Origin: Agromyces sp. ISL-38
GTDB lineage: Bacteria; Actinomycetota; Actinomycetes; Actinomycetales; Microbacteriaceae
DNA: 64,000 nt
Assembly (NCBI RefSeq): GCF_018613935.1
Contig: NZ_JAGGPF010000009.1
Span: 62,001-126,000 of the forward strand
Direction: 5' to 3'
Part shown: piece by piece, positions 1 to 64,000 of the stretch
Position numbering within the stretch: position 1 is the stretch's first letter
Layout of the letters: the number at the start of each line of letters is the position of its first letter
Notes under the pieces: generated by a model
Database searches by the model: none
What the model saw: only the letters and a program-made list of their open reading frames with translations
What the model was told of the DNA's origin: nothing
Made by a program: the position numbers and the translations under genes

Positions 1-510
1 CTTCAGCGGAGTCTGGCGCACCGCGTTCACGAACTCGCTGCGTGCGCCGATCGAGGCGAGCGCCGGGGTCACGGCGAGCAGGGCGATGCCCACGCCGAGC
101 GTGACGCGCCGCGGGAGGAAGACGAGCGGCAGCATCACGAGGAAGGCGACGCCGTAGACGTCGAGGATGATGAACACGAGCGGGTTCAACGTCGACCAGA
201 TCAGCATGCCGAGCGCGATCAGGATGACGGCGCGCACGGCGATCTGCCGGCGCAGTTCGCCACGCCCTTCGGTGATGGGTCGCGTGCCGCCCGACATGAA
301 ACCGAGGCCGATGCCCGCCGTGAGGGCGAAGAGCAGCCGGGGCCGCTCATCCGCGAGCGCGATGAACTCCGCGGCGGTGATCGCCTCGACGGCCGGCGCG
401 ACATGCGCGATGAACATGCCGATGAGCGCGAGGCCGCGGGCCGCATCGACACCGTCGATGCGGCGTGGCAATGGTGCCCTCGCCGTCGCAACGGGCCGCA
501 CGCTCGTCAT
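1..510 (-). CDS. Partial membrane protein of the HGSNAT/DUF418-like acyltransferase group (N-terminal part)
   Basis: The reading frame is open from an ATG at 510 to the window edge, so the C-terminus is missing (170 codons visible). The N-terminus has the RIDGVDAARGLALIGMFIAH pattern typical of actinobacterial membrane proteins annotated as heparan-alpha-glucosaminide N-acetyltransferase-domain or DUF418 proteins, followed by several hydrophobic segments. AGGA lies 8 bases before the ATG. Such proteins are thought to move acyl groups across the membrane onto a glycan or lipid, but no substrate can be read here. It lies downstream of the LPXTG protein gene on the same strand, separated by a strong hairpin, so it is probably transcribed on its own. 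Confidence 0.7.
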   Translation of the reverse strand, partial: MTSVRPVATARAPLPRRIDGVDAARGLALIGMFIAHVAPAVEAITAAEFIALADERPRLLFALTAGIGLGFMSGGTRPITEGRGELRRQIAVRAVILIALGMLIWSTLNPLVFIILDVYGVAFLVMLPLVFLPRRVTLGVGIALLAVTPALASIGARSEFVNAVRQTPLK

Positions 511-560
511 GGAGCAATCCTCGCACTCTCGATTCCTCGGCAACCGGGAGAAGACAGACC

Positions 561-592
561 GAAGGCCCGGATCACTGTGCGTCCGGGCCTTC
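561..592 (-). terminator. Hairpin terminator after the LPXTG protein gene
   Basis: A perfect 11-bp stem (GAAGGCCCGGA at 561-571 with its complement at 582-592) encloses a 10-base loop, 70 bases past the stop codon at 663. On the minus strand it is followed by GGTCTGTCTT, moderately T-rich. Position and stem strength fit intrinsic termination of the 663-1160 gene. Confidence 0.7.
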
Positions 593-662
593 GATCGACT
601 TCGTGTGCGAATCGGGCTGCACCTGAATTCAGCGCAGTCGCGCCTCGCGGGAGATGCCGTGG

Positions 663-1160
663 CTACGCCGAAGCGCGGCTTCGCCGTACGGTCGTGAGGA
701 CGGCGACGAGTGCGCCGCCGAGGATGACTGCTCCGACGCCGCCCCAGAGCAGCACGACCGGGAAGTCGTACCCGGTGCTCGGGAGGCCCCCCGTGCCGGT
801 TGCGGCGTCGCCGGGAGCGACGGTGAGCGTGGCGGTGGCGACCGCCTGGCCCGCCGTGACGGTGATGGTGTAGGTGCCTGGCTCGGTCGCCATGGCGGTG
901 TAGCTGACGACGCCTGAGGCGTTGGTGGGCTTGGAAGCCGTCTCCGCCTTCAGCACGCTCAGCGTGACCGCGTCGTCGGCCGTGGCCGTTGACGGGGTGC
1001 TCGGCGGAAGGTCGGAGAAGGTCAGCACGACCGCCTCACCCGCTTCTACGACGACGGTGCCCGGCCCATCACCGGTGTAGCCCGCCGCGTTTGCGACCGC
1101 TGGTATTGCGAAGACTGCTGCAAGCGCGAGTAGCGCCGCAGCGACAATCTTGCGAGTCAT
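663..1160 (-). CDS. LPXTG-type cell-wall-anchored surface protein
   Basis: This is a 165-residue exported protein. The ATG at 1160 is chosen because AGGGGGAAACTT directly precedes it; an upstream in-frame start at 1208 has no such support. It has an Ala-rich signal peptide (about residues 1-26), one Ig-like/bacterial adhesion-type beta domain rich in Thr and Val, and a C-terminal sorting signal: LPSTG, a hydrophobic helix, then RRSRASA. The family model is that sortase cleaves within LPXTG and links the protein to peptidoglycan. No sortase gene is present in the window. It sits beside the DUF4012 and EPS genes, which fits a cell-envelope role. The ligand is unknown. Confidence 0.8.
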   Translation of the reverse strand: MTRKIVAAALLALAAVFAIPAVANAAGYTGDGPGTVVVEAGEAVVLTFSDLPPSTPSTATADDAVTLSVLKAETASKPTNASGVVSYTAMATEPGTYTITVTAGQAVATATLTVAPGDAATGTGGLPSTGYDFPVVLLWGGVGAVILGGALVAVLTTVRRSRASA

Positions 1161-1197
1161 AAGTTTCCCCCTAGTTATTGCGGTGCTATAGCGCGTC

Positions 1198-1219
1198 CCC
1201 CGGCGCACGAACGCCGGGG
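1198..1219 (-). terminator. Hairpin terminator after the DUF4012 gene
   Basis: An 8-bp G+C stem (CCCCGGCG at 1198-1205, complement at 1212-1219) with a 6-base loop lies 21 bases past the stop of the DUF4012 gene. It separates that gene from the surface-protein gene, whose possible -10 element (TATAGC, complement of 1185-1190) follows immediately. Confidence 0.55.
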
Positions 1220-1239
1220 TTCACACCTCGGCGTACCCC

Positions 1240-3057
1240 TTACCTTAGAGCAGACTCACAGGAAATCGGAAGACTCGATATTTCGGCTGCGTAAACTAAT
1301 GGCGTCGATCGCACCTCCACGGCGCGATCTCCCGGTTCTCCGGCGAGGAATCCGAACTCGTACGTCGCACGCTCTCCCGGCGCGAGTAGGGAGTCGATCT
1401 TGCTGAGGGTGTACCCGGAGTCGGAGGTCGGGTGGTACTCCGCAGCGGTGCCATCGCGCAAGACTCCGAGGTTGTAGCTGCCCGGGGTGCCGTACACGAG
1501 GAGCGCGGTCGCGATCACGCCGGGAGGAGTGCCGAATTGGCCGACTCCCCTGACATACCGCGGAAGTGACGTCGCGGCATCCGGCGGCGCCGTGTTCTCG
1601 AGCGTGACCGAGACGACGTAATTCTGGAGGCCGTCGGCGCGGCAGGTGACGGCGCCGGCCTGGATCTTCACGTCGAGGTACGGGCCCATCTTCGCGCCCG
1701 TGGTGTCGTTCAGGTAGACGCCGAACGACTGGTGCTCGTCGGTGCTCACCGGGAGTCCGCCGGCAAGGGAGGTGCCATCGAGCACGGCCTGCTCGGCGGC
1801 ATCCGCATTCCAGATGAGAATCCGGTGCTCCTCACCCGATTCGATGAACGCGTCGATCAGCTTCCGGGCGTCGACCTTGTCCCCCGAAATGCCGACAACG
1901 ACGCTCGCAGCGGCTGCGGCGAAGAAGGCGTCCTGGTCGGCCGGATTCTGATAACGCTCGTAGACGTCGCGGAGCAGCATCTGCACGGCGTTCTCGCTCG
2001 TGAGCGTGTCGCCGGTGGGTAGGGTGATCGGCCCTGTCGCCACGAGCAAGTGGCTGAGCACGACGGGGTCGAGCGCGACGACGCTGTCGACCTCGTCGCC
2101 GAACTTCTGCTTCCACATCTCCCGGGCGAGCGATGCGGCGAGCGGGAACTGCGGCGTGAAGTTCACGTCTTGGATGTACGACGCCGTGTTGTCGCCATAC
2201 AGGGCCCGCGTCTCCAACGGAAGCTCGGCGACCGGCGGATCGAACTTGGGGAAGTCCTGCGAGTTCGCTTGCTTCGTGAGTTCGAACGCCCCTTGGTCGG
2301 TGTGCACGAGTGCGAGCGCACCTGAGATGCCGCCGGTCGAGCGCAGCTCGGCGTTGTTCTGGAAGAGCAGCAGCGTGTCGCGGGGCCCGTTGACACCCAG
2401 CATGGTCGGAACAAGGCGAACCGCCCGGTCGAGAGCGCCCACTGTCGCGCTCGCCTCGACCAGCACATCGGTCAGCTCGTCGCGTGCGTCGGCGAGCGGG
2501 CCGATGACGTCGGCGGATGCCACGGACTCGTCCTGCATCATCGACTGCGCATGGCTGAGGGAGACGGATGCCTCACCCAGTGGCCCTTGGGCGTCGAGCA
2601 ACGGCTGCAGGTCGACCTGCCCGCCCGCGGGCTTGAACGATGCGAGGTCGATTGCGCCCGCGGCATCCGCAAGCGGCTCCACCGCGCCCTTTGCCACGAG
2701 CTGGACGGATGCGGCCATGATGCGCGTGCTCTCGAGGTTCGGGCCGACCCAGGGGATCACCTCGACGGCACGCCACATCGGATCGCTCGTGAGCGCCGCC
2801 GCCGCTTCAGCGTGTTGCACGAGCTGTGCTGCGGTAGCCGCGGCCGCATCCGACTCGCCAGCGACCACCTGCTTCTGCACTGTCTTTGCGAGGGGAAGCG
2901 CCGCCTCGAGCTCTTGCTTGGCGAGCAGTCCGCGCACCCCGATCCAGGCGACGGCTGCGATGAGCACGAGCGCGAGGCCGCCGATGATCCACCAGAGCCG
3001 GCGGCGACGGTGGCGTGCACGGCGACGGTGGCGAGAAGGCGGCATGTCGATGGTCAC
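1240..3057 (-). CDS. DUF4012 domain-containing membrane-anchored protein
   Basis: A 605-residue protein. I place the start at GTG 3057, with TAGGG ten bases upstream; an ATG four codons later is possible. A very basic N-terminus ([12 protein letters not shown]) precedes one transmembrane helix (about residues 22-45), an alpha-helical region, and the DUF4012 core with the family pattern LLLFQNNAELRSTGG near the middle. DUF4012 proteins are common in Gram-positive genomes, often beside exopolysaccharide genes as here; their biochemical role is not established. The topology suggests a cytoplasmic basic tail and a large extracellular domain. It is transcribed away from the WcbI gene across a 323-bp intergenic region. 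Confidence 0.85.
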   Translation of the reverse strand: MTIDMPPSRHRRRARHRRRRLWWIIGGLALVLIAAVAWIGVRGLLAKQELEAALPLAKTVQKQVVAGESDAAAATAAQLVQHAEAAAALTSDPMWRAVEVIPWVGPNLESTRIMAASVQLVAKGAVEPLADAAGAIDLASFKPAGGQVDLQPLLDAQGPLGEASVSLSHAQSMMQDESVASADVIGPLADARDELTDVLVEASATVGALDRAVRLVPTMLGVNGPRDTLLLFQNNAELRSTGGISGALALVHTDQGAFELTKQANSQDFPKFDPPVAELPLETRALYGDNTASYIQDVNFTPQFPLAASLAREMWKQKFGDEVDSVVALDPVVLSHLLVATGPITLPTGDTLTSENAVQMLLRDVYERYQNPADQDAFFAAAAASVVVGISGDKVDARKLIDAFIESGEEHRILIWNADAAEQAVLDGTSLAGGLPVSTDEHQSFGVYLNDTTGAKMGPYLDVKIQAGAVTCRADGLQNYVVSVTLENTAPPDAATSLPRYVRGVGQFGTPPGVIATALLVYGTPGSYNLGVLRDGTAAEYHPTSDSGYTLSKIDSLLAPGERATYEFGFLAGEPGDRAVEVRSTPLVYAAEISSLPISCESALR

Positions 3058-3336
3058 CCGAGACACCCTACGGTGCCGAGATCTCACCGCACGCGTGGGG
3101 CCCGCATCAACCGTCGCTCTGTAAACATCCACGCACCGTGCAACTTGTCCGCGAGATCTCGGATCCAAGGCGAGTTCCGGCCCCCGATCAACGCGATCAA
3201 CACCAGCCGATTTCATAACTAACCGGCCCTTTCGGGGGCAGGGGCAGCTGTTCGGACGGTGGATGAGCACCACCGAACCGATTGCGGCATGGCGGCGCCA
3301 GCACCTGAGGGCTATCCCGCCCGGGGCACCCGTGCC

Positions 3337-3342
3337 TATAAT
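3337..3342 (+). promoter_or_regulatory. -10 element of the WcbI/serine-acetyltransferase-like pair
   Basis: A perfect TATAAT lies 38 bases before the ATG at 3381; no clear -35 is visible. The rest of the 323-bp intergenic stretch (3058-3380), which must also hold the DUF4012 promoter on the other strand, shows no other element I can support. Confidence 0.55.
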
Positions 3343-3380
3343 CCGCTAACAGCCACGGTCGCGGGGGAAGGCAGCCACGG

Positions 3381-4361
3381 ATGAGTGTCAAGAGAGTCGC
3401 GCGGCGAGCTTATGCAACCGCCAAGACCTACCGATCTGCCGTCGCACCCTCGCGAAAACCCCTCGTGACCGTCTATGGAAACTGCCAGGCGGCGGCCATG
3501 AGCTCGATGCTTCGCTCGTCGCCCGCCTTCACGGATGAATTCAATGTCGTCTGGCTGCCCGGAGCGCACGAGTTGGTTAGGTCTGACCTGCCGGCCCTTC
3601 GTCGCATTCTCGCGCGAACCTCGGTGTTCATCACTCAGAACATCAGGGACAACTATCGCTCAATGCCAATCGGTACGAGTCAGCTGCGCTCGTTCCTGCC
3701 GCGATCGGCGCGCACATTGACGTACCCGGTCATGTACTACAAAGGTCTCCATCCTTACTTGGTGTACGTGCACGCCACCGGCGACCTTGGAACTCCCGCA
3801 CCGCGCACCGAGGGTTACCACGATCTGCGATTCATTTCGGCCGCTGGGCACGGAATGGACGCCGTCGACGCGGCAGCTTGGATGCAGGAATTCGGCGGAG
3901 CCCACGACTGGATACGAGAGACGGCTACCGCGTCGCTCACCGAACTTCGCAAACGCGAGGAAAGCCTCGACGTGCACGTGAGCGGCTCCATTGAGGTCGC
4001 CGCAGAACGGGCGTTTTGGACTGTGAACCACCCGTCGAACGCGATCCTTGCGACGGCAATCGAGGCCGTGCACGCTGCGCTGGGTGTCGACGTCCGACCA
4101 AGCGATGTCCAGCGAGAACTCCTCTCGTACACGGTTGTTCCCGTTAGCAACCATGTGCGCCGCGCACTCGGTGCCCCCGATAGCGCGACCAGCGAGTGGG
4201 TCGTCAATTACGAGACGGTGCCGGAACACGAGCTGTTGAGCGCACATCTCGAGTATTACCGCTCACGTCCAGAAGTTCTCAAGCACGCACTGACTGAGCA
4301 CTCGGAAGTGCTGGCCGCTTCCGGCCTATTCTCAGTCGTTCAAGCGAAGACAGTGCCGTAG
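3381..4361 (+). CDS. WcbI-type polysaccharide biosynthesis protein (putative acetyltransferase)
   Basis: A 326-residue protein with the WcbI signature VYGNCQAAAM at about residues 31-40, the Gly-Asn-Cys-Gln turn followed by a Rossmann-like fold. WcbI is required for a Burkholderia capsule, and its structure binds coenzyme A, so an acyl-transfer role on the glycan is inferred. GGGGGAAG stands 11-18 bases before the ATG. This gene and the next are on the plus strand, opposite to the rest of the EPS cluster, and converge on its last gene, so they form their own transcription unit. The base composition is more A+T-rich than the window average. Confidence 0.8.
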   Translation: MSVKRVARRAYATAKTYRSAVAPSRKPLVTVYGNCQAAAMSSMLRSSPAFTDEFNVVWLPGAHELVRSDLPALRRILARTSVFITQNIRDNYRSMPIGTSQLRSFLPRSARTLTYPVMYYKGLHPYLVYVHATGDLGTPAPRTEGYHDLRFISAAGHGMDAVDAAAWMQEFGGAHDWIRETATASLTELRKREESLDVHVSGSIEVAAERAFWTVNHPSNAILATAIEAVHAALGVDVRPSDVQRELLSYTVVPVSNHVRRALGAPDSATSEWVVNYETVPEHELLSAHLEYYRSRPEVLKHALTEHSEVLAASGLFSVVQAKTVP

Positions 4362-4431
4362 TGGCGAATGCCGACATCGAGACAAGTCGTTCGAGGTCGA
4401 TATTGCCGATATCGAGGTCACCGGGGGATAA

Positions 4432-4914
4432 ATGAGTCTGTGGGCGAAGATCCGTGCGGATTGGGTTGCGAATCACGAGCTTCGGATCAGGCTTTTCATG
4501 GTCGCGTTTCGGGTTGCGAATGCTGCTCGCAAGTTCGGGCCGCTCGCTCTCCCTGTGCTCGCCGTGTACAAGATGATCAGCGCAGCCGCAGGGATTGAAT
4601 TGCCGTCCCGGACTAAGGTCGGATCCCCACTGCAGATCCAACACGGCTTCGGCCTCGTCGTGCACGGTGACACCGTGATTGGCAACCGGTGCGTGCTCAA
4701 GCAGGGCGTCACACTGGGTATTCGTAAGGCGGCAGGCCCCTGCCCCGTTATCGGCGACAGGGTGCAGTTCGGTCCGAACGCGCAGGTCATCGGCGGCGTC
4801 ACCATCGGGGACCGCGCCCTGATTGGTGCAGGCGCGCTAGTGCTCGATGATGTCCCCGCTGATTTTGTGGCGGTCTCGCCTAAGGCTGTAGTTCGCCCGA
4901 AGGCACTGGCCTAA
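4432..4914 (+). CDS. Serine-acetyltransferase-like hexapeptide acetyltransferase
   Basis: A 160-residue left-handed beta-helix acetyltransferase resembling the C-terminal half of serine O-acetyltransferase (CysE). Residues 60-145 carry hexapeptide repeats (IQHGFGLVVHGDTVIGNRC, GVTLG, IGDRVQFGPNAQVIGGVTIGD). The pair His-Gly-Phe-Gly and His-Gly-Asp matches the catalytic histidine region of SAT enzymes. The long N-terminal helical domain of CysE is shortened, as in polysaccharide-locus SAT homologues, so O-acetylation of a glycan is likelier than cysteine synthesis. CCGGGGG lies 5-11 bases before the ATG. It follows the WcbI gene by 70 bp and was probably co-transcribed with it. Confidence 0.8.
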   Translation: MSLWAKIRADWVANHELRIRLFMVAFRVANAARKFGPLALPVLAVYKMISAAAGIELPSRTKVGSPLQIQHGFGLVVHGDTVIGNRCVLKQGVTLGIRKAAGPCPVIGDRVQFGPNAQVIGGVTIGDRALIGAGALVLDDVPADFVAVSPKAVVRPKALA

Positions 4915-4915
4915 T

Positions 4916-4967
4916 CCCGCAGATCTCTGATCCCGTGCGTTTCGAGCACTCCAAGAGATGCAGCGGG
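4916..4967. terminator. Imperfect hairpin between convergent EPS transcripts
   Basis: CCCGCAGATCTCT at 4916-4928 pairs imperfectly with AGAGATGCAGCGGG at 4954-4967, with an inner GTGC/GCAC stem. It lies directly after the stop at 4914 and 20 bases past the stop of the convergent glycosyltransferase gene (4988), so it could terminate both transcripts. Confidence 0.4.
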
Positions 4968-4987
4968 CTTATGGCAAAGGCTCCCGC

Positions 4988-5878
4988 TCAGGTGTATGAG
5001 CCGAGCATCCCGGCAGCCATACCACGAACGTTTGCCCAAACCTTCTTAGCTCGCCCATTGGGTTCCCGCAGAGCCGCAACTAGGAGGCGGCCCGTATAGC
5101 GTGCACCGCGCCCCACCAGCACACCGAGTCTTGAACTCCGAGCACCACACACGAACAACCGATTTCGCTGCATGTAGAAGTAATAAGCGGGCGACTTGCC
5201 GCTCCTCTCACCGGAGCCACCGACTCGGTGCCACACGGTTGCACTCGGCACCACGGCTAGGACCATGCCCCGATCCAACATGCGTAACCCGAGCTCGGCA
5301 TCTTCCCAGTAGAGGAATAAGTCTTCGCGGAAGCCCCCGACATTCTTCCAAGTGGCCAGCTCCATCATCGGCGCAGCACCGGTGACGAACGACACCGCTA
5401 CCGGGTCGTCACCAAGGTCGGCCGCCGACCAGGTCGTTGTCACGCCACGCTCGACATCAGTCTCGCCGCCGCCATACCAAACCCACTCGTCCGCTGGATT
5501 GCCGGTGAGGATGACTGGACTCACCACGTCGAAGTGGTCCAGGGCCGAAACGAGCACCGAGAGCGACCCCGGGTGCACCACGATATCGGGGTTGACGATC
5601 CAAACAAGGTCTTCATCGGCAGCGGCGCTGATGAGCCGCACACAGGTGTTCACCCCATGGCCAAACCCCCTGTTCACAGCTTCGAAATGGACGGCAACAC
5701 GCTCATCCATCTGGCGAATCGACTCCAGCATGTCTCGCTCACCGGCCGCGGAATCATTGTCGACGATGGTCACCGTCGCAATCTCTTCGAGCAGCAGGCT
5801 GCGCACGCAACTCTTCAGATCGTCGGCCGAGTTGTAGTTGACAATCACAGCGTGCACTGCGCGTCTACCGGTTGGCAT
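4988..5878 (-). CDS. Family 2 glycosyltransferase (WbbL/rhamnosyltransferase-like)
   Basis: A 296-residue GT2 (GT-A fold) enzyme. The ATG at 5878 is chosen because GGAGGGAG lies 6 bases before it; the frame extends 15 codons further without support. The N-terminus VHAVIVNYNSADDLKSCVRSL is the nucleotide-sugar binding strand, IVDNDS the next, VNPDIVV supplies the DXD-type metal site, and LFLYWEDAELGLR is the acceptor/catalytic ED region typical of rhamnosyl and related transferases. It would add one sugar to the lipid-linked repeat unit at the inner membrane face. It overlaps the polymerase gene's 3' end by 14 bp and is the last gene of the minus-strand EPS operon. Confidence 0.9.
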   Translation of the reverse strand: MPTGRRAVHAVIVNYNSADDLKSCVRSLLLEEIATVTIVDNDSAAGERDMLESIRQMDERVAVHFEAVNRGFGHGVNTCVRLISAAADEDLVWIVNPDIVVHPGSLSVLVSALDHFDVVSPVILTGNPADEWVWYGGGETDVERGVTTTWSAADLGDDPVAVSFVTGAAPMMELATWKNVGGFREDLFLYWEDAELGLRMLDRGMVLAVVPSATVWHRVGGSGERSGKSPAYYFYMQRNRLFVCGARSSRLGVLVGRGARYTGRLLVAALREPNGRAKKVWANVRGMAAGMLGSYT

Positions 5879-7163
5879 GGGGGCTCCCTCCCGGGACTCG
5901 CGCCGATAGGAAGGCATCGTCAAGTTGCAAGGCCGTTCGTCGCAACTGATTCGCTCGCGTACACAGTCCGAGCAGAACCATGAGGATGACCGGCAACCCA
6001 GTCCAGGCGTGAAGCGCCAAGTAAAGACCCGACAGGAGCACCAGAATTGCTGCTTGGCCTTCGGGGAGCGTCAGAACCGTAGGCCGAACAACATAGAACA
6101 GCATGCTCACGAAGATGAGGAGTCCGAGTAGTCCGAAGTCGAAAACGGCCATCGCTATCTCTGAGTCGACGGTCAGCGCCAAGTCCTTGATTCCGAACGC
6201 GCTTGCGACCAAATAGACGCCGTCTGGCAGCCCGGTGATTCCCCATCCGAATGGGGCTTGGGCGAGCGAGTCCACCAACACGTTGTAGAGCTGGAATCGG
6301 TACTCCACGCTTGCGGCATCCGATTCCGTGCTGTCGAGGCTTGCGGAGGAAGGCGTCGCATATGCAAGGTAGGCCAGCCCTCCAACCAGCACCGAAACGG
6401 CGACTACCTGAGGCAATCGAGAACGCCGCGTCGATCGCATAAGCAGCGCAATCGCCGCCCACACGACCACAAGTGCCAACGCTCCGCGGCTGCCGGTCCC
6501 GATGATTCCAGCGACCACGACCGCGAGAATCACCAACCGTGCTCCAAGTGGTCCCACGTAGCGCCACGCGAGCGGAATGGCGACCAGGAAAAGGACGGAG
6601 AGAACAAGAGGATGTTCGCTCAGCAATATCGCTCTCTGCCGGTCGAAGCGAATCAGCTCACGAGTCAGATCAGACCTGCCGAATAAGAGTCCTCCGCTCA
6701 GGCTCTCGACAAAGGCGAGAGCAGCGAACACCGTCGCCCATCCGACGTATGTACGCGCGAAGAAGCGAACGTGGCCCTCATTGCGGGAAACCGTCACACC
6801 AAGCAGAAAGGCGCACGGAAAGAGAATGAAGTACCGAAAGATAGGATCTGCAAACTCTGGCGAGAGCACATCGGTACCGAGGAAGAACACAAGCACAAGG
6901 AGCACAAATAGGATTCCCGCGACCGCGAATGCCCGGTTCCGAGCGACCCCAACCTCGGAGGGCCGGGTCTGCCACAGAAGCTGCATGACAATCAGGCAGA
7001 TGACCACCAAGATGAAAAATCGAATCGGTAGTGCCGCCTTGAGGAATCCCGCGGCAAAGCACATCAATACGAGCGCATGAGTGCCGACCTGCGCAGCGAG
7101 CTTCATCGCGATGAGCGTAATAACGGCGATCAAGCCAATGACTATGAGTGCTATCGACTCCAT
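5865..7163 (-). CDS. O-antigen/EPS polymerase-like multi-spanning membrane protein (Wzy/WaaL-like)
   Basis: A 432-residue hydrophobic protein with about ten predicted membrane segments and a long external loop. The mid-region TGSRGALALVVVWAAIALL is the characteristic Gly-Ser-Arg-Gly motif of the Wzy_C/O-antigen ligase family. In a Wzx/Wzy-type system it would polymerise flipped repeat units on the outer membrane face. Its ATG (7163) directly abuts the TAG of the upstream acetyltransferase gene (TAGATG), indicating translational coupling. Being the only such gene next to a flippase, it is the best polymerase candidate. Sequence alone cannot separate polymerase from ligase. Confidence 0.85.
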   Translation of the reverse strand: MESIALIVIGLIAVITLIAMKLAAQVGTHALVLMCFAAGFLKAALPIRFFILVVICLIVMQLLWQTRPSEVGVARNRAFAVAGILFVLLVLVFFLGTDVLSPEFADPIFRYFILFPCAFLLGVTVSRNEGHVRFFARTYVGWATVFAALAFVESLSGGLLFGRSDLTRELIRFDRQRAILLSEHPLVLSVLFLVAIPLAWRYVGPLGARLVILAVVVAGIIGTGSRGALALVVVWAAIALLMRSTRRSRLPQVVAVSVLVGGLAYLAYATPSSASLDSTESDAASVEYRFQLYNVLVDSLAQAPFGWGITGLPDGVYLVASAFGIKDLALTVDSEIAMAVFDFGLLGLLIFVSMLFYVVRPTVLTLPEGQAAILVLLSGLYLALHAWTGLPVILMVLLGLCTRANQLRRTALQLDDAFLSARVPGGSPHANR

Positions 7164-7841
7164 CTAGGTTTCCTCATCGGTTGCGCGAGGCACGCCTCGC
7201 AACTCCCGCAACGCGTCGATCTTGCGCAACTCACGGATGGAAGCCAATGGCTCGAGCTCCCACGGCCGACCGTTGAGGACTCGCTGTCGTTGTTCCGCCG
7301 ATAGCCTCTTGCCGACTTCCCGTGCAGGATTGCCGACCATGATTGCGAAGTCGTCGACATCTCTCGTCACGATCGAGCCCGCGCCGATCACGGCACCTAT
7401 GCCAATTCGCCGCACCTTCGGAAGGATCACGGAGTTCGCTCCGATCCAAGTGTCATGGCCGATCCAGATCTCGGTTCGTTCAACGTCGTCATGTTCGTCA
7501 GCGAAACCAATGCGCGGGTTGTACCAGTACGGATGCATGCTGGCTCGTTCCATTGGATGTGCTGCCCCAAATCGTCGTACCCCCGGCCCGATAGACACGT
7601 ACCGCCCAATCTCGGTGCCCCGGTCGGCATAGCCTGGCGTGAGCAACGATCCGTAGCTGTACGCACCAGCGCGCACCCCGTAGTGCTCTTCCAAGACGCG
7701 ACGAAGGGTCAACGATGTGAGTTGCCCGCCCTCTGCAGCCACTGCCATGCGGAGCAACGCGCCCGACAGCGGGACCCTGCCGTAAATCGAACTCACGATT
7801 CGACCACGCATCGATTGGTTCATCTGCGGTGCGTCACTCAT
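7164..7841 (-). CDS. CatB/WbbJ-type hexapeptide O-acetyltransferase
   Basis: A 225-residue left-handed beta-helix acetyltransferase. The ATG at 7841 overlaps the flippase stop by 4 bp (ATGA), which fixes the start; the much longer open frame upstream is the antisense shadow of the flippase. Repeats GYADRGTEIGRYVSIGPGV and TWIGANSVILPKVRRIGIG are followed by IVTRDVDDFAIMVGNPAREV, the classic C-terminal motif of CatB-like xenobiotic and sugar acetyltransferases. MHPYWYNPR lies in the CatB active-site loop region. In this context it probably acetylates a sugar of the repeat unit. Confidence 0.88.
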   Translation of the reverse strand: MSDAPQMNQSMRGRIVSSIYGRVPLSGALLRMAVAAEGGQLTSLTLRRVLEEHYGVRAGAYSYGSLLTPGYADRGTEIGRYVSIGPGVRRFGAAHPMERASMHPYWYNPRIGFADEHDDVERTEIWIGHDTWIGANSVILPKVRRIGIGAVIGAGSIVTRDVDDFAIMVGNPAREVGKRLSAEQRQRVLNGRPWELEPLASIRELRKIDALRELRGVPRATDEET

Positions 7842-9133
7842 GCCGGTACCTCTCCTGCTCCCCATTGCCCTCTCCGTCCCGTGAAGACGATGAAGATCAG
7901 CGGAAAGTCGATCGCGAACAGCTTCAGTCCAAGCTTGGATGTCGAGTATGCGATGCCAGCGACGATGTAGCCGAGGCCGAGAAGCGTGATTCCGAGAAAT
8001 GGATTCATGAGAAACCCGAGCACGCCCACAACGAGTGCGGGAATGAACACGAGCAACAACATGACTGCTGACTTCGGGCGACGAGACAGATCCACCATGA
8101 CGGGAGTCAGAGCCGCGAGCCCGAGCATCATGAGTCCGCCGGGGAGCAGATACTGTCTTGCTGCCGTGAAGTCGGGCCCGAAGAGCCAAGGAATACCTAC
8201 GTATGCGAGCGGGATACCGATCATGCATCCAACGATGCCGGTGATCATGCAGCCCTGCATCAGCACACGCAGCCGGACCTCGGGTGCCAGGCCAGGGCTC
8301 CTCGCGAACGATCGCTGGACCAGGGTCAAATACACGGCGAACGCCATCTGTGGCAAGAGTGCGACAACTGAATAGAGACCAACGACCTGTCTCGTCGCAG
8401 ATCCACCGAGAAGCAGGGTGTCTGCGCGGAGGCTCGCCGCATCGACGAGCTGTGTCCGCCATGCGACACCCGCTCGTTTGAGAACTTGACGCGTGGAATG
8501 CGCCGGGTCTCGTCGAAGTTCAATCGTTCGTTGAGCGAGCGCAGTGAGACTACCGCGTCGTGTGCGGCGCATAACGACCCAGAGGACGAACATCTGGACG
8601 GAGACCCCGAGGGCGTTTGCGATGATCAGGTTCGCGACGTCGAGAGCGCCCATGAAGAATAGACCGACCGTCATGCCCACCACGAGGGTCGCGTAGGACA
8701 CGTTCGCAAACCCGAGAGCCGTGGTCTTGCCAAGTGAGACGAGCGCACTACCCTCAACGCTTCGCGTCCCTGCGAATGCGCCAATGCCATAGAACACACA
8801 GGTCACGATGGTTTCCCACTGCGTAAGGCGAAGCCAGTTCGCCATGATCAGCGCGATCACGATGGCCACCGGCAGCAGCCCTACCGCAAGCAGGCGCGCC
8901 TTTCGGCGCCAGTAGTCCACCGAAAATGGGTCATGTGCCACGGCGTCTCGAACCAACCAGCCCAGCCCGAATGTGCCGACAGTGATGAGGATGGTCGAGA
9001 CCGTTATGAGAAGCGTGATCTCGCCTCGACCCACTGCTCCCAGCGCGCGAGCAGTCAGTGGCGCTGTGATGAGCCCCGACAGGAGCGGAGCGAGATTCCC
9101 CATCAGGTGGACAGCCCCACCCGCGCGGCTCAC
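7838..9133 (-). CDS. Polysaccharide flippase (Wzx-like, MOP superfamily)
   Basis: A 431-residue membrane protein with about 12 predicted helices. It begins HLMGNLAPLLSGLITAPLTARALGAVGRGEITLL, the usual opening of oligosaccharide flippases (first helix, then the Gly-rich ARALG turn). It would transfer undecaprenyl-linked repeat units across the membrane for the polymerase. It starts at GTG 9133, overlapping the upstream stop by 4 bp (GTGA), and overlaps the downstream acetyltransferase gene by 4 bp. Three genes in a row joined this way indicate one tightly coupled operon. Confidence 0.88.
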   Translation of the reverse strand: MSRAGGAVHLMGNLAPLLSGLITAPLTARALGAVGRGEITLLITVSTILITVGTFGLGWLVRDAVAHDPFSVDYWRRKARLLAVGLLPVAIVIALIMANWLRLTQWETIVTCVFYGIGAFAGTRSVEGSALVSLGKTTALGFANVSYATLVVGMTVGLFFMGALDVANLIIANALGVSVQMFVLWVVMRRTRRGSLTALAQRTIELRRDPAHSTRQVLKRAGVAWRTQLVDAASLRADTLLLGGSATRQVVGLYSVVALLPQMAFAVYLTLVQRSFARSPGLAPEVRLRVLMQGCMITGIVGCMIGIPLAYVGIPWLFGPDFTAARQYLLPGGLMMLGLAALTPVMVDLSRRPKSAVMLLLVFIPALVVGVLGFLMNPFLGITLLGLGYIVAGIAYSTSKLGLKLFAIDFPLIFIVFTGRRGQWGAGEVPA

Positions 9134-10371
9134 CGGAGCTTCTCCGAGTGCCGGTCTGCGCGTGCTCTGCGGAATGAACCCAGTGCCTGAGCAAGTGCTT
9201 CCCGAGGTGCCGTGGCGATCCAGCGAAATCGCGAGAACCCACGAAATCGAGGCATCGAACGCCCTCCGAGCGCGAATCCGATTGCGCGATATGCCGCGAA
9301 CTTCTTGCGCTTCTCTTGGGACGGCTGGATAGCGCGCAGTCTTCCGAGTTGAGTCGCAAGTGTTGATATCGCTCGACCGTCAGCCTCGCGTAGCAATTTC
9401 TCCCCGCGGGAGGTTCGGGAGATGAGGAAGCTCCGGCCCTCGCCGTCGTCGAATACCGGGTAACCGCGTTCGTCAGAATCCCAGCTGTCCGCAGCCACAA
9501 TGTCCGCATGCACGCCCATGCCGTCCTGGCACACCTTGCAGCGAGTATGCAAATGTCGATTCAGCGTCTTGCCCCACGAGTCTTCGTAGGTCATCCGAGC
9601 CGTGGCGCCGTTGTTGGCCGTCGCTGTGAAGTAGCCGGGCCATCCGTCGCCCCGGTATCGGATCGTTCGAATCTCCACGCGCGGCACCTTCAGCTCATCG
9701 ATCACCGACTCCGTCCCTCGCCAACCGGGAGTTCCGGCGCAGAAGAAGCTCAGGAAGTATTCGATCTTGGGAAGCTTCGATGCGTCCGCGTCACGAAGCG
9801 AACGCAGTGCTGCGATGTCACAAGGCTTGCCGATGACCGCTACCCGGTCGGTCGTCGCGACGTCGCGAATGCTTGTGAAGGGATCAGCAGGCGAGTACCG
9901 CGAGCCGCTCAGTAGTCCGACGTCTGCGGAGTCACGAATGACAACGGAGTCGTTGCCAAAGGCGTCACTCGAACTCCCTGTCACGCCGACCACCGCGTCC
10001 ACCTTTCCCGCAGCGAGAAGGAAAGCGGCGAGCGCGGTCAACGTGCCACCGCTACTCCCGTGATGCCGGATCGACTCATCGAGAGCCCAACCGTCACGGG
10101 TTGCGACGATGGGACCCCACATCGGATCCAGTACCGCACGCGAGCCCGGCTCGGGCTGCGATTGGCGATACCCGGTGCCAGGGCAGAACTTGACGAACAA
10201 CTCGCTCTCTGCCGAGGAGAGCGCAGCCAGTTGAGACGGGCTCAAGAACCCCGTCTCATCCTTCTTCATCGAAACGCGCTCGGGAAATGCGATCGCACAG
10301 ACGCCACATCCGATGCAGAGGCCAGCCGCTTCAACCGCTCGCGGCTCTGAGAGGTTGCGCGCCGGACTCAC
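9130..10371 (-). CDS. Coenzyme F420 hydrogenase/dehydrogenase beta-subunit family protein with ferredoxin motif
   Basis: A 413-residue protein. The N-terminus has CIGCGVC (Cys19, Cys22, Cys25), a ferredoxin-like cluster motif; the rest is the FrhB-type FAD domain, with further cysteine motifs FCPGTG, FFCAGTPGW and TRCKVCQDGMG. Homologues recur in EPS clusters next to polysaccharide pyruvyl transferases, as here, where the two genes overlap by 4 bp. A redox reaction on a sugar or a donor is inferred, but the reaction is not known. The start is GTG 10371. Confidence 0.82.
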   Translation of the reverse strand: MSPARNLSEPRAVEAAGLCIGCGVCAIAFPERVSMKKDETGFLSPSQLAALSSAESELFVKFCPGTGYRQSQPEPGSRAVLDPMWGPIVATRDGWALDESIRHHGSSGGTLTALAAFLLAAGKVDAVVGVTGSSSDAFGNDSVVIRDSADVGLLSGSRYSPADPFTSIRDVATTDRVAVIGKPCDIAALRSLRDADASKLPKIEYFLSFFCAGTPGWRGTESVIDELKVPRVEIRTIRYRGDGWPGYFTATANNGATARMTYEDSWGKTLNRHLHTRCKVCQDGMGVHADIVAADSWDSDERGYPVFDDGEGRSFLISRTSRGEKLLREADGRAISTLATQLGRLRAIQPSQEKRKKFAAYRAIGFALGGRSMPRFRGFSRFRWIATAPREALAQALGSFRRARADRHSEKLR

Positions 10372-11456
10372 GCTTCACCAACCTTCGTGAGGAATCGATC
10401 GACGCGTCGGCGCCCTTCGTCCCTGGCAGCCTGAGCGCTGCTGCGAAGCGCCTCCGAGCCGATCGCGCCGTCGAGATCGAGTCGGAAATGCGACTCCACG
10501 GCTCGAAGGTCGATGACTCCGTCATACCCGAGATCTTCGAACAGCGGCCTGAATTTGTCAGAGTATGCCAGCGCTATCGCGGGAACGCCGAGGCTGATGG
10601 CATTCAGGCAAGCATGCATGCGGCTACCCACGAGGAGGCCTGCGCGTGAAACGACACCTCGGAGCTCGTCAAGGTGGTCGGGAGCAATGACATCAAGAGC
10701 GTGGATTTCATCCGCAAGCAAGGAAGCGATCGCTCGATCATCGTCGGCGCTTCCCTTCGCCGAGACGTGTACGAGAAGACCTGTGACAAGACCTCGTTCG
10801 CTCGCGTCGGTGATCACGTCTCGAATGATGCTGCGGTATATGAGGTGATCCACGTGCGAGTTCGGGTTCCATAGGAGTCCGCTCACGTTGAGCAGAAGGT
10901 CGTACGTTGTCCCGCTCTTGCCTTCATCCTCAAGCGGCGGCGGCTCATTCACAGCGAAGACAAGATCGGTTGCCTGCTGAAGCCCCTGGATGCCGGCCTT
11001 TCGGGCACGGGCGGTGCTCTGTGAGTCCCTCGCCCACACTTGTACCGCTCGCCGGGTCGCCAATCTCGCGGCCCACGTGGCGATACCCGCGTCCCATGGC
11101 CCGAGCGTTTGCGGGCACAACACGAGCGTCGAGCGGGAGAGGCCGGCCGCCATCTTTGACGCAATCATCTTTCCAAATCGCTTGAGGCCGTAGATCGAGG
11201 CGAAACTATCGCCTTCGCCGACGTCGAGGATCAGGTCGTAGCTTGCGAGTTCCCGGCGGGTGGGGTGCCAGGGAATCAGGGCCGCGAGGAGAAGGCGCTT
11301 GAGGGAGAGCGCACCCGACTCGAGAGGCGATCGATGGCTTGCGAATCGCAACTCCCAGTCGCGCGGCAGCCCATCGATCAGGCCCCGCGCGAGCACACGG
11401 ACCCCGAAGTTGGGCGATGCTTCCTCGGCCCACATCACGAGCACTCGTTTCTGCAC
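10368..11456 (-). CDS. Polysaccharide pyruvyl transferase family protein
   Basis: A 362-residue CsaB/WcaK-type protein. The start is GTG 11456 with AGGAG six bases upstream; the upstream gene's stop TAG is part of that ribosome site. Motifs: LDVGEGDSF near residue 80, CPQTLGPW, VWARDSQS, and the hallmark GSRMHACLNAISLGVPAIALAY near residue 290. Members transfer pyruvate from phosphoenolpyruvate to make ketal-pyruvylated sugars; some have other roles. Pyruvylation would add negative charge to the polymer. The 4-bp overlap with the F420-dehydrogenase-like gene suggests the two act together. Confidence 0.87.
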   Translation of the reverse strand: MQKRVLVMWAEEASPNFGVRVLARGLIDGLPRDWELRFASHRSPLESGALSLKRLLLAALIPWHPTRRELASYDLILDVGEGDSFASIYGLKRFGKMIASKMAAGLSRSTLVLCPQTLGPWDAGIATWAARLATRRAVQVWARDSQSTARARKAGIQGLQQATDLVFAVNEPPPLEDEGKSGTTYDLLLNVSGLLWNPNSHVDHLIYRSIIRDVITDASERGLVTGLLVHVSAKGSADDDRAIASLLADEIHALDVIAPDHLDELRGVVSRAGLLVGSRMHACLNAISLGVPAIALAYSDKFRPLFEDLGYDGVIDLRAVESHFRLDLDGAIGSEALRSSAQAARDEGRRRVDRFLTKVGEA

Positions 11457-11463
11457 TTCTCTC

Positions 11464-12165
11464 CTAGATCTGTTTGATCTGGCGGGCTGGAACGCCCGCG
11501 AGAATCTCGTTACCGAGGTGCTTCCCACGCACGACCGCTCCTGAAGCTACGACTGTGCGGGGTCCCAGCTCAGTCCCAGCAAGCAGGGTGACGCGTGATC
11601 CGATCCAGCAGTCGTCAGCTATCACCACTTCAGCTTGCGAGGTGCCCTGCTTGCGAATCGGAATGGTCGCGTCTTCGAAATTGTGGCCTTGGGAATGGAC
11701 AAGGAAGTACGGTCCAATGATCACGTCATCGCCGATCGTGATGCCCCCTGAGGCGCCGAGGTGGAAGAAGTCGCCGACGCCAGAATTCCGACCAATCGTG
11801 ACGCCTTGACCGAACAGCGAAAGGTGGCTGGTTGTAGTGATGATCCCGAAACGACCCAGCCTGCTTCCCGGGCCGAGGTTGATGCCGCGTGCGCCGCGCG
11901 CATCGAGGGTCGACGATTCACCAATCGAAGCGCCGTGCCCGAGAGTAATGCGTCGCCGTGACCGCATTCTGACGTGGCGACCAATGAAGACGGGCTGCCG
12001 AAACCGCAACAAGCCACGAACACCTTGGGTTCCACGAGTGAAAATCTCGCCGAGAAGGTCTGCGGGCTGAAGCTCTGGTGCGATTGCATAGTCGCGGCCT
12101 GTGCCGCGCAAAAGTTGGTGAGCGATCCGGTGTAAGACTCGGCTACCGGATTGTGGGCTAGCCAT
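11464..12165 (-). CDS. Hexapeptide (LbH) sugar O-acetyltransferase
   Basis: A 233-residue acetyltransferase of the maltose/colanic-acid type. Residues 70-215 form left-handed beta-helix coils (ITLGHGASIGESSTL, INLGPGSRLGRFG, VTIGRNSGVGDFFHLG, ITIGDDVIIGPYF), followed by HSQGHNFED, the conserved catalytic-His loop of the WcaF/NodL group, then DDCWIGSRVTLLAG and ILAGVPARQIK. It is the third such enzyme in the locus, which suggests a heavily acetylated polymer. It overlaps the upstream glycosyltransferase gene by 8 bp. Confidence 0.88.
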   Translation of the reverse strand: MASPQSGSRVLHRIAHQLLRGTGRDYAIAPELQPADLLGEIFTRGTQGVRGLLRFRQPVFIGRHVRMRSRRRITLGHGASIGESSTLDARGARGINLGPGSRLGRFGIITTTSHLSLFGQGVTIGRNSGVGDFFHLGASGGITIGDDVIIGPYFLVHSQGHNFEDATIPIRKQGTSQAEVVIADDCWIGSRVTLLAGTELGPRTVVASGAVVRGKHLGNEILAGVPARQIKQI

Positions 12166-13270
12166 GAAGACTCCCGTTTACCAGTTCCGTAATCGTGGCA
12201 ATGGCTGACTTCCGCCTGAACGGGTCCAGCTGTGCCGACCCGGGCGCGAGCGAATCAACACTCCCCATTGCCTCGAAATCGGGGCGATCAAGCTCAACCT
12301 GAATCACGGAATCCATCAGCGAAGGGGGGAATCCCTCGAACGCAAAACGTGTTCCGAGAACCGGTATCCCCTTCGCGAGCGACTCGATCACTTTGACCTT
12401 GATCCCGCCGCCAAGTCTGATCGGTGCAAGTGAGAGCGAGATCCGCTCGTAGAAGGCGTCGACGTTCGGGACTTCGCCAATGATCTCAATGCCCTCGATA
12501 CGTCGGAGCCGTTCTCTCGATTGGCGACCCGCCACGACGATGGACCAACCGCGATCTCGAAGCGGGACAGCCCAGTTCTGCACCAACGCCTCATAGGCGT
12601 CCACATTCGGCCAGTACTCGAAGTTTCCGATGAGGCCAGCGACTTTCTCGGATCTATCCGGCGCGACCGCGGCGAACGAATCGTCCGGGAGCCAGACCGG
12701 CAGCCACACTGCATTGATTCCACGGCTCTGCAACAGTTCGGCGTCGGCCCACCCGACCGCCGTCACGATCTTCGCCGACCCCGAGTATCGGGCTTCAACG
12801 CGCGCCAGTGCTCTCGCCTGAGCCGCCGCCGTAAGTCGGGCAAGGCCTGCCCGGCTTCGCGCTTCACGGGCAGAGAAGGCACTCCACACGTCCATGTAAT
12901 CAAGCCAGAGTGGCGCCTCGGTGAATCGGGAGTAGGGCGCTTGGGAAAGAACGCTGATGACCAACAGATCCGCGTCTGAACCTCGAACTGTGCGCTTCAG
13001 TGCCGAATCGCGTGCACCGAATCCGGTCGGCATCGGAAGGAATTCTCGCTTCAGCGCCCCGACTTTGGATCTGAGCCGGGCTTTCATCGAGGGCTCGCTT
13101 CCAGTCCCGAGGAATTGTTCTCCGATCGCCGCACCGGGTGTGAGCACCGACGTCGTGACACCGAGCGATTGCAGAGCGTCCACCAAACCTCGCGTCCGAA
13201 TCGTCCCGCCATGGTTCGAAGAATAGGGGTCCGTAAGGCTGAGGACATTCGCAGCGCCGATGGCGATCAC
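12158..13270 (-). CDS. Family 4-type glycosyltransferase
   Basis: A 370-residue GT-B enzyme. The C-terminal half has GLIGNFEYWPNVDAYE, VVAGRQSRERL and the donor-binding region LAPIRLGGGIKVKVIESLAKGIPVLGT, which matches the Glyco_trans_1_4 family, including the Gly-Gly-Gly-Ile-Lys loop. The N-terminal half starts with HGGTIRTRGLVDAL, an acceptor-domain loop. It would transfer a nucleotide-activated sugar to the growing lipid-linked unit; the specific sugar cannot be read. It starts at GTG 13270, overlapping the previous stop by 4 bp. Confidence 0.87.
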   Translation of the reverse strand: MIAIGAANVLSLTDPYSSNHGGTIRTRGLVDALQSLGVTTSVLTPGAAIGEQFLGTGSEPSMKARLRSKVGALKREFLPMPTGFGARDSALKRTVRGSDADLLVISVLSQAPYSRFTEAPLWLDYMDVWSAFSAREARSRAGLARLTAAAQARALARVEARYSGSAKIVTAVGWADAELLQSRGINAVWLPVWLPDDSFAAVAPDRSEKVAGLIGNFEYWPNVDAYEALVQNWAVPLRDRGWSIVVAGRQSRERLRRIEGIEIIGEVPNVDAFYERISLSLAPIRLGGGIKVKVIESLAKGIPVLGTRFAFEGFPPSLMDSVIQVELDRPDFEAMGSVDSLAPGSAQLDPFRRKSAIATITELVNGSLHG

Positions 13271-14433
13271 GGCGCGCCTACAAATGCGTCTGCCATCGGC
13301 GCGCCCACAAGAGCGTCCGCCATGGAAACCACATTGCCGGAATACGCAGTCTGAGAGAACCGGGACCGCACGTCGTGAAAGCCGGCTCGGGCCAGGTCCT
13401 CCGCAAGATCGGGTCGCGACACCAACGATCGAAGCGCCTCTGAAAGACGTCCGGGATCGTCAGGCGGGACTGTCAGTCCGGTCTGATTGTCACGGACTAT
13501 TTCCACTAAACCCTCGGTCGCAGACACGATTGTCGGCCGCATCGCTGCCATCCCTTCCGCTGCAACGGTCCCGAACGGCTCAAACCGAGAAGGCACCACG
13601 ATGATGTCCGCCCTCTCAAGCCAGCCACTCACGTCGTCGGTGAAGCCCACGAAGGAACACTCCTTTTCGATGTCGAGCGACTTGGCGAGCGCAACGAGCT
13701 CCTCGAAATACCACTCGTACCCGGGGAAGATGTCACCGACCATGGTGAGTTGCAGGTCGATACCCGACTCTCGCGCCATTGCCAGTGCCCTGATCGCGAC
13801 ATCCTGACCCTTGCGCGGATTGAGGCGTCCGACGAGGAGTACGTGCGCCCGCGTTGAGAGTGGACGCGGCTCGGAGCGGAAATAGCCATCCCAATTCTTG
13901 CCGTTGTAGACCACTCTCGTTTTTCGAGAGACCGGGAAAGGAGACGAACGTTCCACGAATCGTTGAGTCGCGACGCTGTTGCACACGACGACGTTGGCTG
14001 CCTGGAGGGGAAGCACCAAGCCAGCCCGAATCAACCGGCCGCGATCGTTCTCCACCTCACGAACGTGGCACACCACCTTGATACCCAGGATTCTCGATGA
14101 GAGTAACCACATGGGCTGGGTCAATGTGTTGACCCAAACCATCTCGGCGCCGAAATTGCGGATCGCGCGACGGATCGGGCCGAATGCTGCCAAGGACCTC
14201 ATAGCAAGACCGAGCATGCGTCGTGGGCGGAGGAACTCCTTACGGAGCACCGGCACGTCGAGGATATCCACCGTGAATCCCTCGCCGGCAAGCAAGTCGG
14301 CAAGGGCGCCAGCGTTCGGCAGGGCTATTCGCACGTCGTGACCAGCAGCTCGAAGCGCAAGCGCCGTCTCTGCTGCCATCCGATCGCTTCCGTAGAGTTC
14401 TGCGCCAGGATGGCAGAGATAGATCTTAGCCAC
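13267..14433 (-). CDS. Family 4 glycosyltransferase with duplicated C-terminal tail
   Basis: A 388-residue GT4 enzyme (GT-B fold). It opens KIYLCHPGAELYGSDRMAAE, the acceptor glycine loop; the C-terminal domain has LLVGRLNPRKGQDVAIRAL, SFVGFTDDVSGWLERADIIVVPSRFEPFGTVAAEGMA (the EX7E-type donor site) and TGLTVPPDD. The start is GTG 14433, with AGGCGG 9 bases upstream. The last 18 residues are two copies of MADA(L/F)VGAP, encoded by a 27-bp tandem duplication just before the stop, so the tail grew by recent slippage. It overlaps the next gene by 4 bp. Confidence 0.9.
   Translation of the reverse strand: MAKIYLCHPGAELYGSDRMAAETALALRAAGHDVRIALPNAGALADLLAGEGFTVDILDVPVLRKEFLRPRRMLGLAMRSLAAFGPIRRAIRNFGAEMVWVNTLTQPMWLLSSRILGIKVVCHVREVENDRGRLIRAGLVLPLQAANVVVCNSVATQRFVERSSPFPVSRKTRVVYNGKNWDGYFRSEPRPLSTRAHVLLVGRLNPRKGQDVAIRALAMARESGIDLQLTMVGDIFPGYEWYFEELVALAKSLDIEKECSFVGFTDDVSGWLERADIIVVPSRFEPFGTVAAEGMAAMRPTIVSATEGLVEIVRDNQTGLTVPPDDPGRLSEALRSLVSRPDLAEDLARAGFHDVRSRFSQTAYSGNVVSMADALVGAPMADAFVGAP
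13271..13324. repeat. 27-bp tandem duplication at the end of a glycosyltransferase gene
   Basis: Units 13271-13297 and 13298-13324 match at 22 of 27 positions and encode two nine-residue tails. The unit length is a multiple of three, so the frame is kept. The GTG of the next gene overlaps the TGA that follows the second coding unit. Confidence 0.85.
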
Positions 14434-14454
14434 GGTGAAACCGCCTGAATCTAT

Positions 14455-15672
14455 TCACGAGAGCGCTCCGCTACGTTCGGCCGTCATTTGTTCCATCGAG
14501 TGTTGGGCGTGCTCATCGACCAGAACTCGTTGCGTTGAACGCTCAGCAAGTCGCGTGAGTGACCGCTCGTACGCATCACATACCGATTCCCACGAGTAGT
14601 CCTCCGTGGCGCGCGACTTTGCCGCTGCCGAGAGCTCGCGACGACGAGGCTGATCTTCCATGAGTCGCCAAATGGCAGCTTCAATGGCCTCCGACCGCGG
14701 GAGCGCGAACTCACCCGCCGTTGCCAGCACCTCACGATTGAAGACGGTGTCCCGCGCCACGATCGGCGCCCCAAGCGCCATCGCTTGCACCAAGGCTGGG
14801 TTCGTTCCCCCGACACTGTGCCCGTGGAAGTAGACGCCGGCGTGCTGCCACAGAGCGAACAGACGACGATCATCGTTGACATGGCCAAGCCAACTCACGC
14901 GTTCGTTGGTGCGAGCGAGCTCTTCGACCCGTTCCTCGATCTCTCCTCCATAGCCTGAGGAGCCGACGATCACGACGGGCCACCGCTTTGCAAGTCCCTC
15001 GGCTGCCTCCAAGAACTCCGAGATCGTGTTTTCTGGCACGAAGCGTGCCACGACGAGCACGTACTGGCCGCTCTCGAGACCTTCGGGCACAGGTAGAGGA
15101 GAGGACGGATCACCGCCATAGGGAATGACATCGCCGAATCGCTCGAAGTCCTGCTCCCAGCGGTCTGCGATCGCTTGCGCGTCATACACGAGTCGCGTTC
15201 CCCACCTGGCCGTAAAGCGCGCACCGGTCCGGAACACGCCCTTCGCGACGGGGCCCCACTTCTCTCGCTCCCACTCGAGGCCATCCACGTTGACCAACGA
15301 CGGGATCCCCCGTGCGCGCAAAATCGGAAGCCAGTAGCCGTTTGCGTGATTCATGACAAGCGCAACGTCGGGCTTCCAACTCGCAGCATGGAGCGACGCT
15401 GTCAGCCCGAACGAGAGCGTGCTCAAGGCTTTGGTCTCAAGGCCCGGCGTTACCACCGTGTCGACCTCCGGATGACGCCCCCCGTCGTGATCCTTCGTGG
15501 TGCCGGGCCGGCCGTACACCACTACTCGCCAGCCGCGTTCGACAAGGTACGGCGCCAGACGACGCACCGCCGTCTCGAAGCCGCCGTAGTAGCTTGGATA
15601 TCCGCGTGTGCCGATGATCGCGACACTCTTGATTCGCTCCGGTCCACTCGGACCTTCGATGGTTTTCGACAT
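14455..15672 (-). CDS. DUF1972-type family 4 glycosyltransferase (rhamnosyltransferase-like)
   Basis: A 405-residue enzyme opening VAIIGTRGYPSYYGGFETAVR, the DUF1972 signature of beta-1,4-rhamnosyltransferases such as the pneumococcal Cps2T group. The C-terminal half has VLVVARFVPENTISEFLEA, WLGHVNDDRRLFALWQHAGVYFHGHSVGGTNPALVQAMALGAP, the donor-binding region. AGGGGGG lies 5 bases before the ATG. These enzymes usually add the second sugar after the priming transferase, and here the gene lies directly downstream of the primer gene. The gap to it is 53 bp, so separate expression control is possible. Confidence 0.9.
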   Translation of the reverse strand: MSKTIEGPSGPERIKSVAIIGTRGYPSYYGGFETAVRRLAPYLVERGWRVVVYGRPGTTKDHDGGRHPEVDTVVTPGLETKALSTLSFGLTASLHAASWKPDVALVMNHANGYWLPILRARGIPSLVNVDGLEWEREKWGPVAKGVFRTGARFTARWGTRLVYDAQAIADRWEQDFERFGDVIPYGGDPSSPLPVPEGLESGQYVLVVARFVPENTISEFLEAAEGLAKRWPVVIVGSSGYGGEIEERVEELARTNERVSWLGHVNDDRRLFALWQHAGVYFHGHSVGGTNPALVQAMALGAPIVARDTVFNREVLATAGEFALPRSEAIEAAIWRLMEDQPRRRELSAAAKSRATEDYSWESVCDAYERSLTRLAERSTQRVLVDEHAQHSMEQMTAERSGALS

Positions 15673-15725
15673 AGTTCCCCCCTGGAAGTCGATTCACCCG
15701 AGACTTCGTCAAATAGGCCCCCCGC

Positions 15726-17213
15726 CTAGTACGCCCCCTCACTGCCGAAGACGGCTTTCGCCGTGCGCCACAGGATCACGACGTCACCTGTGATCGACCA
15801 GTTCTCGACGTAGTAGAGATCGAGTCGAACCGTGTCTTCCCACGACAGGTTCGACCGGCCGCTCACCTGCCAGAGGCCCGTGATGCCGGGCTTCACGAGG
15901 AAACGCCGGTGCACGTGCGTCGCATAGTGCTCGATCTCGCGGAAGAGCGGCGGCCGCGGACCGACGAGCGACATCTGGCCGCCGAACACGTTGAAGAGCT
16001 GCGGGAGCTCATCGAGGCTGTAGCGACGCAGGATGCGCCCGATCGGCGTTACCCGCGGGTCGTCCTTCATCTTGAACATCACGGTGTTGCCGACGTCGCG
16101 TTGTGTGGTCGCGAGGGCGTCGAGGAGAGCCTCTGCGTCGATGACCATCGAGCGGAACTTGAGCATGTCGAACCGCTCGCCGTTCAGGCCGACGCGTGAC
16201 TGCTTGAACAGCGCGGGCCCCGGCGACGCGAACTTCACCGCGATGGCGATGATGGCGAGCAGCGGTGAGAGCACCAGGATGAGTCCGCCCGACGCGACGA
16301 CGTCGAAGGCGCGCTTGGCGAAGGACTTGCGGCCGCCGAGCTTCGGCGTCTCGACGTGGATCAACGGCAGGCCCGCCACCGGGCGAGTGTGAATGCGCGG
16401 GCCGCCGATGTCGATCAGGCTCGGCGCCACCACGAGGTGCTCGTCGCCGGGCACGAGGCCCCAGCTGAGCTCGCGCACTCGCTGCGGATCGAGTTCGTCG
16501 GCACTCGTGACGATGATCGTGTCGGCGCCGAGCGCGCGCATGACCTCGAGCGAGCGATCCACCCCCCGCGAAGTCGGTATGTCGAGCCCGGGGAGCGTGC
16601 CGCCGATCACTTCGGAGGGCACGCATGCGCCGACGACGTGATAGCCCGCCTCCGGCGCTCGGGCGAGCTCGCGGGCGATCGTCGCCGCCGATTCAGACGA
16701 GCCAACGAGCAGCACGTGCGAGGAGTATTGGCCGTTGCGCCGCTTGACGACGAGCCATTGGCGCCACATCCACCGTGAGAACACCAGCGTCGCGAGCCCG
16801 AGCGGGAACGCGATGAGGAAGTATCCGCGTGCGAGGTCGAGCTTGAAGAGGAACGCGACGATCGCCACGATGCCGAACAGGCGGATCGTGGCATCGGCGA
16901 TGGCGCGATACTCCTGCGAACCGACCCCGAGCACCCGCACCGAGCGAGTGTCGAAGAGCTCGAGGGCGAGCACCCACGCCGCGATGATCGCGATGGAGAC
17001 CGACGTGTAGCTGATCGTGATCCGGTCGCTGGGTCCGCTGACGCCGTACACAGAGCTGTCGAGTCCGAGCCACACGATCTGCGTGCCGAACACGACCCAG
17101 ACCAGCACCGCGACATCGGTGAGCGTCACACGATTCGCATACCGCGTCGACCACGTGGATGTCACGTGCCGTTCGGGCACCTGACGATCGCGATCGGCGC
17201 TGAGTGTCACCAT
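15726..17213 (-). CDS. Priming polyprenyl-phosphate sugar phosphotransferase (WbaP/CpsE-like)
   Basis: A 495-residue initiating enzyme of EPS synthesis. The ATG at 17213 has GGAGGGACGAC before it and overlaps the upstream gene by 7 bp. It has four N-terminal membrane helices, a CoA-binding-like domain (HVLLVGSSESAATIARELAR), another membrane segment, and the C-terminal transferase domain: KRAFDVVASGG, FKQSRVGLNGERFDMLKFRSM, RRYSLDELPQLFNVFGGQMSLVGPRPPLFREI and GITGLWQVSGRSNLSWEDTV. It transfers a sugar-1-phosphate from UDP-sugar to undecaprenyl phosphate. The kinase and phosphatase encoded just upstream commonly control such systems. Confidence 0.93.
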   Translation of the reverse strand: MVTLSADRDRQVPERHVTSTWSTRYANRVTLTDVAVLVWVVFGTQIVWLGLDSSVYGVSGPSDRITISYTSVSIAIIAAWVLALELFDTRSVRVLGVGSQEYRAIADATIRLFGIVAIVAFLFKLDLARGYFLIAFPLGLATLVFSRWMWRQWLVVKRRNGQYSSHVLLVGSSESAATIARELARAPEAGYHVVGACVPSEVIGGTLPGLDIPTSRGVDRSLEVMRALGADTIIVTSADELDPQRVRELSWGLVPGDEHLVVAPSLIDIGGPRIHTRPVAGLPLIHVETPKLGGRKSFAKRAFDVVASGGLILVLSPLLAIIAIAVKFASPGPALFKQSRVGLNGERFDMLKFRSMVIDAEALLDALATTQRDVGNTVMFKMKDDPRVTPIGRILRRYSLDELPQLFNVFGGQMSLVGPRPPLFREIEHYATHVHRRFLVKPGITGLWQVSGRSNLSWEDTVRLDLYYVENWSITGDVVILWRTAKAVFGSEGAY

Positions 17214-18139
17214 GTCGTCCCTCCGTCCGAAGAGCGAGCGACGGTGTCGCCCGACCAGAGCCACGCGGTGCCGTCAGCGGCGGTTGCGAGCACCGTCGCT
17301 CCGTCGGCGGCCACGGTGGGCACGCACGTGCCGGGGGTGCCGGGCTCGAGAGCGGCCGAGAGTGGCATGACGCGAGCGCCCTCGCAACCCTCGCCTCCGG
17401 TCACAGCTAGCAGGTAGCCGTCGGCTGCCGGTGTGACGGATGCCGCGCCCGACACGGGCGCCGAGTTCGACCATGTTGTACCGGCATCCGTCGTCGCCGC
17501 CACCGTCGCTCCGTCGCAGAGCACGGCCGCCTCGGTCGACGAGCGCGCAGCGAGCTGCACCGGCGTTGCGCAGGGAGTGGACGAAGCGCCGCCCGGAGCG
17601 ATGACCTGACCGGCGTCGAGATGCCACACCGTGCCGATATCACCGGTGGCCTGCCAATCGGCGCCCTGCACGAAACTGCGAAGCAGAACGGGTGCACAAC
17701 TCACGGGGTCGGCGGCGACCATTGAGACGATGTCGGCGGCGGGAGCGATCGATTGCACCGTTCTGGCCTCATCAGCGCCCACCTGCGTCCAAGTCGCACC
17801 GGCGTCGGTCGTGACCTCGAGAGCGGCCGGAGTCTGGGGGCAGCCGCCGGTGACGGACCGGTACGCGGTGGCGGCATCGACTGCGGCGAGCACCGCGGTG
17901 AGCGGCGCGACCGAGACATCGGGATCGACCGCTGGGGCGGTGGGTGTCGGCGTCGCCGTGATGCTCGCCGTGGGCAAGCTCGGCAGTACCTCTCGTCGTC
18001 CCTCACTGGCGCCGGCCGATCCGGTCGACGAGATCGCGAACACCACGAGCGCGATGTCGCCGAGCACGAACGCACCGACTGCAGCGATGACCAACCAGCC
18101 CGTGCGCTCCTCGCGCACGCCTTGCCTACGCCGCGCCAC
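17207..18139 (-). CDS. Membrane-anchored Asp-box (BNR-like) protein in the EPS operon
   Basis: A 310-residue protein, start inferred at GTG 18139 (14-bp overlap with the phosphatase gene). A basic cytoplasmic N-terminus, one transmembrane helix (WLVIAAVGAFVLGDIALVVF) and a Pro/Thr-rich linker lead to an extracellular domain with repeated Asp-box motifs: TTDAGATWTQV, TTDAGTTWSN and SSDGGTTW. Asp boxes mark sialidase/BNR-type beta-propellers, so a partial or small propeller is likely. The catalytic residues of sialidases are not evident. Its place between the phosphatase and the priming transferase suggests it senses or binds the polymer; that is inference. Confidence 0.7.
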   Translation of the reverse strand: MARRRQGVREERTGWLVIAAVGAFVLGDIALVVFAISSTGSAGASEGRREVLPSLPTASITATPTPTAPAVDPDVSVAPLTAVLAAVDAATAYRSVTGGCPQTPAALEVTTDAGATWTQVGADEARTVQSIAPAADIVSMVAADPVSCAPVLLRSFVQGADWQATGDIGTVWHLDAGQVIAPGGASSTPCATPVQLAARSSTEAAVLCDGATVAATTDAGTTWSNSAPVSGAASVTPAADGYLLAVTGGEGCEGARVMPLSAALEPGTPGTCVPTVAADGATVLATAADGTAWLWSGDTVARSSDGGTTW

Positions 18140-18728
18140 GACTGCCGAGCCTCGACGCGGTGGACAGTGCCCGAACGACAGCGGTGACCGCGGCGTCGAT
18201 GACGCGGGCCGATGCCTCGTAGATCTCGGCCGGGCGGCCATAAGGGTCAACGATGTCGTCGTCGGCCGGCTCGGCCGGTGGTGCAGCGAAGCCACGGTTC
18301 ATCGAGATCGCGCCGATGACGTCGACCGGCGAGGCCACTGACGCGAGGCTCGCTGCACCCTCGGGATTGCTGTCGAGAAAGGCGGCGATGCGCGCGAACT
18401 CCGCGAGCGTGTATGCGCGCCGTGCCGACCTCGGCACGAGCGACGCGACGGCGGCACGGTGTTCCCTCGCGGCCGTGAGCACCAGGTCGGCGTCGTCGAT
18501 GAGCGACTCGGTGAGCTGTCTCGCGATGTGTCGGTCGGGAACGCCGCCATAGCGCAGCGACAGGGCGGATGCCTCCTGGGGCATTCCTTGCCCCACGAGC
18601 GCAGCGGTGCCGCCGCTGCTCACCGAGGCGTCGATCCCCGCGGTCGCCAACCGCGCCGCGAGCAGTTGCTCTGCGAGCGGCGAACGGCACACGTTTCCCG
18701 TGCACACGACGAGGATCGACAGACTCAT
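18126..18728 (-). CDS. Low-molecular-weight protein-tyrosine phosphatase
   Basis: A 200-residue phosphatase with the P-loop VCTGNVCRSPLAEQ at residues 8-21 (nucleophile Cys9, Arg15) and a C-terminal DPYG supplying the general-acid Asp. The family dephosphorylates the tyrosine cluster of BY-kinases (Wzb-Wzc and CpsB-CpsD logic). The gene overlaps the BY-kinase gene by 4 bp (ATGA), strong contextual support. A middle segment (about 100-160) is longer than in the shortest Wzb proteins. Confidence 0.92.
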   Translation of the reverse strand: MSLSILVVCTGNVCRSPLAEQLLAARLATAGIDASVSSGGTAALVGQGMPQEASALSLRYGGVPDRHIARQLTESLIDDADLVLTAAREHRAAVASLVPRSARRAYTLAEFARIAAFLDSNPEGAASLASVASPVDVIGAISMNRGFAAPPAEPADDDIVDPYGRPAEIYEASARVIDAAVTAVVRALSTASRLGSRGAA

Positions 18729-20134
18729 GCCGTCGCCCCTGTCGGCGCGGAGGTGTAGCCGTAGCCGTAACCGTATCCGTACCCATACCTGCCGTAGCCG
18801 TACGCATCGGGGCCCTTGGTCGGCATCATCGTGAGCACCACACCTGAAACCGGCGCGTCGACGTTGGCAAGAGCGGCGAGCGCACCCTTCAGTTGGCCCT
18901 TGTGCGCCCGACCCGCGGAGACGACGACGATCGTGCCGCCGACGGCCTGCGCGAGCACCGCGGCATCCGTCACCGGAAGCAACGGCGGAGCATCGAACAG
19001 CACGACGTCGAACGCCCGGCCGAGCTCGGCGATCGTCGTCGCCATCGCCTTCGAGCCGAGCAATTCACTCGGGTTCGGCGGGACCCGGCCCGCGGGCAGC
19101 ACGTAGAGGTTGTTGCGGCCCCAGTGCTGCACGACGTCTTGCAGTTCAGCGCGACCGATGAGCAGGTCGCTGAGCCCCACTGCGCCCTCGATGCCGAGGT
19201 ACTCCGCGAGCTTCGGTCGTCGAAGGTCGGAGTCGACGAGGAGCACCCGCCCGCCGGCATCGGCGAGCGCGATGGCGAGGTTCGACGCCGTCGTCGACTT
19301 GCCCTCGGCCTCGACGGAGGAGGTCACCACGAAGGCACGGTTCTCGCGCCCGGCGTCGAGGAACTGCAGGTTCGTGCGCAGCGTGCGGAACGACTCCGCG
19401 CGCGGCGAGTGCGGGTCGGCGTGCACGATGAGCGGGCGCTCTTTCGCCTTCGGGTCGAACACGATACCGCCGATGATCGGTGCGTCGGTGACCGCCTCGA
19501 CATCACGCTCGTTGCGGATGCGCGTGTCGAGCGTCTCGCGGAGCACGGAGATGCCGACACCGAGAGCGAGCCCCACGAGCGCGCCGAGCGCGACGTTGAG
19601 CGGCACATTCGGGCTCACCGGCCGCTGCGGCACCGCGGCGTGCTGCACGAGCGTGAGTCGCACTGGGGAACTCGCGGCGGATTCATCCGTGGCCTGGGTC
19701 GTCTCGATCGACTGGACCACCTCGGTGAGGCTTTCGGACACGGCCGTCGCGATCTCTGCGGCGAGCGCCGGGTCTTCATCGACGACGGTGATGTCGATGA
19801 GCGTGGTGTCGAGCGGCGCCGTGGCCGTGACCTGGGCGGTGAGCTGCTCACTGGTTCTATCGATCTCGAGCTTCGAGATCACGGGCAGCAGCACGATCGG
19901 CGTGGTCGCGAGGTCGGCGTAGGTCTTCACCCGCTGCTGCGTGAAGCTGTTGCCCTGCTGCAAATCGGTTGCGCTCGTGCCGCCCGAGGTTGAGACGAAC
20001 ACCTTGGCCGACGAGCTGAACTTCGGTGTCTGCAAGAGCGAGAAGGTCGCCGCCGCGCCGACGCCCACGAGCGTCAGCATGACGATCAGGACCCAGCTCT
20101 TCTGCAGAATGCGGATGTAGTCGCGTAGCTCCAC
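18725..20134 (-). CDS. Chain-length determinant fused to BY-tyrosine kinase (Wzz/CpsCD-type)
   Basis: A 469-residue fusion. Residues 1-195 are the Wzz domain: helix near 13-33, extracellular part, second helix (NVALGALVGLALGVGISVL) preceded by the Pro-rich motif PQRPVSPNVPLN. Residues 230-430 form the kinase: SVEAEGKSTTASNLA (Walker A), VLLVDSDLRRPK (Walker A'), VVLFDAPPLLPVTDA (Walker B). The tail GYGRYGYGYGYGYGYTS is a tyrosine-glycine cluster, the autophosphorylation site class that the adjacent phosphatase would reverse; its DNA is a run of CCGTA-type hexamers. It starts at GTG 20134, with GGGG upstream, and is the first gene of the long EPS operon. Confidence 0.93.
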   Translation of the reverse strand: MELRDYIRILQKSWVLIVMLTLVGVGAAATFSLLQTPKFSSSAKVFVSTSGGTSATDLQQGNSFTQQRVKTYADLATTPIVLLPVISKLEIDRTSEQLTAQVTATAPLDTTLIDITVVDEDPALAAEIATAVSESLTEVVQSIETTQATDESAASSPVRLTLVQHAAVPQRPVSPNVPLNVALGALVGLALGVGISVLRETLDTRIRNERDVEAVTDAPIIGGIVFDPKAKERPLIVHADPHSPRAESFRTLRTNLQFLDAGRENRAFVVTSSVEAEGKSTTASNLAIALADAGGRVLLVDSDLRRPKLAEYLGIEGAVGLSDLLIGRAELQDVVQHWGRNNLYVLPAGRVPPNPSELLGSKAMATTIAELGRAFDVVLFDAPPLLPVTDAAVLAQAVGGTIVVVSAGRAHKGQLKGALAALANVDAPVSGVVLTMMPTKGPDAYGYGRYGYGYGYGYGYTSAPTGATA

Positions 20135-20316
20135 TCAGACCCCGTGTTCCCCCCACGAACGCGAAAGTCGCGCCCGCCCCCCTTGTAACCCGATACGGCT
20201 ATGTTCGCATCGGATGCGACCGATCTTGTCACGATACGATGACGTCGAGATTAACGCATGACGATCGGGGCATAGCTCAGATGATGGGCTTCCCCCGAAG
20301 CAATACGCTGTCCCCC

Positions 20317-21105
20317 ATGACCAAAGATGCCCCGGAAGCCGACGACCTGTCAACTTCTCAGGGCGTTCCGGCCCCCTCAGCCCCGATCTGGGGGGTGGCG
20401 GATGCCGCCTTTGGCACGATATTCGCGATCCTCTGCGTGCTCGGCTGGACGGCGCTCGTGCGCACTGTCATCATCGATCCGGCGGTCCAGGTGCTCGGGG
20501 CGTACCTCGCCGTGTGGATCCCGCTCCTCGGCGGGGTGCTCGTGGCGAGCTTCGTTCGCGGGCGGCGTTCGCTGACCCTCGACTTCGGCTTGCGCTTCAC
20601 CTGGCTCGACCTCTGCTGGGGCGTCGGCCTCGGTCTGCTCGCGCGCGCCGCCGTGAGCGGCATCGAGCTCGCGACATCCGGTCGCGTCGCCGGTTTCGGC
20701 GTGCGGCTCGAGCTGCCGACCGGGTTCGAGCTGTGGTTCGGGGTGCTCCTCGCCCCGATCGTGCTCGGACCGCTCGTGGAGGAGCTGTTCTTCCGCGGAC
20801 TCGTGCTTCGCGCGGTGGAGCGCGGTGCGGGCGTCGGCGGTCACGGCAGCGGCGATGATCGCACAGATCGCCGCACGCGCGTCGCCGCGGCATCCGTCGC
20901 CGTGCTCACTTCGGCGCTCGTGTTCGCACTGCTGCACGTGACGCAGGCAGCGACGGTGTCTGAGGCGTGGCGGTCGGGTGCCGGCAGTCTCGTGTTCGGC
21001 CTCGCCGCCGGAGTCGCGACCGTGCTGACCGGGCGCCTCGGCGCGGCGATCATCGGTCACATGGTCTTCAACGGAGTACTGATCGCGGCGGTACTCAGCG
21101 CGTGA
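20317..21105 (+). CDS. CPBP (CAAX-like) intramembrane metalloprotease
   Basis: A 262-residue membrane protein of the ABI/CPBP family with the three conserved motifs: EELFFRG (Glu-Glu-X3-Arg), FALLHV and HMVFN. Family members are glutamate-type intramembrane proteases, some linked to bacteriocin immunity or protein prenyl processing; the substrate here is unknown. No Shine-Dalgarno sequence precedes ATG 20317, but TACGCT lies 7 bases before it, consistent with a leaderless mRNA. An in-frame ATG pair at 20281 is an alternative start. The gene is divergent from the EPS operon. Confidence 0.85.
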   Translation: MTKDAPEADDLSTSQGVPAPSAPIWGVADAAFGTIFAILCVLGWTALVRTVIIDPAVQVLGAYLAVWIPLLGGVLVASFVRGRRSLTLDFGLRFTWLDLCWGVGLGLLARAAVSGIELATSGRVAGFGVRLELPTGFELWFGVLLAPIVLGPLVEELFFRGLVLRAVERGAGVGGHGSGDDRTDRRTRVAAASVAVLTSALVFALLHVTQAATVSEAWRSGAGSLVFGLAAGVATVLTGRLGAAIIGHMVFNGVLIAAVLSA

Positions 21106-21124
21106 GCCGTGCCCGGCGACCCGC

Positions 21125-21766
21125 TCAGTGGCGACCGTTGAGCACGCCGCCGCTCTCTTCGAGGTAGCAGACGCCGCAGAGCGATTCGTAGGTGACCTCG
21201 TGCACCCGGCCCTCGCTCAGTTCGGTCGAGGCGTCGATGGCCACCTGGTCGCCGGTGAACACGAAGACACCGTCGATCTTGCGCGCGTTGAAGATCGCCT
21301 TGCGACCGCAGCGGCAGATCGTCTTCAGCTCCTCGACGGCGTGCGCGATCTCGAGGAGGCGGCGGCTGCCGGGGAAGGCGACCGTCTGGAAGTCGGTGCG
21401 GATGCCGTAGGCGAGCACCGGGATGTCGTCGAGGAGCGCGATGCGCAGCAGGTCGTCGACCTGGTCGGAGCTCAGGAACTGCGCCTCGTCGATGAGCAGG
21501 CAGCTCACATCACGACCGTGGCCTTCGATGATTCGCGTGCGGTGCTGCTGGAACCGCTCGATGACGCTCGTGTCGGGCTCGATCGTGAAGTCGACCTCAC
21601 GCACGTTGCCGAGCCGCGAGACGATGTCGCGATCGCCCTTCGTGTCGACGGCCGGCTTCGCGAGCAGTACCTGATGGCCCCGTTCCTCATAGTTGAACGC
21701 CGCCTGGAGCAACGCCGTCGACTTGCCGGAGTTCATCGCCCCATAGCGGAAGTACAGCTTCGCCAT
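21125..21766 (-). CDS. tdk: Thymidine kinase
   Basis: A 213-residue type II thymidine kinase. Motifs: Walker A GAMNSGKST (9-17), lid and Walker B region LLIDEAQFL with the catalytic Glu, and the zinc site CRCG plus CGVCY near the C-terminus (four cysteines). It phosphorylates thymidine with ATP in the pyrimidine salvage pathway. Its ATG directly abuts the response-regulator stop (TAGATG), so it is translationally coupled to the two-component genes upstream, an unusual partnership for which no functional link is evident. Confidence 0.95.
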   Translation of the reverse strand: MAKLYFRYGAMNSGKSTALLQAAFNYEERGHQVLLAKPAVDTKGDRDIVSRLGNVREVDFTIEPDTSVIERFQQHRTRIIEGHGRDVSCLLIDEAQFLSSDQVDDLLRIALLDDIPVLAYGIRTDFQTVAFPGSRRLLEIAHAVEELKTICRCGRKAIFNARKIDGVFVFTGDQVAIDASTELSEGRVHEVTYESLCGVCYLEESGGVLNGRH

Positions 21767-22459
21767 CTATTCGAGGTATCCGTCCTCCGCCGCACGGCGG
21801 ATCAACTCCGACTTGCGGCTCGCAGGCCGGTCGGCCTTCGCGTACTTCTCCCGCACGCGCCGGAGGTAGGTCTTCGCCGTCTCGTACCCGACATCCATGC
21901 GGCGGCTCACCTCAACAGTACTGAGGCCCTGCACGTAGTACCGCAGGGCTCGCTCCTCGGCGGGGCTGAGGTGCACGCCGTCGTGGACTTCGACGGGTTG
22001 CGTCGCCGTGTCAGCCGGGTGCCCGTGGTGGGATCCGGCGGCTCGTGACGGATGCCGCGGCAGCCGCTCGCCGCGAGCCGCTCGTCGTGCCATCTCGACG
22101 AGCTCGTCGGCGGGAAGCGTCTTCGATACGAATCCCGCCGCGCCGGCCGCGAGCGATCGATCGCGCGACTTGTCGTCGTCGAGCGCCGTGACGACGAGCA
22201 CCTTCGCGCCCGCGGCCCGGCACGCGCGGATGCGCGATTCGATCGAAACGGTGTCGCCGAGCTGCAGGTCCATCAGCACGAGATCGACGGGGAACTGGGG
22301 GCTCCTGATCAGCTCCATCCAGCTGGTCGCGCGCAACACGACTTCGAAATCGGGCGCGCGATCTTCGAACCATCTGGCGAGGCTGTCGACGATGAGTCCG
22401 TGATCGTCGAGCAGCGCGAGTCGGTACGGGTTGGTCGCTCGGGACTCATTCGGCGACAT
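21767..22459 (-). CDS. NarL/LuxR-type response regulator
   Basis: A 230-residue regulator; ATG 22459 has GGAG nine bases upstream and overlaps the upstream gene by 14 bp. Receiver domain: acidic pair LLDDH (Asp18, Asp19), phosphoacceptor in LVLMDLQLGD (Asp64), Lys in GFVSKTLP. C-terminal LuxR helix-turn-helix: LSPAEERALRYYVQGLSTVEVSRRMDVGYETAKTYLRRVREKY. It should be phosphorylated by the histidine kinase encoded at 23585-24802 and then bind DNA. The target genes cannot be read from the sequence. Confidence 0.9.
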   Translation of the reverse strand: MSPNESRATNPYRLALLDDHGLIVDSLARWFEDRAPDFEVVLRATSWMELIRSPQFPVDLVLMDLQLGDTVSIESRIRACRAAGAKVLVVTALDDDKSRDRSLAAGAAGFVSKTLPADELVEMARRAARGERLPRHPSRAAGSHHGHPADTATQPVEVHDGVHLSPAEERALRYYVQGLSTVEVSRRMDVGYETAKTYLRRVREKYAKADRPASRKSELIRRAAEDGYLE

Positions 22460-23588
22460 AACTGAACTCCACCGTGACATTCTCTCGCGTTTGCGTTGAT
22501 TCCGCGCGTAATGCAACCGCACGTGCCACGACGACGAACCGCTCGAGCTCGCGACGGGATGGCGGCGCCCCGCCGGTCTGGGTCGTGAGGGTGATCTTTC
22601 GGCGTTCACCGTCACGTGCGAACACGACACGGATGGCGCTCGAGCGCGCAGCATCGCCGAGCCACGAGATGAGGGCGGTGAGCGCCGAGCGCTGGTCGCC
22701 GCCGAGATCGGCTGCCGCTCCCGCCGGATCGACGACGACGGTCTCGACGCCCCGACTCTGCTGCACGTTCGCCGCGAGGTCGTCGAGCCAGGTGGACTCG
22801 ATGCCGGCCTTCAGCGCTCGACGCAACGCCTCGGCGAGTTCGCGGGCACGATCGGCGTCGCCAACCGAGATGCGATCGGCGGTCATCACACCGGCGAGGA
22901 ATGGCAGCACTTCACGCCCGAGCACCGAGACTCGGCTCTGCTGCACCGAGCGCGCGATGCCGGCGCGCAACTCGGCATCGCGCTGCAATGCCGCCCGATT
23001 CGCTTCGCGCTGCCACGCGAGCGTCTCGCCGACGATCGAATACGCGTAGCCCGCCGCGGCCGCCGACATCGCGAGCGTCGGCGCGGAGTTCACGGCGATG
23101 AGAGCGCCGATCGGCGCAGACCCGGCCGTGTACGTGGAGGTGCCGATCACGAGGATCGACACCACTGCCGACGATATCGCGCCGGCCAGGAGCAGTGAGA
23201 CCCACGTGCAATACGGTGCGACCGAGAGGATGAGCAGTCCGATCACGGCCGGTCCGAAGTTGTCGTAGAGATACGTGTCGGCGCCGATCGTGCTCACATA
23301 CTCGGCGATCGCCGCTCCGACGCCGAACGCCACCACGAGCCAGAGTCGGTCGGTCGTGAACGGCGCACGGGCCGGTGACGCGGAGATCGGGGCGGCTGTG
23401 CCGGCAGCGGCGACGAGCGCGATCGCGAACACCGCGGCGAACGGCGAACCCACTTCTCCCCAGTGCAACCACGTCAGCACGATCGCGGTACCGACCGCGA
23501 CCACCGCGCCGATCGAGACGATCGGCGCGGCCGTGATGCCGCCGATGGGGTCGGCCTCCTGCTGGGTGAGCCGCATCCTCGCGCTCAT
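22446..23588 (-). CDS. Degenerate sensor-kinase-like membrane protein
   Basis: A 380-residue protein with about five N-terminal membrane helices and a coiled segment (SIVGETLAWQREANRAALQRDAELRAGIARS), then a C-terminal region shaped like a kinase ATPase domain. I find no LHD-type phosphoacceptor histidine, no Asn box and no DXGXG loop: the expected positions read GGDQRSALTALISWLGDAAR and QTGGAPPSR. It overlaps both neighbours (4 bp with the true kinase, 14 bp with the response regulator), so the three genes form one unit. A pseudokinase or signalling partner is the likely role. Confidence 0.75.
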   Translation of the reverse strand: MSARMRLTQQEADPIGGITAAPIVSIGAVVAVGTAIVLTWLHWGEVGSPFAAVFAIALVAAAGTAAPISASPARAPFTTDRLWLVVAFGVGAAIAEYVSTIGADTYLYDNFGPAVIGLLILSVAPYCTWVSLLLAGAISSAVVSILVIGTSTYTAGSAPIGALIAVNSAPTLAMSAAAAGYAYSIVGETLAWQREANRAALQRDAELRAGIARSVQQSRVSVLGREVLPFLAGVMTADRISVGDADRARELAEALRRALKAGIESTWLDDLAANVQQSRGVETVVVDPAGAAADLGGDQRSALTALISWLGDAARSSAIRVVFARDGERRKITLTTQTGGAPPSRRELERFVVVARAVALRAESTQTRENVTVEFSYVAE

Positions 23589-24802
23589 TCGCCGCCCTCC
23601 GGCACGGTCAACACGATCGTCGTGCCGATGCCCTTCGTCGACCAGAGACGCACGGTGCCCTGCTCCTGCTCGATGCGGGCCCGGATCGACGTTCGCAGGC
23701 CGATGCGATCTTCGGGCACCTCGTGCTCGTCGAAGCCGACCCCGCTGTCCATGACGGCGATCGTCACCTCACCGCCGGCGAGCCCGACGGCGACCTCGGC
23801 TTCGCCGACGCCCGCGTGCCGTGCGACGTTGATGAGGCATTGCGCCACCGCCGCATCGAGGGCGGCGGCTCGACGCGGTCCGAGCTCGCCGAGCACTTCG
23901 AGGTCGCCGGTCACGCGAATCTCGAGTCCTGCGTTGGCCGCCGCCGCGACGGCGTGCGGCAGCCGTTCCACGTCGACGGATGCCGGTGGGCGAGCGGCCG
24001 CTCGTTCCCTGGTGTTGCCCGAGCCACCGGCCTCGGCGTGATCAGTCGCCCAGTCGCGGCCGACGATGAGGCCGAGGTCCTGCCGGATGCCGACGCGCAA
24101 GCGCTCGTCGACCGGCCCCGAGCCCGCCGCCGCGATCGCGACGAGGTGGCTGAGCGCGGTGTCGTGGAGCCTGGCGGTGGCGCGGAGCTCGTAGTCGTGG
24201 CGGATCTCGAGCTCGTGGGACTGCTGGCTCGCACGATGAAGCCCCGCAGTGTGGCGCGAGTCCGACCGGCGGCTCAACCCGTCGAACGTGCGCACGACGA
24301 CGACCAGCCCGAATGCAGCCGCGGCGGCCAGGTTCGGTGCGTAGGTGCCGCCGACGAGCGCGACGCCGAGGAAGGTCGCCGCCTCGCCGAGCGCGTACCC
24401 GAGCGTCGCCCAGATGAGTGCCGTCACGGAACCGCTCCCTGCACCGCCTACGAGGAGCAGGGCAACGAGTGGGAGCGCGGTGAGCGCGTTGTTCGTTGTC
24501 GCGAATCCGCCTTCGGAGTCCATGATGAGCACCGTGAGCGCACACACGACAGCCGCACCGACGACGAGGTAGACCACGGTGAGTGTCACGGTCGAATAGA
24601 TGGAGACGGCGACGAGGAACACGGCCATGGCGAGTGTGAGGATGAACGCCGCCCAGTCGTCGATGTTGCCGAAGAGAATCGCGGCGACGAATGCGACGGT
24701 CGCGGCGACGGCAAGACACGTGAAGGCCGCGAAGTGGCCCGCAGTGGCGAGGGCGCGGCTCATGGAGTCGCGTGCGAGGTGGCCGGGTAAGCCCAACGTC
24801 AT
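23585..24802 (-). CDS. Sensor histidine kinase (HisKA_3/NarX-type)
   Basis: A 405-residue membrane kinase; ATG 24802 has GGGGGAG eight bases upstream. It has about five hydrophobic N-terminal segments, then RATARLHDTALSHLVAIAA with the phosphoacceptor His in the Leu-His-Asp motif, the Asn box CLINVARHAG, DSGVGFD, and GLRTSIRARIEQEQGTV. It would autophosphorylate and pass phosphate to the regulator two genes downstream. No extracellular sensor domain is visible, so the signal is probably sensed in the membrane, possibly by the degenerate partner. Confidence 0.9.
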   Translation of the reverse strand: MTLGLPGHLARDSMSRALATAGHFAAFTCLAVAATVAFVAAILFGNIDDWAAFILTLAMAVFLVAVSIYSTVTLTVVYLVVGAAVVCALTVLIMDSEGGFATTNNALTALPLVALLLVGGAGSGSVTALIWATLGYALGEAATFLGVALVGGTYAPNLAAAAAFGLVVVVRTFDGLSRRSDSRHTAGLHRASQQSHELEIRHDYELRATARLHDTALSHLVAIAAAGSGPVDERLRVGIRQDLGLIVGRDWATDHAEAGGSGNTRERAAARPPASVDVERLPHAVAAAANAGLEIRVTGDLEVLGELGPRRAAALDAAVAQCLINVARHAGVGEAEVAVGLAGGEVTIAVMDSGVGFDEHEVPEDRIGLRTSIRARIEQEQGTVRLWSTKGIGTTIVLTVPEGGE

Positions 24803-24943
24803 CGGGTTTCTCCCCCTTGCTTCCGCCCTCGGCGCGACGATCTGCTTTCGGGCTTCTGCGGATTATCCCAGTTTGTGGGCGGCCGGCGCAGCCCTGGGCG
24901 CTCGCCGCGCCGTCGCCGCACCATGATCGGGTCGACTGCTTAC

Positions 24944-26008
24944 TCAGAAGAGGGCAGCCGGATCGGCCGGGCTGCCGAAGATCTCGGGAAGCTCGACGGC
25001 CGCTCCGCCGGTAAGCGCGGTCGAGCGGATGCCGCCGGTGACCGGATCTTCGCGACCGCGCTCGAGTCCGTGCGCCCTGATCAGCGGCCGGATCCGTTCA
25101 CCGAGCCAGCGCCGGTACGCCTTCGGCGCGTACGCGTTGTTGCCGTAGTACATCGACCGATACTTCGGCACGAGCTCGGGATGTTCTCGTTCGAGCCACT
25201 GCATGAACCACGGTTTCACGCCGGCCTTGAGATGCAGCGCGGTGTAGAGCACACTCGTGGCGCCGGCGGCCTTCGCCTGCCGCAGCGCATCGTCGAGGTG
25301 CGCCTTCGTGTCGGTGAGGTACGGCAGGATCGGCATGAGGAAGACGGCACACTCGAGGCCGGCCTCCCGAACTGCCGAAACGGTCGCGAGCCGCGCCTTC
25401 GCGCTGGGCGTGCCCGGCTCGACCGATTGCTGCAGCTCGTGGTCGTAGATCGCGATCGACATCGCGACGTCGACGGGCACGAGCTTGGCAGCTTCGGCGA
25501 TGAGGGGCAGGTCGCGGCGCAGCAACGTGCCCTTCGTGAGGATGCTGAACGGCGTGCCGCTCGTGGCGAGCGCGTCGATGATGCCCGGCATGAGGGAGTA
25601 GCGGCCCTCGGCCCGCTGGTAGGGGTCGGTGTTCGTGCCGAGCGCCACCGCATCGCGTCGCCACGACGGCTTCGCCAGCTCAGTGCGCAGCACGTCGGCG
25701 ACGTTCACCTTCACGATGATCTGGCGATCGAAGTCGTCACCGGCGTCGAGGTCGAGATAGGTGTGCGTGGGCCTCGCGAAGCAGTAGCGGCATGCATGCG
25801 TGCAGCCCCGGTAGGGGTTGATGGTCCAGCCGAAGGGCATCGCGGACTGGCCGGGCACCTTGTTGAGCGCCGACTTCGCGAGCACCTCGTGGAAGGTCAC
25901 GCCCGCGAACTCGGGGGTCTGCACCGAGCGCACGAGGTTGTTGAGCTTCGCGAGCCCGGGCAGTGCGTCGGATTGCTCCACGCCGAGTTCCTGCCCGCTC
26001 CACCTCAT
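24944..26008 (-). CDS. Rv2578c/SplB-like radical SAM protein under an SOS box
   Basis: A 354-residue radical SAM protein. ATG 26008 is chosen because the SOS box lies just upstream; a longer frame to 26134 would contain it. CTHACRYC (Cys69, Cys73, Cys76) is the CX3CX2C 4Fe-4S site, preceded by WTINPYRG, the pattern of the Rv2578c family related to spore photoproduct lyase. Others: GTNTDPYQRAEGRYSLMPGIIDAL and SILTKGTLLRRDL. The substrate is unproven; kinship to SplB and the LexA-type operator point to DNA-damage response. No good Shine-Dalgarno sequence is seen. The 141 bp between this gene and the kinase hold nothing I recognise. Confidence 0.87.
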   Translation of the reverse strand: MRWSGQELGVEQSDALPGLAKLNNLVRSVQTPEFAGVTFHEVLAKSALNKVPGQSAMPFGWTINPYRGCTHACRYCFARPTHTYLDLDAGDDFDRQIIVKVNVADVLRTELAKPSWRRDAVALGTNTDPYQRAEGRYSLMPGIIDALATSGTPFSILTKGTLLRRDLPLIAEAAKLVPVDVAMSIAIYDHELQQSVEPGTPSAKARLATVSAVREAGLECAVFLMPILPYLTDTKAHLDDALRQAKAAGATSVLYTALHLKAGVKPWFMQWLEREHPELVPKYRSMYYGNNAYAPKAYRRWLGERIRPLIRAHGLERGREDPVTGGIRSTALTGGAAVELPEIFGSPADPAALF

Positions 26009-26015
26009 AGCGATA

Positions 26016-26033
26016 TTCGAACACATGTTCGAA
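26016..26033 (-). promoter_or_regulatory. SOS box (LexA operator)
   Basis: TTCGAACACATGTTCGAA: perfect 7-bp half-sites TTCGAAC/GTTCGAA around ACAT, matching the Gram-positive/mycobacterial LexA consensus CGAAC-N4-GTTCG. It ends 8 bases before ATG 26008 of the radical SAM gene, where repression would block expression. Confidence 0.85.
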
Positions 26034-26200
26034 TGAACGGCAAGCGGATGCCTCGGCGTGCCGCGGCTCGGCCGAGGCATCCGCACCGGTTCTTCAGGGG
26101 CGCCGCGAGCCGCGAGCATGTCACTGTCCGCCACGTGAGTTTCGCCTCACATGAGGCAAGACTCACAGGACGCAGCGGCGAACTCACACCAACGCTTGGG

Positions 26201-26264
26201 AGGACATTGCGAGATTTGGAGGACATCGGCGGGGGCGAACGTCCTCCGAATCGCGCAAAGTCCT
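26201..26264. repeat. 64-bp four-half-site intergenic element, copy A
   Basis: Half-sites: AGGAC at 26201 and 26220, GTCCT at 26241 and 26260, spaced 19, 21 and 19 bp, identical to copies B and C. The whole arms (26194-26227 and 26238-26271) pair at 27 of 34 positions. It lies 71 bp past the ABC-F stop (26335) in a 300-bp gap (26034-26334) that otherwise shows nothing I recognise. Confidence 0.85.
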
Positions 26265-26334
26265 CCGAACCGTGGACGGCCTCGCAGCGACGCGCGGGGC
26301 GGGGCGGGCGCGCCCTGCCGGCCGGCCGGGCGCG

Positions 26335-28113
26335 TTACGTCTTGGCGACCCGTTGCTCCAGCTCCGCACCAGCGCGCTGCCCCGCCTCGAGGGCGAGGCA
26401 CTCCCCCGCCCAGCGGCGGCGCAGCCACCGATCGTGGCTCGCGATCACGACCGCGCCGGGGTAGGCGCCGAGTGCCTCCTCGAGGTCGGTCGCGAGCCCG
26501 AGCGAGAGATGGTTCGTCGGCTCGTCGAGCAGGAACACGTGCGGCGGCCGCGTGATCACGAGCGCGAGCGCGAGCCGGCGCTGCTGCCCCACCGAGAGCG
26601 CGCCGACGGGGCGTCCCTCGTCGCGTGGGGCGATCAGTCCCAGGCTCGCGAGCGTCACCTGCTCGGCGCGCCGCTCACCGAGAACGCGTTCGTAGAGGCG
26701 ACGCGGCGAGGCATCCGGATCGGCGAACCGCACGTCCTGCTCGAGGAGCCCGACTCGCAGCCCCTTTCGCCGGTGCACGGTGCCGCGGTCGACCCTGAGC
26801 GTGCCCGCCAGCGCGCCGAGCAGCGTCGACTTGCCGGCGCCGTTCGCGCCCGTGACGAGCAACCGGGTGAGCGGCGCCACCTGCAGCGCATCGAGTTCGA
26901 GGCGACCGGCGACCGCGACTTCCGAGAGTTGCAGGAGCAGCCCGGATGCCTCCTCGAGCGCGTGCGACCCCGACGGGATGCCCGCGAATTCGAGCGGGGC
27001 CGGCGGCTTGCGCACCTGCTCCCGTTCGAGCGTCTCGAGGCGCAGCTCGGCGTTGCGCACGCGGCGCGAGACCGCCTGATCGACCTTCCCCCGCTTGAAG
27101 TGCTTGAGGTACTTGTCATTGTCGGTCGGCGCGCGGCCGTGCGAGACCTTGCGCGCCGTCTCGACGACGCCGAGGCGAAGTCGCTTCAGCTCCTCCTGTT
27201 CGGCCTCGTACTGCCGTCGCCACCGCTCCTGTTCCTCGGCCTTCACGGTGAGGAACTCACTGAAGCCGCCACCGAAGACGGTGCCTCCGGCTGCCGCCAG
27301 CGCGTCGTCGCGCGTCGCACCACTCGCCCCGCCCGAGCTCGAGAGAGCGAGCGCGCCCGCGCGCCCCGGATCGAGGTCGAGGAGCCCGGTCGCGACCCGA
27401 TCGAGGAACTCCCGATCGTGGCTCGCGAACATCACCGGTCCGCGCCAATCGCGGAGCCGGCCTTCGAGGAAGACCGCGGCGTCGTCGTCGAGATGGTTCG
27501 TCGGCTCGTCGAGCAGGAGCGCGTCGGGAGCCCCGAGCAGCAGCGCCGCGAGCGCGAACCGGCTGCGCTGGCCGCCCGAGAGCTCGCCGATCGCCCGCTC
27601 GAGACCGAGCCCGGCCACGCCCAGCCCCTCGAGCAGCTCGTCGCGCCGCGACTCGGCCGACCACACCTCGGCGCGTTCCGCCGCGTCGAGCGCCGCCGAA
27701 TAGCGATTCGCGGATGCCGCGGACTCGTCGCGTGCGAGCGCGGATGCCGCGGCATCGAGCTCCCGCTCGATGCCGCGCACTTCGGCGAGCGCCGCTTCGA
27801 GCACCTCGCCGACGCGGTCGTGCACGTGGAACGGCAGCTCCTGGGCGAGGAGCCCCGTGCGCCGGGGCCGCGTGATGCTGCCCGAAACGTGGGCGTCGGC
27901 GAAGACGGCGGCGGATGCGGCATCCGCTCGCTCGTCACCGCTCGCGACGAGTCGCAGCAACGTGGACTTGCCCGCGCCGTTCTCGCCGATGAGGCCGAGC
28001 CGGTGGCCCGGTGCGACTGCGAAGGCGAGGTCGGTGAAGATGCGCCGTTCAGGGTAGGAGACCGAGAGTCCGTCGGCACGGAGATGTTGGGAATAGGAGA
28101 CGTGTAGCGCCAT
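26335..28113 (-). CDS. ABC-F family ATPase (ribosome-protection-like)
   Basis: A 592-residue soluble protein with two ABC domains and no membrane part. Domain 1: GENGAGKST (about 43-51), LSGGQRSR, LLLDEPTNHLD. The inter-domain linker has KYLKHFKRGKVDQAVSRR. Domain 2: GANGAGKST, LSVGQQRR, FLLDEPTNHLS. ABC-F proteins bind the ribosomal E site; members displace antibiotics or regulate translation. AAAGGG eight bases before the ATG is buried in a long leader stem, a layout used for antibiotic-induced ABC-F genes, so a resistance role is inferred. Which drug class cannot be told. Confidence 0.9.
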   Translation of the reverse strand: MALHVSYSQHLRADGLSVSYPERRIFTDLAFAVAPGHRLGLIGENGAGKSTLLRLVASGDERADAASAAVFADAHVSGSITRPRRTGLLAQELPFHVHDRVGEVLEAALAEVRGIERELDAAASALARDESAASANRYSAALDAAERAEVWSAESRRDELLEGLGVAGLGLERAIGELSGGQRSRFALAALLLGAPDALLLDEPTNHLDDDAAVFLEGRLRDWRGPVMFASHDREFLDRVATGLLDLDPGRAGALALSSSGGASGATRDDALAAAGGTVFGGGFSEFLTVKAEEQERWRRQYEAEQEELKRLRLGVVETARKVSHGRAPTDNDKYLKHFKRGKVDQAVSRRVRNAELRLETLEREQVRKPPAPLEFAGIPSGSHALEEASGLLLQLSEVAVAGRLELDALQVAPLTRLLVTGANGAGKSTLLGALAGTLRVDRGTVHRRKGLRVGLLEQDVRFADPDASPRRLYERVLGERRAEQVTLASLGLIAPRDEGRPVGALSVGQQRRLALALVITRPPHVFLLDEPTNHLSLGLATDLEEALGAYPGAVVIASHDRWLRRRWAGECLALEAGQRAGAELEQRVAKT

Positions 28114-28368
28114 GGGGACGCCCTTTCACGAGTGCTCCCGGGCAGCCGTCGGATGCCGCGGCGCGCGGCTGTGACGGACGATGCACCGAGCGGCACGACC
28201 GCGGCACCAGCGGCGCCGACGACTGCCCGGGAGCGGAGAGTGGATCCCGCCGGGCATTCGCCGTCGTGAAAGGGTGCGCGCGACACTGTCGCGATCAGTG
28301 AAAAGAGCACACCCTGCAGTCAACGGCGCCTCAGGCGCGGGACGATGGGATGTGCTCACTTCATAGCG
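28114..28368 (-). promoter_or_regulatory. Long structured 5' leader of the ABC-F gene (candidate attenuator)
   Basis: Two nested inverted repeats span the leader: CCCTTTCACGA at 28121-28131 pairs perfectly with 28264-28274, and a 19-bp arm at 28134-28152 pairs with 28216-28234 at 18 of 19 positions. On the mRNA the last segment contains AAAGGG, the ABC-F ribosome site, so folding would hide it. A 77-codon frame (GTG 28359 to stop 28126) covers the leader, and a minimal ATG-AAG-TGA sits at 28364, next to the predicted transcript start. Ribosome stalling in the leader could open the site. Confidence 0.65.
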
Positions 28369-28374
28369 GAGTCG

Positions 28375-28404
28375 ACGCTAGCAGAGGTCGCGGCCGGAAG
28401 CCAA
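28375..28404 (-). promoter_or_regulatory. Promoter of the ABC-F gene
   Basis: On the minus strand, TTGGCT (complement of 28399-28404) and TAGCGT (complement of 28375-28380) are separated by 18 bp. The transcript would start near 28367, giving a leader of about 255 bases. Confidence 0.55.
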
Positions 28405-28430
28405 GAACTTTCTCGAGCCACCTACGCTCG

Positions 28431-28520
28431 GGCCTGCTCGCGCCCGCGGCCAGCTCGGGCCTGCTCGCGCCCGCGGCCAGCTCGCGCCGCGCCGCCAGCG
28501 CGCGCCGCGCCGCCAGCGCG
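28431..28520. repeat. Compound G+C-rich minisatellite
   Basis: Two identical 27-bp units (28431-28457, 28458-28484) are followed by two identical 18-bp units (28485-28502, 28503-28520). It lies between the ABC-F promoter and element copy B, in non-coding DNA. The exact identity implies recent duplication. Confidence 0.9.
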
Positions 28521-28531
28521 CGCCGGTTTGT

Positions 28532-28595
28532 AGGACATGTCTCGTTTTGTAGGACATGTGAGCGCGCGCACGTCCTACAAAACGGCCCAAGTCAT
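28532..28595. repeat. 64-bp four-half-site intergenic element, copy B
   Basis: AGGAC at 28532 and 28551, GTCCT at 28572, GTCAT at 28591: the same 19-21-19 spacing as copies A and C. Arms (28525-28558 and 28569-28602) pair at 27 of 34. It begins 46 bp past the malate:quinone oxidoreductase stop (28641). Confidence 0.88.
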
Positions 28596-28640
28596 GCAAA
28601 CCGCATGGCGTTGCGACATGACGCGCGCGTGCCCGACCCG

Positions 28641-30119
28641 CTACGCGGTGAGCTCGAGCAGCTTCGCCGTCTCCGTGAGGGAGGCCTCGGCGACGCCGGG
28701 ATCGGCCGACAGCTGGCGACCGAAGCTCGGGATCATCTCTCGCAGCTTCGGCTCCCAGCTGAGGAAGCGGTCGGGGAAGCAACGTGCGAGCACGTCGAGC
28801 ATGATCGGCGCGGCCGTGGACGCACCCGGCGAAGCCCCGAGGAGCCCGGCGATCGTGCCGTCGGCACCTGAGATGAGCTCGGTGCCGAACTGCAGCACAC
28901 CGCCCTTCTCAGGATCCTTCTTCATGACCTGCACGCGTTGGCCGGCGGTGATGAGCTCCCAGTCGCGGTCTTTCGCGGTCGGCATGAACTCACGCAGGGC
29001 GGCCATCTTCTTCTGGCGCGAGGCGAGCAGCTCGGAGACGAGGTACTTCACGAGGTCGAAGTTCTTGAGGCCGACCTGCAGCATCGGGCCGAGGTTGTGC
29101 AGGCGGATCGAGAACGGCAGGTCGAACCACGTGCTCGACTTCAGGAACTTCGGCGTGAAGCCGGCGTAGGGGCCGAAGAGGAGCGCGGTCTCGCCCTCGA
29201 CCACTCGGGTGTCGAGGTGCGGCACCGACATCGGCGGAGCACCGACCGCGGCCTTGCCGTAGACCTTGGCCTGGTGCTGGGCCACGACCTTCGGGTTCGT
29301 GGTGCGGAGGAACTGACCCGAGATCGGGAAACCGCCGAAGCCCTTGATCTCGGGGATGCCGGAGTGCTGGAGCAGTGCGAGCGCACCACCGCCCGCGCCG
29401 ACGAACACGAACCTGGCGTACGTGATCTTCGGCGTCTGGCCCACGAGGTGCCGCACGCGGAGCTTCCACCTGCCGTCTTTCTGGCGCTTGAGCCAGGTGA
29501 CCTGGTGGTTCGTCTGCACCGACGCGCCGCGACGCTCCATGTCGGCGAGGAGGTACTTCGTGAGCGCACCGAAGTCGACGTCGGTGCCAGAGGCAACACG
29601 GGTCGCGGCGACCTTCTGCTTGAGGTTGCGCTTCTTCGCGAGGAGTGGGGTCCACTGGGCGATGCGCTCGAGGTCTTCGGTGTACTCCATGTCGGGGAAC
29701 AGCGGCTCGTTCCGCAGCGCCTCGACGCGCTTCTTCAGGTACTCGATGTTCGCCTTGCCCTTGACGAACGTCATGTGGGGCGTCGAGTTGATGAAGTTGT
29801 GCGGCTCGGGCAGCGCCCCGGTCGAGACTAGGTACGCCCAGTATTGCCGGCTGATCTGGAACTGCTCGTTGATCGACACGGCCTTGGCAGCGCTCACCGT
29901 GCCGTCGGGGGCCTCGGGCATGTAGTTCAGCTCGCAGAGCGCGGCGTGGCCCGTGCCGGCGTTGTTCCAGGCGTTCGAGCTCTCTTGGGCCACCTCGCCC
30001 AGGCGCTCGTAGACGCGGATGCTCCAGTCGGGCTGCAGTTGCGAGATGAGGGAACCGAGCGTGGCACTCATGATGCCACCACCGATGAGCACGACGTCGA
30101 CGGATTCCTCTGAAGTCAC
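28641..30119 (-). CDS. mqo: Malate:quinone oxidoreductase
   Basis: A 492-residue FAD enzyme that oxidises L-malate to oxaloacetate and passes electrons to the membrane quinone pool. It begins TSEESVDVVLIGGGIMSATLG (FAD-binding GXGXXS-type loop) and has the family segments ERLGEVAQESSNAWNNAGTGHAALCELNY and FVGAGGGALALLQHSGIPE. The start is GTG 30119; TAGACT lies 7 bases upstream and there is no good Shine-Dalgarno, so the mRNA may be leaderless. The open frame extends further upstream, but only the part after 30119 resembles the family. Confidence 0.95.
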   Translation of the reverse strand: MTSEESVDVVLIGGGIMSATLGSLISQLQPDWSIRVYERLGEVAQESSNAWNNAGTGHAALCELNYMPEAPDGTVSAAKAVSINEQFQISRQYWAYLVSTGALPEPHNFINSTPHMTFVKGKANIEYLKKRVEALRNEPLFPDMEYTEDLERIAQWTPLLAKKRNLKQKVAATRVASGTDVDFGALTKYLLADMERRGASVQTNHQVTWLKRQKDGRWKLRVRHLVGQTPKITYARFVFVGAGGGALALLQHSGIPEIKGFGGFPISGQFLRTTNPKVVAQHQAKVYGKAAVGAPPMSVPHLDTRVVEGETALLFGPYAGFTPKFLKSSTWFDLPFSIRLHNLGPMLQVGLKNFDLVKYLVSELLASRQKKMAALREFMPTAKDRDWELITAGQRVQVMKKDPEKGGVLQFGTELISGADGTIAGLLGASPGASTAAPIMLDVLARCFPDRFLSWEPKLREMIPSFGRQLSADPGVAEASLTETAKLLELTA

Positions 30120-30187
30120 GGATTCCAGTCTAGATGCGCCGCGAGGGTACCCCTGACCGGGGGTGATGCAGGACCGGACGACTCGCC

Positions 30188-30634
30188 TCAGGCGCCGCCG
30201 AGTTGCGGCAGTCCACGCTCGTCGAGCGGCCAGCTCGGGTTGTGCGCGAGCTCCCAGAGATTGCCGTCGGGATCGGCGACGTAGGCGCTGTAGCCGCCCC
30301 ACGCCGTGTTGGCGGCGCGCTTGGAGATCTGCCCGCCGGCGAGCACCCAGTCGCCCACCGCATCGTCGACTTCTTCGCGCGTCGAGAAGTTGATCGCGAG
30401 CGCGACGGCACGGAAATGCGGCGCGTTCGCGTGAAACGTGGGGAGGGCGGCATCCTTCGCGAGCTCGGCCGTCTCCCACAGGGCGAGCACACCGCCGGGC
30501 GTCGCGAAGAACGACACCTCGCCCGGCACAGAGGACGGCGCCTCACGCCAGCCGATGCGGTGGTAGAAGGCCGTCGCCACTTCGACGTCGGCGACCCCGA
30601 GGGTGACGAGGGAGAATCGCTGCGGAATGCCCAT
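30188..30634 (-). CDS. VOC (glyoxalase/bleomycin-resistance-like) family protein
   Basis: A 148-residue protein with two beta-alpha-beta-beta-beta modules: SLVTLGVADVEVATAFYHRIGW at the start and YSAYVADPDGNLWELAHNP near the end, the latter ending with the conserved Glu metal ligand. The VOC superfamily covers metal-dependent isomerases, dioxygenases and drug-binding proteins; nothing here picks one. No ribosome site precedes ATG 30634, but TACGCT lies 6 bases before it. It is followed at 69 bp by the malate:quinone oxidoreductase gene. Confidence 0.85.
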   Translation of the reverse strand: MGIPQRFSLVTLGVADVEVATAFYHRIGWREAPSSVPGEVSFFATPGGVLALWETAELAKDAALPTFHANAPHFRAVALAINFSTREEVDDAVGDWVLAGGQISKRAANTAWGGYSAYVADPDGNLWELAHNPSWPLDERGLPQLGGA

Positions 30635-30655
30635 GTGGCGAGCGTACCGCTGACC

Positions 30656-31075
30656 TCAGAGCGCCGCGATACCGCCGGCGATGAGCCCGATGCCCGCGGT
30701 GATGAGCGCTGCCGTGAGCACGGCGACTCCGATCCAGAGGAGCATGATGAGCCGGTTCGGGCGCTCGGGGTCCTTGCCGGTCACCGAGAGGAAGAAGCCG
30801 GCAGGCATGAGGATGGCCGCGATCGGCACGCCGGTGCGGGCGAGCCACAGCCAGAAGCCGTCGAGCGCCGCGTGGCCGATGACGGCGAGGATCGCGATCG
30901 AGAGCACGAGGAGCACGGCGGCGTGCGCGTGACCGGCACGGAAGAAGCCCTGCTGCAGGCGATTCACCGGTACGTGGCCGCGTACGACTCGAGTGAGGAA
31001 GTAGCCGCCGCTCTCAACCGTGACGAGCGCGAGCAACAGGATGCCGATGAGGATGACGTCTTGGGCGGACGGCAT
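30656..31075 (-). CDS. Four-helix membrane protein of unknown function
   Basis: A 139-residue protein with about four hydrophobic helices. Visible features are VESGGYFLTRVVRGHVPVNRLQQGFFRAGHAHAAVLLVLSI, where HAHA lies in the second helix, and a basic loop KDPERPNR. I do not recognise a functional family beyond conserved actinobacterial membrane proteins. AAGGA stands 8 bases before ATG 31075. It is divergent from a MerR regulator across a shared palindrome, so its expression is probably controlled by that regulator. Confidence 0.75.
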   Translation of the reverse strand: MPSAQDVILIGILLLALVTVESGGYFLTRVVRGHVPVNRLQQGFFRAGHAHAAVLLVLSIAILAVIGHAALDGFWLWLARTGVPIAAILMPAGFFLSVTGKDPERPNRLIMLLWIGVAVLTAALITAGIGLIAGGIAAL

Positions 31076-31100
31076 GAGCGGTCCTTTCGGTTGGGATGTG

Positions 31101-31146
31101 ATTGGATAGTGTTACTCTCCAATAATAGAGAGTTGCACTATCCAAT
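31101..31146. promoter_or_regulatory. Long palindromic operator between membrane-protein and MerR genes
   Basis: ATTGGATAGTG (31101-31111) is repeated in inverse at 31136-31146, with an inner ACTCTC/GAGAGT pair (31114-31119, 31128-31133). Dyad symmetry in the 85-bp divergent region fits a MerR-family operator acting on both genes. Confidence 0.75.
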
Positions 31147-31160
31147 GCAAGGAGTTCGGC

Positions 31161-31778
31161 ATGCGCATCTCGGCACTCGCTGAGGCGGCGGGGCTGCCCG
31201 TCGCGACCGTCAAGTTCTACTTGCGCGAGGGACTCCTCCAGCCGGGGGTCGCGACCTCGGCCACGCAAGCGAGCTACGACGAGTCGCACGTGCGGCGGCT
31301 GCGACTCGTGCGCGCGCTCATCGGCTCCGTCGGGCTGAGCGTGCAGCAGGCCCGGGCCATCCTCGAACTCGTCGACGACCCTGGCGACGACCTCTATTCG
31401 ACGCTCGGCCGGGCCGTCGAGGCCTTGCCGCCCGCCGTGGAGCGGCGCGAGGGCGACGACCCCTATCCTCGCGCCCGCGCCGCGCTCGCCGCGCTCGGCC
31501 AGGTCTTCGACCCCGAGTACGCCGCGGTGGCGCAGCTCGAGTCGGCGCTCGCGGCCGCGGAGGCCGCCGGCATGCCGATCAGCGACGAGCGCCTGCAGCA
31601 GTACGGAGACCTGCTTCGCAAGCTCGCCGCCTTCGACCTCGAGCGGATGCCCGAAGAACCGCATGCTGCCGTCGAGTACACCGTGCTCGGCACGGCGCTC
31701 TACGAGCCCGTCATCGTCGCGCTCCGGCGACTCGCCCACCAGGATCAGGCTGCCCGGCTCCGCGGAATCAACCGCTGA
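31161..31778 (+). CDS. MerR family transcriptional regulator
   Basis: A 205-residue regulator. The N-terminal winged helix-turn-helix reads MRISALAEAAGLPVATVKFYLREGLLQPG, followed by the wing YDESHVRRLRLVRALIGSVGLSVQQARAIL. The C-terminal 120 residues are helical, have no cysteine cluster, and match no metal-sensing pattern, so a small-molecule ligand is likelier. AAGGAG lies 6 bases before the ATG. It is divergent from the membrane-protein gene and probably autoregulated through the palindrome at 31101-31146. Confidence 0.9.
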   Translation: MRISALAEAAGLPVATVKFYLREGLLQPGVATSATQASYDESHVRRLRLVRALIGSVGLSVQQARAILELVDDPGDDLYSTLGRAVEALPPAVERREGDDPYPRARAALAALGQVFDPEYAAVAQLESALAAAEAAGMPISDERLQQYGDLLRKLAAFDLERMPEEPHAAVEYTVLGTALYEPVIVALRRLAHQDQAARLRGINR

Positions 31779-31848
31779 GGGGTCGGGCCCGTCGACGCCG
31801 GCCGAGGGCGATCAACCCGTCGCGACGGCTCCCGGAGAAACCCGGACG

Positions 31849-32460
31849 TCAGCGGGCGAGCAGCTTCGCGAGCGCAGGCAGCTGCGCCGGGTCTTCGAGC
31901 GCCGAGCCCACGGCGACCGTGCGGACACCAGCATCGAGGAACGCTCCCGCGTTCGCGGCATCCATCCCACCGGTCGCGACGAATCGGGCATCGGGGAACG
32001 GGCCGGCCATTGCGGGGAACCAGGCGGTGCCGAGCAGCGACGCGGGGAACGCCTTCAACCACGTGAGCCCGAGCGCCATGGCGGCCTGCACCTCACTCGC
32101 CGTCGCGACGCCGGGCAGCGGCGGGAGGCCCGCGGCGACCGAGGCGCGCACGACGGCCTCGTCGAAGCCGGGGCTCACCGTGAAGGCAGCGCCGGCGGAT
32201 GCCGCGAGCTCGACATGACGCATCGACACGACCGTGCCCGCGCCGACGAGGCGGCCGGCGGCTCGCCCCGCCTCGGCGACCGCGGCGAGCGCCTCGACAT
32301 CTGCCGGCGATTGAATCGGCAGCTCGACGACGTCGATGCCGAGCTCCCAGGCCCGGCGGGCCAGCTCGAGGCTGCGCACGGCGCCCATGCCGCGGAAGAT
32401 GGCCATGAGCGGCCGCCCTGCGAAGATCGCGTCGAATTCGGCGTTCACGATGTCGGTCAT
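31849..32460 (-). CDS. eda: 2-keto-3-deoxy-6-phosphogluconate (KDPG) aldolase
   Basis: A 203-residue class I aldolase. Key residues: Glu in GIDVVELPIQSP (proton transfer), GAGTVVS, Lys in TWLKAFPASLLG (Schiff base with the substrate), and VATGGM for the phosphate site. It splits KDPG to pyruvate and glyceraldehyde-3-phosphate. GAGAGG lies 6 bases before the ATG. The KDG kinase gene stops 14 bp upstream, so the two are one operon and catalyse consecutive steps. It converges on the MerR gene, with no clear terminator in the 70 bp between. Confidence 0.92.
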   Translation of the reverse strand: MTDIVNAEFDAIFAGRPLMAIFRGMGAVRSLELARRAWELGIDVVELPIQSPADVEALAAVAEAGRAAGRLVGAGTVVSMRHVELAASAGAAFTVSPGFDEAVVRASVAAGLPPLPGVATASEVQAAMALGLTWLKAFPASLLGTAWFPAMAGPFPDARFVATGGMDAANAGAFLDAGVRTVAVGSALEDPAQLPALAKLLAR

Positions 32461-32474
32461 GTGCGGCCTCTCGG

Positions 32475-33398
32475 TCAGCGGCGGGTGCGGGGGAAGTCGG
32501 CGGTCTCGGCGAGCACGAGCACGGCGCGCTCGTGTCCGGCGCGCAGCCGCTCGGCGGGCGATGCGCCGCGCAGGAAGGCGTCGAGGTAACCGGCCGCGAA
32601 GGCGTCACCTGCGCCGACGGCCTCGACGACGTCGGTGGGCACGGCCGGCACGCGCTCGAGGGTGTCGCCGATGTTCCCACTGGTCCCGATGCGGGCGAAC
32701 TCCGTGGCTCCGACCGCGCCGTCTTTCACGACGAGCAGTGCCGGCTCGGGCAGCAGTGCCCGCACGTCGTCGGCGGTCTCGGTGTCCCAGAGTTCGGCGG
32801 CCTCGTCGAGGCCGACGAACACGAGGTCGGCACGCGCGGCCAGCTCGCGAAGACGGCGCGCCGCGACATCCGTCGATGACCAGAGCACCGGCCGGTGGTT
32901 GACATCGAAGCTCATGATCGCGGGGCCGGGCGCGACCAGCGCGAAGGCGGCATCGACGAGGGCGTCGCACGATGCCGAGAGCGCCGGCGTGATGCCGCTC
33001 AGGTGCACGATGCGGGCGGTGTCGACGGGCAGCTCGTCGAGGAGTGCCGGAGCCATGCGAGACGCGGCCGATCCGGCGCGGAAGTACTGCACGCCACGAC
33101 CCGGATCCTTGAAGTACACGCCGGTGGGCGCCTCGGGGTCGACCCCGACCCAGCGAGTGTCGACGCCGCGCTCGGCGAGCTGTCGCACGAGGCGGCGGCC
33201 GAGCGTGTCATCGCCGACGGTGCCCGCCCAAGCGGCATGGCGACCGAGCGCGGCGAGGTGCGAGGCCACGTTCGCCTCGGCGCCGCCGGGATCGAGGTGG
33301 AAGTCGACGGCACGTTCGAGCGGTTCCGCGTGAGCCGGAGCGATGAGCACCATGGTCTCGCCGATGGCCACGACGTCGGGCTGCGCTGCGAGGGTCAC
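32475..33398 (-). CDS. kdgK: 2-keto-3-deoxygluconate kinase (PfkB family)
   Basis: A 307-residue ribokinase-fold sugar kinase. GTG 33398 has AGGG five bases upstream; the longer frame to 34142 is antisense to the deaminase gene. Motifs: GGAEANVASHLAALGRHAAWAGTVGDDTLG (PfkB signature 1) and VEAVGAGDAFAAGYLDAFLRG (signature 2, catalytic Asp in GAGD). RAGSAASRM resembles the KDG kinase substrate loop. It phosphorylates KDG to KDPG, the substrate of the aldolase encoded next. It is divergent from the deaminase gene. Confidence 0.9.
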   Translation of the reverse strand: MTLAAQPDVVAIGETMVLIAPAHAEPLERAVDFHLDPGGAEANVASHLAALGRHAAWAGTVGDDTLGRRLVRQLAERGVDTRWVGVDPEAPTGVYFKDPGRGVQYFRAGSAASRMAPALLDELPVDTARIVHLSGITPALSASCDALVDAAFALVAPGPAIMSFDVNHRPVLWSSTDVAARRLRELAARADLVFVGLDEAAELWDTETADDVRALLPEPALLVVKDGAVGATEFARIGTSGNIGDTLERVPAVPTDVVEAVGAGDAFAAGYLDAFLRGASPAERLRAGHERAVLVLAETADFPRTRR

Positions 33399-33438
33399 GA
33401 GCCCTATGCTGGCGGGTGTGCAGATTCGGCGCAAGCCG

Positions 33439-33455
33439 GTTGCAGCATACGCAAC
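33439..33455. promoter_or_regulatory. Inverted repeat in the kdgK-deaminase divergent region
   Basis: GTTGC-AGCATAC-GCAAC, a 5-bp dyad with a 7-bp spacer, lies in the 93-bp region between the two divergent genes. It is a candidate site for the IclR regulator encoded in the same cluster. Confidence 0.4.
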
Positions 33456-33491
33456 GCATTCCCATCGCATCGCTGAACAAGAGGATGACGG

Positions 33492-34796
33492 ATGCCGCGA
33501 CCGCGCATGATCGCCGAGCTCGCCGAGGAGCGCCTCGAAGCGAGCGACAAGGGCCTCCCCGCTCGAGCGGCTGGAGTCACGGTGCGCGAGTTCCTCGCGA
33601 GCGGCCCTCGCCTCAGCGAGTTCTGGACCCCGCTCCTCGTGCTCGACGAACGGGCCCTGGCCCACAACACGCGCGTCATCCAGGAGTGGGCGACTTCCCA
33701 CGGCTTCGACCTCATGCCCCACGGCAAGACCACGATGGCCCCAGCGCTCTGGCAGCGGCAGCTCGACGCCGGGGCGGCGGGCCTCACCCTCGCGACACCC
33801 GGGCAGGTGCGCACCGCGCGCTCGTTCGGCGTCGCCCGAATCATGCTCGCGAACACCCTCGTCGCCCCCGCCGGGCTCGCGTTCGTCGCGAGCGAGCTCG
33901 CCGATGACGGCTTCGCCTTCTCGTGCTGGGCCGATTCGGTGGCGACCGTCGAGGCGATGGAGCAGGCGCTTCCGGATGCCCCGCTCCCCCGCCCGATCGA
34001 CGTGCTCGTCGAGCTCGGCGCCTCCGGGGGCCGCACCGGCGCTCGCACGCTCGACGAAGCCGTCGCCGTCGCCGAGCGCATCGCCGCCTCGCCGTCGCTT
34101 CGCCTCGCGGGCGTCGCGGGCTACGAGGGCAGCCTCGGCCACGACCGCTCCCCCGCGGCGCTCGCCGCCGTGCGTGACTATCTCGGCGACCTCATCGAAC
34201 TGCGCGCCGCCGTGCGACCGCTCGTGGGCGACCGCGAGCTCGTCGTGACCGCGGGCGGCAGCGCCTACCTCGACGTCGTCGCCGACGTGTTCGCACCGGC
34301 CATCGCAGCGGATGCCGCGGCAGGGCTCCCGGCGAGCTGGGTCCTCCGGTCAGGCGCCTCGCTCCTGCACGACGACGGCTTCTATCACGGCATCTCCCCG
34401 CTCGACGCGAGCGCGGCTGCTGCTCGCTCGGGCGGCACCGCCCTGGTCTCGGCGATGCGGGGGTATGCGCGCGTCGTCTCGCATCCCGAGCCGGGGCTCG
34501 CCCTGCTAGACGGCGGCAAGCGCGACTTCCCCTACGACGAAGGGCTGCCGGTGCCGTTCGGGCGCGCCGCGCGGCTCGGCGCCGATGAGGAGCCGCTCGT
34601 CGGGGCATCCGTGACCGCACTGAACGACCAGCACGCCTTCCTGCGATCGGATGCCGCGCTGCCGGTCGGCATCGGCGACATCGTGTCGCTTGGGCTCTCG
34701 CATCCGTGCACGGCGTTCGACAAGTGGCGCTGGATCCCGGTGGTCGAGCACCACGGTTCCGACCACGTGGTCGACCTGGTGCGCACGTTCTTCTGA
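33492..34796 (+). CDS. PLP-dependent D-amino-acid/D-glucosaminate deaminase (DSD-type, alanine-racemase fold)
   Basis: A 434-residue fold-type III PLP enzyme. The PLP lysine is in DLMPHGKTTMAPALW. The C-terminal domain ends LNDQHAFLRSD...GDIVSLGLSHPCTAFDKWRWIPVV; His-Pro-Cys is the zinc-binding HXC motif of D-serine dehydratases of this fold. The family removes ammonia from beta-hydroxy D-amino acids. Its neighbours (deacylase, RidA, KDG kinase, KDPG aldolase) point to D-glucosaminate, which would give 2-keto-3-deoxygluconate; D-serine or D-threonine remain possible. GAGG is seen 7 bases before the ATG. Confidence 0.85.
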   Translation: MPRPRMIAELAEERLEASDKGLPARAAGVTVREFLASGPRLSEFWTPLLVLDERALAHNTRVIQEWATSHGFDLMPHGKTTMAPALWQRQLDAGAAGLTLATPGQVRTARSFGVARIMLANTLVAPAGLAFVASELADDGFAFSCWADSVATVEAMEQALPDAPLPRPIDVLVELGASGGRTGARTLDEAVAVAERIAASPSLRLAGVAGYEGSLGHDRSPAALAAVRDYLGDLIELRAAVRPLVGDRELVVTAGGSAYLDVVADVFAPAIAADAAAGLPASWVLRSGASLLHDDGFYHGISPLDASAAAARSGGTALVSAMRGYARVVSHPEPGLALLDGGKRDFPYDEGLPVPFGRAARLGADEEPLVGASVTALNDQHAFLRSDAALPVGIGDIVSLGLSHPCTAFDKWRWIPVVEHHGSDHVVDLVRTFF

Positions 34797-34853
34797 CGGG
34801 CGAGCAGCGCCCGGCCGCCGCCCACACCCCGCCGCCCACCGAATGAGGAGCCC

Positions 34854-36464
34854 GTGCCGCACCTGATCCGCAACGTGACTGTGGTCGACGGCGATGGTGC
34901 CGGAGCTGCGCCGGCAGACGTGGTGCTCGAGGGCGGCCTCATCGCGCGCATCGACCCGGCGGGCAGCGTCGCCCCGTCGTCCGGCGACACCATGCTCGAC
35001 GGCACCGGGCGGCTGCTCATGCCCGGGTTCGTCGACGCGCACTCGCACGCCGACGCGCTCCTCTTCGATCCCGATGTGCAACTCGCGCTGTTGCGGCAGG
35101 GCGTGACGACGGTGATCGGCGGGCAGGACGGCGTCTCGTTCGCACCCGGCGACGGCCGCTACGCGAGCGAGTACTTCGCGGCGATCAACGGCCGGCACCC
35201 GACCTATCGGGGCGGCGGCGTCGCTGCACTGCTCGCCGGCTACGACGGCACCACGGCCCTGAACGCCGGCACCCTCGTTCCGGCCGGCACCGTGCGGCAT
35301 GAGGTGATGGACCGGTCGACGGATGCCGCGACATCCGCAGAGCTCGCAGCCATGACCTCGCTCGTGGCCGAAGGCCTCGCCGCCGGCGCCCTCGGCCTCT
35401 CGACCGGACTCGACTACGTTCCCGGCATCTTCGCGGAGACCGACGAACTCGCGCGCCTCACCGAGCCCGTCGCCGCTGCGGGCGGCGTGTACGTCTCCCA
35501 CCTCCGCGGCGGGTACGAGGCGAACTCGGCGGCCGGCATCGCCGAGATGCAGGCGATCGCCCTGCAATCGAGGGTCGCCGTGCACGTCTCGCACTTCCAC
35601 GCCGAGCCCGGCATCGTGCACGGCCTGCTCGACGGTCTCGCGGCGGCCGGCGTCGATGCGACATTCGACGCGTACCCCTACACCCGTGGCTGCAGCATCC
35701 TCACGATGCCGATCCTGCCCGCCTCGCTCTCGGTGCAGCCGGTCGCCGACGTGCTCGAGGCGCTCACCGATCCCGCCGAGCGCGAGGTGCTGTTCCGGTA
35801 CTGGTTCCCCTCGATCGCCGACTACCCGAGCCTCGGCGCGGAATGGCCGTCGATGCTCACGCTCGCGCACATCGCGGCACCCGAGTTCGCCTGGGCGCAC
35901 GGCCTCACGCTCGACGAAGCGGCGCGGCGCGGCGCCACCGACCCGGCGAGCTTCGCCCTCGACGTGCTCGCCGCCTCTCGCCTCGAGGTGAACGTCGTGA
36001 TGGCGGTGCGCAACGAGCGCTCGCCGGCCGAGCTGGCCTCGATCCTCGCCCACGCCGGCGCGCTCGGCGGCTCCGACGGCATCTTCGTCGGCGCACACCC
36101 CCACCCGCGGGCGCGCGGCACGTTCGCTCGGTATCTCGGCAACCTCGTGCGCGAGCGGGGCGCGCTGACGTGGCCCGAGGCTGCGGCGCTGTGCTCCACG
36201 CGCGCCGTCGACCGGTTCGGGCTCGGCCGGCGCGGGCGCATCCGTCCGGGGTGGATCGCCGACGTGGTGCTCGTCGATCCCGATCGGGTCGCCGACACGG
36301 CGAGCTACGAGGCGCCGCTCGGGCTGTCCAAGGGCATCGACGACGTGTTCGTCGCCGGTGTTCCGGTGCTCGCGGGCGGCGCACTCACGGGCGCGACGCC
36401 GGGGCGCGGCATCCGTCGCTCAGCTGCGCGCCCGCTTCAACCCGCACAGTCCGAGGAGGCCTGA
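34854..36464 (+). CDS. N-acyl-D-amino-acid deacylase family amidohydrolase (candidate N-acetyl-D-glucosaminate deacetylase)
   Basis: A 536-residue amidohydrolase of the D-aminoacylase family. Motifs: MPGFVDAHSHADALLF (metal HXH), GALGLSTGLDYVPGIFAE, YVSHLRGG, VAVHVSHFHAE (metal His) and GSDGIFVGAHPHPRARGTF near the C-terminus with the catalytic Asp. It starts at GTG 34854 with AGGAG upstream, 57 bp after the deaminase gene. It hydrolyses the amide of N-acyl D-amino acids; since N-acetyl-D-glucosaminate has that structure and the next steps are encoded around it, that is the preferred substrate by context. Confidence 0.85.
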   Translation: MPHLIRNVTVVDGDGAGAAPADVVLEGGLIARIDPAGSVAPSSGDTMLDGTGRLLMPGFVDAHSHADALLFDPDVQLALLRQGVTTVIGGQDGVSFAPGDGRYASEYFAAINGRHPTYRGGGVAALLAGYDGTTALNAGTLVPAGTVRHEVMDRSTDAATSAELAAMTSLVAEGLAAGALGLSTGLDYVPGIFAETDELARLTEPVAAAGGVYVSHLRGGYEANSAAGIAEMQAIALQSRVAVHVSHFHAEPGIVHGLLDGLAAAGVDATFDAYPYTRGCSILTMPILPASLSVQPVADVLEALTDPAEREVLFRYWFPSIADYPSLGAEWPSMLTLAHIAAPEFAWAHGLTLDEAARRGATDPASFALDVLAASRLEVNVVMAVRNERSPAELASILAHAGALGGSDGIFVGAHPHPRARGTFARYLGNLVRERGALTWPEAAALCSTRAVDRFGLGRRGRIRPGWIADVVLVDPDRVADTASYEAPLGLSKGIDDVFVAGVPVLAGGALTGATPGRGIRRSAARPLQPAQSEEA

Positions 36465-36465
36465 C

Positions 36466-37197
36466 ATGTCGCAGAGCGTCAGTCGCGCCGCGCGCATCAT
36501 CGATGCGATCGCGGCCGACCCGCGCACCGTCGCCGAACTCGCCGAGTCGTTCGGGTTGCATCGCTCGACGATGTTCCGTGAGCTGCAGTCGCTCGAGGAG
36601 GTCGGCTGGGTGCGTCGGCGCGGCTCGGGCCGCTACACGCTCGGCACCCGGCTCGCGGCACTCTCGAAGGAGGCGCTCGACTCGCTCGACCTCCGCGAGG
36701 CCGGCGCCGAGCACGTGCGCCGACTGCAGCGCCGCACGGGCAACACCGTGCACCTCGCGGCCCTCATGGACCGCTCGATCATCTATGTCGACAAGGCCGA
36801 GGACGAATCGGGAGTGCGCATGTACTCGCGCATCGGCCGCGAGGTGATCCCCTATTGCTCGGGCGTCGGCAAGGCGATCCTCGCCGGGCTCGACCGGTAC
36901 GCGCGTGACGCCGTGCTCAACGGCGTCACCTGGCAGCGCTACACCGAGCACACCATCACCACTCGCGAGCGCCTCGACCGCGAGCTCGCCGTCGTGAACG
37001 CACGCGGCTGGGCCACCGACGATCGGGAGTTCGAGCCGTTCGTGAACTGCATCGCCGTGCCGATTCGCAGCCCGATGGGCGTCGTCGGCGCGCTCTCGGT
37101 CACCGCGATCCGCATGGTGGCCGACCTCGACCAGCTGCAGGCGCACCTGCCCGCCATGCGCGAGACCGCCGAGCTCATCTCGCGAGAGCTCGGCTGA
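36466..37197 (+). CDS. IclR family transcriptional regulator
   Basis: A 243-residue regulator. Helix-turn-helix: SRAARIIDAIAADPRTVAELAESFGLHRSTMFRELQSLEEVGWVRR. The effector domain has SRIGREVIPYCSGVGKAILAGL and NCIAVPIRSPMGVVGALSVTA, both family patterns. ATG 36466 follows the deacylase stop (36462-36464) by one base, with AGGAGG 8 bases before it, so it belongs to the deaminase-deacylase operon. A keto-acid or sugar-acid effector is typical of IclR proteins; the dyad at 33439-33455 is a candidate target. Confidence 0.9.
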   Translation: MSQSVSRAARIIDAIAADPRTVAELAESFGLHRSTMFRELQSLEEVGWVRRRGSGRYTLGTRLAALSKEALDSLDLREAGAEHVRRLQRRTGNTVHLAALMDRSIIYVDKAEDESGVRMYSRIGREVIPYCSGVGKAILAGLDRYARDAVLNGVTWQRYTEHTITTRERLDRELAVVNARGWATDDREFEPFVNCIAVPIRSPMGVVGALSVTAIRMVADLDQLQAHLPAMRETAELISRELG

Positions 37198-37229
37198 ACC
37201 GCGCGGATGCGTCGGGGCATCCGTCAGAC

Positions 37230-37250
37230 GAGCGGATGCCGCATCCGCTC
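37230..37250. terminator. Perfect 21-nt palindrome between iclR and ridA
   Basis: Two 10-base arms GAGCGGATGC and GCATCCGCTC flank one base. The same palindrome occurs at 53003-53023 after lysC. It is built on the over-represented GGATGC/GCATCC core. Termination or RNA-processing is inferred from position. Confidence 0.5.
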
Positions 37251-37295
37251 GAATCACCGCTCGAAACCCACCGCTCGAATCCCACCGGAGGAACC

Positions 37296-37679
37296 ATGTC
37301 CAAGACCGCCGTCACGCTCTCGAACGCGCCGAAGCCCGCCGGGCCGTACAGCCATGGCGTGGTCGCGAACGGCTTCCTGTACACCGCGGGCTTCGGCCCG
37401 CAGGACCCCGCGACCGGGCTCGTCGTCGAGGGCGGCGTAGCCGAGCAGACCCGCCAGGTGCTGCGAAACATCGGCGCCGTACTCGCCGAGTACCACCTGA
37501 CGTTCGACGATGTCGTGAAGGTCACCGCCCATCTCGAGGACCTCGACGACTTCGCCGAGTACAACACGGCCTACGCCGAGTTCTTCATCGAGCCCTATCC
37601 CGTGCGCACGACTGTCGGCTCGCGGCTGGCGAACATCCTCGTCGAGATCGACGTGGTCGCGGCGATTCCGCAGGACTGA
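37296..37679 (+). CDS. RidA family enamine/imine deaminase
   Basis: A 127-residue YjgF/YER057c/UK114 protein. Visible family parts: PKPAGPYSHGVVANGFLYTAGFGPQDPATG at the start, ADDVVKVTAHL-type helix, and PVRTTVGSRL, whose first Arg matches the catalytic Arg of RidA. RidA hydrolyses the unstable 2-aminoacrylate-like enamines/imines released by PLP dehydratases, which fits the deaminase encoded upstream. GGAGGAACC precedes ATG 37296. The 98-bp gap to iclR contains the palindrome. Confidence 0.9.
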   Translation: MSKTAVTLSNAPKPAGPYSHGVVANGFLYTAGFGPQDPATGLVVEGGVAEQTRQVLRNIGAVLAEYHLTFDDVVKVTAHLEDLDDFAEYNTAYAEFFIEPYPVRTTVGSRLANILVEIDVVAAIPQD

Positions 37680-37724
37680 CAGGACCGGGGTGCCGAAGCC
37701 AGCTCCCTCCAACCCTGTCGCGCT

Positions 37725-38531
37725 TCATGCCTCGCCCACCCGTTGGGCCACGAGCACCCAGAGCAGCCCGGCCACGAGTGTGTCGCCGGCGCGTCCGGCG
37801 AAGTGCTCAGTCCACGCGGTGCTCACGCGCGTGCCGGAGTCGAGCACCGTATGCGCCGTTGCGGCCAGGGGTCCGCTGGGTTCGCCCGTGAGGAGCGCCG
37901 TGTGTGCGCCTCGCTCGTGCGCCGCAGCCAGGAAGGCGGCGCCCTCCGCGCCAGAGCCGTCGCGACAGACCAGTAGGGCGACGTCGCCGGGTGCGAGGAG
38001 GGATGCGCCGACCTTCGCCTCGAGGCCGCCCCGGTGCATCCACGCTGGGCGGCCGATGCGCAGGAGCCGGTTGTAGAGCTCCTCCGCGGGCACCGCGTCG
38101 GCCCACTCGCCGAGGATGTGCACGCGCGACGCGGTGGCGATGTCGTCGGCGAGTCGCGTGACGCCGTCGAGGTCGACGCTCTGGGCAGCGGCGCGCACCG
38201 CGCGCATCTGGGCAGCCGCGAGCGCGGTGACGATCCGATCGGCCGAGTCGTCGGGTCGGATGGACCCGCCGATGTCGTGCTCCCAGGCCGAGCCGCTCGC
38301 GCGCCCGTTCTCCGTGGCGATGGCTGTCCGCATCGACGGATAGCCGGAGTAGCCGAGGCGTTGTGCGTAGCGCGACACGGTCGCCGGCGTCGTCTCGGCC
38401 AGGGCGGCGAGCGCGGTGATCGACATGGACGCGACTCGCTCCGGCGTGCTCGCCACCAGCGCGGCAATTCGGTCGGAAGCCCGTGCCGTCGTATCGTCCG
38501 CAACGTCGGGGAGATCTGAGGTGGGAGTCAC
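37725..38531 (-). CDS. RpiR/MurR family transcriptional regulator
   Basis: A 268-residue regulator; GTG 38531 is chosen for the GAGGA seen 8-12 bases upstream, although the frame extends to 38654. The N-terminal HTH_6 has MSITALAALAETTPATVSRYAQRLGYSGYPSMRTAIA. The C-terminal SIS domain (VHILGEWADAVPAEELYNRLLRIG, LLVCRDGSGAEGAAFLAAAHERGA) binds phosphosugars in this family. It converges on ridA and is divergent from the secreted glycosidase gene, so it probably controls that locus through the dyad at 38607-38626. Confidence 0.87.
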   Translation of the reverse strand: MTPTSDLPDVADDTTARASDRIAALVASTPERVASMSITALAALAETTPATVSRYAQRLGYSGYPSMRTAIATENGRASGSAWEHDIGGSIRPDDSADRIVTALAAAQMRAVRAAAQSVDLDGVTRLADDIATASRVHILGEWADAVPAEELYNRLLRIGRPAWMHRGGLEAKVGASLLAPGDVALLVCRDGSGAEGAAFLAAAHERGAHTALLTGEPSGPLAATAHTVLDSGTRVSTAWTEHFAGRAGDTLVAGLLWVLVAQRVGEA

Positions 38532-38606
38532 TGCAACGTCCTCGGCTCGTAAATGTCGTGCGCGGAATGCGTTCGCTGAGTCTCCATCATGCACAACATT
38601 TGCCAG

Positions 38607-38626
38607 TTGCGATACCGTTTTCGCAA
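38607..38626. promoter_or_regulatory. Candidate RpiR operator
   Basis: TTGCGATACCGTTTTCGCAA: a perfect 6-bp dyad TTGCGA/TCGCAA with an 8-bp spacer, in the divergent region and just upstream of the glycosidase -35 element. Confidence 0.6.
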
Positions 38627-38631
38627 ATTGC

Positions 38632-38661
38632 TTGACGGGACCACGGCAGATCACTCATGCT
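38632..38661 (+). promoter_or_regulatory. Promoter of the secreted glycosidase gene
   Basis: TTGACG (38632-38637) and CATGCT (38656-38661) are separated by 18 bp; transcription would begin near 38668, about 50 bases before the TTG start. Confidence 0.45.
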
Positions 38662-38675
38662 GTGTCGCAGGCGGC

Positions 38676-38691
38676 GCGAAAGCGCTTGAAC
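38676..38691. promoter_or_regulatory. LacI-type operator upstream of the glycosidase gene
   Basis: GCGAAAGCGCTTGAAC contains the LacI-family core AANCGNTT and matches the site at 49088-49103 in 13 of 16 positions. It lies just downstream of the predicted transcription start, a repressing position. Confidence 0.65.
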
Positions 38692-38719
38692 AGATCGCAA
38701 TCTCAATGAGGAGTACGCC

Positions 38720-41700
38720 TTGCCCCAGTCTTCGTCGGCCTCGATCGGCCGCGGCCGATCCCGGCGCACATCGTCCATTGCGTCGACGCTCGTCGCCGCC
38801 CTCGCACTCGCGGTACTCAGCCCCACCGCCCTCGCGGCCGCAGCGGTGGAGGATCCACGCCCCATCGTGATCAGCGACTTCGACGCAGCCAGCCAGTGGA
38901 CGACGCTCGTCCGCAGCGGCGCCTCCGGCACGTTGACGATCGACAGCACCGAGGCCCACACCGGCAGCACTTCCGGGCGCCTCGACGTGGCGATCCCGAG
39001 CGGGACCGTCGAGATCGTCGGCGGGGCGGTGACGATCGAGGCCACGTCCCTGGAGTTCTCGGTGAAGTCCGCCGCGATCGACGGCGTCGCACTGCGGCTC
39101 ACGGACAGCACGGGTCAGGCGCACCAGCAGCGGCTCCCGCTCAACCCCGCGGCAGCCGGATGGCAGACGATCCGGGTCGAGGACTTCGACTCCGGACCCA
39201 ACTACGTCTCGTGGGGCGGTGCGGCCGACGGCATCTGGCACGGCCCGCTGAGGCGCGTGAGCTTCGTGCTCGACTCGGGCAACATGGCACCCGGTCTCAC
39301 CGCGGGCACCGCGTTCTTCGACACGGTGCAGGTGTTCAAGCAGGCTCCGCCGCTCGCGATCGTTCCCACGGCGGTCGGCAATGGCTTCGACGCCGGCCAG
39401 CCCGTCACGATCGGCTTCGTGAGCAGCGCGCAGAGCATCGCGTGGACGGTGCGCGACGCGAACGGCACGGAGGTCGAGCTCGGGGACGCGACCGTCGCAG
39501 AGCTCGGCGGCAGCATCCCGCTCGCCGTGAACACGCCGGGGTGGTATGAGGTCGACCTCGTCGCGACCGCGGCCGACGGCACGACCCATGCAGCCGGCAC
39601 CGACTTCTCTGTGCTGGAGCCCTACGACTTCTCCGACTCCACCGACGGGCGCCTCAGTGTCGCGACGCACTACGGAATGAGCTGGCCACTCGACTCCGCG
39701 CCGTTGCTCGCGCGCGCCGGGTTCTCGAGCGCCCGGGACGAGGCATACTGGGCGGGGCAGGAGACCACCGCCGGCGCCTTCAGCTGGCAACCCAAGGTCA
39801 ACGCCTACCAGGCGAAGCTCGAGGAGCTCTCGGTCGACCAGTTCCACATCCTCTCTTACGGAAACCCGCTGTACTTCGAGGACGAAGCGCCCTCCACGCC
39901 CGAGGGGCGCGAGGCGTTCGCGCGCTACGCTCTCGCTTCCGTCGAGAAGTTCGGCACGGACGACACCATCTACGAGGTGTGGAACGAGTGGAACTGGCGT
40001 GACCGGGATGGCGCCGCCGGTGCCTCCGCCGCGCACTACGTCGCCCTCCTCGAGGTGGTCGTGCCCGCCGTGAAGGCGGAGTACCCCGACGCCGTGCTGG
40101 TCGGCCCGGCGCTCGCCCCGATGGAGGACTGGGAGGGCTGGTTCCGCGAGTTCGCCACGCTTGGTGGACTCGAATTGGTCGACGCGGTGTCGACCCATCC
40201 ATACACCTTCCCTCAGAATCCCGAGGGTTCCGCACGGTTCGAGGGCCACGTCGACACTCTCCGCGGAATCATGGCAGAGCACGGCACCGACAAGCCGATG
40301 TACCTCTCCGAGGTCGGCTGGCCGACGAGCACCAACTCGACAGGCGTGAGCGAGCTCACGCAGGCGAAGCACCTCGTGCGTGCGCAGCTCCTGGCCTTCG
40401 CTGATGACATCGAGCGCTTCACGATCTACGACTTCATGGACGACGGGCTCGATCCCGCCGAGAACGAGCACCGCTTCGGTATCGTGCGCAATGGGAACGA
40501 CCCGCGCGGTGCGTTCACGCCGAAGCCGGCATATGTCAGCAATGCGGTGCTCGCGCGACAGATCGACGAGCTCCCGTTCGACCGCGCGGTCGATCTCGGT
40601 ACCGACGAGCACGATGTCGTCTTCGCAGGCGACGGCCGAGAGGTGCACGCCGTGTGGTCCACCGCCCCTGACGGCGGCGCTCTCGCCTTCACGACGGGCG
40701 GTCCGGTCACGGTCACTGACTTCTATGGCGCCGAGACGACGCTGACCCCGAACGCGAATGGCGCCGTCACGGTGTCCGTCGGTGGAGAGCCCGTGTACGT
40801 CACCGGCGAGTCCATCACCGACGTCGAGGTCACGACGGCGTTCGCGCTTCAGGTCGACGGCGAGATCGTCGGCGACGATGCCAGCGGCACCGTCGTGGCG
40901 GACAACACCTCGGGCACGGCACCGCTGCACTTCACGGTCAACGCGGGCGGTGCCGACACGACGGGCACCGCCGCCGCGGGAGCCACTGGCGAGGCTGCTG
41001 TGACATATCCGGCACAGAACTCGGCGGGAGATCGCCGCTACACCGCGACCGTTTCAGTGGATGGCGACCGTGTCGCCTGGCTCTTCACGACCGGAGTCGC
41101 GGCTTCGCCGCTCACCATGACGGGGACTCACGCGGTCGCGGAGGACGGCACGGAACAGCTGATCCTGCGGGTGGCGAACTCCTCGTCGCGCGCGGTTACG
41201 GTGGATGCCGTCGTCTGGACGGTCGGAGAGAACACCGGGACCGGCCTCGAGAGCGCGGAGATCCCGGCGGAGCAGACCGTCGACCTCGTCGTTCCCGTTG
41301 CGGTCACCGCCGCCGTCGAGTGGAGTGCGACCCTCACCCGCGGCGATACGCCTCCCATCGCGGGAAACGGCACGCTCAAGCCGATCGGTGCATCGACCGA
41401 GGTCGTGCACCACACCGTGACCGTCGACGGGATGGTCGACCTCGCACTGACTGAGGCGAACGGCATCGACCTCACGGCCAACGGCGCTCCTGCCGTCACC
41501 GGGTGGGAAGGCGAGCAGGACCTTTCCGGCACGCTCTGGCTCACCCACGACGCCGACAACCTGTACGTGACGGCGTCCATGGTGGATGACGCCCATGCCA
41601 ACCCGGGGACGGGAAGCGACATCTGGCGCGGCGACGGGATCCAGGTCGGGATCACCGCGGGCGCTCCCGGCGAGACCCTGCGGGTGCAGGAGATCGGCTT

Positions 41701-42310
41701 CGCGCTCGGCGGGGCCGGCGAGGTCGACACCTACCGGTGGGCGCCGACGGACCAGTCGACCGAGCCGACCGGCATGCAGGCGAGCGTCGTCCGCGACGAA
41801 GACGCCAAGACGACGGTGTACGAGGCGTCGATCCCCTGGACGACACTCGGCATCGATCCTGCGGCGCGGTTGCTCTCCACGACGGTCGTCGTGAATGAGA
41901 ACGACGGCAGTGGCCGAGCCGGCTGGCTCACGTGGGGAGCGGGCCTCGCCGAGTCCAAGAATCCATCGCTCTACCGATCACTGCTGCTCTCTGCGGTCGT
42001 ACCGCAAGAGCCGGTCGACACGCTCGACCTCAGGCTGACCGCGCGTTCCCAGTGCTGGCCGTCTGGTGCGACCGTTGCCGTGCATGCGGTGAACCAGGGC
42101 GACCTGAACACCGACATCCGCGTCCAGTCGACCTTCGGACAGAAGAAGTGGTCCGGCGTGAAGCCGGGCGATGCCGTGTACGTGGGCTTCGAGTCCGGCC
42201 AGCCGTCGATCGTGGCCGGCACCGTCACCGTCGCCGCATACCAGTGGCGCCGCGGCGACCCCGTGTACGAGCGCGTCGAGCTGCCATACGAGGCGGTGTC
42301 GTGCGAATGA
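38720..42310 (+). CDS. Large secreted clan GH-A glycoside hydrolase with carbohydrate-binding modules
   Basis: A 1196-residue exported protein starting at TTG 38720, with GAGGAG 8 bases upstream. The signal peptide has RGRSRR before a hydrophobic stretch ending in Ala. Residues 45-210 look like a carbohydrate-binding module; about 320-640 is a TIM-barrel catalytic domain with YEVWNEWNW (acid/base Glu near 420) and YLSEVGWPTS (nucleophile Glu near 530), resembling GH39/GH5-like enzymes. Beta-rich domains follow, then a CBM9-like module (about 900-1090: LTHDADNLYVTASMVDD). It is probably secreted to cleave a beta-glycan whose fragments the ABC transporter imports. The exact family and substrate are not certain. 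Confidence 0.85.
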   Translation: MPQSSSASIGRGRSRRTSSIASTLVAALALAVLSPTALAAAAVEDPRPIVISDFDAASQWTTLVRSGASGTLTIDSTEAHTGSTSGRLDVAIPSGTVEIVGGAVTIEATSLEFSVKSAAIDGVALRLTDSTGQAHQQRLPLNPAAAGWQTIRVEDFDSGPNYVSWGGAADGIWHGPLRRVSFVLDSGNMAPGLTAGTAFFDTVQVFKQAPPLAIVPTAVGNGFDAGQPVTIGFVSSAQSIAWTVRDANGTEVELGDATVAELGGSIPLAVNTPGWYEVDLVATAADGTTHAAGTDFSVLEPYDFSDSTDGRLSVATHYGMSWPLDSAPLLARAGFSSARDEAYWAGQETTAGAFSWQPKVNAYQAKLEELSVDQFHILSYGNPLYFEDEAPSTPEGREAFARYALASVEKFGTDDTIYEVWNEWNWRDRDGAAGASAAHYVALLEVVVPAVKAEYPDAVLVGPALAPMEDWEGWFREFATLGGLELVDAVSTHPYTFPQNPEGSARFEGHVDTLRGIMAEHGTDKPMYLSEVGWPTSTNSTGVSELTQAKHLVRAQLLAFADDIERFTIYDFMDDGLDPAENEHRFGIVRNGNDPRGAFTPKPAYVSNAVLARQIDELPFDRAVDLGTDEHDVVFAGDGREVHAVWSTAPDGGALAFTTGGPVTVTDFYGAETTLTPNANGAVTVSVGGEPVYVTGESITDVEVTTAFALQVDGEIVGDDASGTVVADNTSGTAPLHFTVNAGGADTTGTAAAGATGEAAVTYPAQNSAGDRRYTATVSVDGDRVAWLFTTGVAASPLTMTGTHAVAEDGTEQLILRVANSSSRAVTVDAVVWTVGENTGTGLESAEIPAEQTVDLVVPVAVTAAVEWSATLTRGDTPPIAGNGTLKPIGASTEVVHHTVTVDGMVDLALTEANGIDLTANGAPAVTGWEGEQDLSGTLWLTHDADNLYVTASMVDDAHANPGTGSDIWRGDGIQVGITAGAPGETLRVQEIGFALGGAGEVDTYRWAPTDQSTEPTGMQASVVRDEDAKTTVYEASIPWTTLGIDPAARLLSTTVVVNENDGSGRAGWLTWGAGLAESKNPSLYRSLLLSAVVPQEPVDTLDLRLTARSQCWPSGATVAVHAVNQGDLNTDIRVQSTFGQKKWSGVKPGDAVYVGFESGQPSIVAGTVTVAAYQWRRGDPVYERVELPYEAVSCE

Positions 42311-42470
42311 CCCAAGGCGATCGGGGCCGGGAGGCGGTGCCATGATCTGACGTGCCGAAACGAGTGACGCAAACGCTCCGCCCGCAGCCTGCCCTTCAGG
42401 GCCCCAGCCTCGCACCACGACGTCCGCTGGACCGGATCCCGGTTTCAGCATTTCCGAAGGACTACAGTTA

Positions 42471-43835
42471 ATGATCAACTCCCGTATTCCCCGCCTCATT
42501 CCGGCGGCCATCATGGTCGGCGTCCTCGGCGCCGGGCTCACCGCCTGCTCGGGCGGCTCCGCCGGTTCCGCCGACGGCAAGGTCGAGATCACCGTCGGTG
42601 GCATGCCGACGGCCGATAAGCCCGAACTCCTCGAAGACTTCAACAACACCGTCGAGGCGTTCGAGGAGGCGAATCCCGACATCTCCGTCGTCGGCGAAGA
42701 GACCGTCTGGGCTGCCGACACGTTCCAGTCGCTCATCGCCGGCGGCACGATGCCGACGACGCTCGACGTGCCATTCACCGAGATCCAGGCGCTCATCGCG
42801 CGCGGCCAAGTCGCCGAGATCGGCAACTATCTCGAGAAGAGTGAGACGCTCAGCAACCTCAACCCGAGTGTGGTCGATGTCGTCAGCACTGACGAGGGCA
42901 TCTGGGGCATCCCATGGGGCGCCTACACGATGGGCCTGGTCTACAACCGCGGACTCTTCGAGCAGGCGGGGCTCGACCCCGATGACCCGCCGCAGACGTG
43001 GGACGAGGTGCGCGAGGCCGCGAAGGCGATCGACGCCAACACCGAGGCGCAGGGTTTCCAGTCGATGACGCTCGAGAACACCGGCGGCTGGATCCTCCAG
43101 TCCATGTCGAACGGCTTCGGCGGCAGTGTCGAGAATGTGGACGGCATGGAAGCGACCGTCGACAACGACGGCACGCGCGCGGCGCTCGAGTTCTACCGGC
43201 AGCTGCGCTGGGAGGACAACACGTTCGGCAGCAATTTCCTGCTGAATTACGGTGATGCCCATTCCGCCCTCGCCTCGGGGCAGGCCGGCATGATGGTCGC
43301 CGGTGCCGATAGCTACAACAACCTCGTGACGAACCTCGGAATGGCACCGGAGGACTTCGGTGTCGCCCCGCTCCCGCAGTCGGAAGACGGCATCGGCACG
43401 CTCGGCGGGGGCACGATCGCGATCTTCGACCCGCAGGCATCCGCCGAGGAGGTCGAGGCTGCAACGAAGTGGGTCGAGTTCTGGCGCTTCAAGAAGTTCA
43501 ACGACGAGGAATTCGCCGTCTCCCAGGCTCAGGCCGCATCCGAGGCGGGCAGCGCGGTCGGCGCTCCCGGCCTGCCGGTCGTGGATGCCGCGCTGCAGGA
43601 CCAGTACCTCGACTGGGTCGGCGAGTACATCAACGTGCCCCGTGAGAACTACGAGCTCTACCTGTCGACGGTCGAGACGGTGCCGATCGTGCCCGAACCG
43701 GCGGTCAAGGCGCAAGAGGTCTACGCTGCCCTCGATGTCGTCGTGCAGGCGGTGCTCTCCCGCGAGGACGCCGACATCGACAGCCTGCTGAGCGAAGCGC
43801 AGTCGGCCGTGCAGGGAATCATCGACGCCGGCTGA
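42471..43835 (+). CDS. Sugar ABC transporter substrate-binding lipoprotein (family 1)
   Basis: A 454-residue lipoprotein. The signal peptide ends LGAGLTAC with Cys26 as the lipidation site. It has the family 1 pattern, including VVGEETVWAADTFQSLIAGG and GIWGIPWGAYTMGLVYNRGLFEQAGLDPDDPPQTWDEVREAAKAI. Anchored outside the membrane, it would capture an oligosaccharide for the two permeases that follow. AAGGA is seen 9 bases before the ATG. The 160 bp upstream contain AAACGCTC, one base off the LacI core, but no firm promoter. Confidence 0.9.
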   Translation: MINSRIPRLIPAAIMVGVLGAGLTACSGGSAGSADGKVEITVGGMPTADKPELLEDFNNTVEAFEEANPDISVVGEETVWAADTFQSLIAGGTMPTTLDVPFTEIQALIARGQVAEIGNYLEKSETLSNLNPSVVDVVSTDEGIWGIPWGAYTMGLVYNRGLFEQAGLDPDDPPQTWDEVREAAKAIDANTEAQGFQSMTLENTGGWILQSMSNGFGGSVENVDGMEATVDNDGTRAALEFYRQLRWEDNTFGSNFLLNYGDAHSALASGQAGMMVAGADSYNNLVTNLGMAPEDFGVAPLPQSEDGIGTLGGGTIAIFDPQASAEEVEAATKWVEFWRFKKFNDEEFAVSQAQAASEAGSAVGAPGLPVVDAALQDQYLDWVGEYINVPRENYELYLSTVETVPIVPEPAVKAQEVYAALDVVVQAVLSREDADIDSLLSEAQSAVQGIIDAG

Positions 43836-43903
43836 TCAGGCGTCGCATCGACCGGGCCGGGCTCTGCGACGCGGAGCCCGGCCACCACCACGAAGGAGTG
43901 ACG

Positions 43904-44866
43904 ATGGCGACAAGCACTCTCGCCCCCCGCACCGCAGCGCCGCCCGATCGGGCGAAGCCCGCCGTGGGCGATCCGACGAATCGGCGGCCGCGCCGTCGGC
44001 ACATCACGTCGAAATCGATTTGGACGTTCCTGTTCGTCCTGCCGATGCTCGTCATCTTCACCCTCTTCGCGTGGTGGCCGATCGTCCAGAGCCTCGGGCT
44101 CAGCCTGCAGCAGACCAACTTCATCACAAGCGAGTGGGTGGGGTTCGAGAACTTCTCGCGCGTGCTCGCCGACCCGCTCCTGCCAGTGGCCACCGGAAAC
44201 ACCGTGCAGTTCACCCTGTTGTCAGTACTCATCGGATTCCCCGTCCCGCTCTTGTTCGCGATCCTCATCGCCGAGCTGCGCCGGGCGCGCGGCTTCGCCT
44301 CGGTTCTGGCCTATCTGCCCGTCATCGTTCCCCCGGTTGTGGCGGTGTTGTTGTGGAAGGCGCTCTACAATCCGAGTGGCGACGGCGTCTTCAACACGAT
44401 CCTCGGCTCGGTCGGCCTCGGGCCGTTCGCGTGGCTCAATGACGGCGATCTCGTGATCCCGGCGATCGTGGTCCAGGCGACGTGGGCGTCGTTCGGCACG
44501 GCGACGATCATCTACCTCGCCGCGCTCATGTCCGTTCAGTCAGAGCTCTACGAGGCCGCGGAGATCGACGGCGCGGGTATTCGCCGGCGCATCTGGCACG
44601 TGACCCTGCCGCAGTTGCGCGGAGTGATCCTGACCATGCTGCTGCTCCAGCTCATCGGCGTGTTCCAGATCTTCACAGAGCCGTACATCATGACCGGCGG
44701 CGGCCCGGAGAATCGGAGCGTCACGATACTGATGCTCATCTACCGCTACGCCTTCGTGTCGGGAGACTACGGCCGCGCAACCGCACTGAGTGTGCTGCTC
44801 GCCGTCGTGCTCGCGCTGTTCTCCGTGTTGTTCCTGTTGACCACCCGACGCTGGAGCCGATCATGA
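43904..44866 (+). CDS. Sugar ABC transporter permease (MalF-type)
   Basis: A 320-residue inner-membrane permease. ATG 43904 has AAGGAG five bases upstream (a GTG six bases earlier lies in that site and is rejected). It has six core helices and the EAA loop YEAAEIDGAGIRRRIWHVTLPQLRG, which contacts the ATPase. It pairs with the next gene product to form the channel. Overlap with the next gene is 4 bp (ATGA). Confidence 0.92.
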   Translation: MATSTLAPRTAAPPDRAKPAVGDPTNRRPRRRHITSKSIWTFLFVLPMLVIFTLFAWWPIVQSLGLSLQQTNFITSEWVGFENFSRVLADPLLPVATGNTVQFTLLSVLIGFPVPLLFAILIAELRRARGFASVLAYLPVIVPPVVAVLLWKALYNPSGDGVFNTILGSVGLGPFAWLNDGDLVIPAIVVQATWASFGTATIIYLAALMSVQSELYEAAEIDGAGIRRRIWHVTLPQLRGVILTMLLLQLIGVFQIFTEPYIMTGGGPENRSVTILMLIYRYAFVSGDYGRATALSVLLAVVLALFSVLFLLTTRRWSRS

Positions 44867-45795
44867 CCGCACAGACTCGAGCCATCGCGCCCAAGCTGCG
44901 TCGGGTCGACCCGTCGAGCACAGAGCGCAGCGTCATCTCGGCGCACGATCTCACCGACCCGAAGCGCCGCATCGCGGTGACGGTGATCGGAATCGTCCTG
45001 CTCATCGTGCTCGTCGCCGCGAGCGTCGGCCCACTGTTCTGGCTTTTCAAGGCGGCGACCTCGACGACGACCGAGTCGCTCTCGGAACCGCTGAGCCTCT
45101 GGCCGAGCGGATTCCATGTCGAGAACTTCGTCGTCGCGTTCGAGCAGATCCAGTTCGGCAAGTACCTGCTGAACACCCTGTGGGTGTGCATCGGCTGTTG
45201 GTTCTTCAGCCTCATCGTCGCGACGACGGCGGGCTACGCCCTCGCCATCCTGCGCCCGCGGTACGCGAAGATCATGGAAGGCGCCGTGCTCGCGACCCTG
45301 TTCATCCCGGGTGTCGTCTCGCTCGTCAGCCTCTACCTGACGGTCGTCCAGGTGCCGATCATCGGCGGCAGTCTCATCAATACGTTCTGGGCGGTGTGGC
45401 TGCCGGCGGCGGCGAGTGCATTCAACATCATCCTCGTGCAGCGCTTCTTCGCCTCGCTTCCGCACGAGATCTTCGAGGCCGCCGAGGTCGACGGTGCGGG
45501 GCCGGTGCGCATCTTCGTCTCGATCGTGCTCCCGCTCTCGAAGCCGGTGATCGGAGTGGTCTCACTCATCTCGATCATCGCCGCGTACAAGGACTTCCTC
45601 TGGCCGCTCCTCGTGCTGCCATCAGCGCAATTGCAGCCGCTCTCGGTAGCGCTGCCCCGCCTCGAGTCGTCGACGGACCTCGCGGTGTTCCTCGCCGCCC
45701 TGTTCGCGTCGGTGGTCGTGCCGGTGAGTTTCTTCCTGATCTTCCAGAAGCAATTCCTGAGCGCGGCCGGCAGCTCGGGAGCGTTGAAGGGCTGA
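44863..45795 (+). CDS. Sugar ABC transporter permease (MalG-type)
   Basis: A 310-residue permease with six helices and the EAA loop FEAAEVDGAGPVRIFVSIVLPLSKP. The carboxy-terminal SFFLIFQKQFLSAAGSSGALKG is the typical end of MalG-like proteins. GGAG is 8 bases before ATG 44863. No ATPase gene is nearby, so the transporter probably uses a shared MsmK/MsmX-type ATPase encoded elsewhere. Confidence 0.92.
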   Translation: MTAQTRAIAPKLRRVDPSSTERSVISAHDLTDPKRRIAVTVIGIVLLIVLVAASVGPLFWLFKAATSTTTESLSEPLSLWPSGFHVENFVVAFEQIQFGKYLLNTLWVCIGCWFFSLIVATTAGYALAILRPRYAKIMEGAVLATLFIPGVVSLVSLYLTVVQVPIIGGSLINTFWAVWLPAAASAFNIILVQRFFASLPHEIFEAAEVDGAGPVRIFVSIVLPLSKPVIGVVSLISIIAAYKDFLWPLLVLPSAQLQPLSVALPRLESSTDLAVFLAALFASVVVPVSFFLIFQKQFLSAAGSSGALKG

Positions 45796-45822
45796 GCAGA
45801 GGCGGCCATTACGATGAGGGAC

Positions 45823-46815
45823 ATGACGGACCGACCGGTCACCCTGAGCGACGTCGCCGAAGCGGCCGGCGTGTCAGTGTCGACCGCGTCGAAGGCACTG
45901 AGCGGCACCGATCGCATCTCGCCCAAGACGCGCCAACTCGTGAAGAGCACCGCGCTTCGGCTCGGTTTCCGTCCGAATGCGCTCGCGCGATCATTCGCGC
46001 GCGGACGCAGCCAGACGATCGGCGTGCTCACACAGCGCGCATCGAACGTGTGGAGCCGAGTCGTGCTCGCGGGCACCGCGCTCGAGCTCGGAGCCGCCGA
46101 CCAGGCGATGCTGCTCTACGACGCGCGCCTCACCGGAGCGGATATGGCCGAGAGCGTGCTCGACCTGCGCGCCCGTCGTATCGACGGCGTCATCGTGATC
46201 GGAGTCGGCACGTCCGAGCGAGTGCCATCGATCAGCGACCTCTTCGACGTGCCCGTTGTGTACGCGTTCATGCGCACCGAGAGCGAGAGCGACGTGACCG
46301 TGACCTCCGACGACGCCGCGATCGGCCGCGTCGCCTTGACCCACCTCATCGAGTCGGGACGACGTCGTATCGCGCACATAACGGGAAGTGCGCACGACGA
46401 GGCGGCGAACACACGAGCAGCCGGTGCCACCGAGGCGATGGCCGCGGTCGGTCTCGAATGGGCCACTCCCGTGCGCTTCGACAGCTGGAGCGAGTCCTGG
46501 GGCGAGAGCGCCGCGCGGGAGGTGGTGGATGAGGTACCCGATGTGGACGCGATCTTCTGCGGAAGCGACGCGATCGCCCGGGGTGCCGAACGCGCGCTCC
46601 AGGCCGCCGGACGACGGGTTCCCGACGACATCGCCCTCATCGGGGTCGACAACTGGGAACAGCTCATGCACGAGAAGTTCAGCCGTCACCTCACCACAGT
46701 CGAGGTGGGGCTCGAGCAGATCGGGCGGCTCGCCGCGCGTCACCTCATCCACAACGACCTTGAGCCCGGGACGCATTTCGTTCCCCCGGAGCTCAAACTC
46801 GGGGTCACCGCATAG
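45823..46815 (+). CDS. LacI family transcriptional regulator
   Basis: A 330-residue regulator. Helix-turn-helix: TLSDVAEAAGVSVSTASKALSGTDRISPKTRQLV; hinge LRLGFRPNALARSFARGRSQTIGVL; periplasmic-binding-like effector domain ending GHFVPPELKLGV-like. TACGAT lies 7 bases before ATG 45823 without a usable Shine-Dalgarno, so I prefer this start to ATG 45814, which lies inside that -10-like element. It follows the transporter genes and converges with the dehydratase gene after a 4-bp gap. The operators at 38676 and 49088 are its likely targets. Confidence 0.9.
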   Translation: MTDRPVTLSDVAEAAGVSVSTASKALSGTDRISPKTRQLVKSTALRLGFRPNALARSFARGRSQTIGVLTQRASNVWSRVVLAGTALELGAADQAMLLYDARLTGADMAESVLDLRARRIDGVIVIGVGTSERVPSISDLFDVPVVYAFMRTESESDVTVTSDDAAIGRVALTHLIESGRRRIAHITGSAHDEAANTRAAGATEAMAAVGLEWATPVRFDSWSESWGESAAREVVDEVPDVDAIFCGSDAIARGAERALQAAGRRVPDDIALIGVDNWEQLMHEKFSRHLTTVEVGLEQIGRLAARHLIHNDLEPGTHFVPPELKLGVTA

Positions 46816-46819
46816 CGAA

Positions 46820-48142
46820 CTACGGCGCGATGAGCCCGCCCGAGAGATCGCGCACGCCGGCCGCCCAGGCGTCGTGTGCCGAGAGGCCCGGCGGAAAGTT
46901 CGCGGCGGCCTTCTCGTCGAGATCGATGCCCCAGCCGGGTGCGGCGTTCGGCGTCATCCAGCCGTCGACGATCTCGATCGTGCCTGGGAACACCTCGCGC
47001 ACCTGGTCGGAGAAGACATGGCCTTCCTGGATGCCGAAAGCCGCCGTCGTGACGTCGAGTGCGACATTCGCGGCAGCGGCGATCGGCGATGTGTCGCCCG
47101 GCGCGTGCCACGCGGTGCGCACGCCGAAGAACTCGGCGAGGATCGCGAGCTTCCGGGCAGGCGTGAGCCCGCCGATCGCGGAGATGTGTGAGCGGATGAG
47201 ATCGACGCCGCCGCCACTGATGAGGCGGGCGGCGTCCGTCACGGAGGTCGTGAGCTCGCCGACCGCAATCGGCACGGGCGATGCGGCGCGCACCTCGGGC
47301 AGCCGGTCCCAGTGCTCGGGCGCGATGACGTCTTCGAGGAAGAACAGCCGGTATGCCTCGAGCGAGCGGGCGAGGGTGACCGCCTGCTTCGGGCTGAGGC
47401 GCGAGTGAACGTCGTGCAGCAGGCCGACCTCGTCGCCGAGCTCGGCCCGCGCCCGCTCGAAGAGTCGCGGCGTCTGCGCGAGGTACTCGTCGACGCTCCA
47501 GCCGCGCGGATAGGGTGCCGAGGCACGGGCCGACAGTCCGGATGGCGCTGAGCCGTACGTGCCGATTCCGCGCTGACCGGTCTGCAGCCGGACGTTGGTG
47601 AATCCCTGAGCAACGAGCTCGTGCGCGCGCTCGATCGTCTGCTCCATCGTGGAGCCGGAAGCGTGAAGGTAGGTGTCAGCGGCGGCACGAACTCGGCCGC
47701 CGAGCAGTTCGTATACGGGACGACCGGCGCGCTTTCCCGCGATGTCCCACAGCGCCATGTCGAGTCCCGAAATAGCGTTGTTCGTCACAGGACCCTCGCG
47801 CCAATACCCCGAGAAGCGGGCGAGCCGCACCAGGTCCTCGATGTCGCCGGGGTAGCGGCCGATCACGAGGCGGGCGAGGTGCTCCTCGACGAAGGCAACC
47901 ACGGCGTGCCAACGCTGTGTCAACGTCGCGCACCCGAGACCGAAGAGGCCGGGCACGTTGGTGTCGACGCGCACCACGACGAGGGGAATTCCCTCCGGCG
48001 CGGTCACGATCGCTCGTACACCCGTGATGCGTGTGTCGTCGGGCGCCGGCCAGGGTTGAGCGAAGGTGGAGAATGCCTCCACGGCGGCCGACTCGGGTTC
48101 TGCCAGGGCTGCCGGCTCCGTTGCAGTGGGTGAGTCAAGCAC
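46820..48142 (-). CDS. ManD/RspA-type sugar-acid dehydratase (enolase superfamily)
   Basis: A 440-residue enolase-superfamily enzyme. GTG 48142 has AGGAG 7 bases upstream and overlaps the SDR gene by 8 bp. Segments match the mannonate-dehydratase group: SGYWREGPVTNNAISGLDMALWDIAGKRAGRPVYELLGGR, LHDVHSRLSPKQA (metal Asp), FFLEDVIAPEHW and VGELTTS (metal Glu), TAWHAPGDTSPI and FGIQEG. Members dehydrate sugar acids such as D-mannonate to 2-keto-3-deoxy acids. This would feed a KDG pool that the kinase at 32475 could use. Confidence 0.85.
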   Translation of the reverse strand: MLDSPTATEPAALAEPESAAVEAFSTFAQPWPAPDDTRITGVRAIVTAPEGIPLVVVRVDTNVPGLFGLGCATLTQRWHAVVAFVEEHLARLVIGRYPGDIEDLVRLARFSGYWREGPVTNNAISGLDMALWDIAGKRAGRPVYELLGGRVRAAADTYLHASGSTMEQTIERAHELVAQGFTNVRLQTGQRGIGTYGSAPSGLSARASAPYPRGWSVDEYLAQTPRLFERARAELGDEVGLLHDVHSRLSPKQAVTLARSLEAYRLFFLEDVIAPEHWDRLPEVRAASPVPIAVGELTTSVTDAARLISGGGVDLIRSHISAIGGLTPARKLAILAEFFGVRTAWHAPGDTSPIAAAANVALDVTTAAFGIQEGHVFSDQVREVFPGTIEIVDGWMTPNAAPGWGIDLDEKAAANFPPGLSAHDAWAAGVRDLSGGLIAP

Positions 48143-49031
48143 TGAGAGCTCCTCGGTCGACCGCCTGGACGGTCGTGTCGTTGTCGTGGTCCGGGCGGTG
48201 GATGGAGTAGCGAGGGGTGAAGCCGAGCAGGGTGCGCGCCCTGGTCGTGTCGATGAGCGACTCGCGCGGGCCGATCCGGCGGCGCACGGGAATCCCCGGG
48301 GCGAACTCGCTGAGCAGGTCGGCGGTCGAGCGGCCGACAAGCGGATCCTCGGCGGAGACTCCCACGACGACGGCGCCCTCGACGGAGGCCTTCAGAGCCG
48401 CGTGAACGACCCGGGCGGCGTCGCGGAGATCGAGGTACGACCAGCCCTCCCGGGCGTTGGACGCGGGGTCCGCATCCGAGCGCCGCTTCCGCGCGAGGAG
48501 GCTGTCAGGGGAACCGACGAAGGGAAAACGCAGCGACACCACGGTGGTGCCCCAACCGCGGTGGGCCATGCGCGCGGAGTTCTCGTCGGCCAACTTTGAA
48601 AGCGAGTAGGCATCGGCGATGTCCGTAGGGATGTCCTCATCGATGGGGAAGTAGGCGGGCATCACGTTGTGCGGGTTCATCGGCACGCCGAAAGCGTTGA
48701 TGCTGCTCGCGAGCACGACGCGATGGATACCGCGCTCGCCTGCCTCTGCGAGCACGGTGAACGTCGAGGTGATGTTCGAGGTGAAGACCTCCCTCGGGGT
48801 ACCGAGTGAGGGGTGCGGGATGGCGGCGAGGTGCACGATCGCGTCGGCGCCCTCAGCCGCTCGGGACACGACCTCGGGCGAACGGGCGTCGCCGATCTCG
48901 ACGCGGTCGGCCGATGTGGGTCCCGCGAACTCCAGGGAAAGGGCCGTCACGCCGAATCCCGAGCGCACGAGGTGGTCGGTGACGGCACGCCCGATCTGAC
49001 CGTCGGCACCTGTCACCAATATGCGCGTCAT
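48135..49031 (-). CDS. NAD-dependent epimerase/dehydratase (extended SDR)
   Basis: A 298-residue SDR. ATG 49031 has GAAGGG then six bases; an ATG two codons earlier lies directly on that site. TRILVTGADGQIGRAVTDHL is the NAD-binding GXXGXXG loop; LASSINAFG and DAYSLSKLADE supply the catalytic Ser and YXXXK-type residues (Tyr-Ser-Leu-Ser-Lys). Context suggests oxidation or epimerisation of a sugar or sugar acid before the dehydratase. The gene is divergent from the esterase across the LacI operator. Confidence 0.85.
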   Translation of the reverse strand: MTRILVTGADGQIGRAVTDHLVRSGFGVTALSLEFAGPTSADRVEIGDARSPEVVSRAAEGADAIVHLAAIPHPSLGTPREVFTSNITSTFTVLAEAGERGIHRVVLASSINAFGVPMNPHNVMPAYFPIDEDIPTDIADAYSLSKLADENSARMAHRGWGTTVVSLRFPFVGSPDSLLARKRRSDADPASNAREGWSYLDLRDAARVVHAALKASVEGAVVVGVSAEDPLVGRSTADLLSEFAPGIPVRRRIGPRESLIDTTRARTLLGFTPRYSIHRPDHDNDTTVQAVDRGALSA

Positions 49032-49087
49032 GGGCATCCCTTCACACCGCTCGATCGTCCGGTCGGCGTCGACGTCCGTCTAGGCTA

Positions 49088-49103
49088 GCGCAAGCGGTTT
49101 CGC
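49088..49103. promoter_or_regulatory. LacI-type operator between SDR and esterase genes
   Basis: On the minus strand GCGAAACCGCTTGCGC, with core AACCGCTT, matching 38676-38691 in 13 of 16 positions. It overlaps the expected -35 region of the esterase promoter, whose -10 is TAGTGT at 49122-49127. Confidence 0.65.
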
Positions 49104-49135
49104 AATGGGGAGAATTCTCGCTAGTGTGACTGCTC

Positions 49136-50098
49136 ATGGCGCACTTCGACCTCCCGGTCCCGGAGCTTCGTTCGTTCCGAGCCCCCGACATCCCTCCGCC
49201 GGAATTCGACGAGTACTGGGCGACCGCACTCGCGGAGGCCGCCGGGCATCCGTTGAACGCGAGGTTCACTCCCGTCCACTCCGGTTACGTCGCCGTGCGC
49301 ACGTTCGACGTGTCGTTCGTGGGCGCGGAGGGCGCGCGCGTGGCCGGGTGGCTGCATCTGCCGGCCTTCGCGGAGGGCCCCTACCCGGCCGTCGTCGAGT
49401 ACCTCGGTTACACAGGCAGCCGCGGCCTCCCGCACCAGCGCATCGAATACGCCGCCGCAGGCTACGCGCATTTCATCATGGACACGCGCGGCCAGGGGCC
49501 CGATACGGCGGACCCGACCGAGGACGACGGTGCGCCGCACTGGGGGATCGTCACCCGCGGGCTGCTCGATCCCGCGCGCAGCTACTACAAGCGCGTGTTC
49601 GTCGATGCCGTGCGCGCGCTCGACGCGATCGCCGCGCACGAGGAGATCGACGCGTCCCGCGTCGCGGTCGCCGGCGTCAGTCAGGGCGGCGGCATCTCGA
49701 TCGCCGCGGCGTCGCTCAGCGACATCCCTTCGCTCGCGCTCGTCGATGTCCCGTTCCTCTGTCACTTCTCGCGCGCGGTGCGCCTCACCGACGTCGACCC
49801 CTACGGCTCGATTTCGAGGTACCTCGCGCGGTTTCCCGGCCGAGCGGATGCCGCGTTCGAGACGCTCTCGTACGTCGACGGCGTTCACCACGCCGGTCGA
49901 GCAGATGTGCCCGTGCTCATGTCCGTGGGCCTGATGGACCCGGTCTGCCCTCCATCCACTGTCTTCGCGGCGTTCAACAACTGGCGAGGCACTGACAGGG
50001 AGATGGTCGAGTATCCGTTCAACGGCCACGAGGGCGGCGACCAGCTGCAACTGCGGCGTCGGCTCGACTGGCTCGCACAACGCTGGGGCGACCGCTGA
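49136..50098 (+). CDS. Acetylxylan esterase/cephalosporin-C deacetylase family protein (AXE1)
   Basis: A 320-residue alpha/beta hydrolase. Catalytic elements: RVAVAGVSQGGGIS (Ser nucleophile near 183), GLMDPVCPP (Asp) and NGHEGG (His). The family opening PELRSFRAPDIPPPEFDEYWATAL and RVAGWLHLP are typical of AXE1 enzymes, which remove acetyl groups from xylo-oligosaccharides or other sugars in the cytoplasm. No signal peptide is present. TAGTGT lies 8 bases before the ATG, so the mRNA may be leaderless. It suggests that the imported glycan is acetylated. Confidence 0.88.
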   Translation: MAHFDLPVPELRSFRAPDIPPPEFDEYWATALAEAAGHPLNARFTPVHSGYVAVRTFDVSFVGAEGARVAGWLHLPAFAEGPYPAVVEYLGYTGSRGLPHQRIEYAAAGYAHFIMDTRGQGPDTADPTEDDGAPHWGIVTRGLLDPARSYYKRVFVDAVRALDAIAAHEEIDASRVAVAGVSQGGGISIAAASLSDIPSLALVDVPFLCHFSRAVRLTDVDPYGSISRYLARFPGRADAAFETLSYVDGVHHAGRADVPVLMSVGLMDPVCPPSTVFAAFNNWRGTDREMVEYPFNGHEGGDQLQLRRRLDWLAQRWGDR

Positions 50099-50100
50099 GG

Positions 50101-50140
50101 CGTACCGCGCGTGGAGGAGTCGCCAGAGAAGGCGGCGATC
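50101..50140 (-). pseudogene. Remnant of a second SGNH hydrolase gene
   Basis: These 40 bases match 50667-50706, inside the SGNH hydrolase gene, at 36 of 40 positions. On the minus strand they encode IAAFSGDSSTRGT, against IAAFYGDSYTRGT in the gene. The fragment lies 4 bases past that gene's stop and is cut by the convergent esterase end. It is what is left of a tandem duplicate. Confidence 0.75.
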
Positions 50141-50144
50141 GGCG

Positions 50145-50846
50145 TCAGAGGCCGAGACGCTCGAGCTCGGCGTCCATCCTGCGGGCGAGTTCGGCATATC
50201 CGTCGTCGTTCGGGTGGATGACGTCGGACGACATCCACTCCGGATGGCCCTCGAGCCAGTGCGAGGCGCCCGCGATGTAGTCGGCGTCGACTCGGCCTGC
50301 GGCATCCTCGACCCACTCGACGATCTGCTCGAACGCTTCCGGTCGATCATCCTGATACCAGAACGGCTCGACAACCACGAGCCGTGCATCGGGTAGCTCG
50401 GTGCGGAATCGCTCGAGGTCGTCGGCGATCGCCTCGCGGATCTCGTCGGCGGCCGACGGCATCGAGAACGCATCGTTCAACCCCATCGTCACGAGGACGA
50501 TGTCGGGCGACGGCTCGTGGTCGACGATCTGGTCGACGAGGTCGCCGGCGGGAGCGAGACCTCGATTGTTCACGTAGCCGAGACCGTCGACGCTCGGATT
50601 GAACTCGTACCAGCCTCGGTCGGCGCAGACGATCGTCGACCAGCGGCGGTCGGGTGAGCTGGCGCCCGTGCCGCGCGTGTAGGAGTCGCCGTAGAAGGCG
50701 GCGATCGTCGCTCCCCGCGTGGGAGCCGGAGCAGGCACATCCGCTGACGCGACGCACGCCGTGAGCAGCGTTGCCGCCGCCGCGACAACCGCCGAGGCGA
50801 ATGCCGCCCGACTCCTCAGCGCATGCAACATCGTGGATTTCAGCAT
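50145..50846 (-). CDS. SGNH/GDSL hydrolase lipoprotein
   Basis: A 233-residue exported esterase-like protein. The signal ends LLTAC, with Cys31 as lipidation site. Blocks: block I FYGDSYTRG (Ser55 nucleophile), block III GLND (Asn), block V SSDVIHPNDDGY (Asp-X-X-His). SGNH enzymes deacylate glycans, lipids or small esters; anchoring outside the cell fits a glycan deacetylase role. A 40-bp copy of its block I region lies just past its stop. Confidence 0.87.
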   Translation of the reverse strand: MLKSTMLHALRSRAAFASAVVAAAATLLTACVASADVPAPAPTRGATIAAFYGDSYTRGTGASSPDRRWSTIVCADRGWYEFNPSVDGLGYVNNRGLAPAGDLVDQIVDHEPSPDIVLVTMGLNDAFSMPSAADEIREAIADDLERFRTELPDARLVVVEPFWYQDDRPEAFEQIVEWVEDAAGRVDADYIAGASHWLEGHPEWMSSDVIHPNDDGYAELARRMDAELERLGL

Positions 50847-50898
50847 AGGCGCGGGAACGCTATCGCTTGCGGCGTGCGACGCGCGCTCGAGACGCGAG

Positions 50899-50933
50899 AA
50901 CGGCCCGCTGCGGATGATCCGCAGCGGGCCGTT
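50899..50933 (-). terminator. Strong hairpin after the LAETG protein gene
   Basis: A 17-base arm at 50899-50915 is complementary to 50917-50933 with a single centre base, G+C-rich. It lies 15 bases past the stop of the surface-protein gene (50949) and before the SGNH gene. Confidence 0.75.
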
Positions 50934-50948
50934 CGTGTCGTGGACGAC

Positions 50949-51497
50949 TCAGCGACGCTTGGCGGCCAGACGCGGCGCGACAAGGGCGGCGCCGAGCGCG
51001 AGCGCGCCGATGCCGACGAAGGGCAGCCAGCCCGACTCGAAGCCGGTCTCCGCGAGCTTGGCTCCGCCGTCACCGCCGCCTGCGGGCGGGTCGGACGGGG
51101 TCGGCGTGGGGGTCGGCGTCGGAGTCGGGGTGGGAACGGGCGCCTGCTCCTGCGTGAACGAGTAGTGGCTGATTTCCTTGCCGCTCGAGTGCTCGATCAC
51201 CACGGATTCCTGCGGCGGGTCGACCTCGTAGTACTCGGGTCCGTTCCCCTGCTGAACCGAGCCGGCCTTGACGCAGTAGGAGGTGATGACGTAGCCCTCG
51301 TCTGCGGTGATCTCGTAGGTGAGATTGCCTCCGCCGAGGTTGATCTTGCCTGAGTCACCCTCTCCGCAGACCGCCTCGGCGACAACGGCGGCGGTCGCGT
51401 CGGGGATCACCTCCTCCGCGAATGCGGGAGCCGCGAAGAAGAGTGAGGCGCCGCCGATGAGGACGGCAGTTATGGGTACGACGGACGTGATCTTCAT
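50949..51497 (-). CDS. LAETG-type sortase-anchored surface protein
   Basis: A 182-residue exported protein. ATG 51497 begins the signal peptide MKITSVVPITAVLIGGASLFFAAPAFA. The mature part has a small domain with two cysteines (AVCGEGDSG, TSYCVKAG), then a (Pro-Thr)n wall-spanning stretch of hexamer DNA repeats, a Gly-rich turn, and the anchor KLAETGFES with hydrophobic helix and AAKRR. LAETG is the class E sortase motif of high-G+C Gram-positives. The ligand is unknown. No clear Shine-Dalgarno is seen. Confidence 0.82.
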   Translation of the reverse strand: MKITSVVPITAVLIGGASLFFAAPAFAEEVIPDATAAVVAEAVCGEGDSGKINLGGGNLTYEITADEGYVITSYCVKAGSVQQGNGPEYYEVDPPQESVVIEHSSGKEISHYSFTQEQAPVPTPTPTPTPTPTPSDPPAGGGDGGAKLAETGFESGWLPFVGIGALALGAALVAPRLAAKRR

Positions 51498-51573
51498 TTG
51501 TGAGGAACTTTCGGGTAAGTGGGCTGGGGGCACCCGGCACCCACAAAGGGTGACGGGGAGAGAGATCCGTTCC

Positions 51574-51697
51574 GCTTCGGGCACGCGAAGAACCGGTAGG
51601 TCACCCCACCGATCCGTCGACGAACGGACCTCGTCCGCTCTTGCTTCGGGCATGCGAAGAGCGGTGGGTCTCCCCACCGCTCTTCAACGAACGGACG
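51574..51697. repeat. 69-bp-period tandem repeat with a perfect hairpin
   Basis: Two diverged units (51574-51630 and 51643-51697) share GCTTCGGGCA-type starts and CGAACGGAC ends. The second contains a perfect 12-bp hairpin (51657-51668 with 51673-51684), about 86 bases past the asd stop, which could end the asd transcript. On the minus strand the units read as repeated FACPK peptides; I do not regard that as a gene. Confidence 0.7.
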
Positions 51698-51769
51698 CTC
51701 GGCTACGGTAGCGGAAGCGCCCACACCTTCGGATCCCCCAAATCAGGGGCCACGTCGGATTCTCCCCGG

Positions 51770-52961
<1,192 letters not shown>

Positions 52962-53002
52962 GCAAGGCGGCAGGGATTCGGTGTCACGCTTCACCGCGAA
53001 TC

Positions 53003-53023
53003 GAGCGGATGCGGCATCCGCTC
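53003..53023 (-). terminator. Perfect 21-nt palindrome after lysC
   Basis: Arms GAGCGGATGC/GCATCCGCTC around one base, 19 bases past the lysC stop; same sequence as the palindrome at 37230-37250, in the opposite orientation at the centre base. Confidence 0.55.
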
Positions 53024-53041
53024 GCCCACCGGATGCCCCGA

Positions 53042-53560
53042 TCAGCGGCCGGTGCCGGCGTGCACGACCGCGTCGTCTTCGCCGTCGAGGTCGAACGCCG
53101 TGTGCACGGCGCGCGCGGCGGCGTGCACGCTGTCGGCGCGCGTGACGACCGAGATGCGGATCTCGCTCGTCGAGATCATCTCGATGTTGATGCCCGCTTC
53201 GTAGAGCGCCTCGAACAGTCGCGCCGAGACGCCCGCTGCCGAGCGCATGGCGGCGCCGACGAGCGAGACCTTGCCGATCTGGTCGTCGTACTGCAACGAG
53301 GTGAAGCCCACGGCTTCTTGCGCGCTCGAGAGCGCGGTGAGCGCCCGCTGCCCATCGGTCTTCGGCAGGGTGAACGAGATGTCGGTGCGCCCCGTGGAGG
53401 CGGCGGAGACATTCTGCACGATCATGTCGACGTTCGCGTTCGTGTTGGCGACGATCTTGAAGATCTTGGCGGCGACGCCGGGCACGTCGGGCACGCCGAC
53501 GATCGTGATCTTGGCCTCGGTGAGGTCGACCGCGACACCGGCGATGACGGACTCTTCCAC
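53042..53560 (-). CDS. Aspartate kinase beta subunit from internal start
   Basis: Inside lysC, GAAGGAG lies 5 bases before an in-frame GTG at 53560, giving a 172-residue regulatory subunit starting [16 protein letters not shown], close to the LysC beta start of Corynebacterium glutamicum (MEEAVLTGVA). It consists of the ACT domains and would form an alpha2-beta2 complex. Confidence 0.75.
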
Positions 53561-54316
53561 AGTTTCTCCTTCGGGAAGACGCGAGGGGTCGTAGACGATC
53601 GTTCCCTCGCTGTTGTTGAACGACGAACGCACGTGCAGGGTCACGCCGTGCCGGCGAGCGAACTCGACCGCCCTGATGTGCAAGACCTTGGCTCCGGATG
53701 CCGCGAGCTCGAGCATCTCCTCGCTCGTGATGCGGTCGAGCTTGCGGGCCTTCTTCACCACGCGCGGGTCGGACGTGAACACGCCGTCGACATCAGTGTA
53801 GATCTCGCAGATGTCGGCTTCCAGGGCTGCCGCGAGCGCCACCGCCGTGGTGTCGCTGCCGCCGCGGCCGAGGGTCGTGATGTCGCGCGTGTCGCGGTTG
53901 AAGCCCTGGAAGCCGGCGACGATGACGATGGCGCCGTCGTCGAGCGCCTCGCGGAGCCGAACCGGGGTGACGTCGACGATGCGGGCGGCGCCGTGCGTGG
54001 CATCCGTGATCATGCCGGCCTGGCTGCCCGTGAACGAACGCGCCTCATGGCCCATGCTCTTGATCGCCATCGCGAGCAGCGCCATGGAGATGCGCTCCCC
54101 CGCAGAGAGCAGCATGTCGAGCTCACGTGGTGCCGGGATCGGCGTGACCTCATTCGCGAGATCGAGCAGCTCGTCGGTCGTGTCGCCCATCGCAGAGACG
54201 GCCACGACGACGTCGTTGCCCGCCTTGCGAGTCTCGACGATGCGCTTGGCGACCCGCTTGATGCTCTCGGCGTCGGCGACAGACGATCCGCCGTATTTCT
54301 GCACGATCAAGCTCAC
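53042..54316 (-). CDS. lysC: Aspartate kinase, alpha subunit
   Basis: A 424-residue aspartokinase phosphorylating aspartate, first step of the diaminopimelate/lysine and threonine pathways. GTG 54316 has GGGAG 6-10 bases upstream; a -10 TATGAT (complement of 54363-54368) is about 50 bases before it. It begins [21 protein letters not shown] (kinase motif KYGG); [11 protein letters not shown] and [16 protein letters not shown] are active-site segments; two ACT domains occupy the last 170 residues and should give Lys/Thr feedback control. The length and internal start at 53560 match the Corynebacterium alpha-beta type. Confidence 0.95.
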
Positions 54317-54420
54317 GTGGTCTCCCAGGGTGATTGCCGGCGCCGTCGCGCCCGGAGACCTAATCATACGGCGACGCGTATACGTGCCCGGCAATGTGAC
54401 GGCGGCGGTAGAGTGCGCTC

Positions 54421-54915
54421 ATGTCGGAGGCGCTCGAGGGCTGGACGGAGTTCAACGTCGCCATGGTCGGAGCGACCGCGGCACTCGCTGGCCTGCTCAT
54501 CGTGGCGATGTCGGTGAACATCGGCGAGATCATGAAGTCGCCCACGCTGCCGTCGCGCGCCGCCGCGTCGATCGCCACGCTCGTGCTCGCCATCGTCGCT
54601 GGGGCGCTCGGCCTCATGCCCGGACAGCTGACCTGGGCCTATGGGGCGGAGGTGCTCGTCGCCACGCTGGTGGCGGCCGCCTTCCAGGTGCACGCGATTC
54701 GGGTCATCTCCCGCGATGCTCACGTTTCGACCGGCGTCCGGGTCTTGAAGGCCGTGTCGGGTCTCGTTCCGATCGCGGCATTCCTCGCAGGCGCGGTGCT
54801 CATCCTCGCCGGGGTGGCGGGCGCGGGGCTCGTCGCGGTCGCGATCGGGTCGGTGCTCGCCGTGGTGGCGGCGATCCTCATGGCGTGGGTCGTGCTCGTC
54901 GAGGTGCTGCGCTGA
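54421..54915 (+). CDS. Membrane protein of unknown function (about five helices)
   Basis: A 164-residue hydrophobic protein with five predicted helices: VAMVGATAALAGLLIVAMSVNIGEI first, then short basic and polar loops (SRAAAS, SRDAHVS). Similar conserved actinobacterial integral membrane proteins have no assigned function. TAGAGT lies 6 bases before the ATG and there is no Shine-Dalgarno, so it may be leaderless. It is divergent from lysC and converges with the SnoaL-like gene after 13 bp. Confidence 0.8.
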   Translation: MSEALEGWTEFNVAMVGATAALAGLLIVAMSVNIGEIMKSPTLPSRAAASIATLVLAIVAGALGLMPGQLTWAYGAEVLVATLVAAAFQVHAIRVISRDAHVSTGVRVLKAVSGLVPIAAFLAGAVLILAGVAGAGLVAVAIGSVLAVVAAILMAWVVLVEVLR

Positions 54916-54928
54916 CGAACTTCGCCGA

Positions 54929-55282
54929 TCAGTGCGGCCGCGGCATGTACCACTCCGTGAACTCGGTCGCCCGGCCTTCTGGGCCGAGCCGGACGATCCA
55001 CAGGTTCAGGTAGTCCTTCTCGGCGGGGTACTCCGTGCGCCCCTGCACGACCACGAACCCCTCGTCTTCGTGCAGGATCTTCCAGTCGAACGACCACGTG
55101 CCCGGTTCGTCGAGGTCCTTCAGCCAGCCGGCGACGATCGCGTCGCGGCCTCGGCGCGGCTCGGCGTCGGGACTCGTGAAGTACGCGGCGTCATCGGTGA
55201 ACAACGCCCCGATCTGCTCGGGATCGTTCGACTCCCACGCCGCGACGTAGTTCGCGACCCATTCCGCTCCTGCGCTCGCCAT
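54929..55282 (-). CDS. SnoaL/NTF2-like domain protein
   Basis: A 117-residue single-domain protein: EWVANYVAAWESNDPEQIGALFTDDAAYFTSP opens the NTF2/SnoaL alpha-beta barrel, then RGRDAIVAGWLKDLDEPGTWSFDWK and VVVQGRTEYP strands. The family includes polyketide cyclases and many uncharacterised proteins; no catalytic Asp-His pair can be assigned with confidence. ATG 55282 has only weak ribosome-site support; TAGACC lies 8 bases upstream. It is probably a stand-alone gene. Confidence 0.8.
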   Translation of the reverse strand: MASAGAEWVANYVAAWESNDPEQIGALFTDDAAYFTSPDAEPRRGRDAIVAGWLKDLDEPGTWSFDWKILHEDEGFVVVQGRTEYPAEKDYLNLWIVRLGPEGRATEFTEWYMPRPH

Positions 55283-55329
55283 GGGTCCCGGTCTAGTCGC
55301 GCGGCGGAGCGACGTCAAGGGTCGCCTCG

Positions 55330-56034
55330 TCAGGCGGGTGCTCCCTGGACCTCCTCGATGAAGGCCGCGATGGCGTCGGCGAGCTCCTCGGGCCGAGCGA
55401 GCGCGATGAGGTGCCCGGCGTCGATCTCCACGGGATCCGTGCCGGCACGTTCTCGCGAGAGGCGCCGCATGAAATCGATCGGGAACAGCCGGTCGGCGGT
55501 TCCGGCAATCACCCGAATTGGGATCGTGCGCCACGCGGTCGCCCGATTGGCGGACTCGAACGGCCGGTCGGACTGCGGCGGATCGCCGCGCTCGGTGAGC
55601 CGCTCGACGACGTCGGCGGGCACGTCATGCAGGAATATCGACACGTCATCGAACGAGGCGTCGGGGTCACGTCCCTCGCGCAGATTGAGCGCCCGTTGCG
55701 CGGCCGGCTGGCCGGTGGCCTCCCACCATTCGCCGGAGGTCTCACCAGGTTCCGGGATCATCGCTGCAACGAACACGATGAGCGACAGCGGAATCCGCTC
55801 GGCAACCTCCACAGCGGTGAACGCGCCAAGTGATTGCGCCACGACCACGACGTCGCTCCGGTCGCCGATGGCGCGCACCACCGCGTCGGCGTACTCGGGG
55901 ATGCCGGCCGAATCGTCGGCTGCGGGCAGGTCGGGTGCGATGACCTCCCAGCCGCGTTTCTCGAGCTCTGGCGCGACGAGGTGCCAGTAGTACGAGTCTC
56001 CCCCGGCGCCGGGGATCAAGACGATGGTCGTCAT
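55330..56034 (-). CDS. Alpha/beta hydrolase
   Basis: A 234-residue hydrolase. ATG 56034 has AGGAG five bases upstream. IVLIPGAGGDSYYWHLVAPELEKRGWEVIAPDLP is the opening with oxyanion loop; VVVAQSLGAF is the nucleophile elbow (Ser near 84); IAGTADRLFPIDF and DAGHLIALARPEEL provide Asp and His. These resemble small esterases of the MenH/HNL-like group. The substrate cannot be read. It is separated by 51 bp from recR and has no obvious relation to it. Confidence 0.87.
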   Translation of the reverse strand: MTTIVLIPGAGGDSYYWHLVAPELEKRGWEVIAPDLPAADDSAGIPEYADAVVRAIGDRSDVVVVAQSLGAFTAVEVAERIPLSLIVFVAAMIPEPGETSGEWWEATGQPAAQRALNLREGRDPDASFDDVSIFLHDVPADVVERLTERGDPPQSDRPFESANRATAWRTIPIRVIAGTADRLFPIDFMRRLSRERAGTDPVEIDAGHLIALARPEELADAIAAFIEEVQGAPA

Positions 56035-56085
56035 CTCGCTCCTCACGCCCCCATATCGCCGATGGCGACCACTGCGGTATCGCCG

Positions 56086-56682
56086 CTAGCCGACGACCCT
56101 ACGGCCCTCGAACGCGCGACCGAGCGTGACCTCGTCGGCGTACTCGAGGTCACCGCCGACGGGAAGACCCGAGGCGAGCCGCGTGACGCGGATCTCGAGC
56201 GTGGTGAGGAGGCGGCTGAGGTAGGTGGCCGTCGCCTCGCCCTCGAGGTTGGGGTCGGTGGCGATGATGACCTCGGTGACGGTTCCGTCGGCGAGGCGCT
56301 GCATGAGCTGGCGGATGCGGAGCTCGTCGGGACCGATGCCGTCGATCGGGCTGATGGCGCCGCCGAGCACGTGGTAGAGGCCGCGGAACTCGCGCGTGCG
56401 CTCGATTGCGACGACGTCTTTCGCCTCTTCGACGACGCAGATCAGCGCGGGGTCGCGGCGGGGGTCACGGCAGATGGAGCACGTGGCCTGCTCGGAGACG
56501 TTGCCGCAGATCTCGCAGAAGCGCACCTTCTCGCGCACCTCGGCGAGGATCTCGGCGAGCCGGGTGACGTCGAAGTGCTCGGTCTGCACGATGTGGAACG
56601 CGATGCGCTGCGCCGACTTGGGGCCGATGCCGGGGAGGCGGCCGAGTTCGTCGATCAGCTCTTGGACGATGCCTTCGTACAC
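56086..56682 (-). CDS. recR: Recombination protein RecR
   Basis: A 198-residue RecR. It has the helix-hairpin-helix at [23 protein letters not shown], a four-cysteine zinc motif ([23 protein letters not shown]), the Toprim domain ([43 protein letters not shown]) and the Walker-like C-terminus. With RecO/RecF it loads RecA at gaps. It follows dnaX by two bases, the conserved bacterial order, so the genes are co-transcribed. Confidence 0.96.
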
Positions 56683-56684
56683 GC

Positions 56685-59348
56685 CTACCCACGCTCCCCG
56701 AAGCCGGGCCGCCCGGGCGCCTCGACCTCTTCGAGGAAGGTGGCGCCGAGCACCTCGCGCACGACCGATTCACCGTAGCGCTGGATGCCGCCACCGCCAG
56801 TCGCGCCGGCGGGCGCCGAGTCGGGCACGGATGCCTCGGTCACGATCTCAGGCACGGGACCCGGGTCGAACGGCGGCTCGAAGTCTTCGGGCGGCGCATC
56901 GGAGTCATCGGGGACGTCGTCATCGGAGGGAACGTCGGCCACGGCGATGGAGGTGACGGATGCGGCAACAGCGTTGGACGTGGTCGCCGTCGCGCTCGCG
57001 GCACCGGCAGCGCCGGCCGTGAGCGATTCGGATGCCGAGTCGGCAGGCTCTGAGAGCGAGTCGGAGGCCGGATCAGCACGTGCCTCGTCGAGCTCGCTCG
57101 CGTCGTTCGGGATGGCGACCGTTGCCCAGGAGTCGACCGAGGCGGCGGGCGCAGCCGTAGCCGGTCGTTTGGTCGCCGCGTTCGGCGCGGCGCTCAACTT
57201 GCCCGCGCTCGACGGGGCCGCAGCGCCCGACTTGCCCGCGCTCGACGGGGCCGCAGCGCTCGACTTGGTCGCCGCGCTCGACTTCGCCGCGCTCGACTTG
57301 GTCGCCGCGCTCGGCTCGGTCGCGGTGGCGACCTTGGTCGCCGCGTTCGGCGTGCGCTGGGTGGACGGGCCGGACGCGCCCGCTTGGGCTTCGTCGCCAC
57401 GTGCAGGCCCCGTGGGCGCCTCGGTGGCGGACGCACCCGCGCCTGACACCGCGGGAATCGCGGGCGCCCTGGTCGGGGCACCGGTGGCGGAGGTACCCGC
57501 AGCGGTGCCGCCGATGTCGCCGCCACCCGCGCCTGGTGCCGTCGACGGCACATCGGAACCCGGTGCCGCCCCGCTGCGAGGCGCGGCGGAACCCGGCCCC
57601 TCGACCTTGGCGATGAACTTCACCCGAACGCCGAGCACCTCGATGATCGCGCCGCGCAGGAGTTCGCTCACGCTCTGCCCGGGAGCGCCGCCGCGGAATC
57701 CCGCGACGTCGTGCTCGCTCGGGAACGCGAGTACGAGCACGTCGTCGTCGCGGAACTCGCGCACTTGGGCCGTGAAGGCGACCATCCACGCGCTGCGCTT
57801 GGTGCGCTGCAACGATGCCAGCACCTCGGGCCAGGCGTCGCGCACCTGCTGGAGGGTGACCGGGCCGACCGGCTTCGCGGGCACGGATGGCGCAGACGAT
57901 GCCGCGGCGCCCTGCGGTTCCGTCGACGCGGACGGAACCGGCGGGGGCGTTCGCGAAGGCGTGGAAGCCCCAGCTGCCGTGGCGGGCGCACGCGAGGGTT
58001 CGGTCGCAGCAGCGGCGCCTTCCCCACCGGCACCGGAGGGGCGTGGAGCCTCCGCAGCGGCGCGGGCGGGTACCGGCGGCGCCACCGGCGCGACGGGCGC
58101 CACCGGCGCGGCGGGCGTCGACCCCGCAGCCGATGGCGCACGGACGGGCGGCGCCGGGCTCGCGGCATCGGTCGCGGCATCAGACACTCCGACCCGGCGC
58201 TCGAGGCGCTCGACCCGCGCGAGGGCTCCGCGCTCAGTGTCGTCGCTCGAGGGCACGAGCACGCGCGCGAGCATGAGCTCGAGATGCAGGCGCGGCGACG
58301 TGGCGCCGGTCATCTCGGTGAGGGTCTGGTTCACGAGATCGGCTACACGCGAGAGCTCGGCCGAACCGAAGGCCTTCGCCTGCGCGGCCATGCGGGCGAG
58401 CTCGTCGGCCGGGATGCCGCGGAGCACCGCGGCGGCGGCCTCGGGCGACGATGCCGCCACCACGATGAGGTCACGCAGGCGCTCGAGGAGGTCTTCGACG
58501 AAACGGCGCGGGTCTTGCCCCGTCTGCACCACGCGATCGGCGGCGGCGAAGGCGTTGGCGGCATCCCTCGCACCGATCGCATCGACGACCTCGTCGAGGA
58601 GCGCCGCGTGCGTGTAGCCGAGCAGCGCGACGGCGCGCTCGTAGTCGATGGTGGGGCCTTCGGAGCCGGCGATGAGCTGGTCGAGGAGCGACAACGTGTC
58701 TCGCGGCGACCCGCCACCGGCGCGCACGACGAGCGGGAGCACGCCGGGCGCGACCTCGACGCCCTCTTCGGTGCAGAGCTGTTGCACGTATTCGAGCATC
58801 GGGCCGGGCGGCACGAGCCGGAACGGGTAGTGGTGGGTGCGCGAGCGGATGGTGCCGAGCACCTTGTCGGGCTCGGTCGTGGCGAAGATGAACTTGATGT
58901 GCTCGGGCGGCTCTTCGACGAGCTTGAGCAACGCGTTGAAGCCCTGCGGCGTCACCATGTGCGCCTCGTCGAGGATGAAGATCTTGTAGCGGTCGCGAGC
59001 CGGCGCGAACACCGCGCGCTCGCGGAGGTCGCGCGCATCGTCGACGCCGTTGTGGCTCGCTGCGTCGATCTCGACGACGTCGAGCGAGCCGCTGCCCCCG
59101 CGCGAGAGCTCGATGCAGCTCGGGCACACGCCGCAGGGCGTGTCGGTCGGGCCCTCTGCGCAGTTGAGGCAGCGCGCGAGGATGCGAGCCGAAGTGGTCT
59201 TGCCGCAGCCGCGTGGACCGCTGAAGAGGTAGGCGTGGTTGACCCGGTCGGTTCGAAGCGCGGTCATGAGTGGCTCGGTCACCTGGGACTGGCCGATCAT
59301 CTCGGCGAACGTCTCAGGCCGGTAGCGGCGATACAGGGCGGTGACCAC
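56685..59348 (-). CDS. dnaX: DNA polymerase III subunit gamma/tau
   Basis: An 887-residue clamp-loader subunit. Residues 1-370 are the AAA+ part: [26 protein letters not shown] (Walker A), zinc [42 protein letters not shown] (Walker B) and RSRTHHYPF sensor. The rest is a long Ala/Pro/Ser/Thr-rich tail with low-complexity stretches and the acidic C-terminus, longer than typical. GTG 59348 lacks a Shine-Dalgarno; TACGAT lies 6 bases upstream and overlaps the preceding gene's stop, so a leaderless start is likely. Confidence 0.95.
57198..57314. repeat. In-frame minisatellite in the dnaX tail
   Basis: Units of 33 (57198-57230, 57231-57263), 18, 15 and 18 bp share a CTT...GCGCTCGA frame and encode SSAAxKS-type repeats. 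Unit lengths are multiples of three. It is a slippage-prone, low-complexity part of the protein. Confidence 0.85.
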
Positions 59349-59351
59349 GGC

Positions 59352-60827
59352 TCAATCGTAGTTCGCGCCGCCGACACCATTGCCGGATCCGGCGAACCCG
59401 CGGTGGCCGAACACATCGCGCAGCACGGTCTTCGCCGCCAGATGGCCGGCCATGCCGTGCACACCAGGCCCGGGAACCGTCGAAGCCGAGCACAGGTACA
59501 CCCCCGGCATCGGCGTTCGCCAGGGCCGCCTGGCGAGCACCGGCCGCGCGAGCATGCTGCGCAGCGTGAGGAAGCCCGACCCGATGTCGCCGCCGATGAG
59601 GTTCGCGTCGTGCGCTTCGAGCTCGGCCGCGGTCGTCGCCCGCGACGCCAGCACGGCGTCACGGAAGCCGGGCGCGAACTCCTCGATGCGCGCCGTGATC
59701 TGCTCGGTCGCATCGAGGGTCGATCCGTGCGGCACGTGCGTGTACGCCCAGACGGTGTGCCGCCCGGCCGGCGCCCGCGACGGGTCGAAGAGGCTCGGCT
59801 GTGAGAGCAGCACATACGGATGCCGCGCCGGCCGGCCGGCCGTCACCTCGCGTTCCGCGGCCCACACGTCCTGCGCCGTGCCGCCGAGGTGCACGGTGCC
59901 GGCCTCGGCGAGTCGCTCGTCACCCCAGGGCACCGGTGCGGAGAGCGCGAAGTCCACCTTGCTGAGCCCGTTCCCCGGGCGTCCGCCGCCGCCGACGTAT
60001 CGCCGGAGCGATCGCGCGGCCGAGTCCGGCAGGCGATCGCCGATGAGGCCGGGCAATCGCGCCAGCGCGACGTCGAGCACCACGGCATCGACCTCGCCGA
60101 GCTCCGCGATCGATGTCACCCGGGCATCCGTCTCGATGACGCCCCCGAGCGACAGGAGCTCGGCCACGAGCACGTCGACGATCGCCTGCGATCCGCCGAT
60201 CGGGATCGGCCAGCCGTCACCATGCGCGAGCGTCGCGAGCATCAGTCCGGTCGCCGCCGAGCCGAACGAGGGCATCGGTCCGCTCGCGTGTGCTGCGACC
60301 CCTGCGATGAGGGCCGGTGCACTCGCGTCCCTGAATGTGCGGGCTCCTGCTCGCGTGGCGTGCAGCAGCACGCGAGCGCCGAAGCGAGCGGTGATCAGCG
60401 GATGCCGCGGCGGCAGCATCGACCCGAGCACCGATTCCACGAGCCGATCACGCTGCCGCACGAGCGGAGCGAACAGTCGCCGCCACGCTCGCCCGTCACG
60501 GCCGAGGTCATCGGCCGTTCTCTCGAGTGATCGCCACCCGATCGCGGATCGACCGGGCATCGCTTGCGCATAGGAGGCATCCGGAATCGCGAAGCGCACG
60601 CGATCAGCCAGCCCGATCTCCCGGAAGAACGGCGACGCGAGCGCCATCGGATGCACCGCCGAGCCCCAGTCGTGCAGGAAGCCGGGTTCGGTGAGTTGCA
60701 GCGTGCGCACGCCCCCGCCGATCGTCGGTTCGGCCTCGAACACCCGCACGTGCACGCCGGCGCGAGCGAGCGTGACCGCGGCAGCCAAGCCGTTCGGTCC
60801 GCTTCCGACGATCGCGACGCCTGACAC
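59352..60827 (-). CDS. Phytoene-desaturase-like NAD(P)/FAD-dependent oxidoreductase
   Basis: A 491-residue flavoprotein. GTG 60827 starts VSGVAIVGSGPNGLAAAVTLARAGVHVRVFEAEPTIGGGVRT, the GXGXXG FAD fingerprint; the C-terminus has PMPGVYLCSASTVPGPGVHGMAGHLAA, the second FAD motif of the CrtI-like group. Such actinobacterial proteins are not part of carotenoid clusters, and no crt genes are here, so the substrate is unknown. TAGGTT lies 7 bases before the GTG. Its stop is four bases from the dnaX start. Confidence 0.85.
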   Translation of the reverse strand: MSGVAIVGSGPNGLAAAVTLARAGVHVRVFEAEPTIGGGVRTLQLTEPGFLHDWGSAVHPMALASPFFREIGLADRVRFAIPDASYAQAMPGRSAIGWRSLERTADDLGRDGRAWRRLFAPLVRQRDRLVESVLGSMLPPRHPLITARFGARVLLHATRAGARTFRDASAPALIAGVAAHASGPMPSFGSAATGLMLATLAHGDGWPIPIGGSQAIVDVLVAELLSLGGVIETDARVTSIAELGEVDAVVLDVALARLPGLIGDRLPDSAARSLRRYVGGGGRPGNGLSKVDFALSAPVPWGDERLAEAGTVHLGGTAQDVWAAEREVTAGRPARHPYVLLSQPSLFDPSRAPAGRHTVWAYTHVPHGSTLDATEQITARIEEFAPGFRDAVLASRATTAAELEAHDANLIGGDIGSGFLTLRSMLARPVLARRPWRTPMPGVYLCSASTVPGPGVHGMAGHLAAKTVLRDVFGHRGFAGSGNGVGGANYD

Positions 60828-60940
60828 GCGACCGAACCTAGTCGAGGTTGCGTCTCCCCACGCAATAATTCGCTGTCGGCGATGCCAAACGCTCCAAATC
60901 GACGTGGCGGGCGTACCATTCGGGAACCGGAAGGAGCGCC

Positions 60941-61312
60941 ATGTCCACGACGATGACCCCGACCCAGCTCGAACGCTTCCAGGTGAAACTCCTGAATGAA
61001 CGAGCCGACGCCGAGGAACGGTTCGCCGAGTTCGGCGATGTGATGAGCGAGGTCCGTGCCGCCCGCTCGGGCGCTTCCGCCGACGACGAACACGACCCCG
61101 AGGGCCCGACGATGACGCAGGAGTGGTCGCAGCGCACCGCTGTGCTCGCCGATGCACGAGCCGAGCTCAGCAACGTGGATCGGGCGCTCGCCCGCATTGC
61201 GGATGGGACCTACGGCATCTGCTCGCGTTGCGGCAAGCGCATCGCCGTCGCTCGGCTCGATGCCCGGCCGACCGCGGAGCTCTGCATCGACTGCGCCCGG
61301 CTCGTCGGCTGA
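60941..61312 (+). CDS. DksA/TraR-type C4 zinc-finger protein
   Basis: A 123-residue protein. N-terminal coiled coil with acidic residues (DADEERFAEF-like, SADDEHDPEGPTMTQEWSQRTAVLADARAELSNVDRALARI) and the zinc finger GICSRCGKRIAVARLDARPTAELCIDCARL (four cysteines). DksA-like proteins act at the RNA polymerase secondary channel; whether this one does is inferred from the fold. AAGGAG lies 6 bases before the ATG. It is divergent from the oxidoreductase. Confidence 0.9.
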   Translation: MSTTMTPTQLERFQVKLLNERADAEERFAEFGDVMSEVRAARSGASADDEHDPEGPTMTQEWSQRTAVLADARAELSNVDRALARIADGTYGICSRCGKRIAVARLDARPTAELCIDCARLVG

Positions 61313-61401
61313 GCCTCGGCCGAGGGCCCTCCGCTGAGCTGAGCGCGGTTCCGGCTCGCCGGCCGAGCCTCGCCGACGGCACTCGATGCCTCCGGCTTCC
61401 C

Positions 61402-61866
61402 ATGGTTGGAGCGGTGCTCGCACTCTGGGCCGCCCTGACCCTCTCGGCGCTATCGAGCGCGACCGACGCGGGCTGGAACGAAGCGACTCGCGCGACCGGC
61501 TCGTACACGGCGCTCACGCTCGTCGCGCCGACGATCGTGAGCTGCACGGCAGCAGGCACCCTCTCGAAGACCCTTGTGGCGGTGTGGTCGTTCCCACCGG
61601 GGAGCGGCTACACCGCGCCGACGAACATCAACCTGTACTACTCGAGCAACGGCGTCATCGCGAATCTCTTGCCGATCGGGGCGGGCGGTGCAACGACGAC
61701 CGGTTCCGGCGAAGGCCCCTACACGACGACCTACAACCTCGGCGTGCTCGGTATCGCGAGCACGACGGCGGCCATCGGCTTCGAGACCACCGTCAACGGC
61801 TGGACCTCCCCGCGGGTGACCCGGGTCGCGAACTGGCCGCTCACGGGTCCACGGACCTGCGCCTGA
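61402..61866 (+). CDS. Small exported protein, SipW-substrate-like
   Basis: A 154-residue protein; ATG 61402 is the first ATG of the hydrophobic segment and lacks a clear ribosome site. VGAVLALWAALTLSALSSATDAGWNEATRATGSYTALTL resembles the TasA/camelysin-type start where a SipW-like peptidase cuts before a region opening with an aromatic-rich strand. The remaining 110 residues are beta-rich, with one Cys at each end (VSC, RTC). Function unknown. It converges on ackA. Confidence 0.6.
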   Translation: MVGAVLALWAALTLSALSSATDAGWNEATRATGSYTALTLVAPTIVSCTAAGTLSKTLVAVWSFPPGSGYTAPTNINLYYSSNGVIANLLPIGAGGATTTGSGEGPYTTTYNLGVLGIASTTAAIGFETTVNGWTSPRVTRVANWPLTGPRTCA

Positions 61867-61891
61867 TCAGATCGAACGATGCCCGGTGGCG

Positions 61892-63097
61892 TCAGCCCTC
61901 GACCGCCGCGAGCGTCTGGCGCGCGATTTCGAGTTCCTCGTTCGTGGGCACCACGAGTACCGCGGTGCGCGAGGCGTCGGTCGAGATGCGGCGCGCACCA
62001 CTCCCCCGCGCCCGGTTGCGGTCGGTGTCGAGCTCGACGCCGAAGCCCTCGAGCCCGGCGAGCGACCATTCGCGAACGATCGGCGAGTTCTCGCCCACCC
62101 CCGCGGTGAACGCGATGGCATCGACGCGCCCGAGCTGGGCGGCGTAGGCGCCGACGTAGGCGCGAATGCGGTGCGTGTACACCTCGAGCGCGAGGGTTGC
62201 CGCTTCGTCACCGGACTCGAACGCGCCGACGAGGTCGCGCATGTCGCGATGGCCGCTGAGCCCGAGCACGCCGCTCTGCGAGTTCAGGAGCTTGTCGGTG
62301 GCGTCGGTGTCGAGCCCGGCGACGCGCTGCAGGTGCAGGAGCACTGCGGGGTCGATGTCGCCCGACCGGGTGCCCATCACGAGCCCCTCGAGCGGCGTCA
62401 TCCCCATGCTCGTCTCGACCGAGCGCCCGCCCGAGACGGCGCAAGCGGATGCCCCGTTGCCGAGATGCAGCACGATCGTCCGCAGCTCCTCGACCGGTTG
62501 CCCGAGGAACTCCGCGGCCGCGCGAGAGACGAACCGATGCGAGGTGCCGTGGAAGCCATAGCGCCGCACGTGGTGCTTCGCGGCGAGCTCACGGTCGATC
62601 GCGTAGGTGTAGGCGGCGGGCGACAGCGTCTGGTGGAAAGCGGTGTCGAACACTGCGATGTGCGGTACGTCGGGGAACGCATGCTGCGCGGCGACGATGC
62701 CCGCGAGGTTCGCCGGGTTGTGCAACGGCGCGAGCTCCTCGAGCTGTTCGATCTCGCGCTTCACCTCGTCGGTCACGACCGTGGGCTCGACGAAGCGCGA
62801 GCCGCCCTGCACGACCCGGTGCCCCACCGCGACCGGCGGATGCGACTCGAGCGACGGCCCGTGCGCCGCGAACGCGTCGAGCATGAGCCGGAACGCCGCG
62901 TCGTGGTCGGCGATCTCCTCGTCGGTGTCCCACGTGTCGCGGTCGTTCTCGGCATCCTCACGGCGATGCTGCACGTGCCCCTCGGCCTGCCCGATCCGCT
63001 CGATGAGGCCGTTCGCGAGCGCGCGCCCGGCCTCGACGTCGATGAGCTGGTACTTCAGCGACGAGGAACCCGAGTTGACGACGAGGACGATGCTCAT
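61892..63097 (-). CDS. ackA: Acetate kinase
   Basis: A 401-residue ASKHA kinase converting acetyl phosphate and ADP to acetate and ATP. Motifs: [17 protein letters not shown] (phosphate-1), [33 protein letters not shown] (active-site region), [11 protein letters not shown] and [12 protein letters not shown] 63097 overlaps the pta stop by 4 bp. With Pta it interconverts acetyl-CoA and acetate. In most actinobacteria pta-ackA are co-transcribed, as here. Confidence 0.96.
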
Positions 63098-64000
63098 GAG
63101 GCATCCGCTCGGGGCTGGGTCTCGAGACGGCCCTCGGGGCCTTCTCGACCCGCAGATGACGAGGCATCCGCCGCCTGGATCGCCGTGATGGCCACGGTGT
63201 TCACGATGTCCTGCACGAGTGCGCCCCGCGAGAGGTCGTTGATCGGCTTTCGCAGGCCCTGCAGCACCGGCCCGATCGCCACTGCGCCCGACGAGCGCTG
63301 CACCGCCTTGTAGGTGTTGTTGCCCGTGTTGAGGTCAGGGAAGATGAACACGGTCGCCCGCCCGGCGACCTCGGAATCGGGCAGCTTCGTGCGTGCGACC
63401 GCGGCGTCGGCGGCGGCGTCGTACTGGATCGGTCCCTCGACCGCGAGGTGCGGGGCGCGCTCGCGCACGAGCTGCGTCGCACGGCGCACCTTGTCGACGT
63501 CGGCGCCCGACCCCGACTCGCCGGTGGAGTACGAGAGCATCGCGATGCGCGGCTCGATGCCGAACTGCGCCGCCGTCTCGGCCGACGAGACGGCGATGTC
63601 GGCGAGCTCCTCGGCGGTCGGAACTGGCACGACCGCGCAATCGCCGTAGACGAGCACGCGGTCGGCGAGCGCCATCAGGAACACGCTCGAGACGACCTCG
63701 ACCCCAGGCTTCGTCTTGATGATCTCGAATGCCGGACGGATCGTGTGCGCCGTCGTGTGCGCGGCACCCGACACCATTCCGTCGGCGAGGCCCAGCTGCA
63801 CCATCATCGTGCCGAAGTACGACACGTCGCTGACGGTCTCACGCGCCTGCTCGAGGCTGATGCCCTTGTGCGCGCGGAGCCGCTGGTACTCGTCGGCGAA
63901 GCGGTAGACGAGCACGTGGTCGTGGTTCGAGAGCACCGTCGCGCGCGAGATGTCGAGCCCGAGGCCGATCGCGCGGGAGCGCACCTCGATCTCCTCGCCG
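63094..64000 (-). CDS. pta: Phosphate acetyltransferase, C-terminal part
   Basis: The frame is open at the window edge, so the N-terminal DRTGG/BioD-like part is missing; 302 codons, including the stop, are visible. ELRAHKG-type segment [61 protein letters not shown], and [41 protein letters not shown] are the Pta catalytic domain. It transfers acetyl between CoA and phosphate. It overlaps ackA by 4 bp (ATGA). Confidence 0.95.

Follow-up and report, generated by a model that had tools for sequence, protein, structure and literature searches.

REP and REPIN repeats prefer the 3' ends of genes. In the systems that they form with RAYT enzymes (TnpA-REP, 'REPtrons'), dispersed non-coding palindromes differ between species and the enzyme gene is flanked by the repeat (PMC3733652). 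The element described here resembles this arrangement in that an enzyme gene, in this case for a DUF559 protein, is flanked by copies of a dispersed palindrome. It differs in the enzyme, since RAYT is an HUH/Y1 transposase whereas the DUF559 protein is a predicted Vsr-like nuclease with an AbiEi-like half. It also differs in the repeat, as REPs are 20–40 bp long with a GTAG foot, whereas here four boxes lie in a palindrome of about 64–88 bp and no GTAG-type tetranucleotide occurs at one foot. A RAYT/REP system with a Y1 transposase was rejected because PF01797 was found in none of the 30 genomes searched; the same search was positive in 5 of 14 control genomes.

The nearest solved fold of the DUF559 nuclease half is I-Bth0305I, an EDxHD homing endonuclease that forms a dimer on its target of nearly 60 bp (PMC3943268), a length close to that of the 64-bp element. 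Unlike EDxHD homing endonucleases, the DUF559 gene appears to be free-standing, target-like copies are many and dispersed, and the protein has an AbiEi-like half. This half resembles the antitoxins of type IV toxin-antitoxin systems in fold but is fused to a nuclease. E. coli Vsr and Caulobacter VsrA share the nuclease fold of the element-linked DUF559 proteins. VsrA contains a DUF559 domain, and Vsr-like proteins are discussed as mismatch-repair nucleases tied to cytosine methylation in a paper whose main text does not contain the word stem 'palindrom' (PMC12907096). In the open-licence literature, which omits most subscription journals, no paper was found that ties flanking palindromes to genes for DUF559 or Vsr-like proteins, and as far as this literature shows the system is undescribed.

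Architecture and spread of the element

The window, that is the whole stretch of 64,000 nucleotides of Agromyces sp. ISL-38 that was analysed, contains three copies of the element with the following neighbours:

26201–26264, no strand assigned: element copy A; boxes at 26201–26205 and 26220–26224 (AGGAC) and at 26241–26245 and 26260–26264 (GTCCT)
26335–28113, minus strand: ABC-ATPase gene, called by codon score; 3' end toward copy A
28532–28595, no strand assigned: element copy B; box starts at 28532, 28551, 28572 and 28591, the last box reading GTCAT
28641–30119, minus strand: malate:quinone oxidoreductase gene mqo; 3' end toward copy B
51770–52843, minus strand: aspartate-semialdehyde dehydrogenase gene asd, downstream of copy C
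52898–52961, no strand assigned: element copy C, between lysC and asd; box starts at 52898, 52917, 52938 and 52957
53042–54367, minus strand: aspartate kinase gene lysC, recognised by Pfam domains; 3' end toward copy C

The first-pass annotation had placed three copies here, with 19, 21 and 19 bp between successive box starts and each copy past a stop codon, and this proved correct: A, B and C sit 70, 45 and 80 bp beyond the called stops of the ABC-ATPase gene, mqo and lysC. The palindrome score of copy A (30/38) is the top value within the window; copy B scores 27/38 and lies in an inverted repeat at 28524–28603, and pairing in copy C is weaker than in A and B. That the design recurs was borne out by a genome-wide search with the annotation's pattern (at most three mismatches), which gave 11 distinct places in the host genome, each with 0–1 mismatch, against one match for the reversed pattern. 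A covariance model added a twelfth place (C11:357118), three weak matches of the model (E 0.003, 0.9 and 0.9) being left out of the count. The four-site DNA element is real. A known RNA family was rejected, as no Rfam match at gathering score was found in the window.

Other details of the annotation were specific to the three copies. An outer right box reading GACTT on the other strand and a left one reading GACAT were described for A, B and C, and are found there, but genome-wide only four of the 11 aligned copies (A, B, C and E) have GACTT on the right and seven have GACAT there, so that the proposed signature for each position breaks down outside the window. Of the fixed 19-21-19 spacing, the 19 bp within an arm is kept (18 in some members), whereas the inner spacing varies.

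Across genomes, the element consists of four copies of a box of about 12 bp, two as direct repeats 19 bp apart and then their inverse, with a loop of 14–17 nt across copies and species. The box core AGGA(C/G) is widely common and the roughly 6 bp preceding it are species-specific; box sequences such as TTTGTAGGAC, GTTTACAGGAC and GGGAACAC vary by species, with both sides complementary. Among the 115 stretches listed, the element is also present in Microbacteriaceae and Arthrobacter, and at the orthologous lysC-asd site several Agromyces species have elements with differing boxes. The element is a member of a scattered palindromic repeat family whose sequence varies by species, and the retention of sites between species suggests slow turnover. 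The copied unit stops sharply at the palindrome edge in 15 copies of genome G004. In the host genome the copies are discrete units of about 70 bp whose flanks are unrelated; two of them, 12 kb from each other and in inverted orientation, are 94% identical. Four members of a 64-match list (L063, L076, L099 and L102) are doubtful by their unusual length (74–87 nt) and were retained among the 199 elements; L099 and L219 are the identical place.

The spacing of the boxes had also been taken as an argument against an RNA hairpin and for a protein-binding site. The case against a hairpin fails, as the arms pair above expectation across 124 copies that were picked by their boxes and not by pairing: the observed/expected ratio of Watson-Crick pairs is 1.65 in the spacers, 1.88–2.01 in the box extensions and 1.41 in the flanks to about −12, and 1.01–1.08 beyond these near flanks. 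Because spacers and near flanks pair, the element is also a long palindrome. Its minimum-energy RNA fold is a symmetric hairpin in 9 of 11 copies of the host genome, the exceptions being C and G. The protein-binding reading keeps its support from the fixed box spacing of about two helical turns and from boxes that are common within a genome though the spacers differ. Such boxes suggest that a sequence-specific DNA-binding protein recognises the element, and a candidate with a predicted winged-helix domain is encoded next to copies in several genera.

DUF559 genes beside the elements

Ten DUF559 genes occur in 184 element loci (L006–L013, L049–L223 and the window; 1.37 Mb), nearly all of which were selected for having an element; all ten lie within 163 bp of an element and five have one on each side. 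The genes are situated between host genes with adjoining elements, and DUF559 is present in 37 of the 40 genomes searched. A repeat common to both 600-bp flanks (score at least 20) was found at 56 of 104 DUF559 genes, and was absent at the other 48, compared to 6 of the 406 similarly sized genes that served as controls. Each of these six positive controls lies no more than 600 bp from an element of the genome concerned; none is DUF559 by HMM, and the four inspected are ordinary genes by translation. Palindromes alone discriminate less (score at least 24 on both sides; 35/104 DUF559 genes vs 20/406 controls). Smaller control sets gave 1 of 16 genes at score 20, and 0 of 261 when genes adjoining an element (600 bp) were excluded, an exclusion that favours the partner reading and that was not applied to the 406-gene control. 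The 104 genes stem from 108 listed places, of which 105 were scored (all but L301, for which no gene was called, and L225 and L283) and L232 and L280 are one gene. Gene ends came from a codon-score script and some DUF559 genes were mis-called (e.g. L284, L293, L327), which shifted their flank windows.

The linkage concerns mainly one clade. A tree of 95 proteins (three duplicates removed) places 11 of the 12 four-box genes, a label taken from a partial scan and named loci, in one 18-member group (support 100/96). With one threshold for all 95 genes, arrays were found on at least one side of 15/18 clade members vs 19/77 others (p 6e-6) and on both sides of nine clade members vs three others, although several of the 15 clade matches (e.g. 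L242 right, L265) resemble simple or GC-rich repeats.

Boxes of gene-flanking and dispersed copies match within genomes. When 13 gene-flanking elements were scored against the box matrices of 16 genomes, a test without the M. galbinum, C. lactosi and Arthrobacter partners and without a matrix for G017, the own genome came first for ten and second for three, the latter scoring better on another genome's matrix. In the draft genome of the host, no partner gene with matching boxes was found among the five DUF559 loci read, and its copies may therefore be relics. The syntenic acs-RidA site falls on contig ends there (acs closes C17 and RidA opens C1), and no element lies between the start of C1 and RidA (246 bases) or between acs and the end of C17 (124 bases). 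G007 and G024 likewise yielded no partner for their dispersed boxes, nor did G004 and G005 for their second families, and G011 has only a sub-threshold array with the correct box (36 against 38).

In a structure model of a DUF559 protein (from 5 sequences; mean pLDDT 78.7, pTM 0.73), residues 189–287 match I-Bth0305I (3r3p_A, Z 12.9, rmsd 2.3, 96 aligned) and Vsr (Z 10.3), whereas residues 48–183 match an AbiEi antitoxin with a Z of 7.5 and a Foldseek E of 1.3e-4. Pfam AbiEi_4 passed its cut-off in L229 and L155, fell short of it in L148 and was not found in L118. The partner is thus predicted to combine an AbiEi-like winged-helix half with a Vsr/I-Bth0305I-like nuclease half of the EDxHD type. 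Of the acidic residues with putative active-site roles, E192 and D218 occur in 95/95 proteins, D244 in 94/95 and D230 in 83/95 (18/18 of the clade). Position 228, a likely active-site column, is Q in 18/18 clade members and E in 77/77 others, and such a change from E to Q near the active site could weaken cutting. NCBIfam gave nothing over cut-off for six DUF559 proteins. A known defence system was rejected, as PADLOC gave only weak AbiEi and homing-endonuclease matches for the partner. So was phage carriage: the exact four-box pattern had no match in viral contigs, and the partner protein had one weak match in phage records; two matches in plasmids were both from Tsukamurella.

Competing readings and a possible mechanism

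The reading that we favour, and hold to be rather probable, is a two-part system with these REP-like dispersed palindromes as its non-coding component and a gene for a Vsr-like DUF559 nuclease as the other. Points against it are the slow turnover of sites, the genomes in which no matching partner was found, the 48 DUF559 genes that lack a shared flank repeat, the three gene-flanking elements that fit another genome better and the change to Q near the active site. The elements are located at gene 3' ends, as would also be expected of bidirectional transcription terminators or mRNA 3'-end hairpins in which the palindrome acts as RNA at converging or tandem gene ends. Both neighbouring genes were well scored for 183 of the 199 elements; of these 183, 79 lie between convergent genes, 93 between tandem genes (74 of them nearer the upstream stop) and 11 between divergent ones, and the transcribed strand of the 93 tandem copies has more G-U than A-C (234 vs 187; p 0.025 and 0.011). 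However, no U-tract follows the hairpin (T fraction 0.11–0.14 in the 40 bp past the element, both directions pooled), for which reason a simple terminator was rejected. Terminators need neither box identity nor 19-bp spacing, there are just 12 copies in 3.7 Mb of the host genome, and the element pairs around DUF559 genes would be left unexplained, so that a role as RNA seems improbable.

The earlier annotation's own reading was that of a protein-binding site, which could here be an operator or insulator for a chromosomal regulator that binds DNA and is unrelated to the DUF559 protein. Such a regulator could account for the near two-turn spacing of the four boxes and for the differing boxes at the orthologous lysC-asd site, but it is an unlikely explanation of elements that lie beyond stop codons and not in promoters, and of a predicted winged-helix gene that adjoins copies in several genera, with boxes fitting its own genome. 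The discrete units with unrelated flanks and the near-identical inverted pair would suit MITEs of an ordinary DDE transposon, with the DUF559 gene as a chance passenger. This we regard as very improbable. Exact half-element matches in the host genome lie inside full copies in 18 of 18 cases, and of the one-mismatch halves 8/13 lie elsewhere, which is at noise level (12 in the reversed control); a parent transposon in this genome was rejected since free half-elements are not above noise. Six ordinary genes also have repeats on both sides, yet DUF559 alone recurs.

For the two-part system, we infer that the DUF559 protein acts on the element by binding and cutting it, and that this action makes the element spread. 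The winged-helix part would read the box (AGGA core and about 6 species-specific bp), a dimer or tetramer would occupy the four boxes of the palindrome of about 64 bp, or a one-strand hairpin, and the nuclease domain would nick or cut at the bound element. Repair or copying could then spread the unit of about 70 bp. Such spreading would keep the boxes of one genome in step while the specificity of the protein drifts, and copies would persist where they are least harmful, just beyond gene 3' ends. That species-specific boxes match those of repeats next to a DUF559 gene suggests that the system is selfish DNA.

DUF559, in Pfam a domain 'of unknown function', gains a genomic context and a candidate substrate. 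If the proposal is true, a second, independent arrangement of the REP/RAYT type exists with an unrelated enzyme, and ideas on small repeat populations can be compared across two systems. Box 'dialect' and protein vary in pairs and form a natural data set for the evolution of nuclease specificity, in which each species supplies a ready protein-target pair.

A wider proposal, to which we give an even chance, is that fast-evolving winged-helix/Vsr-like DUF559 nucleases of several Micrococcales families, many with palindromic targets of their own, form an unrecognised class of selfish or domesticated DNA. These would homogenise and spread their targets by cutting in trans, with specificity and 'dialect' co-evolving, as a non-homologous counterpart of RAYT/REP. 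Gene-flanking palindromes do occur with other DUF559 clades: that of G019 is found at four places, and that of G032 at 21 places, 20 of them as inverted pairs, against none in the reversed control.

Layout, pairing and siting of the four-box element

The window's three copies have the four half-sites that the first-pass annotation had claimed, and their box order and starts were borne out:

Copy A, 26201-26264: boxes of AGGAC, AGGAC, GTCCT, GTC(C/A)T type, starts 19, 21 and 19 bp apart
Copy B, 28532-28595: order AGGAC, AGGAC, GTCCT, GTC(C/A)T, starts 19, 21 and 19 bp apart
Copy C, 52898-52961: order AGGAC, AGGAC, GTCCT, GTC(C/A)T, starts 19, 21 and 19 bp apart

Directly before copy B, at positions 28426-28525, 27 bp are perfectly duplicated in tandem and there are four near-copies of an 18-bp repeat of CGCGGCCAGCTCGCGCCG type.

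With up to three mismatches allowed, the four-box pattern occurs at 11 distinct places in the 3.72-Mb draft genome of the window (G000), each with 0-1 mismatch, against one match of the reversed-pattern control. A covariance model built from these 11 copies regained them all plus one extra (C11:357118); three weak matches were left out of the count. Median pairwise identity among the 11 is 67%, and therefore box sharing in this genome does not come from recent copying alone. Two copies in inverse orientation (loci L008 and L009, both at 2062-2125), 12 kb apart, are 94% identical with unrelated flanks, which is a recent copying event.

Searched with the model at E 0.01, 12 of 24 further genomes of the genus carry this layout, and 3 of 15 from elsewhere in the order give weak matches to it. 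Scanning 84,980 genomes with AGGAS-N14-AGGAC-N14..17-GTCCT-N14-STCCT gave at least 115 matching stretches. Among the 115 matches listed, 110 are by their record titles from Microbacteriaceae (Agromyces, Amnibacterium, Microbacterium, Plantibacter, Naasia, Leifsonia, Mycetocola, Cryobacterium and other members of the family), four from Arthrobacter and one from a Bacillota MAG; four genera were looked up in the taxonomy and the rest are presumably members of the family. The 124 copies among the matches listed measure 63 nt (82), 64 (24), 65 (11) or 62 (7); their arm spacing is set by the pattern itself. Independently, four-box arrays beside partner genes (see below) peak at lag 19, some at 18, and 60 of 64 listed covariance-model matches measure 90-93 nt. 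Of the fixed 19-21-19 spacing claimed earlier, the arm interval of 19 bp (18 in some) stands and the inner interval does not (loop of 14-17 nt). In the flanks of L227 and L103, two genes of the DUF559 clade described below, the best arrays have boxes 18 bp apart, as has L240 of the same clade in an array below threshold.

Watson-Crick pairs between the two arms were compared with column-composition expectation in the 124 copies, which were picked by boxes without regard to spacer pairing. Box extensions pair at 1.88 and 2.01 times expectation, spacers at 1.65, flank positions -7 to -12 at 1.41 and the loop at 1.31, and values beyond -12 are near expectation (1.01-1.08). The element is a palindrome besides being a box array, and the earlier argument that its layout speaks against a hairpin is not supported, since box extensions, spacers and flanks to -12 pair beyond expectation. 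The symmetric hairpin is the RNA-energy fold of 9 of the 11 G000 copies folded, and not of copies C and G.

Both neighbours are well-scored genes for 183 of 199 elements, which lie between convergent genes in 79 cases, tandem genes in 93 and divergent genes in 11. Tandem elements lie a median of 39 bp from the upstream stop and 96 bp from the downstream start; the upstream stop is the closer gene end for 74 of 93, in agreement with the claimed siting past stop codons. A T-rich tract after the element was looked for and not found. Tandem copies have more G-U pairs than A-C mismatches on the transcribed strand (234 vs 187; p 0.025 binomial, 0.011 Wilcoxon), a modest excess that leaves room for an RNA-level role.

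A DUF559 partner gene

Comparison of element neighbours brought out the locus acs-X-RidA, where X is a DUF559 gene flanked on both sides by elements in A. humatus, A. italicus and Agromyces sp. Marseille-P2726. The A. humatus and Marseille-P2726 versions of X share 63-65% identity, against 88% for its neighbours. In A. italicus X is shortened in one frame (about residues 114-224 missing) between neighbours 87-95% identical to those of the other species; among the matches listed, this species still holds many element copies despite the shortened gene. X scores over cut-off for Pfam DUF559 in A. humatus, Marseille-P2726 and G005 (G001 onward are the other genomes compared), and below it for MTES_1575; AbiEi_4 is over cut-off in the G004 and M. 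galbinum members. PMC3710099 introduces MTES_1575 as a Vsr-type nuclease domain of a Microbacterium protein in which two winged helices are also present.

An AlphaFold2 model from five aligned homologues (mean pLDDT 78.7, pTM 0.73) was compared by VIA-align with candidates proposed by Foldseek. It matches the I-Bth0305I catalytic domain (Z 12.9, 96 residues, rmsd 2.3), Neisseria NGO0050 (Z 11.7) and the E. coli Vsr-DNA complex (Z 10.3). Residues 48-183 give a middling Z of 7.5 to AbiEi antitoxin, Foldseek's first match (E 1.3e-4), and residues 1-50 a Z of about 5 to small winged-helix or DNA-binding chains. Searching PDB sequences with a profile returned 3hrl (4e-4) and 3r3p (0.03). I-Bth0305I is described in PMC3943268 as dimerising on its target, nearly 60 bp long, which fits a 64-bp four-box site.

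A search of frames from 184 loci (1.37 Mb) with an HMM of partner proteins identified 10 genes, with fragments of a single open frame tallied once (L052, L078, L103, L115, L118, L148, L155, L173, L179, L209), in genera including Microbacterium, Cryobacterium and Arthrobacter. All ten have an element within 163 bp and none lies away from elements in these loci, a count raised by nearly all loci having been picked for an element; L052, L115, L118, L173 and L179 have one on both sides. Partner homologues annotated as AbiEi family antitoxin occur on Tsukamurella plasmids (NZ_LR134468.1 53022-53807; NZ_LR134454.1 56230-57024).

A tree of 95 DUF559 proteins has a group of 18 rows (support 100/96) that takes in both genes labelled weak and 11 of the 12 labelled four-box; the twelfth, L209 from Arthrobacter, sits on a long branch outside it. 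At a single threshold from shuffled flanks, applied to all 95, arrays occur on at least one side in 15 of 18 clade members vs 19 of 77 others (p 6e-6), and on both sides in nine vs three; a few of the clade arrays, and many of those in the other 19, look GC-rich or like simple repeats. The column of residue 228 in the A. humatus protein, a likely active-site position, is Q in 18/18 clade members and E in 77/77 others. Thirteen elements beside genes were compared with box matrices of 16 genomes, built without gene-flanking copies; the matrix of the element's own genome ranked first for 10 and second for three. The G000 matrix is second best for both Marseille-P2726 partner elements, which makes the Marseille-P2726 protein the nearest intact partner seen.

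None of five DUF559 loci read in G000 has matching boxes. Its acs-RidA site, where a partner would be expected, falls at contig breaks, and the assembly is likely broken there. The start of contig C1 (RidA; L344 1-240) and the end of contig C17 (acs; end of L346) share the GC-rich hairpin CGGATGCCGCGGCCGGGAGTGATCCCGCCGCGGCATCCG, and C1 starts with tandem repeats of GGGGCTTCGCGCTGC kind. Searches found no partner for boxes dispersed through G007 and G024 or for second element families of G004 and G005; G011 has a right-box array beside a DUF559 gene, but below threshold.

Box dialects and likeness to REP/RAYT

Boxes are common to the copies of one genome and unlike between genomes. Both G004 and G005 carry a second family.

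Table. Examples of boxes by genome
TTTGTAGGAC: G000 and Agromyces sp. Marseille-P2726
GTTTACAGGAC: A. italicus
GGGAACAC with GGGAGGAC: G004
TGTAGGGGA: G005
TCCAGCAGGAC: Amnibacterium setariae

Between lysC and asd an element is present in G000, G019, G014 (A. terreus), G012 (A. lapidis), G011, G009, A. italicus and Marseille-P2726, with differing boxes. Judged by eye, decayed-looking remains occur in G007, G008, G013, G002, G003 and perhaps G005 and G004. The gap is too small for an element in G001, G006, G010, G015 and, from other families, G026, G030 and G032 (53-96 bp between protein alignments, including about 70 bp of asd). No lysC match came up in G028, and G019 alone of G016-G024 was included. 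That sites persist from species to species points to slow turnover; box change in place would then come from selection on recognition or from conversion between copies, both of which are compatible with the data. The G019 copy (L106 3067-3130) is nearly identical to copy C, its flanking proteins are 98-99.5% identical to the window's, and the covariance model found no further copies of this family there at E 0.01; transfer of the lysC-asd segment is possible.

The units end sharply: across 15 G004 copies, pairwise identity averages 0.66-0.94 in the arms and 0.42 in the loop, and falls to 0.32-0.41 outside. Together with the gene-and-repeat arrangement, dispersed copies and species dialects, this resembles REP/RAYT, in which dispersed palindromes accompany a Y1 transposase gene. 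However, the enzyme here is unrelated to RAYT, and the Y1 transposase is absent from all 30 genomes searched. The element and DUF559 gene work like REP/RAYT without being a member, and we keep them apart as a new kind because the defining enzyme was tested for and is absent. In this reading, the nuclease of the DUF559 protein would act on the palindrome. The literature searched, with partial coverage, gave no earlier report of the element or of DUF559 linked to palindromes.

Repeats flanking DUF559 genes in general

PF04480 is present in 37 of 40 genomes. Taking the best repeat common to both 600-bp flanks at a score of at least 20, 56 of 104 DUF559 genes have one (nearly half do not) vs 6 of 406 similar-sized genes from element loci (p 1e-38). 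Each of these six control genes lies within 600 bp of an element; with genes near elements left out, the control is 0 of 261. Ordinary genes with strong repeats common to both sides (scores 46-70, own-genome element within 600 bp) are L221 4527-5264, L186 3933-4733, L152 3029-3796 and L068 3260-4111. In other families of the order, 5 of 12 DUF559 records (11 genes) reach 20; strong shared repeats flank L233, L243, L244, L278 and L281.

The flanking palindromes vary from one DUF559 gene to the next. In G032, of another family, the flanking palindrome occurs at 21 places, 20 of them inverted pairs (reversed control 0), and in G019 at four places, three of them pairs and two of the four beside the gene. 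Another G000 DUF559 gene (L284, contig C6) lies between palindromes at 117-185 and about 1390-1457, whose box, read by eye as CTGCAGGAGAT / GCGCAGGAGAT, is unlike that of the window's family.
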